The notes beneath the pieces are model-generated. The model saw only the letters and a list, made by a program, of their open reading frames with translations. It had not been told where the DNA came from and searched no databases. Below, piece after piece: positions 1 to 64,000 of a stretch of DNA of 64,000 nt. The stretch is from Heliocidaris erythrogramma (taxonomy: Eukaryota > Echinodermata > Echinoidea > Camarodonta > Echinometridae). The DNA lies in NCBI GenBank assembly GCA_025617745.1, contig CM046862.1, positions 54,843,946 to 54,907,945 of the forward strand, given 5' to 3'. The position numbers and the translations under genes were made by a program. Position 1 is the first letter of the stretch. The number at the start of each line of letters is the position of its first letter.

Positions 1-700
1 TTGATCTGTAAATGTTCCATTTTTCTTTTAACATTCTTTATTTAACTGCATTTAGTAATGACATTATCGGGAGAAGTACAAATGCTTGTTTTCTGCTCAT
101 GTTCATGGTATTTTTTCCAGGACCATCAAAATCAAGATTTGATCTCATTCTCACTCTCCCTCTGTCTTGCTGTCCCTCTTTCCCTTCCTTACTGTCTTTC
201 TCCTCTGTAACTCTCTATCCCCCCTCTCCTCTCTCCCTTTCCCTGTCTCTCTTACTTTCCTCTCTTACTTTCCTCTCTTACTCTCCCTCTCTCCCCCTCC
301 CTCTCTCTATCTCTCCCTCTCCCTATCTCTCCCTCTCCCTCTCTCTATCTCTCCCTCTCCCTATCTCTCCCTCTCCCTATCTCTCCCTCTCCCTCAATCC
401 CTCTCTCTCCCTCCCTCTCTCTCTCCCTCCATCTCTCTCTCTCCCTCCATCTCTCTCTCTCCCTCCCTCCATCTCTCTCTCTCCCTCCATCTCTCTCTCT
501 CCCTCCATCTCTCTCTCTCCCTCCATCTCTCTCTCTCCCTCCATCTCTCTCTCTCCCTCCATCTCTCTCTCTCCCTCCATCTCTCTCTCTCTCCCTCCAT
601 CTCTCTCTCTCCCTCCATCTCTCTCCCTCCATCTCTCTCTCTCCCTCCATCTCTCTCCATCTCTTTCTCCTTCTCTCTCTTTCTCTTTCTCCAATAACAG
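1..700 (+). repeat. CT-rich microsatellite filling the end of a NUP160 intron
   Basis: About 150-690 is almost pure pyrimidine, mostly variants of ctctctctccctccat. It ends about 10 bp before the exon 1 acceptor. Long Leu/Ser/Pro (plus) and Arg/Glu (minus) ORFs here are products of the repeat. Bases 1-149 show nothing recognisable. Confidence 0.9.
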
Positions 701-769
701 GAAGCGTATCTAGACCATATCTTCAAGCCGGGCAGGTTCTCATTTCAGACCATCCTCAAAGCTCTTCAT
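701..769 (+). CDS. NUP160: NUP160 exon 1 of window
   Basis: Codes for 23 residues (EAYLDHIFKPGRFSFQTILK and three more). The acceptor ccaataacag follows a long CT-rich tract; the donor is gtgagt. Phase 0 at both ends. Earlier exons are outside the window. Confidence 0.9.
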
Positions 770-3700
770 GTGAGTACAATCCTTCCCCTCGTCAAACTTC
801 TGATACATGAACAATATTTCCTACGAATGAATAAAGCTTAAGTAAATATGGTAGATTATCAGTACATTGTTTTTCTTCAGCTGATTGAATGATTTCTATG
901 GTTCATTAATTTGAAATGAGTGAGGATATTGCAATTTTATGGGAGGAAAAGAAAGATCATGACATTCAAATGTAAAATAGTAAAAGGTTTGGAAGTGCCC
1001 GCTCCCTAAAAAATTAAATTGCAGAAATATTCGCGTTACATTAAATTTTGCGGATTTCGTGCTATTTTCGGCGGGCGCGAATTCTAGAACACGCAAAAAT
1101 ATTAGCACGATTTCTTATGCTTTTTTTTAATGGACGCTGCATTGCGCGCTTCATCTGAATAATACATGTTTCAATCCAATTCATTTTAGAGTGCGTGTGT
1201 GTAGTTGTGTCTGTAGCCTGTAGCATGCATTTGAATGGACAGCGTGTGTGTGTGAAACAATAAATGGAGTCGCATTTTTGCGAGTGAGTAATTGTGCTGC
1301 GCGAATTCAAGAACCCGCGAATATGTTTTGGGGTAGCTCAGCTCGAAAATTTAATCACGCGAAAATAACAGCGTTTACAGTATACAGAAGTGCATCTAAT
1401 ACCTTGATATCTACAGACATACAGTCGCTCTACCGGGTCTGACCTCGGAAGTCTGATGGATGTTGATCTTCCTGATCCTTCCATCCTCCGACAAGACGCC
1501 TCCATCGTCGTGGAAACGGAGATACAGCAAAGGGTTGGAGGAGGGGAGGTCTCCCAGGGGGAGTACAGGCAGCTGGTGGAACAGAGCATGAGCAAGTTCC
1601 TGGCCTGCTGCGTGGAATATCACCAAGTGAGTTGCTGTTCCATCTAGTGAAGTTACTCCTGTTTAGAAATGAAACTGTTGAGATATTTGTAAACAAATTA
1701 ACTATTGTTACCAATTTCTTTACTTTGATTTGACCAAATGGCAATGAATTGTTTACTTATATGATAACACAATAGATCTGTTTACTAAGTGATTCAAATT
1801 TTATGCATACTTTTGAAACAAAGGTTGTTCTTGACAACCTGAAAGCTTGCCAGAGGCTTGTCAGACAAAGCAACAAGTAATGTATGCAAACTGGATTCCA
1901 AGTATTGTAGTTCATTCATTAATAACAGGTTAATGGAATACCTCGTTACTAGGTCCCCAGGAAAGAAACATCCATAAATTTGAATCACTTAGTAAACAGG
2001 TCTATTGACAAATCAAATGCATGATAATCATCTGTTATCTATCCAAACCCTCAAGAGATGATGCCAGTAAAATTTGCAATTACTCTTCATTGAACAATGA
2101 TCTCTCATACAGGATATTTCTCTCTTTTTCCTTTTGACTTTCTCGCTTCCATTTCATGTGAAGTTGTATGTTTTTTTATAAATCTTTAATACGCAACAAG
2201 TGTTATACTTTGTTCTCTTACCTTTAGACACGACGTTTCATTCTTGTGTGTTTTTAACACCCTTTTTCAGGTTGCAAACAAGCCCTTGGGTCTGTTCTTG
2301 GATTGTAACACCCATATGCCATGCCTCATCAAAAGAGTAAGTACATGTTTCCATATTTTTATGTTTTTTATTGATATTTGATGCTAGCAAGTTCACTTTT
2401 TCATTCAACATGCCTCCGCAAAAAAAATAAATTAAAAAAAAAAAATGATCAGGGCCTTTCCTCAGACATCAATACTAATGTTTGGTTGATATTCTAACTC
2501 TGACCATTTAGTTGATGACATACATGTATCTATAAGACCAAGTCACCTCTACCTAATGATTATAAACTGCTTACTTTTCTATCACCTTAAAGTGACAGTA
2601 GACTGAAGCTCCTAATGGCGCCATCTTTTAACAGGATTCGGAAAGCGTCTGTGCCTCTTGCTTTCCCATCATGCCCCATTTTAGTTTGTAGAAGCTTGGA
2701 ATGTACCCGGAGGCAATATTCCACATTTGCAAAGTCAAAGATAATAGTTGGAAATATAAAATGTGCCTATCATCCAAACAAGCTGTTTGTCAAAATTAAA
2801 AATAAAATGTGATTAATTTTCAAATTATAATCTTAATTTAGCAGTGAATGTTAGATGGCGCTGTCCAAGTTCTACCAGTTTAATGCCTCTTTAAAAATGA
2901 AGTTGAGTTCTGGTCATGCTATTGAATTGTAAAAGAAACTGTCTCAAAGCCATTGGGAAAGGTCGATTATATAGCACATAAGAAATGGTGTATGCTGTAA
3001 GGTTTCGGAATCACCAAAATGATAAGAAATTGACTCAATCCTGCTGAGAGTCGCATACACTGCACACATAGATATGTATATGGGACTACACACAAATGTT
3101 CGGCCCGAACATTTCAGCTATTTCTTGTCATATTTTGAATGTGAGGGCATTTGAAGAGCAATCGTTTTCAGGGGACATATCTACTATGATAATCTTCCAA
3201 ACTGACATAAAAAGAATGAGAAAGCTCAAAAATTATTGTAAACAAATCTTTCGGCATATTACTCCCAGTGTTAAAGATCGTATGCTCGATCTGTAATGAA
3301 AAATAAAGATCGAGCATACGATCTTTAACACTGGGAGTAATATGCCGAAAGATTTGTTTACAAATTAAAAATTCCTCCCAGTCAAGCTTCTTCGTTCAAA
3401 AATTATAGTTTACCTTTCCCAGAACTCAAGCTTCCCTTTAATTATTTTTATAGGTTTTGCCTCTCTAACAAATTATGCATGATATTGTATTGTATATCCC
3501 CCTTCTCCCTCTCTGTCTTGTTTTTAGAACTTGTTGTCAGTGCTTCAACCTGTTGGCTTACTGGAGGATCTACACATGGGGGTCAAACGCACTTTCAGTA
3601 TGGAAGACCTAGGAGGAGAGTTATCTGATGAAGGTATTGTGTATCAAGTTTTATATCTGTGTATTTTAACCTTTTAGTCACTAAACCGCTTGGGACTGCC

Positions 3701-6700
3701 CGTGGACTTTGACCTGTGTAACACTACAGCAAATATATTGTAAGGGATATCGGGCACTGAAACTTTGTGTGTGCTATCTTTACACGTAAGCCATTTAGAA
3801 TCTGCTTTGAAGCGATGCGTTACTGTGGAAAGATTTTGCGTACAGCAGAGAGTCTATGCCGCAAGATGGTTTACTGAGACTGAGTTCAGTGGGTAAATGA
3901 CTACAATATGCGTCATCCTCAGTGACTAAGAGGTTAAATATTCATGTAGTTATTGCATACTATAATGTTTATCATCAAGAAATAAAAGTCAGAGATGATA
4001 AATTGCTACAAACTTCAAGAGCACTGACTTCCTACTGTTGTACATTCACATCACATGCTTCGACAACAGCCGATTGACAGTCAATTTCTTGCAGCATTAA
4101 ACCCATAGACTACTGGAACCGGGTGACTCCTGTATTAAGCCTATGAGAGTTAAAGAATTCAGTAGTCAACGGGTTAAATGCCCAACTCTGGAGCAAATAC
4201 TATACCTACATATAACTTTAGCTCTAGCCCTAAATGTAACCAATCCACCTGCAACCTTATACATGCCCCTATATCCTTAAAGCCCACCACACACTATTCT
4301 ATCGTTCTGCGGTGCTGATTTCGGAAGGAAAGGACATTTAAACACATATGTTTGATTGAGGTTCTGAATAGCCAAAGCAAAGTTAAAATTACCACCTATT
4401 GCGAGCTTTCTAGTCGGAGGAAAGGCCTTATCGGCTCTGAGTCGTAGTGACGTCAGGGCAGTCCTACGATTGTCTACGATTTGAAACTGATTTGGCCCTT
4501 ATTCCGGGTATAAGGCTGACAGCCCACCCAAACCCTATTTATAGTATTCATATCATTGTTCACAACCTGAATCAGGTAGATTTTATTTGTTAAAATGCGT
4601 ATTTTTATAGCTATCGCGATTTATTTCGAAAATTGGATCGCAGTCGATCGTGTAGTGGAGCAAGTGTCGCAGAAGCTAATGTCGGGGGCGTTTCATCAAG
4701 TGTCTTGTCAGTGATTTTTACCGACAAATTTGCTCTCAGCCAATCAGATGCAAGGATTTCAGTAGCTTATAACAGTTATTGCAACATGTCATTGGTGACA
4801 AGATTTGTGAAACAGGGCCCAGATCACCTCCTTACCCTTCCCTCCCGTCACAGATCCGACCATTCTTCAAGACATCCAGTCACTCCAGGAATGCATCCAT
4901 CTCCTGTCATCCTCCTCCGTTGCCATGGAGATGCAGAGCTTCACAGACTCCCTGATGCAGCTGCAGAGGCCGGTGGACGTGGCCCAGAAGCTGGCCAGCA
5001 AACTCCTCATGCAGGATGGGTAAGCAGAGGGGTTTCACCTTACTTTTTGGATGATGTACATATATATACCCTGTATTAAACATTAAAGATATGCTTTAAA
5101 GGGATACTCAACCGCAGATTGTGGACGTTTTTATGCCGCACCGTGATCGTTACTTGATCATGCCGTTGCCCCGCGCGGGAGCAAACTTCGAACAGCCTGT
5201 TCGCTGCACAACATGCACGCTCCGCCTGTGCGCGAGCTCTCGTGCGAGAATCGGTCGGCTTCGTGCGGTTCGAAATGTAATCCCAGTAGTCCAACGGACG
5301 CGTTCGACGCACATACTTTGTGTACGAGTGAATGGGGCTTATGCAACCCTGACTTTCCCCACGGTTGCCGGTGGCGTATCCCTTTAAAGACACATTTCAC
5401 AGAATCAACCTATTACTCTTGCTTTAAATGACTAAAGTGATACTGTCTTATATTTCTCTTTTCTTTTTTTTTTGTTAATGACTTGTAGGTCTCAAAGCCA
5501 GGCCGTAAGGGAGCAGGTTACACAATCCCTAGGTAGAATTATGGATCCCATGGGTGTCTTCAGAACAGTTCTCCATGTCCTTGATGTAGCAGAGGGTGAA
5601 CCAGAGAACCTACTTGCTGAATTGAGTAAGTAGAAGAGAGAGTGAGAGAGAGGGGGGGGGGAATAAATGAAGAGGTTAAATGGAGAGACGGATATACGTT
5701 GGTATCTGAGAAAGAGAGAAAAGGAGGGAGAGAAAGAGAGAGAGAGTGAGAGAGAAGGAGAGACAAATTGACGTGGGGTTAGGAAATAGACAGAGTAAAA
5801 GAAAGTGAAGCGTAGATCATGCAATTTTTTGGATAATTGTAAATTCATCACAATTTGGCTTTGCTGTATTCAGGCTTGTTTGTTCAGTTTATTTCCTTTC
5901 TCTGTCAAAGAACCGTTAATCTGTCTTTCCCCCTAAAACATTCCCGGTTAAGATGAATAGTATTTTTTAATGTGGTTTACTTTTCAGATCATCTTGGACC
6001 AGATGTGTTCCATAGTCCCACACACCATACTTTGAGTAGTGATCTTTCAGTGGTGTGTCTGGCTGCAAGCTTTGCCAGATTCTCTCAGACGAGGCTGGAA
6101 TTCATGCAGATTCTTCTGGTTCTGGAGTGTCTGATCCTGAGACTAGAATCACAGGTCAGTATCTGACAGAGTCTGAGTTGAAGACTAATACCTGCATGAA
6201 GGTTTGCATCTAGGATCTGTGAAAGGTACCTTTTTTGTTGAAATTTTGAAAAGGCATGGGGAGGGGTGGGGACACATTTTAGAGCTTGTGTACTTCAGAT
6301 ATTCAAAATGGGGGGGGGGGGGTTTAAGGGGGGGTGATTCATTTGTCTATCCACCCCCTCCCACCCCTCCCACCCCCCCCCCCCAAAAAAAAGAAAAGCT
6401 GCCAGTGCCTTCGTGTGGATAAATGTTTTATGATATTTCGTGCGAGTATGCAAAAATTAGTAAACGAAGAAGCTTGACTGGGGAGGAATTTTTAATTTGT
6501 AAACAAATCTTTCGGCATATTACTCCCAGTGTTAAAGATCGTATGCTCGATCTGTAATGAAGAACACAAGTCAGAAAAAATTGGAACCAGCGGGATTCGA
6601 ACCTGTCATCTACTGCTTGCCGGGCAGCGACTTAACCACCAGGCTATTCTGGTTCACGGCCAAGTCACGATGAACTAGAATCAAATACCCAAGATCCTCT

Positions 6701-9700
6701 TCTTTCTGACTCATTAATATTCAAACGGTCCGCCGTAGACAATGGTTAGTAAACGAAGAAGCTTGACTGGGGAGGAATTTTTAATTTGTAAACAAATCTT
6801 TCGGCAAAAATTGTTTGCATGCACAGGGTTCTTGTAAGTGCGTATAACCCCTAGTGCTAATACCAAGTGTCAAAGACTTCAGGAACAAATAATACCAAAG
6901 GTAAATTCTCTGATTTGATCGTATTTGAGTTGCCAGTCTTATCCCATCTCTATCTTCTATGGACTGTTGAGTGTACAAAAAAGTTAACATGTCATGTGAT
7001 AATGTACCTCTTTTATTTATTTCATCACTCTTATCCCATCTCTAGCTTCCATAGACTACCGAATCACCAAGAAGTTGACCTGTTATATGATACTAGTCTT
7101 ACTCACTCGTACCACTCTCATCCCATCTCTAGCTTCCATAGACTACCGAATCACCAAGAAGTTGACCTGTTATATGATACTAGTCTTACTCACTCATACC
7201 ACTCTCATCCCATCTCTAGCTTCCCAGGACAGCTGAATGTACTAAGGAATTAATCTGTGATGTGATACCATTCTTATTTATTTCACCACTCTTAATCCCA
7301 TCTCTAGCTTCCCTGGACTGCTGAATGCACTAAGAAGTTAACCTGTGATGTGATACCATTCTTCTTTATTTCACCACTCTTAATCCCATCTCTAGCTTCC
7401 CTGGACTGCTCGTTGCACGAAGAAGTTATCCTGTGATGTGATACCATTCTTCTTTATTTTACCACTCTTAATCCCATCTCCAGCTTCCCTGGACTGCTGA
7501 ATGCACTAAGAAGTTATCCTGTGATGTGATACCATTCTTCTTTATTTTACCACTCTTAATCCCATCTCCAGCTTCCCAGGACAGCTGAATGTACTAAGAA
7601 ATTAATCTGTAATGTGATACCATTCTTATTTATTTCACCACTCTTAATCCCATCTCTAGCTTCCCTGGACTGCTGAATGCGCTAAGAAGTTAACCTTGGA
7701 TGTGATACCATTCTTATTTATTTCACCACTCTTAATCCCATCTCTAGCTTCCCTGGACTGCTGAATGCACTAAGAAGTTATCCTGTGATGTGATACCATT
7801 CTTCTTTATTTCACCACTCTTATCCCATCTCTAGCTTCCCTGGACTGCTGAATGCACTAAGAAGTTATCCTGTGATGTGATACCATTCTTATATATTTCA
7901 CCACTCTTATCCCATCTCTAGCTTCCCTGGACTGCTGAATGCACTAAGAAGTTATCCTGTGATGTGATACCAGAGACATGCACCATTCTCCATGCCTACC
8001 ATTCCCTAGTGTGGGTCTCTACCTGTGTGTCTAGCCCCATCCAGACAAAGACTGTGTAAGTGTCAAAAATGAAATATGTAGAATTATTGACCATCAAATG
8101 TTTTCCACCACAATTTATTAAAGATAATGATTAGTTCTAGCGTTGAAAAGGAAATTTGAATGAAATTTGTTGAATACGTTACAAATTATATGCCCCATTC
8201 CTTCACAGATAGGAATTTACGTCTAAGCCAACCGTATAATTTCTTTAACATTTCACGTAAAGATAAAGTTGAGTTCTGGTCATGCAATTACATTGTGAAA
8301 GAAACTTGGAAAAGATTGACCATGTCTACTGAAGAGTTGGTGTATATTGTGAGGTTTTTGAATCATCAAAATATGTAAGATATTGACCCAATCTCGCTGA
8401 AAAGCAAATGTACTGCACACAGAAATGGGTATATGGGACTACACACACAAGTGGCATGAATGTTCGGCCCGAACATTTAAGCTATTTCTAGTCATATTTT
8501 GAATATGAGGGCATTTGAATAGCAATACTTTTCAGAGGAATTTTCTGCTATGATGCTCTTCCAAACTGACATTAAATGAATGAGAAAGCTCACAAATTAT
8601 TTTTCAACTTTCCCAGAACTCAACCTTCCCTTTAAGAAACAGAGAAAACTTGATCACCAAAACTTTTAAATAAAGTTAAGTTTATTATAATACACAGTGT
8701 TATGAATCATTTTTTTTTCTAATTATTTTCTTTCTCTAGGGAATTTCATCTCAGACAGATGGCTGTACTTGAAATCTCCCAAAATAGTCCCTCCAAGCTT
8801 ACAGGTCAAACCTCCCTATCTTCAACATTGACCAGTCCACCTTCACCAACCCTTGTAGAGCTGTTTCTGCAGGGGAGTGGAGGGAGCTACGTCCGTTCCA
8901 TTCTGGCCAAGAGGGCAAACAGGAGAGCGGAGGGACTGCAGGACTGGGGGAAATTGTACCCAGCTGCAATGAAGGCAGTTGCACAGCTTATGTATCCTTT
9001 GTGTTATAGACTCAGGGTTCCCACGGTTAGAGAAAAATGATTTCTTCTGTCATGGAAAGGCATGGAAAATGAACGTGGGTGTGGAATAATATATATCACT
9101 GCTTGCTATTCGTACGCCACTTGGATGCCGCAACCCAAACCAAAATGGTACTTATTTAGTCATGGAAAGAGGCAAAAATGGGTCGTGGAAAGCCACGGAA
9201 AATCACAGAATTTGGTTCTCAAATATCTCTGTGAACTCTATGGCCCGTATTCTGAACTACGGTTTAACTTAAACCATGGACTAAATGTGTGGTTTAACTA
9301 TGGGCATCCAAATGTGACACAACTCTCTAACAGTAGATATTCACTTTATCAGCATTTTTGGTACTTAAACTATTAAAAACTGTCTGGGAATGGTAAGTAC
9401 ATTATTTTTCTTGACTGTTAAAGCATGAGACCAGAATCCAGTAAACATAAGGAACATACAATATAAACAAAGTTTAGACACTTTTGGCTACCCATAGTTA
9501 AACCACACATTTAGACCATGGTTTAAGTTAAACCGTAGTTCAGAATACGGGCCTATGACTGCTACTGTGGGGAAAGTCTTCCTTGGTATCAAGAGGATTT
9601 CAATGACAGCAGAAAAATGAGAAAAAAAAGCATGTCAGTGAAAAGTTTGAGAAAAACAGGAAGAGGAGTTTTGAAGATTCTTGTACAGATAGGGACCTCT

Positions 9701-12700
9701 GTGATAACTCTCCCATGCTACTCTTTAATATGTGTATTTCCTTGACCTTATGACCCTGAACAGATGGCCAATCAGTGCTAACTTCCTGTTTGCAGAATAC
9801 CTGATGACCAAATGCCAGTACACCCAACTGCAGGTAAGGCAAATTTTATTTCATAGTTTAGTTACTTTTATGGACCTTAACACCAAAAATTCTACTTAAG
9901 ATATGTCTGCCTCTCTTTTCCAGGGATGGCAACATGGTCCAGATCTACCATTTAAATAAATCTTGATATTGAAGGATGTTTTGAGCCCTGCAATCAGGGA
10001 AAAGGCCCGATTGGCTGCATGTCATAGTTATGTAATAACAGGTGCATGATTGGAGATGGACTTTATCGCCAACTGGAAGGTTTAGGGTATATATGTAGAT
10101 TTGGAATCTCAGTCAGATACATGATACCTTTTTAAAAATTCAATATCAAATCCTAATCCTTTCAAAATTTATCGAAAGGGTTGCGATAGCGTTTACCCTA
10201 ACTTGAAATTGTTTTTAGTACTGACACTCCCACATATCTGTTCTTCTTCTGTAGAGGTGTCGTGGTCTAGTGGATACGTCACCGGACTGTGGATCTCATG
10301 GTTCGCGGTTCCAGTCCCGCCGCGGCACTAATGTCCTTTGGCAAGACATTAATCTACATTTGCCACTCTCCACCCAGTTGTAGTAAATGGGTACCTGGTA
10401 GGAATTTTTTCCTTGAATGCTTTCAGCGCCTTATAGGGCAGCTGGGCTAAAGCCAGGGTAATAATACTTTGGCGCTTAGAAACATTGTATTAAGCGCAAT
10501 ATAAATGTTATGTGTTATTATTATTCTTCTCACTCTATCTACCCAGGGTTACATTCGTCTTCTATCACCATGGTGCGAATGGAACGCTGCTTCCCGTCAG
10601 TTCCTCCTGGCCCATTGCTACCTGAACGCTGGAGAACCTATCAAAGCCTTGGGGTGCTTCCAGGAGGCTAGTCAGAGGATCGGGGCTGAGGATTTTCTAC
10701 TGAACAGACTTCTCAGGACTACAGAACTCCAGGGAAAGAAACTAGAGACGCTCTATCATCTGAAGGTAAGTGGAATGATTAAAAAAGATACCGAGAGAGA
10801 AAGAATGTGTAAAGATACCGAGAGAGAAAGAATGTGTAAAGATACCGAGAGAGAAAGAATGTGTAAAGATACCGAGAGAGAAAGAATGTGTAAAGATACC
10901 GAGAGAGAAAGAATGTGTAAAGATACCGAGAGAGAAAGAATGTGTAAAGATACCGAGAGAGAAAGAACGTGTAAAGATACCGAGAGAGAAAGAACGTGTA
11001 AAGATACCGAGAGAGAAAGAATGTGTAAAGATACCGAGAGAGAAAGAATGTGTAAAGATACCGAGAGAGAAAGAATGTGTAAAGATACCGAGAGAGAAAG
11101 AATGCGTAAAGATACCAAGAGAGAAAGTATGCGTAAAGATACCAAGAGAGAAAGAATGTGTAAAGATACCGAGAGAGAAAGAATGTGTAAAGATACCGAG
11201 AGAGAAAGAATGTGTAAAGATACCGAGAGAGAAAGAATGTGTAAAGATACCGAGAGAGAAAGAATGTGTAAAGATACCGAGAGAGAAAGAATGTGTAAAG
11301 ATACCGAGAGAGAAAGAATGCGTAAAGATACCAAGAGAGAAAGAATGTGTAAAGATACCGAGAGAGAAAGAATGTGTAAAGATACCGAGAGTGAAAGAAT
11401 GTGTAAAGATACCGAGAGAGAAAGAATGTGTAAAGATACCGAGAGAGAAAGAATGCGTAAAGATACCGAGAGAGAAAGAATGCGTAAAGATACCGAGAGA
11501 GAAAGAATGTGTAAAGATACCGAGAGAGAAAGAATGTGTAAAGATACCGAGAGAGAAAGAATGTGTAAAGATACCGAGAGAGAAAGAATGTGTAGAGAAA
11601 GAATGTGTAAAGATACCGAGAGTGAAAGAATGTGTAAAGATACCGAGAGAGAAAGAATGTGTAAAGATACCGAGAGAGAAAGAATGTGTAAAGATACCGA
11701 GAGAGAAAGAATGTGTAAAGATACCGAGAGAGAAAGAATGTGTAAAGATACCGAGAGAGAAAGAATGAGTAAAGATACCGAGAGAGAAAGAATGTGTAAA
11801 GATACCGAGAGAGAAAGAATGCGTAAAGATACCGAGAGAGAGAAAGAATGTGTAAAGATACCGAGAGTGAAAGAATGTGTAAAGATACCGAGAGAGAAAG
11901 AATGTGTAAAGATACCCAGAGAGAGAAAGAATGTGTAAAGATACCGAGAGTGAAAGAATGTGTAAAGATACCGAGAGAGAAAGAATGTGTAAAGATACCG
12001 AGAGAGAAAGAATGTGTAAAGATACAGAGAGAGAAAGAATGTGTAAAGTTACCGAGAGAGAAAGAATGTGTAAAGATATCAAGAGAGAAAGAATGTGTAA
12101 AGATACCGAGAGAGAAAGAATGTGTAAAGATACCGAGAGTGAAAGAATGTGTAAAGATACCGAGAGAGAAAGAATGTGTAAAGATACCGAGAGAGAAAGA
12201 ATGTGTAAAGATACCGAGAGAGCAAGAATGTGTAAAGATACCGAGAGAGAAAGAATGTGTAAAGATACCGAGAGAGAAAGAATGAGTAAAGATACCGAGA
12301 GAGAAAGAATGTGCAAAGATACCGAGAGAGAAAGAATGTGTAAAGATACCGAGAGAGAAAGAATGTGTAAAGATACCGAGAGTGAAACCATGCGTAAAGA
12401 TATATTCGTGGACCACAGAACTCCGGAGAAAGAAATTGGAGGCGCTGTACCATCTAAAGGCAAGTATAACGGTGAAAAATGTACAGATAATGAAACAGAA
12501 TCGGTTAAGATTTTGAGAACATGATTAAACAGACATTTCAGACATTTCCTCCTACAGGATAGAGATGATCAAGATCGAAAGAGAGAGAAAGGGAGGGATA
12601 AAAAGAAGGCAGGTATTTTTGCTAAGGACAGGGTGACTTGACATTAGCTCCGGCGGCAAGAACTGCTGTGTGCATTAATTTGTCAAGATATATAGGGTTA

Positions 12701-15700
12701 GGTTTGCGGTTTGGTTTAGGCTGAGTTTAGGGTTGTGGTTAGGTATAGTGTTTGGTCCCGGGAAGAGTTTCATGAAGCATTTTGTCAGTGATTTTTACTG
12801 ACAAACTTGCTCTCAGCCAATCAGATGCAAGGATTTCAGTAGCTTATAACAGTTATTGCAACTTGTCATTGATAAGTTTTATGAAACAGGGCCCTGGGGG
12901 GCTTTTCATCAAGTATCTTGTCAGTGATTTTTACTGACAAATTTGCTCTTGGCCAATCAGATGCAAGGATTTCAGTAGCTTGTAACAGTTGTCGGTAAAA
13001 ATCACTGACAAAACGCTAGATGAAACGCTCTGCAGATTTGAGGTTGGGTATTTGATTAGTGTATGAAATTGACTGCTATAAGCATGTGTCACACAATCTA
13101 GGAATCGGCTCTGAAGGACCTGTAAAAGTGGAAATTTTCATGTGAATAAATTTTAGTGAATTTCACATGTTTTTTTATTTTGCCTATGCACTAGGCTCAT
13201 TGGCACAAAATTGCATAAACATTATTCACTCGATTTTATTTCAAAATACGCAAAAATTTCCAAACCGCCGATTATTCCACATATACAGCATTAAGAATGC
13301 CCCATCAAGAAGTTAGAGAGATTGCGGGATCGATGGGAATTTCAGATGAGACAGTTTGAATGTTTTAATTCCCCTCTCTTTTTTCCAGGTGATTGGTCTA
13401 TTAGAGCAGTTTGAGTTGAGTGAGCTAGTGATCTCTCTTGCTAAAACAGCACTCAGTGCTGCTGATATAGATGACCCAAACCTGGTAAGAATATTTTTAT
13501 TTTCTTTCTTTATGTATTTTCTTTTTCTCTCTTTTTGCAACTGTATCTTCTCCTTTCTGTCATCAGTTTTATTTGTTGTCCATTTTTTTGCTTTTTGTGT
13601 CTGTCCTTTATTGTATCCCCCGGCAGAATGCCGGAGGATACTTTGGATTCAGCAGCGTTCCGCCGCCGCCGCGTCACATTCTTGTGTGCGCTCTAGTGGT
13701 CACATTTCTTGACGGATTTGTTTCAAACTTTGTATGGAGGTGTATCTTGGTAAAATCTAGACACCTGTAATTTCTGGTGATGCTGCCCCCAGTGTTGCGT
13801 CTTTTATAGCGTAAAAGGCCTTATTTTGGGGGATAGTTTGTGTGCGCTCTAGCGGTCTCGTTTCTCAACGGATTTTGTTCCAAATTTTGCATGAAGGTGT
13901 CTCTTGGTATAATCTAGAAACCTATAGTCTCTTATAGGGTCAAAGGTCATGCTTCGGGGGATGGCATGAGTGCACTCTGCAGGCCACATTTCTTGATCGA
14001 TTTCTTTCAGATACATTCGCATTGCGCCACAATGGACATTACTAGTTTACTTTAGGAGGCATCTTTTTCCATATACCTACATTTTATGTTTGTGTTAATA
14101 TTATCCATTGAATTTTGCTTTGGATTAATATTTTCCTATTTTAATGTCTTTCTTTATCAGATGCAGATATGGTGTTGAGAATTAAATTGTGTTAATATCT
14201 TAAATTCATTATTATGTGATTTATATGCACAGTCTAAACTACTATTGACAATATAGTTGCTAACTCCTAAATTTGATGATGAAGTCAATTATTTTGCTAA
14301 GAACAAACCAGTTTTTACCAAAATACAATCCAAGATATTTTCTATATCATGTTTTAAAGTGTTAATTTGGCATGAAGGTCATTTTTAAAATTTTATTATT
14401 TTCTTCCTTATGTTTACAGCCCACACTCTGGGTCAAGATCTTCAAGTACCACCTAGAGCTGGGACACAATGATGAAGCCTACTCAGCTATGACCTCCAAC
14501 CCTGACCCTGAAAGGTAAGAGGTCATAGGTCAAACCATAACTTTGATGAATTCGTGGAGAATTACTCCTGATATTGAAATTGTCTTGACAGATCTTGTGA
14601 CTTGCTTGTCTAGCAAGTACATTTCTCAGCCCAAATGTGTCGGCAAAAATGTTGGCAGCAGAGGTGTTGTGGATCAGTGGATAAGTCCCCGGACTGTGAA
14701 CCACGAGGTCCAGGGTTCGAATCCCACCGCAGCACTAGCGTTCTTTGGCAAGACGTTAATCTACATTTGCCACTCTCCATCCAGGTGTTAAATGGGTACC
14801 CGGTAGGATACGAAAGTCAATGTTGTTTGCTTAGCAATGTGAGCGTCACTGTACTGCCTATTGCTGGAATACTCCTCAGGGAGCGGAGAATGTGCATACA
14901 TTGTGTGCGGGCATGCCAGAATCCGATGACCGGGGTAATAATATATCTGTAAAGCGCTTAGAGACATCACTGATGTATTAGGCGATATATGAAAAAAAAG
15001 CGGAAAGCAGAAGTCATGACTGTGTTTGACGTGAAAGTTTGAATCTCCAAGAAGATGTGCTGTGCATTTGAGCATCATTACTTTGACCGTGAGAAAGAAA
15101 TAATGGCTCATGCATTTCACCTTACCCAACATTTGGTAGGGAAATTAATAAATAGATATAATAGAATATTTTATCAACAAATTTAAATAATGTCAGTACG
15201 ACTTCAATTTTTTTTTCTGTCTACATGAATGTTGACAAAAAGCCTGAACTAATGCAAATATATATTTACATATTTTAGGAAAATCCTATTTTTTTCTGCT
15301 TAAACAGTTATAGTATAGTAAACAGGTTTGATATAATTGGTGTCCATTTGTCTTCTATTTCATGTGCATTGTTCTCGGTGATGGGAGATGCTTTATGACT
15401 TCTTGTGTTGTTTGTGACAGGCGGAGAGATTGTTTGCGTCAGTTTGTGGTGGTCTTGTGTGAGCAGAAGCAGATGAAGCAACTCTGTCAGTATCCCTACA
15501 TCGATCTACATGATGAGGTAAAATCATATGCATCTTGGTTATGAAATGGGTCTAACAGATGGAGTTTTATCTTTTGGTGTGATGGTTATATTGATATTAT
15601 TATTAATATAAAAATAAAAGCTTACAAAGAGCTTCGATTAAAGATATACAAAACCTCTTTGTTTTGCATTCATCAGAGTAAAATGCAAGCATGAACAGGC

Positions 15701-18700
15701 TTGCATTTCCTCTGATGAGTACAAGATCAGGCATGAAAATATTCTGTGGCCTCAAAACAAAGCGCAAAGACATCATCGAAAGAGATAATGATACAGGAGA
15801 GGCAAAATTTATATACAAAGTAAATGGAATGGAACAATCAGAGTATATATGTATGTAGATAAAAAACGAAGGAGGATGAATTATGGACCTTCAGTTAGTG
15901 GAAAGAAATTCTTCATTCTGTATTGAGAAAAGTCAACTTACTACTAGTCTAGAAAAGTAAGTTGGGATTTAAGAAGTGGATTATTTGTTGCTTATTCAGC
16001 TCAGTTTTATTCATGAAAGTGCTCTTCACATAATGCACATTAAATCAAATTAAATTAAATTGGTGGTATTGATGAAAATGTGTATTCAGAGCCTGTTTAG
16101 GTATGACTTATGCTATACAGAATCATCTTAATATTACAGATTCTCATTGAATACAAGATGAAAAGTTTGTATCTCTTCAATGAAACCCCTTCTTCCATCG
16201 TGCACTACTAGAATGTGTAGAAATATACAATGGAAAGACAAAATGTTAATTTATTTTACAAGAAAGTAGACTTAAATCAGTTTTCTCTTCTTCCCACCTT
16301 CTTCATTTTGAAATTAATTTATCCCACATGTGGTTTTGGTTCAAGTAAGATCATTCCATTAATGGAAATGGAGATTAATTATGGGAACGTCTTGACCATC
16401 CTATTATTTTTATGCCTCCGCACACCGTAGGTGGTGCCGGAGGCATTATGTTTTCGGGTCGTCCGTCCGTCACCTTTTCGTTCCCTTTTCGTTTTCGCGA
16501 TAACTTCAAAACCGTTTTTTGGGGGGATCAGTTTGTAACTTGGCCCATGTATGCATATGGGAGGGACGATGAACTGATTAGATTTTGGGGTCTCAAGTTC
16601 AAAGGTCACAGAGGTCATTATGTACATAAAAATGGTTCGTTCTCGCAATAACTTCAGAACTGTTTGACGGATCAGCTTCTAACTTGGCCCATGTATGCAT
16701 ATGTGAGGGACGATGAACTGATTAGATTTTGGGGTCTCAAGGTCAAAGGTCAAAGGTCACAGAGGTAATTATGTACATAAAAATGGTTAGTTCTCGTGAT
16801 AACTGAAGAACTGTTTGACAGATCAGCTTCTAACTTGGCCCATGTATGCATATGTGAGGGTCTCAAGGTCAAAGTTCAAAGGTCATAGAGGTTATTATAT
16901 ACATGAAAATGGTTCATGATGTATGGAGTCTAGGCCTACCTATTTTAGAAATTTCAAGTGGACAGTGGTCTATTTGCTATAAAGTATCTATTTCCTTGGT
17001 GTATTTGATGATTGTAAGTCATCAATGGTAAGTTTTTTATTTGTACGGGATGGAAATGAAATGAAATAAATTTTATGTCTCCTGTGCTTTTTAAGTGAAA
17101 AGATTTGTAATTTTGTTGGACCAATCCTTTTTAGAGTGTACATGTATGCCATAAATTTCCAGTGTAGTGATGGCGGAGGCATAAATTCCGACCGCGCGCA
17201 AAGATTCATCTAGTTTGTTCTAATTCTTTATTTTTTATAATTTCAATTTTGTTTTTTCTTTGTATAGATTGTGAGCATCATAGAGTCCAGAGCTAGGTCT
17301 GTGGATCTTCTCACCATCAACTATTATGATCTACTCTTTGCATTCCATACCATTAGGGGGAACTACAGACAAGGTTAGTCATCCTTTTCTTTGTCTGTGT
17401 GTATGTCTGTCACCATTTCCGTCTGTCCCAATCTCTCTATGTCTATCTGTGCCGATGAAACATACTTATATTGTAAATTGACACCAGTTTATTTTCAGTC
17501 TTTGACATTCTATTTCTCATATGTTTGCTAATTAATGCTTTATATAACACTGAGAAAATATCCAATACAAGACCTTCAATTTTTTTATTTAAAAAATGCT
17601 TATGGTGCATGTACCATGCAATGTTTCTTTGATATTTAGATTGCTTGATTTATAATCTAAAATTGATCTAAAATGAATACCACATACCTAGTGGGGAAGT
17701 GTATGATGAGAGACAGCCTAGTCTGTTTGTGACAAACATTGGCACAGCAAGAGTTAATGAAACAATTACCATTTCTGTGTCTCCTCTACTCCAGCTGGCA
17801 GTGTGATGTATGAGCAAGTGACCCGTCTTGCCCAGGAGGTCATCGGTGTAGATAGTCTGAACAGACAAGCGTGCTGCTACCTGGCTGCGATGAACTCACT
17901 CAGGTTACTGCATCCAGACAATGCATGGATTATTAAGCCTGCAGTCAATGAAATGGAAGGCATTGTAAGTGTAAACAATGAAGATGCTGGGGTGAAGAAT
18001 GATGGTATGCAAATAGATGAGAGGAAATGAAGATTTGATACATGGAAAGAGAGAAGAATAGATGGAGAAGGACAGATTGAATTATTAATAATTATGATAA
18101 TAATAACAATAATAGCTACAGTTATATTGTGCTACTATTACCCAGGCTATAGCCCAGCTGCCCTCAGGCACTGAAAGCATTCAAGGAATAATTTCTTACC
18201 GGTACCCATTTACTACACCTGGGTGGATAGTGGCAAATTATGTAGATTAATGTCTTGCTAAAGGACATTAGTGCCACGGTGGGACTTGAACCACGAACCA
18301 TGTGATCCACAGTCCGGTGACGTATCCACTAGACCACGACACCTCTACAAGAGAATGAGAGAAAGAATGAAGGGGGAAAAATATTCGTAGAGATCTTGCG
18401 AGGAAAAAGAGTAGAGGACAAGTATTTTGAGGAAAAGAGTTTGGAAAGGTGGAGATAAAGCTGAGTTTTCATTGTCCCAGTGAAAAACAAGTGTTTAATG
18501 CACATTTCGTGATTTTTAATGTAAAGCATGGAACCTGTTTTAGCATATTGCAAACTTCTTGCCACATGGTTTTGCACGAGTCATTTTTATTGTTTTCCTG
18601 GGTTTTTTGGGGGGGTTAAGTTGTTTGTGTCAAAGACGTATTTATCCTTTCTCATGGCAGAAAACGGAAGACATGATGGGAGCATCCCCCAAGAGAGACT

Positions 18701-21700
18701 ATGAAGGCACCCCTCTAGATGAACCAGGTATATTTTCCTTGTTGTTTAATACTTGTTTGTTTGGTGTTTGTTTATTTATATTTACTTGTTCCCTTCTGAG
18801 TTCACTTATTCCCTTGGACTTGATACAGGGGACAATCGGTCCCCATCGTCAACGGGTTAAGGGGCTTATCTACAGAATAACCCCAAAACTTAAAGGGATC
18901 AAGAGTTGGTCTAGCGGTAAAATCATGTTGGCAGCTCTCTGTATTTGCCTACAAATCTCAGTCACGCCTTTCTGATGGTGACGTTAAAGGTCGGTCCCAG
19001 ACGAAAATAATCATTTACAATTGATGCAGGTCTGTAAGAAAACAAAGAAACACACACCCATGCTCATCAGTAGATTGTATTTAGGCTAGGGTTAGTATCA
19101 GGACCAGGACTCCGATTAGTGTTCAGGTTTATACTAGGATTAGGGTCAGGGATAGGCCCTAGGCTCGGGTTTAGGGTTCCTTATGTGATGGGGTACTTTG
19201 CAGTTTTTCCTGGGGGGGGATTTACAGTGATTACTTATAGTGTATGTGCTTGTGTTTTATGACTTATTTTCTGTTCAGGTTATAATTGCTTGAGATATTG
19301 ATTGAAACGGACTTCAATTTCTTTATTTGGGTTGACAAATTAAAGAGGCAAACATGATCAGTTAAGCCCTAAAAAAACCCCCCACCCTTTGTGGGATAGT
19401 GAAGTGTTTTTCTGTGATCCAGTTAAATTTTCCTCCAGTGTGATCTATTATGCTACATGTGTATCTCCATGTATGACAAATTTTCTACTTCTCTCTTTTT
19501 CTTTGCAGTTCCAAGACGCAAAGTTGATGTCCTAGAACTGGGTGATTTAGAGAAGGAGTATCAGCTGACATCTGCCAGGCTCAAACTAGCCAATCACCAG
19601 CCTGATATGGTCCATGTGACAAGTAAGCTTCATCCTTATAGGTCGAGTTTCACTTCTTATCAGTGTATTTTAAGTTATACACAAACACAAAAATGGAAGT
19701 TTGAGAAGTATGAGATTCTGAAAAGTAGATACATGTACATGTAGATGATATATTTGGTTGTTTTTTATAATTAGTTACATTACTATCCTACCAACCAGTC
19801 AGAAAAGTTCTGTCTCTAAATGAATTATATGTCTCCTACAATGATTTGAGAGTATGTTTATGGCATACATGAAGAAATATTTAGAATTATGTGTTTATGT
19901 AGAAATGGGACTACAGTTAACCTTAGTCGCACAAGTCAAACTTTACCCAAGTCAAATCATTTTTTTTTTACCAAACTATGCATAACATGTGCTATTTACA
20001 TTTCCTAAGCCAAATTTTGCATGGGTCGAACTATTTTTGTGGTCCCAACAGATTCAACTTATGCAAAGTAACTATTTCTTTGATCATTAATAACCTGACA
20101 AGCAATAGACCGTTTCTGCCATGTATGCAAATTTTATGCATACCTTTCAAACAAAGGCTGTTCTTGACAACATGAAAGCTTGCTGGAGGCTTTGCCCGGA
20201 CATGGCTACAAATAATGTATGCAAACTGGATTCCAAGCATTGAGGCTCATTTATAAAAAGCAGGTTAATGGAATAGCTTGTCACTAGGTGCTCAGTGAAT
20301 ATATGTGCATAAATTTGTATACATTACAGAAGCAGTCTATTGTGCCTGTTTTATGGTTCCATTTTGATATAATGATGTAATAATATTAATAATCTTTTGC
20401 AGTCGTTGTGCATATAAATATTGTAATGTATTGTCTCTTGTTATTGGTAAATAAATAGAGTCATACCTTATCATATGGCAAATGTTTGTTGTTGAAATAG
20501 GCGAGGGCATTTTTAATATATATATGAACTCATCTCTGTTTTTGACTTGGATTCTTTGCAGATGTGATGTACATACACTATGAACACGATGACAAAAGAG
20601 AGCGGACAAAATATACAGCTCTTCATTGTACCCTCCACAATTGCTCTGGTAGACAAAAGAACTTCCCTTCATTGCTATTATGTAAACTAAGTAGAACAGG
20701 TGAATATGCTTGTGACATCTGTTATAAATATTTAACCATAATAGCAATGAAGGGATGTTCTTTTGTCTACCAGAGCAATTGTGGAAGGTATAGTGAAGAG
20801 CTGTATATTTTGTCCGTTTTGTCCGTATATTTGTTCGCCATGTTCATAGTGATAGACCTGATTTGATTTGATTTGATTTTTTATTTTATTCGTCAGGTAT
20901 ATTGCAATACAAACATAACCAGGTACCATGACAGGATAGCCCATGAAAGCCGAAATGGCTTATTTCCAATGGGGTCCTTATACCTAAATAACTGATTAAA
21001 AAATACACTAAGAAAACACATTAGTACGGCTACAAGACTATCGTACACGTACGACAAGTAATAAGAATGTACTAAAGTAGCAAAATAAAACATAACATTT
21101 TTATAAAGTAGGCGAAGATTACATAAATGTGAAAACAAGACTTACTCAACGGAAAAAACTATATACAGTCAAACCTGTCTTAGCGGCCACCTGTCTATAG
21201 CGGCCACCAAAAAATCCCCCGCAGGAAATTACTGTGTTGTAGACCCTGCATATAGCGGTCACCTGCCTAACGCGGCCAGCGGCCACCCATTATGTATCCC
21301 TCGGACAATATCTGACCGCGTATAGCGGCCACTAATATCGAGTCAAGCCGTAGCTTCATGCACAAAAAAAGTAGTTTTTGCCATAGGCGCAATGTGTCTA
21401 CCGAGTCCTAGCTCAGTCACGCTCTCACACAAACGTCGTGAATAGACTCTACAATGGCTATGAAGATCTAATAGTTTCACCACATTCCCGACTAATTAGA
21501 GATTAAAAGTCTTTTTAGTAAGAATTAAGCACTAGTATCGTTCGTTTACGTAATCTTCGCACCATCCAGCTGCAATCCCCTGCACTTTAGTTGTATTGTT
21601 CTCCTAAGCTATCGCGGTCGCATTGCATTGATATTGATCGCCATTGCGCAATAGCACAGGCTCGTACACTTCAATATAATTTTTTATTTTTAAAAGATTT

Positions 21701-24700
21701 ATAAAAAAAATTTTTTAAAGCGTTATAACTTTTGAAAAAAATAATAAATGAATGATATATTTTAGAAAGTGAAAATAATAAAATACTACCCAAGTATTAT
21801 TTTTTTTAAAGATCAATAATAACGATTTCATGTACGAGAGATTGTCCTGCTGAAAAACGGCGTGATAACGCGACTCGGATCGTCCACCGGCGATCCAGGC
21901 CATTGTCGACGTTCGCACTTTCGACGAATGCAAGCGAGCACCTTCTATCGCCTGTTCTCAAAAACAGTTAAAACTTCTTTTAAACCATTCAAAAGGCAAA
22001 TATTTATTGAATGAAAATTGATTGCACGATTTTATTCAAAAGATAAACTTATTATTGTAATTTTTTTACAGGAAGCAAAAGCATGATTAGACATCGTTTT
22101 TAGACTATAAAAATCAAGAACAGCAGTCTACCGCGGGTGGTACGTACGTGGTAATTTGAGGGAAAATTCATTTTACACAGATTGCTCGTATATCTATTGT
22201 TTTTCTCATTTATTGACAACAAAGCATATTATTTTGGCATTTATATATCATATGACATGTTATACGTCAAATCTGTTGATCTATAGCTTGTTTTCCTAAA
22301 TGATATACATGTATATGGATGCATGTAGGCCTACACTATAACTTTGTTGCGTGAAACAGTGTATGTGCAAAAAATTAAAAATTGCCGCCGACCTGTCTAT
22401 AGCGGCCACCTTTTCCGTTTCCCTTCGGTGGCCGCTATAGACAGGTTTGACTGTACAAACAAATCATAATGAAACTATCGATAATAAACGTTGGTTACAT
22501 AAGTCATATAATATAGGAAAAAACCATCTGAGCTACAAAAAGGAGAGGAGAAATATAGTTATGGAGTAGACATATTTTTCAGATGATGCTTCAATACCCT
22601 TTTAAAATGTAAAAAATTTTTAACTGACTTAACATGATTTGGGAGGGAATTCCAGAAAAGAATACCATTAAAATAAAAGGAATTTCCAATTTTACCTTTC
22701 CGCTTAGGCACTACGAAATTAAATTGACTATTTCTAGTGTCATGCCCATGAACACTTGAAGAGCGAGTAAAATTATTTGAAATATAGTGATCTGCATTAG
22801 AGTAAAAAATCTTATGTACATGGTGAATTAAAAGTTGTTGTGATCTAAGGTTTACATGAAGAAGACCAGCTATTTCAAGTTCACTCTTCCCAATGTGTGT
22901 TCTTGGTGGTAAGTGATTGATAAATCTTACAATCTTATTTTGAATTATTTTTAACTTGTTTTGATCCACCTTGCCTAGACTGCAGTACCATGCCGCATTA
23001 GCATAATCAAATAAACATTGTATTAAGGAAAAACTTAAAATGCGTCTTGATTTTAAGTTCATACAATTTTGATAACGATACAAGAATTTTAGACGAGCAT
23101 TAGCTTTTTTGACAATACTGTCAACCAAACTTGAGCAAGAAAGATCACTAGCTATATTTAGTCCTAAATACTTCACAGAATCCTGTCTCTTAATGAGTTG
23201 ATTGTTATAACTTATATTGAAATCATCAGTATACTTCAGCCTACCCCGCGAACAAAACAAAATACTTTCGGTTTTACCAATATGTAAGCTAAGCTTATTT
23301 GCTGTCATCCAATTAACACAGTTTGATAATTCTAAGCTAAGTTTTTCCCCGATCAGCTTAGGATCAGTACCAGAATATAGTAACACACTATCATCCGCAT
23401 ATAAAAGTAATTTACTGTCGTTGACACAAACACACATATCATTAATGTAGCACATGAAAAGAATAGGACCTAATATGCTCCCCTGGGGAACTCCGCATCT
23501 TATGGGCATAGAATCGGAGAGTACATTTTGCAACGAGACAACTTGATGACGATTGGTCAAGTAAGACCTAAACCATTGCACACATGCAGAATTTAAACCC
23601 ATTACTTCTAATTTACTTAACAGTATATTATGGTTAACGGTATCGAAGGCTTTTTGCAAGTCAAGAAGAACCATCCCGACAAAACGTCCTTGGGAAATTT
23701 CGTTCCTGACAAAATCTAACAGGTGAATAAGACAAGTTTCAGTGGAATAACCATTTCTAAAACCAGATTGAAATTTGTATATTATTTTGTTTTCTTGAAA
23801 GTAGTTCTCTAATTGGGCATACACACATTTCTCTAGGACCTTCGAGACTATACTTAAAACGCTAATCGGTCTATAATTGCTAACATTAGTTTTATCTTTC
23901 TTTTTATAAAGGGGTGTTACTTTTGCAATTTTCATTTCATCAGAGAAGGTGGAAGTTGAGATAGATAAGTTAATAATGTAAGTTAAAGGTTTATACAAAT
24001 ATTTAGCTCCATCCTTCAAAAATCTGGCAGGTACCAAGTCAAGCCCGGTACTTTTTGATATTTTCAACTTATTTAATTCATCTAAAACAAACTTTTCTTT
24101 GACAGGAGAAAAAAGAAAACAACCTTTCAACACACCCTTAGTGTCGTATAATTTTTGTAATTTAACACTGTCCGTTCCAAATTCATTTGCGTTGCTATCT
24201 GGCAGATTACTAGCTAATTTTTCTGCCACAGTTGTGAAATAATTGTTAAATTTGTTCGCTATCCTCATATTATCATGACATAACTCCCCTTGGATATTAA
24301 TAACATTCTCTTTAACATTCTTTTGTTTGTTTTTACAACCTAAATCTTTCAGATACTTCCACAACTTTTTAGAATCATTTTTATGCTCATCAATTTGATT
24401 TTGGAAGTATTCATCTTTAGCCCGTCTCACTTTTCTTTGCACCAAATTACGTAAAAGTTTATATTTCTTTTCTAATTCTAAATTACCAGTATCCTTTTTC
24501 ATTCTTTTAAAAACTATATTTCTTTGTCTTATTAACGAAATAATTTCAGCATTCATCCACTTATCGGTTCTTTGCTTAATTCTTACTTGTTTTAATGGAG
24601 CACATTTATCAACTATAGACATGAAAATATTTTTGAAAATTGACCACGCAGTATTTACTTTTTTACATTCTAATACGTCAGACCAATTGACTCGAGATAA

Positions 24701-26943
24701 AATATTATTAAAATCATCTATACAATAGTTTCTCATACACCGAATATTTATATTTCTATGCTGTTTGAATACAGGTCTTATTAGCTTCCTAGAGCAGTAG
24801 GTTAAAAAATGATCACTTAGGCCAATTTCAATAACACCACTTTGACAAATATTTTCTTCTTTACTGCTGATTACATGGTCTATTAATGATGAAGTGGCCG
24901 ATGTTGTTCGAGTGGGTTTAGTTATAAGTTGACTCAAACCATTTAAATTCAAAATATTCTTGTATTTTTTTGATAATGAAGACTGCTGCAAAAGGCAGAT
25001 ATTCATGTCCCCTAAAATTATAACCTCATCATCTTTTGTTAATTTATCCAAGGTGTCAGTGAGATATTCAATAAAATAATGATCTGTAGGGGGTCTGTAC
25101 ACAACACCTAGAGTACTGGGTTTAGTATGGGGTAATAGAATGTCAATCCATAACGATTCAATATCATTTTGTGTAAGATCTTCTCGTACGTTAAATGCAA
25201 TATCATTTCTAATATAAAGACAGACTCCACCACCATGTTCTCCTACACGGTCTCGTCTTAAAATACCTGTTCACAAATATATTTAAATTGTATGCATACT
25301 TTCAAAAGAAAGGTTGTTCTGACAACTTAAAAGCTTGTCAGAGGCTTGTCAGACATAGCAACATGTAATCATGTATACAAACTGGATTCCAGGTATTGTA
25401 GTTCATTCATTAATAACAGGTTAATGGAATACCACGTTACTAGGTCCCCAGGAAAGAAACATCCATAAATTTGAATCACTTTGTAAACAGGTCTTTATAG
25501 CAGCTGTATGAGATTCAAGTTATGATTACACGTAGTACATAGCATCGATGCTTTGTAAGTCTCAAAACTATTTCCATTGCGTTCAGACAGGCCATGATCA
25601 ACTTGCTTGTATCACCCACCCGTGACTATTCATCGCACACTCGCTACCAAAACAATAATTACTGCGCCACACACGGTGACCCGAGTATAATTGGTATGGT
25701 TAAAACGCGCGGAAATTTGTGGACTGGGGTCATATCATGCGAAGTTGCGAGTGAAGCAGCGATTGCGTTCACATTATAAATAGTCACAAGCGTGTTGGGT
25801 GGTCTACCGCAAAGCATCGATGCTTTGTCGCTGGATCCTGAGATTTACTCCTGCCAAACTCGCTGCCAGAATAGTTTCGGAACCTGGCTCCAACTCGCTT
25901 CTATCTCGTGACTATCTGCGTTCAGACAGCGTTTGGTCTGAAAAATATCTGGTCATCACCAAAATAGTCTAAAAACCTAGATAGCATCGATGCTATCGCT
26001 CTGCGTGTGAACCCACCTTCAGAGTTCTGTGCAAATTGGACTCAAATTTAGAAATTTGTTTTTCACCTGTTTTACTACAGTGGAAACTCAGTATAACAAT
26101 TACCTTATTATATCAGGAATCTCCTTATACCAGGGTAAAAAAACAAAGGAACATTAACCCCTTCCATGCCACCAGATTTTTGAGCAATTGTCAAAAATGA
26201 ACTTTCATGAGTTGAATATTAACATTCATTGAGTTTTTTTCTTAAGCAAACTGGGCAAAGATTTATTGCATAGGAATAAACATTATATTGGAGGCACAAG
26301 TTTCTGTATGAGGAAGAATTTTCAAGCCATTCTGAGCCTAAACAAAATGTTCAACACTCACATTTTTGGGCGGGATTTGCCACCCACGGCATGGTAGGGG
26401 TTAAGACCTGGGACCAGCAAAATTACCTTGTTATATCAGGAATCTCTTTATATCAGTCAGACCTCTTTATAGCCAGTTTCCACTGCACTAACTTTTTGAT
26501 TTATTTATTAGATATAATCCAAGAAGGTTACATCATTTACTCAAACAATTAAACAGTGTGGTAGAGAAATAAAATATTATTTTCGAGTGAACAAAAATGA
26601 TTGACATCGCTCACACGGATTGCTTTTTCTTTTCTTTTCATGTAGCTTCTCAGATGTCATTAGATGAGACGGTTAGTTTCCTGGTACAGAGTGGTCTCTA
26701 TGACACAGCTATTGATGTTTGCAAGACGTTCAGACTGACTCTTACTCCAATGTTTGAAAGCCTTGCCCACAGGTTAGAAAGAGTTATGATGATGATGATG
26801 ACAGAGATGATGATGTCGATGATTATACGTGTGTGGTGCGGATGTTGATGATGATTATGATGATGATGATGGTGATGATGATATTTATGGTGATGACTGT
26901 GATGATGGTGATAATGATGATCATAATGATGTTGATGTTGATG

Positions 26944-26974
<31 letters not shown>

Positions 26975-27215
26975 TGATGGTGATGGTGATGATGGTGTTG
27001 ATGGTGATGGTAATAATGATGATCATAATGATGGTGGTGGTGATGGTGATGATGGTGTTGGTAATAGTGACGTTGATGGTGATGGTGTTGGTAATAGTGA
27101 TGAATGATGATGATGATGGTGATGATGATGATGGTAATGTTAATGATCGTGATGATGATTATGATGATGGTGGTGATGATGAAGGTGATGATGGTGATGG
27201 TGGTGATGATGAAGG

Positions 27216-27246
<31 letters not shown>

Positions 27247-30200
27247 GATGAATGATGATGATGGTGATGATGATGGTGATGATGATGGTGATGATGATGG
27301 TGATGATGATGATGGTGATGATGATGGTAATGTTAATGATCGTGATGATGGTGATGATGATGATGGTGGTGATGATGAAGGTGATGATGATGGTGATTGT
27401 GATGATGATGGTGTTGGTAATGGTGGTGATGATGGTGATGATGATGATGAAGGTGATGGTGATGATGATAATGGTGGTGATTAGGTGCTGTAATATCTCA
27501 GTTATTGAAACCACCCTTGTGAATTTGGGCCATAGAGTCTAGCATCTTTTCACGGCTAACGGAAAACGGTGAAATCCAGTCGTTAAATCATTTAGATGCT
27601 GATGATAATGGTGATGTCAATAGAAGTGAAAGTGATGTTAATGATGGTGACACTTGATGCTTGGTGTAGTGGTTCTCTCATGTTCTGTCTAATCTTTCTT
27701 TTTCAATATTTACTCCTTAAGTCTCTTTACCATCTCGCTTCCTATTGCATTATCATTTCTCTATCTCTGTCTTTGTCTCTCTCTCTCCCTCTTTGTCTCT
27801 CTCTCTCCCTCTTTTTCCCCCTCTCTCTCCCTCTTTTCCCCCCTCTCTTTTCTCTCACTCTCTCTTCTCTCTCTACCCTCATTCTCTATCTCTCTCTCTT
27901 CCACTTTCTCCCCTCTCACTTTTCTCTCTCGCTTCTCTCTCTCTCTCATGTTTACCTACATTATGTTTGTCAATTATCCTTCTCTAGATGTGTGAAGCTA
28001 TCACGAAACGGAGCAGACAGTGAGACATGGAAATGGTTAGCTGCAAATGACATAGGCGCCCTCAACCTGGGCAGAGAAGCTACGTAAGTACCAAGGACTT
28101 GATCGCAAAGGCTTTCAAGAAATCAGCTCAGGGGCAATGTCTATACCTTGTGTTACAAAAAAGGGTCTGCAACTCAAAACTAATATCATATAATATAATG
28201 TAATATCATATATATAGTAATATAATATATTATATATATATATATAGTAATATAATATAATATCATATATCATGTAATAGTATATATATTATGCTGATCA
28301 AAGAAGATAAGGTTAGAGCTGGGGGAAGCAGAAGAGGGGAGAGTGTACAATGGCCATGGCTATGCGGAGTGAAAGCCAGGGAGTAAGAACATGGGCTATA
28401 TTTGACAGCTAAAAGTTGTGATTTAAAGATAAAGTTTAGTTTTGGTCATGCGGTTACATTGTGACCGAAATTGCTTCAGAGTAAAAGGGAAAGATTGATG
28501 ATGTCTACATAAGAATTATAAGGTTTTGGAAGCATCAAAATGATTAAAAATTGACCCGGTAAGGTTTTGGAAGCATCAAAATGATAAAAAATTGACCCGG
28601 TCTCGCTAGAAAAGCACATGCACTGTACTAAGAAATGGGTATGTGGGACTGCACACACACGTAGCATGAATATTCAGGCTGAACACTTCAGGTATTTCTT
28701 GTCGTATTTTGAATATAAGGTCATTTGAAGAGCAATCCTTTTCAGGGGACATTTCTACTGTGATATTCTTCCAAACTTAAAAGGAGAGAATGAGAAAGAT
28801 CACAAATTATTTTTCAACATTTACCAAAAGTCAACCTTAAGTCAGCCCTCTTTAAGCTGGTATTCCATCTTGTCATTGGACAGTGTTTGTAGTTTGAGGT
28901 ACAGGGTATCATGTGACTTGGCTTCAACACATTTAAATAATATAAATATTGTACAGTCTCTTGTTGTAAATAAAAAGTAGTCTAGTCAGTTTCATTCAGT
29001 AACTTGAGTGGGAAATGTCTTTTTTATACGTACTACAGATTTCTTTCTAACTTTCCTGTAAGTCAATCCATCATTTTATTTCCTAGTTTGTTTACACCTG
29101 TCATAAAATAGATATGTTCTCGTTGCATATGTCTTTGTAGCAGGTGGTGTCACAAGCTAATACCTCAACAGAACTTGCAGAAACATGCTAGTTTATGAAA
29201 TTGTTATTTCAGAATTTGAGAAGCAAAACAACTGCTTTGGGTTGTTTTTTGTTTTTTGTTTTGTTTTGTTTTGGTTTTAGTATTGGTTTTTTTTTTTTGG
29301 GGGGGGGTTATTACGGTCCTGCCAGATATTTTGGTCATCTATACATACAAATAATTTGTTGCTCTGATTAATGTTGCTTTATATGTTTGCTCATCAGTTT
29401 GTTTTGAATAAATTAATTGTTCTAATAATTTTTTTTTCCTGTTTTGACATGTAGAGCTGCTGAGCTAGCCTGGCATCTTCTGCAGACATACCTAGAGAGA
29501 TACGATCAGAAAGGAGATCATCTTCACTTCAAGACGGTGATCAAGAAACTGCTCTCTCTGGGTTTCCAGCTCCCACAATGGATCATTAACTCATACAAGG
29601 TATGATGATGATGGTGGTGGTGGTGGTGGTGATCGTAATGGTGATGATGATAATGGTGATGCTGATGGTGGTAGTGACGATGATGACGAAGATTCTTTTG
29701 ATGGTGGTTGTGGTGATGAGGATGAAGATGATGAGGAAGATTATTATGGTGGTGGTTGTTGTGATGATGGTGATGAGGAAGATTATTATGGTGGTGTTGA
29801 TTGTAATGGTGTGATGATGATGGTGATGATGATGTTGATGTTGCTGCTACAGTGGAACCTCATTATAACAAACTCCTTGGGATCAAGGAAATTACCCCTT
29901 AATATCGAAACCTTGTTATATCATGGCTAAAAAAACAATAGAATACAAAGGAGTGGGACCAGCAAAATCACCTTGTTATAAGGAGAGTTTGTTATACCGG
30001 TGTGCTTTGTAACAAGGTTCTGCTGCAATGATGGTGATGATGGTGGTGCTGGTGATAATGGTAGTGATGATGATGGTGATTGTGGTGGTGGAGGTAATAA
30101 TGATGGTGGTGATAGTGATGGTGATGATTATGATGATGGTGGTGATTTTATGATGATGATAATGTTTGTCATGATGATGATGGGGATTGTGGTGGTCGTG

Positions 30201-32607
30201 GTGTTGGTGATAAAGACCTTCTTTCTATGAAGACCACATTTGTCTCCCTTAAACGTCTTTATACAGAATTCACTGCCCTGCGTAAGTTCTCCACCTACCG
30301 AGGTGGAGAACTAACGCGGGGACAGAGAGTTTCAGCGGGTAAGTGGTTGGTTTGAAAGGTCGGCGGAGAACTCCCTGATGACATACGTCAGCGATCAATT
30401 ATCACTTCCGGCCGGTCACACTGTGATTCCATGTCGTCGCATCGACTTTCATTAACCCTGCCCAAAAACACAAACATGCGCGCCCTGAATCTGACCAGAC
30501 TTTAGGCCGATTGAACGTGGAATTCGTAAACAATGGCAACTTTCCCCGGGGAACTGAGGTCAGTCTGAAAGGTGCTCATGTACTTCCCCCGGGTAAACTA
30601 AGGAATTCGTGCTCGTAAAATTTGGAGGTTTTCACTGGGGAAATAAAGCGGGGAAACTGGTTTGAAAGGGGTATAAGTCTAATCATGCTATAAATTTCTC
30701 TGTTGTATTCATCAGAAACTGGACCCTGGCAACCTGTTGTTGCTCTACATCACCTTTGACCTTTTGGAAGAAGCTGCCAATTTGGGGGTTGAATTCATCG
30801 ATGCTATCCTCGGCAAAGGAGTGGAGTACTTTGGACTCAAGGTAACTGTTATTTTTTAAGGATGTTGAATCTTAAACGATAATTTAAAAAAACACCTCAA
30901 ACCAACTTAATACACTTAAATTTGGGAATAACTTGCATTTTCCGAAGACCCCAGAACAAAATATCTCTTGCAACATCATGAACATGCTATAAATATGTTT
31001 TGGAATCAACTCTGGTGCAATTTCTTAACGCTTTATATTAGTGTTGACTATCAAAATTATGCTTGGATTATACAGTGAAACCTGCATATAAAGACCGCTC
31101 AAGGGAGACAAAAGCACTGGTCTTTATGTACAGGTAACTTTAATACATGTTTCAATGAGAAACACTTTTCAAGGGAAACAAAAATTGTGGTCTTTCTATA
31201 CAGGTGGTCGCTAAAGCAGGTTGGACTGTATATCAGAATAGAGTCAAAGAAATATTGACACGTTCAGTAGGTGATGAACTAATCTGTTGTGGAATACTAC
31301 TGTTCATTTTCTGTCCATTATTCTTATCGTAGCATAATGCATATTATCCCTTTTTTTGCTATGTTTGGCAAATTTTGCCCAACAATTTTAGTGTTTTCCC
31401 TGTAAAGTCAGGACTCAAAATGGTTGTTTTTGTTCCTTTTGCCAAAAATAAAATAGATCAATAGATGAATGAATAAGTAAATAAGTAATTAAAAACAGGT
31501 ATGTACATTATGATGACTGTTACATTAGACTGGAAGATATTCAGAAGAAGTTAAAAATTAAACTAGAATTTAAACCTTTACTTTGACTCTTCGAAGTTTG
31601 TTTACTGTAAATGTCCATAGACGTAATGGCACAAAATGATTGAATTGTATTACTCATACCTGTTTTGATTCAGAATCCCATACGCTCTACAGCTCCCAGT
31701 GTGTGGCTTCCCTACCAGCAGTTAGACCATCTCCTCAAGGCTCTCAAAGAGACGAGAAGTGATCCAGAACTCATACGGGTCAGTTATTAATAATATGGAG
31801 TTCTGGGCCCTGTTTCATGAAACTTGTCATCAATGACAAGTTGCAGTAACTGTTATAAGCTACTGAAATTCTTGTATCTGATTGGCTGAGAGCAAATTAG
31901 TCGATAAAAATCAATGACAAGACACTTGATGACCCCTCCAGCCACTTCCTTCACTTTATTCCTTCAAGAATTTTTCTTTTGTGTAGATAAAAGAGACTAT
32001 TACCTCTTATAAGAAGGCGTTGCTCTTTTCAGGCTTTTTCTTTAGCAGTACAGTAGGCACAAACAAAGAATTTGATTATGTATTTGGCAACACTATGGTG
32101 CCTACCTAGTATATTGACTTTGGCATGCGTGCATGCACAAATACACATGTTTGAAGCAACTCTAAGCATGAATGAATGAATGAATGAAAGAACTATTACC
32201 AAAAATTGATCACAATATAGTATTCATTTGAAAAACAAATCTTTGGTAATAGGGCACCACTAGATATTAATATTGCTAGTAGGGTGTCGCGCCCTTGAGA
32301 CAAATATGAATAACACACTTACATTATAAATGGATTACATTCCTTGTACAAAGATTCTATGACATAAAATAGAGTAGCCAATATCTACACTAGACAGGTA
32401 AGATGGTATTTACAATGGGTGTTGAATATACTCTTGTCAGAGCACCCTGTAAGCATTATCATTCATGTCAAAGCATCCTACTTTCTGTTTTGTTTACAGC
32501 TTCATAACGTTCTGAACAGCCGACTGGAAGAATACCAGAGACATGCCGGGGAGATCTCAAGGGATATGATCGCCTTCGCTCACAGAAGACAGCAGACATC
32601 AAGCTAA
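701..32607 (+). CDS. NUP160: Nucleoporin Nup160, C-terminal 1015 residues (24 exons, 5' partial)
   Basis: Nup160 is a scaffold subunit of the Nup107-160 (Y) complex of the nuclear pore, also found at kinetochores in animals. Exons: 701-769, 1417-1626, 2271-2336, 3528-3633, 4854-5019, 5489-5625, 5988-6154, 7922-8055, 8740-8991, 9764-9833, 10547-10765, 13389-13484, 14420-14514, 15421-15517, 17268-17373, 17795-17964, 18661-18727, 19509-19622, 26646-26772, 27988-28083, 29455-29599, 30716-30841, 31674-31778, 32500-32607. All introns are GT-AG, phases match throughout, and the total (3048 nt) is exactly 1016 codons with TAA last. Segments such as DCLRQFVVVLCE, SIIESRARSVDLLT, CYLAAMNSLRLL, WLAAND and INSYKKLD match the helical C-terminal part of vertebrate Nup160 as I remember it. 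The N-terminal beta-propeller is upstream of the window. Identity is firm; individual exon edges rest on consensus sites and phase. Confidence 0.95.
770..1416. other. NUP160 intron, nothing recognised
   Basis: Mostly unique-looking AT-rich sequence with a short GT-rich stretch (1194-1254). No coding segment or bounded repeat was seen. Confidence 0.6.
1417..1626 (+). CDS. NUP160: NUP160 exon 2 of window
   Basis: Codes for 70 residues, including DVDLPDPSILRQD, ending CVEYHQ before a gtgagt donor. Two AG dinucleotides lie close together (1416 and 1424). The first keeps phase 0 with the previous exon and was chosen. Confidence 0.9.
1770..2007. mobile_element. MITE, family with CAATAGAYC termini
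   Basis: A 238-bp element with inverted ends: aatagatctgtttactaagt at the left and its near-complement ending gtctattg at the right. Relatives lie at 20103-20342, 25266-25495, 35842-36026, 62713-62940 and, in part, 63418-63621. Non-coding; the superfamily was not determined. Confidence 0.8.
2271..2336 (+). CDS. NUP160: NUP160 exon 3 of window
   Basis: Codes for 22 residues (VANKPLGLFLDCNTHMPCLI, then KR), between ctttttcag and gtaagt. Phase 0 at both ends. Confidence 0.92.
2587..2894. mobile_element. TTAA-flanked MITE (308 bp)
   Basis: Begins TTAAAGTGACAGTAGACTG and ends with the imperfect complement CAGTTTAATGCCTCTTTAA. Both ends lie on TTAA, and the right TTAA is shared with the next element. 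Fits a Kolobok/T2-like MITE; no other copy was found in the window. Confidence 0.6.
2891..3441. mobile_element. Kolobok/T2-like MITE, family A, carrying an insert
   Basis: Bounded by TTAA. The inner left end aagttgagttctgg matches the right end ccagaactcaagcttccctttaa in inverse. Other copies: 8258-8635, 28423-28855, 46601-46943 (opposite orientation), 63007-63409 and a fragment near 35788. This copy is split by a foldback insert at about 3238-3397. Confidence 0.8.
3238..3397. mobile_element. Foldback (palindromic) insert
   Basis: About 60-bp arms (3238-3298 and 3307-3365) are near-perfect inverse complements around an 8-bp spacer. The arms contain ctttcggcatattactccca and cgatctttaacactgggag. 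The same arm sequence recurs at 6459-6558 and 6745-6805. Confidence 0.85.
3528..3633 (+). CDS. NUP160: NUP160 exon 4 of window
   Basis: Codes for 35 residues plus one base, from NLLSVLQPVGLLEDL to GGELSDE. Acceptor tttttag, donor gtattg; ends in phase 1. Confidence 0.92.
4277..4535. repeat. Dispersed repeat, also at 57003-57240
   Basis: Starts at TTAAAGCCCACC and contains tgactgaggttct-like and agtgacgtcag segments, ending near ggctgacagcccaccc. A diverged copy in the same orientation lies at about 57003-57240. No inverted ends were clear. Confidence 0.6.
4683..4820. mobile_element. Hairpin MITE, family F
   Basis: Ends gggcgtttcatcaag and gtgaaacagggccc, with inner arms ttgtcagtgatttttaccga. 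The middle contains gccaatcagatgcaagg. Other copies: 12759-12892, 12895-13033, 31804-31937, 34048-34134, 36356-36495, 45639-45777, 48021-48162. It ends just upstream of exon 5. Confidence 0.8.
4854..5019 (+). CDS. NUP160: NUP160 exon 5 of window
   Basis: The joined codon gives Asp, then PTILQDIQSLQECIHLL through LASKLLMQDG. A longer ORF in another frame covers the same bases, but only this frame keeps the splice phases (1 in, 2 out). A hairpin MITE ends about 35 bp upstream of the acceptor. Confidence 0.92.
5096..5387. mobile_element. Kolobok/T2-like MITE, family C (292 bp)
   Basis: Flanked by TTAA, with ends TTAAAGGGATAC and GTATCCCTTTAA. The interior is GC-rich. An inverted, diverged copy lies at about 56373-56620. 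Overlapping ORFs on both strands are not supported as genes. Confidence 0.8.
5489..5625 (+). CDS. NUP160: NUP160 exon 6 of window
   Basis: Codes for SQSQAVREQVTQSLGR through EPENLLAEL. Phase 2 in, phase 1 out. The donor (gtaagtag) runs straight into a GA-rich tract. Confidence 0.92.
5632..5766 (+). repeat. GA-rich microsatellite after exon 6 donor
   Basis: A run of gagagaga and aaggagag units starting about 7 bp after the donor. Opposite-strand Ser/Leu-rich ORFs are artefacts of it. Confidence 0.85.
5988..6154 (+). CDS. NUP160: NUP160 exon 7 of window
   Basis: Codes for NHLGPDVFHSPTHHTLSSD through LILRLESQ. Acceptor cttttcag, donor gtcagt; phase 1 in, 0 out. Confidence 0.92.
6240..6400. repeat. 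G-run / C-run pair
   Basis: Poly-G runs (6309-6340) are followed by poly-C runs (6352-6385). They could pair as a hairpin. No gene. Confidence 0.7.
6459..6805 (-). mobile_element. tRNA-like SINE unit between 60-bp direct repeats
   Basis: A 60-bp segment starting tagtaaacgaagaagcttga occurs at 6459-6517 and again, in the same orientation, at 6745-6805. Between them, 6587-6660 read on the minus strand is tRNA-like, with an A-box-like tagcctggtggttaag and a B-box-like ggttcgaatccc. The flanking repeat is the arm of the foldback element at 3238-3397. No mature tRNA fold with matched acceptor stems was confirmed, so this is called a retroposon rather than a tRNA gene. Confidence 0.65.
6936..7969 (+). 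repeat. 87/88-bp tandem array copying the exon 8 acceptor and exon start
   Basis: Eleven units have their acceptor-like catct(c/t)(t/c)ag followed by CTTCC at 7046, 7133, 7220, 7308, 7396, 7484, 7572, 7660, 7748, 7835 and 7922 (first base after AG). A degenerate unit precedes them. Each unit holds a pyrimidine tract, an AG and about 48 bases like the start of exon 8. Only the last continues into the single-copy part of the exon. Confidence 0.9.
7922..8055 (+). CDS. NUP160: NUP160 exon 8 of window (last copy of a tandem array)
   Basis: Codes for LPWTAECTKKLSCDVIPETC through SSPIQTKTV; phase 0 in, 2 out, donor gtaagt. The acceptor (catctctag) and the first 48 or so bases belong to the last unit of an 87/88-bp tandem array that starts near 6940. 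The exon body after about 7970 (ETCTILHAYHSLVWVST) is single-copy. That makes the last copy the natural functional acceptor, and its phase fits both neighbours. Upstream acceptors could in principle compete. Confidence 0.85.
8258..8635. mobile_element. Kolobok/T2-like MITE, family A
   Basis: Runs from taaagataaagttgagttc to ccagaactcaaccttccctt plus TTAA. The left TTAA has mutated to GTAA. It includes the family marker ttcggcccgaacattt. Confidence 0.8.
8740..8991 (+). CDS. NUP160: NUP160 exon 9 of window
   Basis: One base completes a Val, then EFHLRQMAVLEISQNSPSKL, and later PTLVELFLQGSGGSYVRSIL, which aligns with the VELFFQE segment of vertebrate Nup160. Ends in CAG CTT AT before the weak donor gtatcc; phase 2 both sides. 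Confidence 0.92.
9242..9553. mobile_element. MITE with inverted repeats of about 65 bp
   Basis: Left end ggcccgtattctgaactacg, right end the inverse complement ...gtagttcagaatacgggcc. The arms extend through the aaaccacacattta segment. Flanked by TAT on both sides, which would fit a PIF/Harbinger-type 3-bp target duplication. Non-coding. Confidence 0.8.
9764..9833 (+). CDS. NUP160: NUP160 exon 10 of window
   Basis: The split codon AT|A gives Ile, then WPISANFLFAEYLMTKCQYT and QLQ, close to the vertebrate segment with ECLMGNCQYVQLQ. Donor gtaagg, phase 0 out. Confidence 0.93.
9834..10253. other. NUP160 intron, nothing recognised
   Basis: AT-rich intronic sequence between exon 10 and a SINE. 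No bounded repeat or coding segment was seen. Confidence 0.5.
10254..10508 (+). mobile_element. tRNA-derived SINE
   Basis: Head: gtggtctagtggatac (A-box-like) and gcggttccagtcccg (B-box-like). The body contains tggcaagacattaatctaca and tttgccactctccacc. It ends in taagcgcaatataaatg and an ATT-rich tail. Related copies: 14663-14993, 18135-18347 (-), 36525-36720, 54745-54838 (-), 57827-57977 (-), 60297-60432, 61485-61560. Confidence 0.85.
10547..10765 (+). CDS. NUP160: NUP160 exon 11 of window
   Basis: Codes for 73 residues: GYIRLLSPWCEWNAASRQFL, then the ALGCFQEASQRIGAEDFL segment, ending KKLETLYHLK. A SINE ends about 40 bp upstream of its acceptor. The donor gtaagt is followed after 16 bp by a 27-bp minisatellite. 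A second copy of the last 50 bases lies beyond the array at 12410-12459. Failure to splice here would keep the frame open to 11938. Confidence 0.95.
10782..12402 (+). repeat. 27-bp minisatellite, about 60 units
   Basis: The unit is gaatgtgtaaagatacc followed by gagagagaaa. It is purine-rich on the gene's strand and very homogeneous, with a few indels near 11590, 11830 and 11920. Because 27 is a multiple of 3, all frames stay open for long stretches (9-residue repeat ERERMCKDT in the exon's frame). It begins 16 bp after the exon 11 donor. The long ORFs on both strands come from this repeat and are not called as genes. Confidence 0.95.
12410..12459 (+). pseudogene. NUP160: Second copy of the exon 11 tail
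   Basis: Fifty bases align gap-free with 10716-10765, the last 50 coding bases of exon 11. The translation TTELRRKKLEALYHLK compares with TTELQGKKLETLYHLK in the exon. Most codon differences are synonymous. It is followed by gcaagt rather than gtaagt. No acceptor or upstream exon part was seen, so it is most likely a duplicate fragment. Use as an alternative 3' end with a GC donor is possible but unproven. Confidence 0.75.
12757..13033. mobile_element. Two adjacent hairpin MITEs, family F
   Basis: Copies at 12759-12892 and 12895-13033 sit head to tail. Each contains ttgtcagtgatttttactga and a caatcagatgcaaggatttc middle. The second ends cgctagatgaaacgctc. Upstream, 12690-12750 is a GGTTAG/TTTAGG-rich degenerate stretch. 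Confidence 0.8.
13034..13388. other. NUP160 intron, nothing recognised
   Basis: AT-rich intron end with no bounded repeat seen. Confidence 0.5.
13389..13484 (+). CDS. NUP160: NUP160 exon 12 of window
   Basis: Codes for VIGLLEQFELSELVISLAKT through DIDDPNL (32 codons), matching the VIGLPELVIQLA region of vertebrate Nup160. Acceptor ttttttccag, donor gtaaga. Confidence 0.95.
13610..14000. repeat. Dispersed repeat with internal tandem subunits
   Basis: Starts with the palindromic atcccccggcagaatgccgg segment. Subunits resembling tgtgcgctctagtggtcaca recur near 13684, 13849 and 13967. Similar in build to the repeat at 16408-17200. Confidence 0.6.
14420..14514 (+). CDS. NUP160: NUP160 exon 13 of window
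   Basis: Codes for PTLWVKIFKYHLELGHNDEA through NPDPE; phase 0 in, 2 out, donor gtaaga. Confidence 0.95.
14663..14993 (+). mobile_element. tRNA-derived SINE
   Basis: Head gaggtgttgtggatcagtgg with a B-box-like gggttcgaatccc. The body has ggcaagacgttaatctacat and the tail has taaagcgcttagagacatca. It lies in the intron after exon 13. Two ORFs across it are incidental. Confidence 0.85.
15421..15517 (+). CDS. NUP160: NUP160 exon 14 of window
   Basis: After the split Arg codon it reads RRDCLRQFVVVLCEQKQMKQ through YIDLHDE, one of the best conserved Nup160 segments. Acceptor gtgacag, donor gtaaaa. Confidence 0.96.
15518..16407. other. NUP160 intron, nothing recognised
   Basis: AT-rich intronic sequence. 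A small tgcatttcctctgatgagta / ctctgatgaatgc inverted pair sits near 15665-15720. No gene. Confidence 0.45.
16408..17200. repeat. Dispersed repeat with GGTCAAAGGTCA subunits
   Basis: Begins atgcctccgcacaccgtagg and ends ggcggaggcataaattcc, so the outermost bases are inverted. Three internal subunits repeat aacttggcccatgtatgcat and aggtcaaaggtca-type segments. One subunit has three AGGTCA half-sites spaced by one base (16740-16759). Confidence 0.65.
17268..17373 (+). CDS. NUP160: NUP160 exon 15 of window
   Basis: Codes for IVSIIESRARSVDLLTINYY through IRGNYRQ, matching vertebrate IIESRARAVDLMTHNYYELL. Ends in phase 1. Confidence 0.96.
17374..17794. other. NUP160 intron, nothing recognised
   Basis: Short AT-rich intron between exons 15 and 16. 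Confidence 0.5.
17795..17964 (+). CDS. NUP160: NUP160 exon 16 of window
   Basis: The split codon G|CT gives Ala, then GSVMYEQVTRLAQEVIGVDS and CCYLAAMNSLRLLHPDNAWI. Ends in NEMEGI before gtaagt, phase 0. Confidence 0.95.
18135..18347 (-). mobile_element. tRNA-derived SINE, reverse orientation
   Basis: Read on the minus strand, it runs from gaggtgtcgtggtctagtgg through a B-box-like segment to the gtactatt/ttgcgc tail end. Same family as 10254-10508. Confidence 0.85.
18661..18727 (+). CDS. NUP160: NUP160 exon 17 of window
   Basis: Codes for KTEDMMGASPKRDYEGTPLD plus EP and one base. The GASPKR(N/D)(H/Y)(D/E)G motif is shared with vertebrate Nup160. Acceptor atggcag, donor gtatat. Confidence 0.92.
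18728..19508. other. NUP160 intron with a degenerate TTAGGG-like stretch
   Basis: Bases 19079-19180 are rich in agggttag, attagggtca and tttagggtt words but not in a regular register. The rest shows nothing recognisable. Confidence 0.4.
19509..19622 (+). CDS. NUP160: NUP160 exon 18 of window
   Basis: Codes for VPRRKVDVLELGDLEKEYQL through PDMVHVT, matching the IEILELEDLEKE region. Phase 1 in and out, donor gtaagc. It is followed by the largest intron in the window (7 kb). Confidence 0.94.
20103..20342. mobile_element. MITE, CAATAGAYC family
   Basis: A 240-bp copy from caatagaccgtttctgccat to acagaagcagtctattg. The following 20343-20475 also matches 36027-36150, so a larger repeated unit surrounds it in both places. 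Bases 19623-20102 show nothing recognisable. Confidence 0.8.
20565..20855. mobile_element. Foldback MITE (290 bp), family H
   Basis: The left arm (catagtgttc complement, agcggacaaaatatacagct, ttgctctggtagacaaaaga) is repeated inverted in the right arm (tcttttgtctaccagagcaa, agctgtatattttgtccg). Copies at 60003-60300 and 62408-62690. Small ORFs within are not genes. Confidence 0.85.
21166..22453. mobile_element. pogo/Tigger-like DNA element, non-autonomous
   Basis: A 1288-bp element with inverted ends CAGTCAAACCTGTC and GACAGGTTTGACTG, each followed inward by a TATAGCGGCCAC-type segment and flanked by TA. Such ends fit the Tc1/mariner superfamily, pogo/Tigger group. No transposase ORF of useful length was found. 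It sits inside the 3' UTR of the retrotransposon and is therefore younger than it. Confidence 0.85.
22559..25264 (-). CDS. Endonuclease/reverse transcriptase of a CR1/L2-like retrotransposon (5' truncated)
   Basis: An 847-residue reading frame counts from the first Met (25102). It stays open about 54 codons further upstream (GEHGGGVCLYIRND, TLGVVYRPPT), so the true N terminus is lost. Endonuclease/exonuclease/phosphatase-type motifs: GDMN (residues 31-34) and SDH (96-98). The reverse transcriptase follows, with NYRPISVLS, LLDLQKAFDTVNH, GVPQGSILGPILF and the catalytic YADD at 568-571. A C-terminal AWYCSLGKVDQNKLKIIQNK segment is typical of this group. No internal stop or frameshift was seen, so the copy may be young. 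It copies its RNA at a nicked target site; the truncation makes this copy non-autonomous. Confidence 0.92.
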   Translation of the reverse strand: MLRRDRVGEHGGGVCLYIRNDIAFNVREDLTQNDIESLWIDILLPHTKPSTLGVVYRPPTDHYFIEYLTDTLDKLTKDDEVIILGDMNICLLQQSSLSKKYKNILNLNGLSQLITKPTRTTSATSSLIDHVISSKEENICQSGVIEIGLSDHFLTYCSRKLIRPVFKQHRNINIRCMRNYCIDDFNNILSRVNWSDVLECKKVNTAWSIFKNIFMSIVDKCAPLKQVRIKQRTDKWMNAEIISLIRQRNIVFKRMKKDTGNLELEKKYKLLRNLVQRKVRRAKDEYFQNQIDEHKNDSKKLWKYLKDLGCKNKQKNVKENVINIQGELCHDNMRIANKFNNYFTTVAEKLASNLPDSNANEFGTDSVKLQKLYDTKGVLKGCFLFSPVKEKFVLDELNKLKISKSTGLDLVPARFLKDGAKYLYKPLTYIINLSISTSTFSDEMKIAKVTPLYKKKDKTNVSNYRPISVLSIVSKVLEKCVYAQLENYFQENKIIYKFQSGFRNGYSTETCLIHLLDFVRNEISQGRFVGMVLLDLQKAFDTVNHNILLSKLEVMGLNSACVQWFRSYLTNRHQVVSLQNVLSDSMPIRCGVPQGSILGPILFMCYINDMCVCVNDSKLLLYADDSVLLYSGTDPKLIGEKLSLELSNCVNWMTANKLSLHIGKTESILFCSRGRLKYTDDFNISYNNQLIKRQDSVKYLGLNIASDLSCSSLVDSIVKKANARLKFLYRYQNCMNLKSRRILSFSLIQCLFDYANAAWYCSLGKVDQNKLKIIQNKIVRFINHLPPRTHIGKSELEIAGLLHVNLRSQQLLIHHVHKIFYSNADHYISNNFTRSSSVHGHDTRNSQFNFVVPKRKGKIGNSFYFNGILFWNSLPNHVKSVKNFLHFKRVLKHHLKNMSTP
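25266..25495. mobile_element. MITE, CAATAGAYC family variant
   Basis: Left end acctgttcacaaatatattt, right end gaatcactttgtaaacaggt. The interior matches 1770-2007. It abuts the truncated 5' end of the retrotransposon. Confidence 0.75.
25496..26077. other. NUP160 intron with three GCATCGATGC palindromes
   Basis: The 10-bp palindrome gcatcgatgc occurs near 25543, 25814 and 25983, with gcgttcagaca near 25580 and 25920. Probably an old repeat; no boundaries were set. Confidence 0.4.
26078..26485. mobile_element. pogo/Tigger-like MITE
   Basis: Ends CAGTGGAAACT and AGTTTCCACTG. The inner sequence has two inverse aattaccttgttatatcagg-type blocks. Related pieces: 29850-30022, 33930-34155, 57290-57360. 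Confidence 0.75.
26646..26772 (+). CDS. NUP160: NUP160 exon 19 of window
   Basis: The split codon A|CT gives Thr, then SQMSLDETVSFLVQSGLYDT and FRLTLTPMFESLAH. Donor gttaga; a GAT microsatellite starts about 12 bp further on. Confidence 0.95.
26785..27482 (+). repeat. GAT/GGT trinucleotide microsatellite, 0.7 kb
   Basis: Begins about 12 bp after the exon 19 donor. Asp/Gly-rich, Met/Val-rich and Ile/His-rich ORFs in all frames derive from it. Two long internal blocks (around 27120-27250 and 27320-27400) repeat, suggesting a larger duplicated unit. Confidence 0.95.
27758..27955 (+). repeat. CT-rich tract before exon 20
   Basis: Nearly pure pyrimidine, ending about 30 bp before the exon 20 acceptor. 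Bases 27483-27757 show no recognisable feature. Confidence 0.85.
27988..28083 (+). CDS. NUP160: NUP160 exon 20 of window
   Basis: Codes for Arg (split), CVKLSRNGADSETWKWLAAN and DIGALNLGREA; phase 2 in and out. Preceded by a CT-rich tract. Confidence 0.94.
28178..28292. repeat. AT-rich tandem repeat
   Basis: Repeats of atataatataat and tatatatatag type. Confidence 0.8.
28423..28855. mobile_element. Kolobok/T2-like MITE, family A
   Basis: TTAA-bounded, from TTAAAGATAAAGTTTAG to ...gccctctTTAA. A 40-bp segment (aaggttttggaagcatcaaa...) is tandemly doubled inside at 28520-28600. Confidence 0.75.
29455..29599 (+). CDS. NUP160: NUP160 exon 21 of window
   Basis: Codes for AAELAWHLLQTYLERYDQKG through QLPQWIINSYK, matching vertebrate LLSTYLERY and NWLINSYKK. 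The donor gtatgatgatg is itself the first unit of a GAT microsatellite. Confidence 0.95.
29600..30210 (+). repeat. GAT microsatellite after exon 21, with a MITE inside
   Basis: GAT/GGT-rich runs at 29600-29849 and 30023-30210 are separated by a pogo-like MITE (29850-30022) starting CAGTGGAACCTCATTATAAC. The array begins at the splice donor itself. Confidence 0.9.
30240..30690. repeat. GC-richer intronic segment, probable repeat
   Basis: Contains the hairpin gttctccacctaccgaggtgg (30278-30305 region). Segments such as gaaaggtcggcggagaac and ccccggggaactgaggtc suggest an old MITE. Ends not defined. Confidence 0.4.
30716..30841 (+). CDS. NUP160: NUP160 exon 22 of window
   Basis: Codes for KLDPGNLLLLYITFDLLEEA through GKGVEYFGLK (42 codons), matching the LYLNYDLLEEAVDL and AVLGKGHQYFG segments of vertebrate Nup160. 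Confidence 0.96.
31073..31228. mobile_element. pogo/Tigger-like MITE (156 bp)
   Basis: TA-flanked, ends CAGTGAAACCTGCATAT and the inverse ...GCAGGTTGGACTG, with two ggtctttatgtacaggt-type blocks. A sister copy lies at 54559-54729. The rest of the intron (30842-31673) shows nothing else. Confidence 0.85.
31674..31778 (+). CDS. NUP160: NUP160 exon 23 of window
   Basis: Codes for NPIRSTAPSVWLPYQQLDHL through SDPELIR (35 codons), matching vertebrate SATAPMVWLPYSSIDQLL. Donor gtcagt. Confidence 0.95.
31804..31937. mobile_element. Hairpin MITE, family F
   Basis: From gggccctgtttcatgaaact to acacttgatgacccctcc; the middle is gcatctgattggctgagagc-like. Bases 31938-32499 show nothing recognisable. 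Confidence 0.75.
32500..32607 (+). CDS. NUP160: NUP160 terminal exon
   Basis: Codes for LHNVLNSRLEEYQRHAGEIS through HRRQQTSS and a TAA stop. This matches the C-terminal KILDKLEDYQQ segment of vertebrate Nup160. Confidence 0.94.
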   Translation, partial: LHNVLNSRLEEYQRHAGEISRDMIAFAHRRQQTSS

Positions 32608-33430
32608 GCATGTCATTCTCTATGAACATTGCATAGGCATTAAGAAACGCTGTAATCTATCAAGGCATTAGTGAACAACATTAAGAAAGCCATGGATATG
32701 TTAGTGCCTTGGAAAATACGCCGTAAGCACCAGATCAAGAGAATGTTGTGAAAAGCAGAAGGTACATGGACTGTAGGAGTGCCAGCTGTGCACAGAACAG
32801 ATCTCAAAGGAAATATTGCTCACCGATGACAGCAGATATCAAGCTGAACAACATTTTGGAGGAAAGTCTGTTGCCTATGCACAAGGATACATGAAAGCTT
32901 TTGCCTCATTTCAGTCCCTGGAACCTCTGTTTCAATCTTCTTCTTTTTTCAGAGTTGCTACAAAGAAGTAGGACAAGCTCTTGAAGCTAAATTAATTTGT
33001 TTGAACAAGATTTTGTTATAACAGTATTGTTTATAATGAGATTCCACTGTATATCTACTCTGGTGTCTAGCTCAGAACCAGAACCCACTCTCAAACTCGC
33101 CAAACTTGGGTTTTGTGCCTAGACAAATTAAAATTGTAAACTCTGTAAAAGAGGTCAGGTAGAAAAAGAGTTGTGAAAAAGCTCAGTTTGTCACCTTTTA
33201 TCACTCAAATGAGTATTTTCTGATATTTGTGTGTGTATACATGTATATATCTACATATTCGCCTAGAGTGTATTGTAATTTTCGTTACGAATCCTTCTAA
33301 GGAAAAGCTCAGATATTTATGGTGTCAAAATTTTGAGGACTGATTTAACACTGTTCCTTCACAAGTTACTGGACCGGTACAGGACCGGTCCAGAACCAGG
33401 TAAGGAGTTTAGAAGTTAACGAGCCAGACC
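32608..33430 (+). other. NUP160: NUP160 3' UTR and flank
   Basis: Follows the TAA stop. No convincing poly(A) signal was fixed; AATAAA occurs at about 33627 but may be incidental. Bases 32798-32847 (agatctcaaagg ... gacagcagatatcaagctga) resemble the last coding bases at 32551-32607, so the exon end appears partly duplicated here. Confidence 0.5.
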
Positions 33431-33432
33431 AT

Positions 33433-33866
33433 GGGCGATATTCAAATCAAAACGCGCATTAAGTAAGTAAATTACTACCTAAAAAGCATTTAACTCGGCT
33501 AAATGAAATGGCTTAACTCGTTTTCAGATCACTTTAAGGTATTTTTCTTTAGCAAGCCGACTATAAGGCAAAATACTTACTGATATCCATTGTGACGTCA
33601 CATATCCTGTCTAAAATCATGCGCAATAAATGCGTCACAGTAGATGCACGCTTACAAGGTTTGCTTGTGCGCAGCTTATACTGCTCCGCGTATGTATGAA
33701 AGCCATGTACCTGACAATCAAGTATTTAACTAGGGAGCTGTCTTAGACTTGGGTAAAATGCTTAGCCAAAAGATACAACTGAATACCAAAATTGTATTTT
33801 ATCTCAGCCAAAATCTAAGTAAACTACTCAAATTTCATTCTTAAATATTGAATTGAATACGGGCCC
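33433..33866. mobile_element. Possible MITE, GGGC...ATTCAA termini
   Basis: Left gggcgatattcaaatcaa, right ttgaattgaatacgggccc: imperfect inverted ends about 435 bp apart, similar to the ends of the element at 9242-9553. Confidence 0.45.
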
Positions 33867-33929
33867 AGATCAGGATTTGGGGGTTGCGAGCTACAGTACT
33901 AATCTAATCATGTTACAATGAAATGTATG

Positions 33930-34155
33930 TAGTGGAAACTCGCTCTAAAGACCTCTGGTATAACAAGATTTCTGATATAATAAGGTTATTTTGCTGGTCC
34001 AAGGTCTTTATGTTCTTTTGTGTTATACCCTGATATAAGGAGATTCCTGGGGAGCATTTCATCAAGCGTTTTGTCAGTGATTTTTACCGACAACTGTTAT
34101 AAGCTACTGAAATCCTTGCATCTGATTGGCTGAGTTATAGTGAGTTTCCACCGTA
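33930..34155. mobile_element. pogo-like MITE with a family F hairpin inside
   Basis: Outer ends agtggaaactcgctctaaag and ttatagtgagtttccacc. Inside, 34048-34134 is a truncated family F copy (gagcatttcatcaagcgttt). The nesting order is clear. Confidence 0.7.
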
Positions 34156-34159
34156 TGTA

Positions 34160-35299
34160 GAGTGAAGCCTGTCTATAAAGACCACTCGGGAGAAACAGTT
34201 AAACTGACTTTCTCAACAGGTTCTACAGCATATCCTTTTACTGGGGAGGCTTTGAAAGTGACCTGTAGCCACCTGGCTTTTTGCCAAGAAATGGCCACTG
34301 AAAAAAAATTAACTGTAACAGTAATTTTAGAAATGGTAAAATTACCCGATAGAGAAGAGAAAAATTTATTACATTATACAAATATTGACTGCTTTGAGGG
34401 GCATGGTGAAAAGTTTTGCCCAAGGTGATCTCGAAACTGTACCATAGGGCACGCTCGAGAGGTCACCAAGGAGCTATAGTTTTAACCCTTTTGAGAAAAT
34501 TGACCACATTTTGTGGTTTAGCTCAATAACTTTTGATTCAGAGCTCTAAAAAAATATACCAGATGCATGAGTAGAAAGAGAAAAAAAAATCTGCACACAC
34601 TTTAGGCAAAAAAAAAAAAAATGTTGTAGTGGCGTAACCGGCCCGACCCTAAAAATGTCGCCGACCCTAGTTTTTTGTTGTTTTTTTGGCTATCGATATC
34701 GCGTATCGTGCTGCCTTTGCGATCGCAATCGCGATCGAAAAACCCGGAAGTGTTGCGGACAGAACTAGCTGCGTGTATTATGTACTATACTGTCGTAAAA
34801 AAAAAAAAAAAAAAAATCCCGATCTACCTACCCTATTTTTCAGTGACCCGTTACGCCAATACAACAATTTTTTTTTTGGGCCTTATGTCCATTTTTGTTG
34901 CATGACCATATTGTGTTTGATGCCAGAAAATGTTAAAATGAGAATAAGCTTTCAAATCTTTAAGTTAGCAACACATCTTTGTTTTTTATCACAATTGGCA
35001 ATTTTTTCAACTTCTCGACGAAATTACTAACCAATGCATGTATATTGTTTTCAAAGACAGTTCAGCTTTTTAGAACCTTGTAGCACTAAAAGAAAAACAC
35101 TATTGTTTGAAGAACAACATGTGATGAATTTAGCCCTTGAATAATTCCTGTTCTGAAAGGATTACAGTGACCAGAAAAATAAGTAGAGGTAGTCAGTATT
35201 TGTGCTATATACCGGTACCCCATTCCTAATGTGGATTCTTGAAAAGACATTTTTGACAAAATACGACTTTCAAACTGTAGTGCAGTGCACTGACCAATC
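34160..35299. other. Intergenic, nothing recognised
   Basis: AT-rich with poly-A/T runs (34610, 34798-34817, 34868). Small ORFs on both strands are unsupported. A one-ended pogo-like fragment starts at 34160. Confidence 0.4.
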
Positions 35300-35475
35300 T
35301 AATGGGGGTGTTGCAAGAAAGTTGCGATTGATTGCAAGTTGCAACTGATCGGTACTGACCAATCAAAATCATTGTTGCAAGCGCATCTTCTTGAATGGGC
35401 AGACCCTGAACCATTCAGAATGGTTGTTATAATTTGCTTTACAATTTGCATGTTTCCATTGTTGACTTCTTCACA
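35300..35475. mobile_element. MITE, family I (GGGGTGTTGCAAG)
   Basis: Starts taatgggggtgttgcaagaa; its right end is degraded. Complete sisters lie at 36175-36329 and 42284-42466. Confidence 0.7.
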
Positions 35476-35787
35476 TTGTTCGTGCAAGTAGAACTATGCC
35501 CAGTCAATAGTTTTTACTATACTCCCCTGCAGTCGGTAGCAGATATCATGCCTGTAGTTTTGACCAATCAGAGGCCTTGAAATCATGGTATATTAAATAC
35601 TGCTGGAAAGCATATCTTTCGTTCCATATACAAATCACATTTTCTTACAATTGGATGGCAAATATGCTTTGGAGAAGGTGAAAATATACATTTTCTTTTT
35701 TTCTATTGGATATGGATTTTGATATTTCATTGCTTATTTGAATGGCAAGAAAGAGTACAATACATGTACCTAATGCACATTTACTGT

Positions 35788-36150
35788 TCAAGATTAAGTC
35801 GAGTTCTGGTCATGCAATGACATTGTGAAAGAAACTGGAAGCAATAGACCGCTTCGGTAATGTATGCAAATTTTATGCGTAGCTGTCAAACAAAGGTTAA
35901 TGTATGCAAACTGATTCCAAGCATTGAGGCTCATTTATAAAAAGCAGGTTAATGGAATAGCTCGTCACTAGGTGCTCAGAGAATATATGTGCATAAATTT
36001 GTATACATTACAGAAGCAGTCTATTGTGCCTGTTTTATGGTTCCATTTTGATATAATGATGTAATAATAATAATAATCTTTTGCAGTTGTTGTGCATATA
36101 AATATTGTAATGTATTGTCTCTTGTTATTGGTAAATAAATACAGTCATAT
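35788..36150. mobile_element. Family A fragment interrupted by a CAATAGAYC MITE
   Basis: Bases 35788-35841 carry ttaagtcgagttctggtcat and stop at caatagacc (35842). The CAATAGAYC element runs to 36026 with an internal deletion. Bases 36027-36150 match 20343-20475. Confidence 0.7.
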
Positions 36151-36174
36151 ATTATGTTAACTCTCTCAACTGAC

Positions 36175-36329
36175 TTATGGGGTGCTGCAAGAAAGTTGCG
36201 ATTGACCAATCAAAATCATTGTTGCAAGCGCATCTTCTTGAATGGGCAGACCCTGAACCATTCAGAATGGTTGTTCTAATTTGCTTTACAATTTGCAATT
36301 GATTGCAACTTTCTCGCAACACCCCATTA
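36175..36329. mobile_element. MITE, family I
   Basis: TTA-flanked element with ends tggggtgctgcaagaaagtt and aactttctcgcaacacccca. Possible PIF/Harbinger-type MITE. Confidence 0.8.
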
Positions 36330-36355
36330 GAGAGAATAAGAAATCTCATAAATCA

Positions 36356-36495
36356 GGGGAGCATTTCATGAAAACAAGTTGTCTGATATTTTATCCGACA
36401 ACTGTTATAAGCTACTGAAATCCTTGCATCTGATTGGCTGAGAGCAAATTTGTCGGATAAAATGTCTGACAAGTCCTTTGATGAAACGCCCCCCA
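36356..36495. mobile_element. Hairpin MITE, family F
   Basis: From aggggagcatttcatgaaaa to tgatgaaacgccccccag. Arms contain ttgtctgatattttatccga and its complement. Confidence 0.8.
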
Positions 36496-36524
36496 GGCAT
36501 CTTTTCCAGAACCCAATCTTCTCT

Positions 36525-36720
36525 TTTGGCAAGACATTAATCCACATTTTGCCACTCTCCACCCAGGTGAAGTAAATGGGTACCTGGCAGGATTTATTCC
36601 TTGAAATGCACTGTGCGCTGAACTAAAGCCAGGGTAATAATATCTAAAACCCTTTGGAAGCGCATAGGGACGTTATATTATAATGTGATATGCGCTATAC
36701 AAGAACAGTGGTATTATTAT
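36525..36720 (+). mobile_element. SINE body fragment
   Basis: Contains ttggcaagacattaatccac and accatt-tail features such as gggtaataatatctaaaacc. The tRNA-like head is missing. Confidence 0.75.
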
Positions 36721-36966
36721 TATATAAGATAAATTTTTCAGTCGAAGAAAGTGAATGTATACGTAGTAAACGTAGCATCTGTACTATATTGTCTAATGCC
36801 TGTAAACACCGATGAATGAATGCCCCAGGTAGAGCAGTAAAATGTCATGGTGAGGAAAGCATTTTTCTTTTCAAATGACTTGTTCTTGAAGTTGACAGTG
36901 AGTGGAAAAAATAGAAGTATGATGAGTTTTCTGCATCTATGCTGTGTGTGTGTGTGTGTGATCTTG

Positions 36967-37151
36967 TATAGCCGTATGTCCGAGGACACTTTCGGACAGA
37001 GAACAAAAGAAAATTCATGAGAACAATGGTCCTCTGAAGCCGGACAATAGTCCTCTAAAGTCGAACAGTGAATTTGAGCCTTATTCCGTCGACTGTCTGA
37101 GGACGAAGGAACAATAGAGGAACAATACTTGTCCTCGGAAATATAGCTATA
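36967..37151. mobile_element. Short MITE with TATAGC termini
   Basis: Ends tatagccgtatgtccgagga and tcctcggaaatatagctata are imperfect inverse complements. The interior repeats gtcctct(g/a)aag. GT microsatellites flank it (36944-36960 and 37159-37181). Confidence 0.6.
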
Positions 37152-37564
37152 AACAATTGTGTGTGTGTGTGTGTGTGTGCGGTAGTGCTGTTATCAACAA
37201 GCCTTTTGGCAACAATCTTGACAAAACGCCATTTTAGTGGGAAGATGACGTGTCGACACAGTTGCGATGTTGGCGACATAATTACATACAACTAACTGTG
37301 AATAGCACATTAGATATCCATTGGAAGAGAGCGGACATTTTGTCTGAATTCCCCATCAAATTATTTGTTAGGTGTTTTAATACTTCTTTTGGCAGTTTCT
37401 GTGTTTCTAGATTACTGTTGCACTACATTTCATCTCCGAATGTTGCAGCGACAGTAACGTGTTCTTGCACATGGAATTTACCAATCATTTCTTGGCGACA
37501 AAATGTTCACGTCAGTCCTAAAATTTGCTTTATACTTTTATTTCTATTTTTAGCTTACCTGAGC

Positions 37565-38208
37565 TTAAAGGACAATTAACCCCACATGATATTCTAGATG
37601 CGGTATTGTCTGCTACGTCTTTCCATGGAGGCTGCCATTTTGTGCATGACACGGATCATTAGGTACCATATGCATTGATAATAGCCTACCTTTACAACAG
37701 ATACGTCGCTTTGTTCTGATTTTATTACGATTGTTATTGGTCATGGGCCTAGATAATTGACGACCCATGAATTCTAATAGCCATCCTGTAATGCAGATTC
37801 CTCGCTTTGTTTTGGTATTGTTACGATTGTCTCCGTCCTTGACGTCAATTCTCCGTCTCCACGTACAGAAAGTATATTTTTATGAACAAATTAAGACCTT
37901 TTAAAAAATATATAAAACTAAACTTACATTTCAGAATATGTGACTATATCTAATATATATTTGTCCTCTAAAAATCAATTACAAGTTAACGATGAAGGAA
38001 ATATTACTTGGGATGAAAAATATTTTCGTGTACACATAAAGTAATGGCAGCCCCCTTATTATTGCTAGCAGACAATAACTTGGCTGGAAAATAGTGATTT
38101 ATATCTATATCCTGTGTTTTTACATGAAATTGCATGTATCAAATAAGAGGCATATACTACACCATTCAAAATAAGCTAGTTCATACGCTGAGGTTAATTT
38201 CCCTTTAA
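37565..38208. mobile_element. Kolobok/T2-like MITE, family B (644 bp)
   Basis: TTAA-flanked, ends TTAAAGGACAATTAACC and GGTTAATTTCCCTTTAA. Almost identical, and identical in length, to 43604-44247. An inverted copy lies at 58915-59538. Confidence 0.9.
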
Positions 38209-38790
38209 GGCTGAGTGAGCTATTGCGATGGAAATTTGTCCGGCGTCCGTCGTCCGTTAACTTTTTACATTTTCATCTTCTTCTCCAAAACCCTTGATCG
38301 GAATTCAACCAAACTTGGTAGGAATCATCCTTAGGGGTAGGGGACCCAAAGTTGCTAAAATGGTACATGTGGCCCCCAGGGGCGCCCAGGGGGAAGGCCC
38401 CCAAGTGTAAAAGCTATGTAAATTTCAAACATCTTCTTCTCCAGAACCAGGCATAGCTCAGACTTGGTATTATATGGAAATACCTCTATAGATGAAGAAT
38501 GAATGTTGTTCTTGAAATTTCTCTGAGTGGCCCTATAGGGGCCCTGTGGGGGTAACATACTGGAGGGGGTGGGGCAAGTTGTCCGCCATCCATAAACTTT
38601 TACATTTTCAACTTCTTCTCCAAAACCGAACTTGGTAGGAAGCTCAGACTTGATACTCTATAGATGAAGATGAAGAATGAAATTTTTCTGGGGGCCCTAA
38701 CATCATCTCATGTACATCCTCCTAGTTGTTTCAATTTCTAGCATATCTCCTGGTGGTGCTAGAGAGAACATGCGTCGTGCCCCCTGGGGC
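38209..38790. repeat. Dispersed repeat with internal subunits
   Basis: Segments like ttacattttcatcttcttct and aaacttggtaggaa occur twice (about 38265 and 38600). A gcccccaggggcgcc stretch is also present. Non-coding. Confidence 0.5.
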
Positions 38791-39249
38791 TCTTGTTACC
38801 ATTATTATGAACTTGGTTTTTGCACTTGTTGCTGGCAATATCATTATTAAACCTACGTGTTCTACAACAACTACAAAATTATTTTGCATTAATTTTAGCA
38901 GACCATAATCGTCGGATATATAGTCAGCTCCCAAACAATGAACATCAATATCTCACGAGCGTTGAGATATGATAATATTGTAACAGCGCCATCTACGACA
39001 TAGATGACGGTATAAACTTTTAACTATAGAAAAGATAAAAATATATTTTAACGGTTGAACATTTTTACTGATTTCGTTTATAAATTTTACATGATTTAGA
39101 ACAGGACATTACATTTTAATTTACACTAAACCACTAGTTTCTTGAAACTTGTATAAAGAGATTCTATTTTAATAGCCATTTGACCGAGTTTTGAATCCCG
39201 CTGAATGATAGTCAAAGTGTAGAGTTTCAGAAAGTAAGCAAAGTTGCTT

Positions 39250-40425
39250 AATCGATTAATTTTGTTTTCTATATCGATTCATTCATCGGATGGGAAAGAA
39301 AACAACCAATATATCTGATGGAAAATCAAAGCAAATCTATGTACAATTAATAAAGAAAGATGGATTTAAACCTTTGGTTTTTGAGAGAATTGGAAGGAAC
39401 TATGGTTTTTCCTGCAAGGAAATAGAAAACATATTTTTAAGACTAAGACAATTTACACTGAATAATCCACTAACAGAGTTCAGTTCAAAGTTATATATAC
39501 AAACCATCACCTCTTAGGTTTTGGTCTTGTCTCGACTAATTTATGCTCATTTTGCGAAAAAGAAGAAGAATTATATAAACAGTTATTCTCTTCTTGTGAA
39601 TTTGCACAATCAGTGTGGGAAATGTGCACGAGATTTTTAGATTTTGAAATAAATAACTGTAGTTGGGAGGAAATTCTGTTTGGGAAGGAGGAGAGAAATA
39701 AAGGAAAACATCAATTAATGAACCACGTTCTAGTTCTTGTTAAATATCTGATTTATAGAAATAGAGAACTTAAAAAACCACCTTCATATGATGAAATAAA
39801 GGATAGTATTATAGGGATAAAGTAGAAGAAAGGAAATTGACAGCAATGAGGGGGACTCTCACTATCCATTTTTCTAAATGGGAAAACCTGAATATTAGAC
39901 AAAGAATTGGAACCCAGAGCCAGTCGTCCACCGGTAAGGTGGGGGGGGGGGGGGGGGGGGGGGGGATAAGGGGGAGGTCGGGTAGGGTAGGGTTAAAAAA
40001 CAAATAAAACTTTTCTCTCAGGACAACTGTACAGTACAAAGGAAGTGTAAAACAAATTTGTTGGATTATACAACTGGATATTTTTATTTCAATAATATTT
40101 ATGTTGTTTGTTTTTTTCTCTGGAAATATGAATTTTAGTTTGAAACTATGATGTATGGAAATTGATCATGTAAGGAAAAAAAAAGGAAAAACGTTTGTCA
40201 GTTTAAGGATTAAGAGTATATGATTAAGGATATCAATTAATTTATCCACAGTTTTTGTTATATCAATTTCTTTTGAAGCCTTTTGTTAGACGAAAATTTA
40301 TACTGTTTTAGAATATTATCATATTTGCAGTTTGTGTTATATACGATGATTAATTTGTACCATGATTGTAATTTGTTTCAAGAGAGAAAAGAATAAAAAC
40401 TGATTATAATAAAAAAGAAAAAAAG
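39250..40425 (+). mobile_element. Decayed tail of an L1/Tx1-like retrotransposon
   Basis: Two frames that must be joined by frameshifts give the end of a reverse-transcriptase polyprotein: EFSSKLYIQ, then CSFCEKEEELYKQLFSSCEF, QSVWEMCTRFLDFE and HVLVLVKYLIYRNREL. After another shift comes IHFSKWENL. The CSFC...C spacing and the C-terminal KWE-type end are usual for this group. The element ends in an A-rich tail near 40390-40425. Broken, hence inactive. Confidence 0.75.
39942..39966 (+). repeat. Poly-G run
   Basis: About 25 consecutive G inside the degraded retrotransposon. Other homopolymer G or C runs lie at 42567-42577, 44587-44614, 48940-48957 and 49085-49101. Confidence 0.9.
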
Positions 40426-40865
40426 ATGGCAGAAATGCAGAAATGAATTACTAAAAGAAAAAATTTGAAACTGCAATACAACTTCGCCAAAGGAGACAGA
40501 CATCTGTACTCTTAAACAGATGAGATTGATCACTGGCTTGACTGCCCGCAGAGTGAAATTTCTTTCTTTTCTTTCTGGAGATCACTCCTAAATAGTGATT
40601 ACTGAAGTGACTCCCCGGGGAGTGAAAAATGAATAAAAACTCACTCTTTTTTAAATTTTTCCTTTAGGGAGAGAGGTAGATAGATTAACGATGAAATGTA
40701 ATACTTTTGCTTCAGTGTGCATGCGCCTCTAATTTGTTAATATCAAAGTAATGTCTGCATGTTCAAAGCAAACTCATATCAGATCAGTTAAAACTAATCC
40801 AGTGTATCGAAATATTACTTTCTTTTGAACAATAAAATTACGGGGAGATAAAAGGGGTAAAAGTG

Positions 40866-41395
40866 AAAAAGAGACGAAGAAGCTGAAAATGAAGAAGAAG
40901 AAAAAAAGAAAGAAAGAAGAAGGAGAAGAAGAAGAAGAAGAAGAAGAAGAAAGGAAGAAGAAGGAGAAGAAGAAAGAAAAAAGGAATAACGAAGAAAAAG
41001 AAGAAGAATAATAAAGGAAGAAGAAGGAGAAGAAGAAGAAGAAGAAGAAGAAAGAAAAAGGAATAACGAAGAAGAAAAAGAAGAAAAGGAAAAAGAAGAA
41101 GAAAAAGAAGAGGAAAAAGAAGAAGAAGAAGAAGAATAAAGGAAGAAGAAGAAGACGAAGAAAGGAAGAAGAAGGAGAAGAAGAAGAAAGAAAAAGGAAT
41201 AACGAAAAAGAAGAAGAAGAAGAATAAAGGAAGAAGAAGAAGAAGAAGAAGAAGAAGAAGAAGAAGAAGAAGAAAGGAAGAAGAAGGAGAAGAAGAAGAA
41301 AGAAAAAGGAATAACGAAGAAGAAAAAGAAGAAAAAGAAAAAGAAGAAGAAGAAGAAGAGGAAGAAGAAGAAGGAGAAGAAAAGATGGCATTTCA
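40866..41395 (+). repeat. GAA-rich microsatellite, 530 bp
   Basis: Nearly pure purine on this strand (aagaagaag with aaggaataacgaag interruptions at about 40980, 41060, 41190 and 41305). The recurring interruption shows a higher-order unit. Phe/Ser-rich minus-strand ORFs are artefacts. Confidence 0.95.
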
Positions 41396-41753
41396 GAATA
41401 TGCATGCACTTGTATTTATTCCCATGTTTTCTGCTGGTTTGTTTGGTTTGATGATAAATGTTATACAATTAAGAAGAGAAATCTGGGAAGAGGAGGGAAG
41501 CTTAGTAAATTGCCCGGAATGTTCCCGCTGCCTATACATGTAGGCCTATTATTGTAGGGCCTATTGATTCTTGGAGTCGTTATTTTTTTATAGCCTATAA
41601 GGCTTTACGTATTTATCAGATGAAAAGTTTTTTTGTTATAAAAAAAAATAAGACAAATGAGCGCAGACCAAGACTATCATTCATAATTATGTGGAACAGT
41701 CAGCCTGGACACAAGGCTACGAGCTAACTCATAAAATTTACTGTTAGGGAATG

Positions 41754-41791
41754 CCACAGAACTCCTAAAGACGTCTTTAGGGGTTCTGTGG
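41754..41791. repeat. 38-bp near-perfect palindrome
   Basis: Centre aagacgtctt; arms ccacagaactcctaaagac and gtctttaggggttctgtgg differ at one base. ggaatg flanks both sides. Nearby, cttaccca(g/t)tggtca is repeated three times (41816-41880). Confidence 0.85.
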
Positions 41792-42283
41792 GGAATGTTG
41801 ACTGGCTGAAAATCTTACCCAGTGGTCAGGTAACATCCCGTAAGCTTACCCAGTGGTCACTCAGGCTTACCCATTGGTCAGTTAATGTTACCAACCTGGT
41901 TGTCTATTTCAGGGTATTTCAGATTGATTTTCATTCGTAGCGTAACTTGAACGGCGTTTGATTCTTGTAGGCCTGCAGAATTTACTTCTTGGAAGATAAG
42001 CACGCAAATTCAAGTCCACAGTCTGACTTTATAACTTCGTGTTTATCATCAACATTTTTCACGGGACCGACATGGCCTACCTTTCGAGTAAATCACCACA
42101 ATAATGATGTTTAAAACAATTATCGATAACATTTAAGTTTTATGAAAAAGGGCACTGAAGTATAGTAGTAACTTCGTTATGATAATGGGTGAACGTAAAA
42201 TACAAAGGTAGTAGGCTACACTGACCTCTCGTGATGCTGGTTATACTATACTATACTACCTGCAGAGGAGGCACAATTAAGAC

Positions 42284-42466
42284 TTATGGGGTGTTGCAAG
42301 AAAGTTGCGATTGATTGCAAGTTGCAACTGATCGATACTGACCAATCAAAATCATTGTTGCAAGCGCATCTTCTTGAATGGGCAGACCCTGAACCATTCA
42401 GAATGGTTGTTCTAATTTGCTTTACAATTTGCAATCGATTGCAACTTTCTTGCAACACCCCATTAG
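42284..42466. mobile_element. MITE, family I
   Basis: TTA-flanked, ends tggggtgttgcaagaaagtt and aactttcttgcaacacccca. Both-strand small ORFs are incidental. Confidence 0.8.
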
Positions 42467-42578
42467 TCTCCAAAGAAATTCAGTTAAAAAAGGGGGCATC
42501 ACATTAATTTTAGGTCCCTTTAGCCTCCCAAATTTAAAAAATTTAAAAAAGGTCATCAGCTTTAAGGGGGGGGGGGGG

Positions 42579-42823
42579 CATGTGCACTTTTGTTTTCAAA
42601 ATGGATATGAGGAGCACCTCCCACAAATCAGCTAGTGACTACCTGATTGTTTATATCTGCTGTTAGCTAGAGATCTATCTAGGCATTACCATAGTGGTAT
42701 CGAGTGCACTTTTGTTTTCAAAATGGATATGAGGAGCACCTCCCACAAATCAGCTAGTGACTACCTGATTGTTTATATCTGCTGTTAGCTAGAGATCAAT
42801 CTCGGCATTACCATAGTGGTATA
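42579..42823 (+). repeat. Tandem duplication, unit about 122 bp, two copies
   Basis: gtgcacttttgttttcaaaa ... ccatagtggtat occurs at about 42579-42700 and 42702-42823 with very few differences. Bases 42824-43307 show nothing else clear. Confidence 0.9.
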
Positions 42824-43307
42824 TCCAGGACTAACTTACACCTGCACCAACTGCCAGGTGTGTATTTCCAATGCAGAATAGGATTGTACAGCCACCGCAG
42901 ATACATGTAAACAACAAATCAGACCGACTTTAGCGCAAACTCCATTGTCTCTCGAGACAACTACAGACGAAAGTCATCTAACATTTCAAACACTACAAAA
43001 TATAGAGCTGAACTATAGCCATAGTCAGCTTCCCCAAAAAACCGTGTCTTTAGCGCAGACACGTTCAATTAATTGTGAAATGACGTCATGTAAATCGAGT
43101 GAAAAAATTGATGAATATACATACAGATTAAAAAAAGATACACGGTTATGTATTTCTTCTTACAACGATTGCACTCATCAAAAATATATCATTTTGGATT
43201 AAAAATTAAAATTCGTATAGATGTTGAATGAATTATATTAAAAAATGATTTAATTCTATATAGTATTATTTTTGTAGAATTATTCGATCCGGTCTAGTAA
43301 ACTTATT

Positions 43308-43525
43308 GTAAAAATATATATATATATATATATATATTTTAAATGAAACATCATAATCGATTAACTTTCTTTAATCGATCTTATTGTAGTGAACGATGCG
43401 AAGTTTGCTAGATGTACTTTTATCAGTGAAGTGAAAAAGAAGAGGAAGGAGCTGGAGGGGCAAGAAGAAGAAGAAGAAGAAGAAGAAGAAGAAGAAGAAG
43501 AAGAAGAAGGAGAAGAAGAAGAATG
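43308..43525. repeat. TA and GAA microsatellites
   Basis: A TA run at 43316-43338 and a GAA run at 43464-43525. Confidence 0.9.
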
Positions 43526-43603
43526 ACAGGAAAGGATAAATAACAAAATAATGCAGTAATTATTTTGTTAATTTTTTTTTCATCATTCATTGTCAAATAT
43601 TAT

Positions 43604-44247
43604 TTAAAGGACAATTAACCCCACATGATATTCTAGATGCGGTATTGTCTGCTACGTCTTTCCATGGAGGCTGCCATTTTGTGCATGACACGGATCATTA
43701 GGTACCATATGCATTGATAATAGCCTACCTTTACAACAGATACGTCGCTTTGTTCTGATTTTATTACGATTGTTATTGGCCATGGGCCTAGATAATTGAC
43801 GACCCATGAGTTCTAATAGCCATCCTGTAATGCAGATTCCTCGCTTTGTTTTGGTATTGTTACGATTGTCTCCGTCCTTGACGTCAATTCTCCGTCTCCA
43901 CGTACAGAAAGTATATTTTTATGAACAAATTAAGACCTTTTAAAAAATATATAAAACTAAACTTACATTTCAGAATATGTGACTATATCTAATATATATT
44001 TGTCCTCTAAAAATCAATTACAAGTTAACGATGAAGGAAATATTACTTGGGATGAAAAATATTTTCGTGTACACATAAAGTAATGGCAGCCCCCTTATTA
44101 TTGCTAGCAGACAATAACTTGGCTGGAAAATAGTGATTTATATCTATATCCTGTGTTTTTACATGAAATTGCATGTATCAAATAAGAGGCATATACTACA
44201 CCATTCAAAATAAGCTAATTCATACGCTGAGGTTAATTTCCCTTTAA
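43604..44247. mobile_element. Kolobok/T2-like MITE, family B (644 bp)
   Basis: Same orientation, length and TTAA ends as 37565-38208. By eye only about three substitutions separate the two. Confidence 0.9.
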
Positions 44248-44387
44248 GTATAACACTTGGCTACAATGAACACCCTGCATACAGCATTTAAGTCTTATAT
44301 GACCCTATAATTTGCAATATTATTTTTAGCGATAAACAGATAAATACCAACACCAATATTTTGCAGACATTTGTTGTTTTTTACTAT

Positions 44388-45121
44388 CGGGGTGAACTGG
44401 GACATCTGAGACATCTTGTCCCAGTTCACCCCAGTGACTTTTAGTGTATGTAAGGAAAATGAGCTTTTATCAGTCATAATCTATAGACATATTACATGAA
44501 AATATCTTTGGGTCTAAATAAAAATCACAAAACTTCTTATCAGTCAATTCCGTTTTACAGTTCATTCATACTACTTCAGAAAAACTTTTGTGTACCTCCC
44601 CCCCCCCCCCCCCCAAAAAAAAAAAATATATATATATATATATAAAAGTATTATGAACAACTACATGTATGTATTTCTGCCCAAAACCGTCGAAATGCAG
44701 TTTAAAATTTACAAAACGTTCATCATTTCATTCAATATCTTTGAAATGAGCATGAATCTTTAAGTGAACTTTTCAAGTGGCTTCCAAGCAAGTTTTTTTA
44801 GTGATATATTACCTCTAACTACCAGACGAAAGGGTGATTTTAAAGACTTTTGTCCCATTTCTCCCCGACTGTCCCACTTCACCCATATTACTGTCCCGGT
44901 TCACCTCCACGGTGTCCCACTTTACCCCGTTCAAGTACCTCATTTTTAATGATTATTTGCATAAAAACTAAAAATATAGGGATTGTGTCAAATACCTTGT
45001 TTTGTAGCCTACTATTGGTACTATTTTGCCATGTAAAAATGGAGAGGCTACAATTAATATTTTAGAAGTTACACAGCAAAGAGTGCCAATTAAATCACGA
45101 TTCTTGTCCCACTTCACCCCG
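44388..45121. mobile_element. Element with CGGGGTGAANTGGGACA termini
   Basis: Left end cggggtgaactgggacatct, right end tgtcccacttcaccccg. Further inverted and direct gtcccacttcacccc-like copies lie inside (44420-44435, 44870-44935). About 734 bp, non-coding; superfamily unknown. A C-run/A-run and TA repeat lie at 44587-44645. Confidence 0.65.
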
Positions 45122-45208
45122 CTCTACCTTACATATGAGAAAAGAAAAGGGAGCATCAAACGAGGCACTTATCAGAAGTAAAAATGGCAATTATCATGGG
45201 AACATGGC

Positions 45209-45263
45209 ACTTAATTTGATTTGATGTGATTTGATTTGATTTGATTTGATTTGATTTGATTAA
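45209..45263. repeat. TTTGA pentanucleotide repeat
   Basis: gatttgatttgatttgattt run. The same motif forms the tail of the retrotransposon at 20859-20880, so this may be a tail remnant. Confidence 0.85.
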
Positions 45264-45487
45264 TAGAGAGAGAAGAGGGGCGATTATTAGAAGGGGAAAA
45301 GGGCACTTATTGGAAAGATAATGAGGTACTTTTAGTAGTACAAAAAGAGCAATTATCAGAGAGAAAGGGGCATTCAGGCGCATTTTTGGGAAACTTGAAA
45401 AAGTGGGGGTGCGCTGTGACCCCTGCTGGGATAGCCATAGCCGGTTGAGAACTGTACTCAGGCGAGGGAGCAAGGCAACCCGACAGA

Positions 45488-45518
<31 letters not shown>

Positions 45519-45638
45519 ACATCCGCCCACCCCCCTCAAATACGCCATTACTATAAGTCTGACTTATGACCATTCCTTTAAAACACACACACATACACAC
45601 ACCCAAGAGGGAGGCTATAAACAGCTGGCTTAAACCAG

Positions 45639-45975
45639 GGGGTGTTTCATCAAGTATTTTGTCAGTGATTTTTACCGACAACTTTTTATAAGCTACTGAA
45701 ATCCTTGCATCTGAATGGCTGAGAGCAAATTTGTCGGTTAAAATCACTGACAAAACGCTGAATTAAACGCTCCCCTGGGTAATAATTGTCAAAGCCCTTT
45801 GGAAGTACTAGGAACTTTCATAAGATTACATGCACTTTACAATTAAACAATGGCATATTCCGAATTAACCGATCATTATAGAGTTTCTTTCAAATTTTGA
45901 AAATTGAAAAACGCTATGATAATCACCTTGTCTTATATTACGCCGCGGGGGCATAATATTAACAAAATAGTCATC
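45639..45975. repeat. Local duplication, copy 1 (family F MITE plus flank)
   Basis: Begins with a family F hairpin (45639-45777). It continues through aattaaacaatggcatattc and attacgccgcgggggcataa. The whole block recurs at 48021-48355. Confidence 0.85.
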
Positions 45976-46600
45976 ATTGATAACAGATGAATGTAATTAT
46001 TTGTCACCAGGCACTTGACAAATGTGTCTTTCATGTAGACATGAAATTTGATGAGGTTACGAGAACGGCCTATTCACGATCAGTACAGGTTTCCATTTCC
46101 TTTGAATCAATCCCATCAAACACAGTAACGAGTCATAACAACAAATCAAGTGATGTATTTTAGTCAATATTTAAGTAGATTGATAGACCTGTTATTGACT
46201 TGTACCACACTGCTACAAGAACTCAATTAGCAAATCAGGAAAGATTTACAGAGATTTCGGTTTCAAATCCCGGTGCTTTTCTTGTGAATACCGGTACTCT
46301 CACTTTCAGACATGTATGTGTCAAGACTACTGTCAAACTAACAATACCCAGATAACTTATTTAATGTCTCTTAGTCCCATGTACTTTCTTTTCTGCAAAT
46401 GATCAGGAATCAAGAGGTTATTGACAGATGTTGCAACAACGTGATCTATTTTTTTTTTTCAGTGCGTAGATGGGGTTCATTTTTTTGACTTAGGACAAGA
46501 TCAAGACCATGTTCCAACAGCTAACAAAAGAGAAGTTCTCCTGACGGTTCCCGAAACACTTTGCTCGTATTCTAAAAAAAGTTTAAACCGGACACTGGGT
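45976..46600. other. Intergenic, nothing recognised
   Basis: AT-rich, no bounded element seen. The end resembles the outer part of a gtattctaaa-type repeat. Confidence 0.4.
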
Positions 46601-46943
46601 TTAAAGAGAAAGTCGAGTTCTGGGACAAGTGAAAACTATTTTGCGAGCTTTCTCATTCGGATTGCTTATCAAATGCCTTCATATTCCAATTATGATGAGA
46701 AACAGCTGAAATGTTCAGGATGAACATTCACGGCAGGTGTGTGTACGGTCCCATATATACACATTTCTGTGTGCAGTGCATGTGAGCTGCAGTGATAGTG
46801 GGTCGATTTCTCGTCATTTTGATCATTCCAAAGCCTCACAGTTTACACCAATTTCCATGTAGATATATCAACCTTTACCAATTGCTTTGAGAAGTTTCTT
46901 TTAAAATGTTAATCGCATGACCACTATTCAACTTTATCTTTAA
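46601..46943. mobile_element. Kolobok/T2-like MITE, family A, reverse orientation
   Basis: TTAA-bounded, ends TTAAAGAGAAAGTCGAGTTC and caactttatctTTAA. Shorter than its relatives because of internal loss. Bases 46944-47451 show nothing recognisable. Confidence 0.75.
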
Positions 46944-47451
46944 GCTCAGCCTTGGGTCAACTTTAACAAAAAAAGTTAGACTGGGGCCTTCTATGTGATT
47001 TAGTACCAGCACTCGGTATACATGTAACTAAATTAGTGGAAATATAGACTTTGATGTTTTGGGCAAGCGCTGCGCTTGAAGAACTACTTCATATTCACTC
47101 CAGATATCTGCCCTTTTATTTTTCTTTGCTTCCTATGTTCAATCTATTCCTAGGTTTTGAATGACAACCAAGGCAATCATGTACACTGTACAAGAATCAA
47201 TCTGTTTTTTTCCCCCCAGATATACATGCTGCAACATTTTCAAGAAAATATCTCTAAATTCAATTTCGTAAACTTTACTGCTGCTTTTAAAGCTAAATAT
47301 CTTTTAAAAATATCGCGTCTCCACATTTTAAATTTCATCCTGTTACGCAAAAATGTACTGTACATCCATTTTCACAGTCAAGATTTCACATATTTTTTTC
47401 TTTTTCAAAGCCACCATACTTGCAATTTAAAGTGCAACAAAACGGTAAGCA

Positions 47452-47818
47452 TATAGGCACCGATCCTGCAGCTCTCATGAATATTCATATCAGAAACCCC
47501 TTTTTGAAGACTTTGAAAGATACAAGTTTCGGACTTGTATTTTCTTACTCAGTCACCTTATATTTAAATCAGCAAAAGAAAATTTCGTAATATAAACCTC
47601 TGCCGAGGTTCGAACTCGTGGTCCTTTCACCAAGAGAGGACTGGATTATCCGATTGCGCCACACAGAACAGCTGCTCGATGTCCTTGCTCGTTTTATTAT
47701 ATGTTACAATTCGTTTTCATGAATATTCATGCCGACTGGTTTTGACGGAATAAACCGTATTATGAGCAATTTGACGCGATATGAATATTCATGAGCTCAG
47801 CTGCAGGATTGGTGCCTA
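47452..47818 (-). mobile_element. Element with 40-bp inverted ends around a tRNA-Arg-like unit
   Basis: Outer ends taggcaccgatcctgcagct and its complement agctgcaggattggtgccta, both continuing through catgaatattcatatc. Inside, 47597-47671 read on the minus strand has tgtggcgcaatcggataatc and cgagttcgaacctcgg, which resembles a tRNA-Arg-derived SINE head. Not called as a functional tRNA gene, because it lies in a repeat and lacks a clean acceptor stem. Confidence 0.7.
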
Positions 47819-48020
47819 TATAGCGCTTACCCAAGTGGATCTAACATCTTCCTTCACAGATCTGAGAAACAACATTATTGTCTTTGTACTTTGTATTATG
47901 TCCCACAACTTCCCGATGATGCAACAGAGAAAGTATGTTCTATATAATGTAATATTTCCTCATGCCTGCAGGCCGTTGTCCTAAGCCAAGTAATTATGTG
48001 TGTAGTAGCTATTTCAATAC

Positions 48021-48355
48021 AGGGGAGCATTTTCATCAAGTGTTTTGTCAGTGATTTTTACTGAAAACTGTTATAAGCTACTGAAATCCTTGCATCTGAA
48101 TGGCTGAGAGCAAATTTGTCGGTTAAAATCACTGACAAAACGCTGAATTAAACGCTCCCCTGGGTAATAATTGTCAAAGCCCTTTGAAAGTAGGAACTTT
48201 CATAAGAGTACATGCACTTTACAATTAAACAATGGCATATTCCGAATTAACCGATCATTATAGAGTTTCTTTCAAATTTTGAACATTGAAAAACGCTATG
48301 ATAATCACTTTGTCTTATATTACGCCGCGGGGGCATAATATTAACAAAATAGTCC
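48021..48355. repeat. Local duplication, copy 2
   Basis: Family F hairpin (48021-48162) followed by the same single-copy-looking flank as 45778-45975. Few differences and small indels. Confidence 0.85.
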
Positions 48356-48394
48356 CAAAACATATTCCGGGGTTCATAGGTCTACATGAAAGGT

Positions 48395-48765
48395 ATAGGG
48401 GTACAATGAACCCGGGGGTACTCGTTTTTCCAAAGGTTCGTTTTTCCGAAGGCTCATAATTCCGAAGGTTCGTAATTCCGAAACACAAATTTTCCATAGC
48501 AGGGGGGTCATAATTCCGAAAATGAAATAGGGGTTCATAATCCCGAATATTTGATGCATTTTAATTACTCCAAAGGTTCGTTATTCTGGAGGTTCGTAAT
48601 TCCGAAAATGAAAAATGGTTCACAATTCTAACTTTTCGGAAATACGAACATTCAGGAATTTGAACCCTTTTTCATTTTCGGATTTACGAACCGTCAGAAT
48701 AATGAACCTTCGGTAAAGACCCTTCGGAATTATGAACCTTCGGAAAAAGGACATGCAACCCAAAG
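48395..48765. mobile_element. Foldback element built of short TTCGGAATTATGAACC-type units
   Basis: The left half reads ccgaaggttcgtaattccga in several degenerate copies. The right half carries the complement (ttcggaattatgaaccttcg), with the turn near 48615-48640. The sequence can fold on itself over about 350 bp. Confidence 0.8.
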
Positions 48766-48939
48766 GGGTTATAATTATAAGGAGCGAATCCAGAAGAGTC
48801 AGGGTTTTGCAAATTTGTAACCTTTTTATCACGTTAATGTTAAAGATTAATCTTTTGAAAGTTATTGAAATTATGAGATCCCAAAGAAGCATTATATACA
48901 GTATGAGTGAGCAAACAGAGCACTATTCTTAGACCCTCG

Positions 48940-50150
48940 ATTGGGGGGGGGGGGGGGTAATGATTAAGAATCCCATTCCCCTACATTTTTATTCTTTTCT
49001 CGGCGTTTTCAAGCCCCCTAATTCAAGTAGCAAACAAGGAACCTGCTCTGCGTACACTGCATTTTATCAAGTGCCCGGTTGGTGGGGGGGGGGGGGGGGG
49101 GATTTGTCGGGTGATTTATTTCATGATCAACATAAGTTTTCATCCCCCGGCGAGTCCCCCATGCGCCTCACCCGACCCCCTCCGTCAGAAATTACCTTGA
49201 CATGAAGTAATATGTAATATTGCATGACAAGTTATATCACTGTGAGAAACATATCGGGTTAAAGATTGTCTATAAGGCATTAATAATTATTATGTTTCCG
49301 ACCAACTTTGGGCAATTTTATGCCCAATGGTATAATCCAATGACCAAAATTGGTATAATAAATATCATTATATAAAAGGCGCATGTATTCACGTAATTAT
49401 TCGCTATATAAAATGTGATATTATTTTATTATTAAAGGCAACGTAGTTCCCTACCACAAATCACTTTTTACTACAAACTTAGCACTATATAGGCATAATA
49501 ATTACTAAATAGAAGTTTCCCCTAATGCTGGCCAAATTTTACACAAATATTTAACTATGACGGTTTCCTTTTGGGGAGGGGATGTTGCGTCGTATAGGCA
49601 TACGCTTATGCAGGGTTTGTTACCACTTTCATCATCATCATTATCATCATTTCTTAATTTAAAACAAAAATCGATTGATTTATGTATTCTATAACCTTAG
49701 AAATAAAATGATTTCTGCTAAAAGTCTACAATCCCGTGCAACTATATAAATTAAGGGCTCCTTTGCAAGCATAGGCCTATAGCCAACAGGGGCCTTTTGT
49801 AAGGCTTTAAAATGTCTAATTGGTAGGATATGGAGGGATTACGCTAAAATATATTGATGTATCAACCCGTCAAAACTCATATTCCATTTTATATCTTATA
49901 TTCCACTAGAAATTGATTTTTTTTTAATGATATGCTAGAATAAAAAGTAGATCGGAATAAAGCGTAAGTTGAAATATAATTTATTTTATTGCCTTTATAA
50001 AATACTAAGCCTGTCATTCATTCCGGGGTTACCTCATCCAATTTACGCTTGTGGGTAGACTGTTAATCATTTGACCTTTTATCGGTGGTTATTATTAGAA
50101 TATTTGTAATCTTCTATTCTGTACAGTGGATGGTTTCCCATATAAATTAG
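48940..50150. other. Intergenic with poly-G runs
   Basis: G runs at 48940-48957 and 49085-49101. Otherwise AT-rich with nothing recognisable. Confidence 0.45.
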
Positions 50151-50614
50151 TTTTCCCCGAAAATTAAGGCCACTAAAAATGACAGAACTGCCGGCCAGCG
50201 AAGTGGGATATCGCCCTCTATCTCAACCCTGAAACCCGTCACGTAATAGACTCCCGTGTTATTTTGGCTAACTGGAAGTTTGGCAGCAATAATACACGCA
50301 AGTCTATGGGACTTCACGAACTTCCTGGAAGTACTGCTGCGCTCTATGCATATTGAGTGGTATGGCCCTATAGGGTTTGTGTACAATAAACGCCTGTGTG
50401 TGATTTGCCTGTCGGCGACTTTTGACTTCTTAATAAGTCAAGCTTCCAGGACCAGTTCTGTCTGAGTTTTTTAGCTGATGAGGGTTACTTGATAATTCGA
50501 CAAGAGGGGATTTAGAGAGCTACGGGATTTTATGATTCTCTGAAAGTGGAATTTAGTGGAATTTCTCCGAACCCATCTCGGACGATTACGTGACGTGAAC
50601 AGGGTTCGTCAATT
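50151..50614 (+). promoter_or_regulatory. CRK: Probable CRK 5' flank and 5' UTR
   Basis: Sequence before the CRK start codon, less AT-rich than its surroundings. tacgtgacgtgaac at 50587-50600 contains a CRE-like TGACGTGA. No TATA box or defined start site could be fixed, so this is placed only by position. Confidence 0.3.
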
Positions 50615-57240
<6,626 letters not shown>

Positions 57241-57826
57241 TTTTCAAAACCCGAAGCACGTACCGTAAATTGTTCCTTGGGAACATCAAAATTACCTTGT
57301 TATAGTTGTTATATCAGGTTTAAAAAAACAATAGAATATAAAGAGCTGGGACCAGGGGAGTGTTTCTGAAAGCTGTACGTAAAGCTACGCATGACTTTAC
57401 AAACGACTTGAATATGAAGTGCCAGACGGGATGCTCAAAGTTTTTCCTGATGTTTTAACAAAGTGTGACTGTATTAAATTTACAATAGCCTCAATTAAAT
57501 TATGACAAAATATATACTTTGCATTAAAAATGTTAGTTATAATAATGTTAATCTACATCTGCCCAGTTCATCTTTAGTTGATGCGTTAAAAAATGATTGA
57601 GCTGAAAGAGACTGTTCCACAACCTAGGTGCAGAAGCAGGCGAGACAACACTTTGTTTCCATGTACACTTGTACATGATTTACAAAATATTTACAAAATA
57701 TTTCATAAAGAGCTGGTAAATGCTAACTCACGATATCAAAACTATGGACAAATACTAAAATACGTACATGTATTTATAATAATAATATAATTTCTATATC
57801 TAGTTACAAACTACTCAGAGCGCTTG

Positions 57827-57977
57827 GAAATACTATTATTACCATGGCTTTAGCCCAGCTGCCCTAATAGGCGCTGAAAGCATTCAAGGAATAGGTTCCT
57901 ACCAGGTACCCATTTACTACACCTGGGTGGAGAGTGGCAAATGTAGATTAATGTCTTGCCAAAGGACGTTAGTGACC
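57827..57977 (-). mobile_element. SINE, reverse orientation, head missing
   Basis: Reads ctttagcccagctgccctaa to gattaatgtcttgccaaagg on the plus strand; inverse of the body at 10320-10480. Confidence 0.8.
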
Positions 57978-58914
57978 TCTACCCAAAGAGATTTTGGGGC
58001 TCAAACTGATGAAAAAATGATAAGATTGGTTTTAGTCTGTTCATTCATTGATTCTTGAATTCCTGATTATCTCAATATAACACTCAGGGATGCCACTTCT
58101 CAGACAAAAGTAGGAAGTCCTACTTTTTCAACATATTTTTAGCCATAGAAAACTACTTTTTATGTACACAAGGGCCCATTCTAGATGATTTTCCCTACTT
58201 TTTTATCAATTTTAAGTGGCATCCCTCAACACTATTAAACATTACCATAACAAGAATATTAATTATTATCAAAGAGATGAAATTTCATATGTTATGTACA
58301 ATATATACAACTTGTACACGTACCAGTACAATTGAATCAAGTGTAAAGAATCCCTATTTTGTTTGTTTGATTATTAAATTACATGGAGCTGTAACTCTTG
58401 AAAAACAGTTAAATATTTTATGAACTGCGGATCTACATGCACAATGTGTATGTATCATGATCAGTATCGATATCTTTTGTTAAAATCACTACATGGCATC
58501 TATCCTTAAATGTGTTATGATATAGCATTGCATTTGATTCTAACTCAAAATTGGTCATAAATTTATTTTTTTGGCAGTTCAGAGTTTTCTGAAGGTCCAA
58601 CTGTATCAGCGTAATTTCCTCAAATTTGCACCTATTATATTCTTATTTTTCACTCGTTAATGCTTAAAAAAGAAAGAAAATGTATATTAAATTTAACCAA
58701 TAGGAATGAAAATTACCAAAACAAAGCCACAAGAAATTGACAATTTGTACATATGGCAATAGTGTTTTAATCTGTGAGCATTGCCAATTTAGAGCTACAG
58801 TAGTGATTATTTTCAATTAAATCGCTCTTTTTCTCGAGCAGCACAATGTATTTCATAAAAAATGGTCCAGTGATTTGTAGCAGTACCGGTAACTGCTCTT
58901 GGATTTAAAGGGAA
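57978..58914. other. CRK intron 3, nothing recognised
   Basis: AT-rich. Bases 58084-58215 (tgccacttctcagacaaaag ... ttaagtggcatccct) look like an imperfect inverted pair, possibly a small MITE. Confidence 0.4.
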
Positions 58915-59538
58915 ATTAACCTCAGCGTATGAATTAGCTTATTTTGAATGGTGTAGTATATGCCTCTTATTTGATACATGCAATTTCATGTAAAAACACA
59001 GGATATAGATATAAATCACTATTTTCCAGCCAAGTTATCGTCTGCTAGCAATAATAAGGGGGCTGCCATTACTTTATGTGTACACGAACATATTTTTCAT
59101 CCCAAGTAAAATTTCCTTCATCGTTAACTTGTAATTGATTTTTAGAGGACAAATATATATTAGATAAAGTCACATATTCTGAAATGTAAGTTTAGTTTTA
59201 TATATTTTTTAAAAGGTCTTAATTTGTTCATAAAAAATATACTTCATAAAAAATATACGTCAAGGACGGAGACAATCGTAACAATACCAAAACAAAGCGA
59301 GGAATCTGCTTTACAGGATGGCTATTAGAACTCATGGGTCGTCAATTATCTAGCCCCATGGCCAATAACAATCGTAATACAATCAGAACAAAGCGACGTA
59401 TCTGTTGTAAAGGTAGGCTATTATCAATGCATATGGTACCTAATGATCCGTGTCATGCACAAAATGGCAGCCTCCATGGAAAGACGTAGCAGACAATAGG
59501 TGCATCTAGAATATCACGTGGGGTTAATTGTCCTTTAA
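58915..59538. mobile_element. Kolobok/T2-like MITE, family B, reverse orientation
   Basis: TTAA-bounded, starts TTAAAGGGAAATTAACCTCA and ends GGGTTAATTGTCCTTTAA. About 624 bp, more diverged than the other two copies. Confidence 0.9.
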
Positions 59539-60002
59539 TGTATAGTCAGAGGATTCTGGATCCAAAAATAAAAAACATCAAATGCTAAAAGGAGACAAGC
59601 TATAAAACTGCTATACAGGTTTTAAAGTTACTTCAACCGTTTTACTTCCTCTAAATTTCGCAAAACTTTGCACAGGTTGAGTAGACATCCTGTAGATACT
59701 GCCTATGAACGTTTAAGGTCACAAGTTAGAATTTATTACTCCATTGTGAGAAAATGAAAATCTTGCTTTTGTCGCAGAGGGAGCTATTCAGAAGTTGACG
59801 CAAGTACAAGTACTAAAAAAAAACTAGTAATGGTTAAAATGTGTACTTGTAATTTTCAAAAATGGTGCAATTTTTTTTTTCAGTCAAAAAAATTTAAGTT
59901 TTTCCAAATCGTCATCATTACTTTATACTTGAAAGCAATCCATTTCACATCTGCTCATGTGTTTCAATTATAATTCTTTTATAATTTACATTACATGGCA
60001 TA

Positions 60003-60300
60003 CTCACACTATGAACATGGCAAACAAAGAAGCGGACAAAATATACAGTACAGCTCCTCATTGTACTTTCCACAATTGCCCTGGTAGACAAAAGAACATC
60101 CCTTCATTGTTATTACATGTATGTACATTGTAAAAATATGTAGAACAGGTGTCATATGCATATTCACCTGTTCTACTTATTTCACATAATAGTAATGAAG
60201 GGATGTTCTTTTGTATACCAGAACAATTGTGGAGGGTCCAGCGAGGAGCTGTATATTTTGTCCGCTCTCTTTGTCATTGTGTTCATAGTGTCAGTTGCAT
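60003..60300. mobile_element. Foldback MITE, family H
   Basis: Arms containing cactatgaacatggcaaaca and gcggacaaaatatacag face their complements (ctgtatattttgtccgc, tgttcatagtg). Bases 59539-60002 show nothing recognisable. Confidence 0.8.
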
Positions 60301-60432
60301 GTGCGCGCTTGGAAACGGGCGACTGGCTGGAATGCTCCCCATAGGAGTGGAGAATGTGCACGGTAATGTGTAGAATCGCAACTGAACCCAGTGACCGGGA
60401 TAATAATGTTGTATTACATGTAAGCGCTTTTT
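60301..60432 (+). mobile_element. SINE tail fragment
   Basis: gctggaatgctccccatagg ... ccagtgaccgggataataat and aagcgct match the 3' half of 14663-14993. Confidence 0.65.
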
Positions 60433-61484
60433 GTCGGTTACATTGTAACTGGTATTAAAGTAGAACACTCAAGAAAATCACAAATATGGCAATTAATGTA
60501 TCACTAGAAATTGGGAAGCTTACAGATGGCAATCGTATAAGTTTTATGTCAACTGCGTATATGATGATTATAAAAACAACATAAATAAAAGCTCTTCTCA
60601 GCATGTGGAATATTCGAGGATTCGCCAGAAATATAGCGATGTTTTGATGTCGTCATACGAGGGATCGATCCTGCTTAAGCAGACGACGTCCTATAATGAA
60701 TGAACGTAATTGCAATGCAATTATTTATCAAATTATAAAGAGTTTGGTACATTTAAACATGACCTTATTTCACACCATTCTAAAAGGGAAAGTGAACTGA
60801 TTCTGATAACTAAAACCGTTTGATTGTAAATACACAGGAGAAGGGTCAATGATCAATGAAATAAACCCCATTTTCAAATTGAAAAGCCCTGCGAATAATA
60901 GCTGGATGGTATTCGTTCCCTCTTGAAACGCCGAACATGCCGCGGTGCAAGCAGCTGAAAATACAATGGCGTCTTATTTTGTTTACAAGTGACTGATTCC
61001 TTTATTTTTTTAACGCTGCATTTTTCATCAAAATAATACCATACACGAAGTTAAGAGTGAGGCAACAGACTAACATTAAGACTGACGCTAGTCAAGTAAG
61101 AGAAATAAGTGAAGAGGAGATGACAAAACAGGCACTGAAAAATGTGTATAATGTTATGGGACATCGTCTGCTTAGACAGGACTCGCCCCTCTTGTGTCGT
61201 CACACATCTCAGCAGCGTTCAAGGAGCTTTTCAGCTGCTATATCGGGGGCTGTATTTTTCCGTTTTATAATTGATAATAATCATTAATTCAAATGTTTCC
61301 AAGCTTTAAATTTGGATAACCTTGTTTAATTTATGCCATCTATGCAATAATAAGTATTAAGCCAATATCTAAAATCATCAGTGTTCTACTTTAAGGCGCT
61401 ATAAGAGAAACAGCTATTATTATTATTATGTATGTGACAAACTAAATTATTCCCTATTAAAATTTACCTCAGTGGGCACATGAA
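60433..61484. other. CRK intron 3, no feature called
   Basis: A 76-codon frame at 61057-61287 contains a Lys/Gln/Glu-rich start. It has no recognised domain and no clear splice context. It is recorded as a rejected candidate. Confidence 0.4.
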
Positions 61485-61560
61485 ACAGGTTGTGGCCAAG
61501 TGGATACCTTGCCCACCTGCAGTCCTGGCCAAGGCACTGATGTCCTTTGGCAAGAATACA
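61485..61560 (+). mobile_element. SINE fragment
   Basis: gttgtggccaagtggatacc and actgatgtcctttggcaaga resemble the head-to-body join of the SINE family, with a degraded B box. Confidence 0.55.
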
Positions 61561-62407
61561 TTTATAGTGAATTAGTGACAGTGCTTTTCAAATTTTATTA
61601 CATGTACACTATGTATAGTACAGACGGTCATATTAAAGAGATTCGGTAACTTTGTGGAGGCTTGATTTAATAAATTGTTGAATTTTGATATCTGTCTTGT
61701 ATAATGATGTTCAGAAGGATAAATGAATAGCCAGGCATAGAAAGGTTTTCAAATTTATTATTAAGAATCCTGTGACTGAATACTCCCATTTATGAAAGTG
61801 TACGGCAATACGCTTTAATCTAACCCTGAGTCTATGGGAGAAAATGAGTCTGGCATTTCAGGTCACTTGCATATATATATATATATGTTTACTTTTGTGA
61901 AGCACATGATGATTTTGAAGTGCTTTTTTTCCCGTTGGGCTTCATTTTTACACCATATTTACATACATGTACACTGATAGCATGTAAGGCCAGGCCAGGC
62001 AGCTCAGAATTTATCAAGCCTCTAGTCTACAAAGTTACCAAATCACTTTAGATGTATCGGGCTGCATATCAAGATACAGTAATTAAGCTTGATAAATGAC
62101 CACAGCGAGGCCGGAAACATCCTCTCACAACCAACTTTGATTGATTTACTATATCGTCTTTCTGGAGCAAGAAGAGCGTTAACACTGTACAAATGATGGG
62201 ACTTAAACGCCCTTCTGGTTCCAAACAAAGGACTTATTGACAGGTATTGTAGCTTGAGAGGCTTGATGAAAGTCATTTAGTCACTGAACATTGTGGAATG
62301 CTGGATATCACTGATGTAGGATATTGATTAATGTGAGGTTCGATGAAACCCCTGCACTACATGTAGCTGCAGTTTTGTTTTCAATTTTCACAATAACATC
62401 TTCATAG
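61561..62407. other. CRK intron 3, nothing recognised
   Basis: AT-rich with a short TA run at 61870-61886. Small ORFs unsupported. Confidence 0.4.
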
Positions 62408-62690
62408 AGATGTACATGCACTATGAACATGGCGAACAAAGAAGCGGACAAAATATACAGCTCCTCATTGTACCTTCCACAATTGCCCTGGTAGACAAAA
62501 GAACATCCCTTCATTGCTATGATGTAAAAATATGTAGAACAGGTGTCACATGCATATTCACCTGTTCTACTTATTTCACATAATAGTAAAAAAGGAATGT
62601 TCTTTTGTCTACCAGAGCAATTGTGGAGGGTACAATGTGGAGCTGTATATTTTGTCTGCTCTCTTTGTCATCGTGTTCTTTAATAGTGAT
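62408..62690. mobile_element. Foldback MITE, family H
   Basis: Third copy: gtacatgcactatgaacatg on the left, gcggacaaaatatacagctc, and the inverted partner on the right. Confidence 0.8.
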
Positions 62691-62712
62691 GTACGTTTCC
62701 ACAAAAAGTTGG

Positions 62713-62940
62713 CAATAGATCGCTTTTGAAATGTTATGCATACTTTTCAAACAAAGGTTGTTCTTGACAACCTGAAAGCTTGCCAGACATAGCAACAAAT
62801 AATGTATGCAAACTGGATTCCAAGCATTGAGGCTCATTTATGAAAAGTAGGTTAATGGAATAGCTCGTCACCAGGTGCTCAGAGAATATATGTACAGTGT
62901 ATGTGCTTAAATTTGTATACATTACAGAAGTGGTCTATTG
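62713..62940. mobile_element. MITE, CAATAGAYC family
   Basis: From caatagatcgcttttgaaat to acagaagtggtctattg. Confidence 0.8.
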
Positions 62941-63006
62941 CCCAGTGTTTACAGAAGTACCGGTACTGTAAAACATCTTAGAACTGAGAGGTCCTTGGGC
63001 CAGAGC

Positions 63007-63409
63007 TTAAAGATAAAGTAGAAAATGCAACTACTATATTGTGAAAGAAACTGTCTCAAAGGGATTCGGAAAGGTTGACCATGTCTGCATAAGAATTGTT
63101 TTATGGTCTGTTGTTTCGGAATCATCAAAATAGAAAAGAAATTGTCTATTGACCCAATCTTGCTGAAAAGCACATGTACTTTATACGCACAGAAATGAGT
63201 ATATGGGACTACACACACAAGTGGCATGAATGTTCGGCCCGAACATTTCAGCTATTTCTAGTCAGATTTTGAATATTTGAAGAGCATTTGAAGAGCAATT
63301 CCTTTTCAGGGAATGTTTCTACTATGATGTTCTTCCAAACTGACATAAAAGGAATGAGAAAGCACGCAAATTATTTTTCACCTTTCCCAGAACTCAAGAT
63401 TCCCTTTAA
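63007..63409. mobile_element. Kolobok/T2-like MITE, family A
   Basis: TTAA-bounded, starts TTAAAGATAAAGTAG and ends cccagaactcaagattccctTTAA. Confidence 0.8.
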
Positions 63410-63417
63410 AACGTTAC

Positions 63418-63621
63418 CGGTATTTAAATTTTTGGATGTTTCTTTCCTGGGTACATGTATTCCATTAACCTGTTATTAACGAATGAACTACAATACTTGG
63501 AATCCAGTATACATTACTCGTTGCTATGTCTGACAAGCCTCTGACAAACTTTCAAGTTGTTAAGTACAATCTTTGTTTTAAAAGTATGCATAAAATTTGA
63601 ATATATTTGTGGACGGGTCTA
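63418..63621. mobile_element. MITE, CAATAGAYC family, reverse orientation, partial
   Basis: Contains cattaacctgttattaacga and taaaagtatgcataaaattt, the inverse of 1770-2007. Confidence 0.65.
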
Positions 63622-63659
63622 CTCTTTGCAAAATTTTCGCTACCCCAAATACGCAATTT

Positions 63660-63960
63660 CGCCAACAGATGGCGTTTGTCATGCAAACCACGCATGCGCA
63701 GTGCTGACAATATCCCGATTGGGTCGACAAGTGTTTGTCTTTTTGCATTGAAAATGTACACAGGTATTACAAGAATCCTCGAGTCGGAGTATAAATTAAC
63801 CGACATGTTTGAAAAGATACCATGATTTATTGAGGCAACTTGGTTGCATTTTCAAAATTTGAGTGGTTTATGTCATGCGATCCAAAATTTAAGCATTTTA
63901 GCACTCATTTTATTCATAAGCCGTAGTATTTCAATACGGACCGGAAGTGAAGTTGACGAA
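63660..63960. promoter_or_regulatory. Promoter-like motif cluster at window edge
   Basis: acgcatgcgcagtg (63689-63702) resembles an NRF1 site, and accggaagtgaag near 63940 is a good ETS/GABP site. acagatggcg near 63665 is YY1-like. Such clusters are common in housekeeping promoters, but no gene start can be shown inside the window. Confidence 0.25.
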
Positions 63961-64000
63961 GATGTGGACCATTTCAATGCATAATATTGCCCTCTACATT

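Follow-up and report, generated by a model that had tools for sequence, protein, structure and literature searches.

The last intron segment before the fifth placed exon of the NUP160 gene of Heliocidaris erythrogramma is a tandem array, in which the intron-exon junction itself, with its AG and the start of the following exon, is repeated. With a probability that we put at roughly 0.7, judged from sequence, this array is a minisatellite across an intron-exon boundary, a so-called mirage, in which splicing would go mainly to the last acceptor by exon definition and any use of the upstream acceptors would be removed by nonsense-mediated decay. The analysis covers one stretch of 64,000 nucleotides (assembly GCA_025617745.1, contig CM046862.1, positions 54,843,946 to 54,907,945), here called the window; all positions are counted from its first letter.

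Identity of the gene and anatomy of the array

The gene had been recognized as NUP160 in the initial annotation, and Pfam profiles confirm this, including a match at the very junction where the array is located. The exons 5988..6154 and 7922..8055, joined, match the profile NUP160_helical at 6.3e-15; residues 7-97 are aligned to profile positions 104-194 and, thus, the match spans the junction. Thirteen exons were placed by eye within the window, which opens inside the gene; the array-bearing exon is the 5th, and the first one matches positions 389-458 of a 491-position beta-propeller profile. Besides the joined pair, eight of the 13 placed exons match NUP160 profiles, seven above the Pfam cut-off (2.1e-22, 2.8e-10, 9.6e-7, 7.2e-13, 2.3e-12, 1.3e-6 and 8.5e-14) and one below it (4.2e-5). 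In the same Pfam scan, which left out the exon at 27988, the exon at 5489 gave only a weak HEAT match (0.038) and the exon at 8740 no profile match. Among PDB sequences the top match is a NUP160 chain (5a9q), a weak one at 0.027; of the five matches listed, all but the fifth, an unrelated one (0.78), are NUP160.

All parts of the junction lie on the forward strand. The preceding exon (5988..6154) ends in phase 0 at the donor CAG|GTCAGT, the 5' splice site facing the array. The intron (6155..7921) comprises 1767 nt and has the array as its 3' end. It is followed by the real exon (7922..8055, 134 nt), the first 51 nt of which are part of the repeat unit, with the donor TGT|GTAAGT. Tandem Repeats Finder describes 6933..7972 as a tandem array with a period of 88, 11.8 copies and 88% matches (score 1401). 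The unit of 87/88 bp consists of 51 nt of exon start preceded by an intron tail that holds a branch-point candidate, a pyrimidine tract and the AG. The right edge of the array, at about 7972, is inside the exon. To the left, at 6919-6932, a weak resemblance to the unit is seen. BLAST of the unit consensus against the window yields 12 copies with E values from 4.7e-40 to 1.3e-15, and the next best place in the window has 0.57.

The junction copies were delimited by cutting at the repeated motif CCCATCTC(T/C)A(G/T)C, which gives 12 of them, ending at 6953, 7045, 7132, 7219, 7307, 7395, 7483, 7571, 7659, 7747, 7834 and 7921. Their spacings are, in order, 92, 87, 87, 88, 88, 88, 88, 88, 88, 87 and 87. 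Unit 1 (6933..7024) is the most diverged one; AT at 6952-6953 replaces the AG and its exon part is identical to the real exon at 38 of 50 positions. Units 2 and 3 (7025..7198, AG at 7045 and 7132) are 97% alike and have a single-base deletion in the exon part, with a stop as the third codon past the acceptor. Units 4-10 (7199..7813) have their AG at 7219, 7307, 7395, 7483, 7571, 7659 and 7747. Unit 11 (7814..7900, AG at 7834) has no difference to the real acceptor region between -28 and +51, and only 2 differences over the 87 upstream positions. The real acceptor (7901..7921) reads ccactcttatcccatctctag. The AG is kept in 11 of the 12 junction copies, that is in ten upstream copies and at 7921. 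The ten extra acceptors within 0.9 kb, which had been noticed before, are indeed there (7045 to 7921, 876 bp), and a comparison of the array copies confirms that the sites are much alike. Also the description of the unit as an intron-exon junction holds, but its exon part measures 51 bases, not about 48. Likewise, an elevenfold acceptor is correct for the copies with AG, whereas the junction copies total 12, the first one with AT.

Tandem arrays are often misassembled, and the last two units, 11 and 12, are nearly the same over the 87 upstream positions mentioned above. One might therefore suspect an artefact of the assembly, i.e., a true array of other length or a false duplication. We regard this as the least probable of the alternatives considered here, as the many private differences (38/50 to 50/50 identity among the exon parts of units 1-10) and the differing spacings are unlike a simple assembly error. 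The exact copy number may still be wrong.

Further upstream in the same intron, a 61-bp perfect direct repeat (6457-6517 and 6746-6806) flanks a stretch that by eye resembles a tRNA. Within 6457-6806 ARAGORN predicts no tRNA gene. Sequence related to this repeat occurs at 3236-3404 in both orientations.

Predicted choice among the acceptor copies

All 11 AG copies come with a pyrimidine tract of their own and with a yUnAy branch-point candidate that lies 21-31 nt upstream, and no further AG is found within the last 32 nt of any of them. Ordinary choice at the first step would be enough with such signals. The suggestion of an unusual lariat or branch-point chemistry, made earlier for this array, is thus without support.

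How strong the copies are was estimated with two small matrices. The first one, built position by position with one training site misplaced by one base, gives six of the ten upstream sites -1.3 to 0.8 and the other four 5.3 to 6.1, the real site having 5.3. For the second one we used 12 other acceptors of the NUP160 gene (placed by eye), averaged the pyrimidine-tract positions and changed the pseudocount. It places the ten upstream sites at 8.0-9.6 and the real one at 9.4; the gene's other 12 acceptors, left out one at a time, range from -0.2 to 16.1 (median 8.6), and of the 3870 AGs in the window 1.2% equal or exceed the real acceptor. Since the two matrices disagree, the near-equality of all ten upstream sites depends on the matrix. 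The difference between the scores goes with the extra base of the 88-bp units, and judged by these scores sequence may help the last site against such units. This does not extend to the copy at 7834: as it is the same as the real site from -28 to +51, a choice between the two has no explanation in local sequence.

Units 4 and 8 have a T-to-A change in common, which creates a second AG 8 nt downstream of the acceptor (7227 and 7579). These second AGs score 11.1 and 10.8 with the second matrix, above the real site. Variable columns numbered 2 of 13 in the acceptor and 22 of 50 in the exon part (10 of the 12 copies, the two deletion-bearing ones left out; P 0.11). Extra conservation of the acceptor, which would hint at a constraint on the decoys, is therefore not claimed.

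Splicing probably goes mainly to the last acceptor, at 7921. All units with an AG would be complete 3' splice sites. The last one alone leads into a whole exon, the donor of which lies 134 nt downstream, and we infer that exon definition across this short exon favours it. For alternative sites in large introns, pairing across the exon is favoured and the closest sites pair, as described in PMC9225289. Section 9 of that paper reports that splicing on the whole prefers upstream 3' sites, though less so under exon definition; hence, use of the last site is not assured.

What would follow from using an upstream copy can be read from conceptual joins of the preceding exon to each of the 11 upstream copies. 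With the ten intact upstream sites the exon would lengthen from 134 nt to 221-1010 nt. It had been stated that units of this length cannot all be in frame, and relative to the real site six of the 11 upstream copies are in frame and five are shifted. However, frame hardly matters, because in all 11 joins a premature stop precedes any in-frame reading of the real exon. Two joins reach it after 2 codons, eight after 28 to 42, and the join to the copy lacking the AG after 99. Isoforms had been raised as an idea at the outset; useful protein isoforms by simple extension find no support in these joins. Some upstream use probably leaks, and every such product would carry a premature stop and become a target of nonsense-mediated decay.

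The same stops could be taken the other way round. Upstream acceptors might be used at a substantial and regulated rate, and the length of the array would then set the share of NUP160 transcripts sent to nonsense-mediated decay. Ten intact upstream acceptors, near-equal by one of the two matrices, the nearest of them matching the real one from -28 to +51, and an early stop in the joins to all 11 upstream copies would fit such an arrangement. We consider it unlikely. NUP160 is a core nuclear-pore gene and its strong loss would be costly. Almost any 88-bp intronic repeat would, moreover, contain stops, which are thus no evidence of design. The overall upstream preference in the data of PMC9225289 (section 9) speaks for substantial upstream use, whereas the amphioxus genes with mirages are reported to splice regularly (PMC3087553, PMC3902484).

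A further alternative concerns the exon part of the units. These might act, or could come to act, as in-frame mini-exons of 42 nt or 14 codons, up to GAT|GTGATA, adding the peptide LPWTAECTKKLSCD or a variant of it. Ten of the 12 copies, among them the real exon and unit 1 with its lost AG, have these 42 nt open and in frame, with GTGATA following. In a related way, a potato gene gained an intron whose donor came from the exonic part of a boundary-crossing duplication (PMC4974935), and a like route is proposed by the amphioxus authors (PMC3087553). Against this, the donor GAT|GTGATA scores -1.3 and the best GT inside the array -0.3, compared with 4.5 for the donor of the preceding exon and 1.6 for that of the array exon, on assumed donor frequencies and with these two real donors for comparison. 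As no GT of the array reaches the two real donors, separate mini-exons are unlikely; in addition, the added peptide would break the region which aligns to the NUP160 profile across the junction. Taken together, we hold mini-exons to be very improbable. Ratchet-type recursive splicing was rejected, as a GT follows none of the acceptor copies.

The array may also be pictured as a length-tunable brake, with a share of splicing to decay that grows with copy number, or with occasional in-frame mini-exons of 14 residues, such that a change in copy number within one animal or tissue would alter NUP160 output. This seems quite unlikely to us, and we prefer splicing mainly to the last acceptor, with decay of what leaks.

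Probable turnover of the array and other repeats in the window

The identity of the exon parts to the real exon climbs along the array (Spearman 0.82, P 0.002, n = 11); unit 1 has 38/50, while units 10 and 11 have 50/50. The gradient is uneven, unit 7 having 50/50 and unit 8 43/50. Pairwise identity of the units is 68-100%; the last units are almost identical and identity drops toward the 5' end. We infer that the array began with the duplication of a segment of about 87 bp, made of the last ~36 nt of the intron and 51 nt of exon start, and that unequal exchange or slippage then raised the copy number. The 5' copies would be old and decayed, and those toward the exon young or recently homogenised. 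The gene stays intact because the last copy runs into a complete exon. These patterns point to minisatellite turnover of the ordinary sort, in which the functional copy sits at one end.

An exchange of blocks is suggested by the private variants which units 4 and 8 have in common. A strict order of units in blocks of four was rejected, since the mean identity at lag 4 is not above that of shuffled orders (3778 of 10000 permutations as high). Nor do we claim that the copies are under purifying selection: synonymous changes make up 9 of the 23 distinct substitutions, versus 21.5% expected (P 0.07), in a test on nine of the 11 upstream copies that left out the two deletion-bearing ones and ignored transition bias.

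A second boundary of the gene is duplicated as well. The last 50 nt of the exon 10547-10765 and the first 19 nt of the following intron (10716-10784) occur again at 12410-12478, about 1.7 kb downstream, with an alignment score of 63; the best of 200 shuffles had 24. This duplicated exon end terminates in AAAG|GCAAGT, a possible GC donor, and is preceded by a 27-bp array of 60 copies (10784-12402). A derivation of the 27-bp unit from the neighbouring exon end was rejected, as 223 and 225 of 500 shuffles were as good.

In total eight tandem arrays are located in the gene, and they lie close to exon edges. Three are within 20 bp of an edge, compared to 0.18 at random (17 of 20000 placements with as many or more), four within 50 bp, compared to 0.45 for random intronic placement (13 of 20000), and six within 100 bp, compared to 0.88 (0 of 20000), by a soft control that relied on exon placement by eye and on cut-offs picked after the fact, and that barred random copies from exon overlap though the acceptor array itself overlaps an exon. 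An acceptor might need a TC-rich tract, and for this reason one such tract was set aside; then three of seven arrays are within 20 bp (5 of 20000), and the same three within 50 bp (103 of 20000). The TC-rich tract (27758-27947) ends 41 bp before the exon placed by eye at 27988. An ATG-rich array (26786-27481) begins 16 bp past the NUP160 exon end that was placed by eye at 26770.

Several other features were noticed in the window. A 903 aa open frame on the minus strand (22559-25270) resembles by eye the reverse transcriptase of a non-LTR retrotransposon. The peptide motif KFALSxSDARISVAY is repeated in at least three places (4594-5079, and 36353-36622 and 45517-45762 on the minus strand); this repeat peptide has no relative in genome_contigs or viral_contigs. 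Peptides of this sort are present in gene models of sea cucumbers, which would point to an echinoderm as host. At 51267-51659, 52111-52503 and 52825-53224, one stretch is present in three diverged copies, both strands of which carry similar open frames. At 56777-57037 there is a weak SH2 match (5.9e-4), just under the Pfam cut-off, which we take to be reminiscent of an exon of the CRK adaptor.

Comparison with known systems

The choice of the spliceosome among near-equal 3' sites is usually studied with constructs. Duplicated 3' splice sites have been tested in globin genes, where identical serial acceptors compete for one donor; these constructs were designed, while here a natural series of eleven is seen. 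A natural gene with ten upstream acceptors is thus at hand, and its pair at 7834 and 7921 does not vary in local sequence. All that sets these two sites apart is their order, how far they are from the donor, and the remainder of the exon, which makes the pair an unusually clean natural test of site choice. A splice signal is multiplied also in the human interferon-induced gene 6-16 (IFI6), which contains a minisatellite with multiple splice donor sites; there the unit is short and donors are concerned, here an 88-bp unit and acceptors.

In the potato RdRp intron (PMC4974935) a boundary-crossing segment with branch site, pyrimidine tract and AG is duplicated as in NUP160, but as one extra copy and with an active donor, whereas here about eleven extra copies occur without a strong donor. 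Internal tandem repeats in genes of human segmental duplications (PMC2812944) are likewise minisatellites at exon-intron boundaries and can activate cryptic splice sites and form introns. They are, however, in recent human paralogs, and a series of copied acceptors is absent from the passages of that paper which deal with them.

The closest likeness is to the mirages, minisatellite-like tandem repeats over intron-exon boundaries described in amphioxus for Adh3, the globins BflGb6 and BflGb9, PGBD5 and TnC (PMC3087553, PMC3902484). As portrayed there, mirages have splice signals in many units and differ in copy number, and splicing is regular where the mRNA is reported. This holds for the Adh and TnC mRNAs, whereas for the boundary repeats of PGBD5 splicing is predicted (PMC3902484). 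The NUP160 array shares several properties with the description in PMC3087553: it spans an intron-exon boundary with a unit made of intron end and exon start, as in BflGb6; the splice signal is kept in many but not all units (here the AG in 11 of 12); and units homogenise within the cluster, with 68-100% pairwise identity here and 81-100% in BflGb6. Furthermore, both acceptor and donor sides are affected. In amphioxus the acceptor-side duplication is in one globin gene and the donor-side one in another (PMC3087553), whereas both are found in one gene here. The unit differs, with 87/88 bp compared to 10-72 in Adh3, 150-160 in BflGb6 and 157 in BflGb9 (PMC3087553, PMC3902484), and so does the number, 12 junction copies compared to 6 and 3 repeat units in two BflGb6 haplotypes (PMC3087553).

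Boundary repeats of this kind are thus already described in these two papers. New are the gene, the number of acceptors and the second boundary duplication, at an exon end, in the same gene; other animals are outside this claim. We file the array as a mirage on its anatomy, with mirages described from lancelets and with splicing here predicted. Arrays of the mirage kind are a proposed route to new introns (PMC3087553), and a host outside the cephalochordates would, if true, make boundary minisatellites a wider phenomenon among animals.
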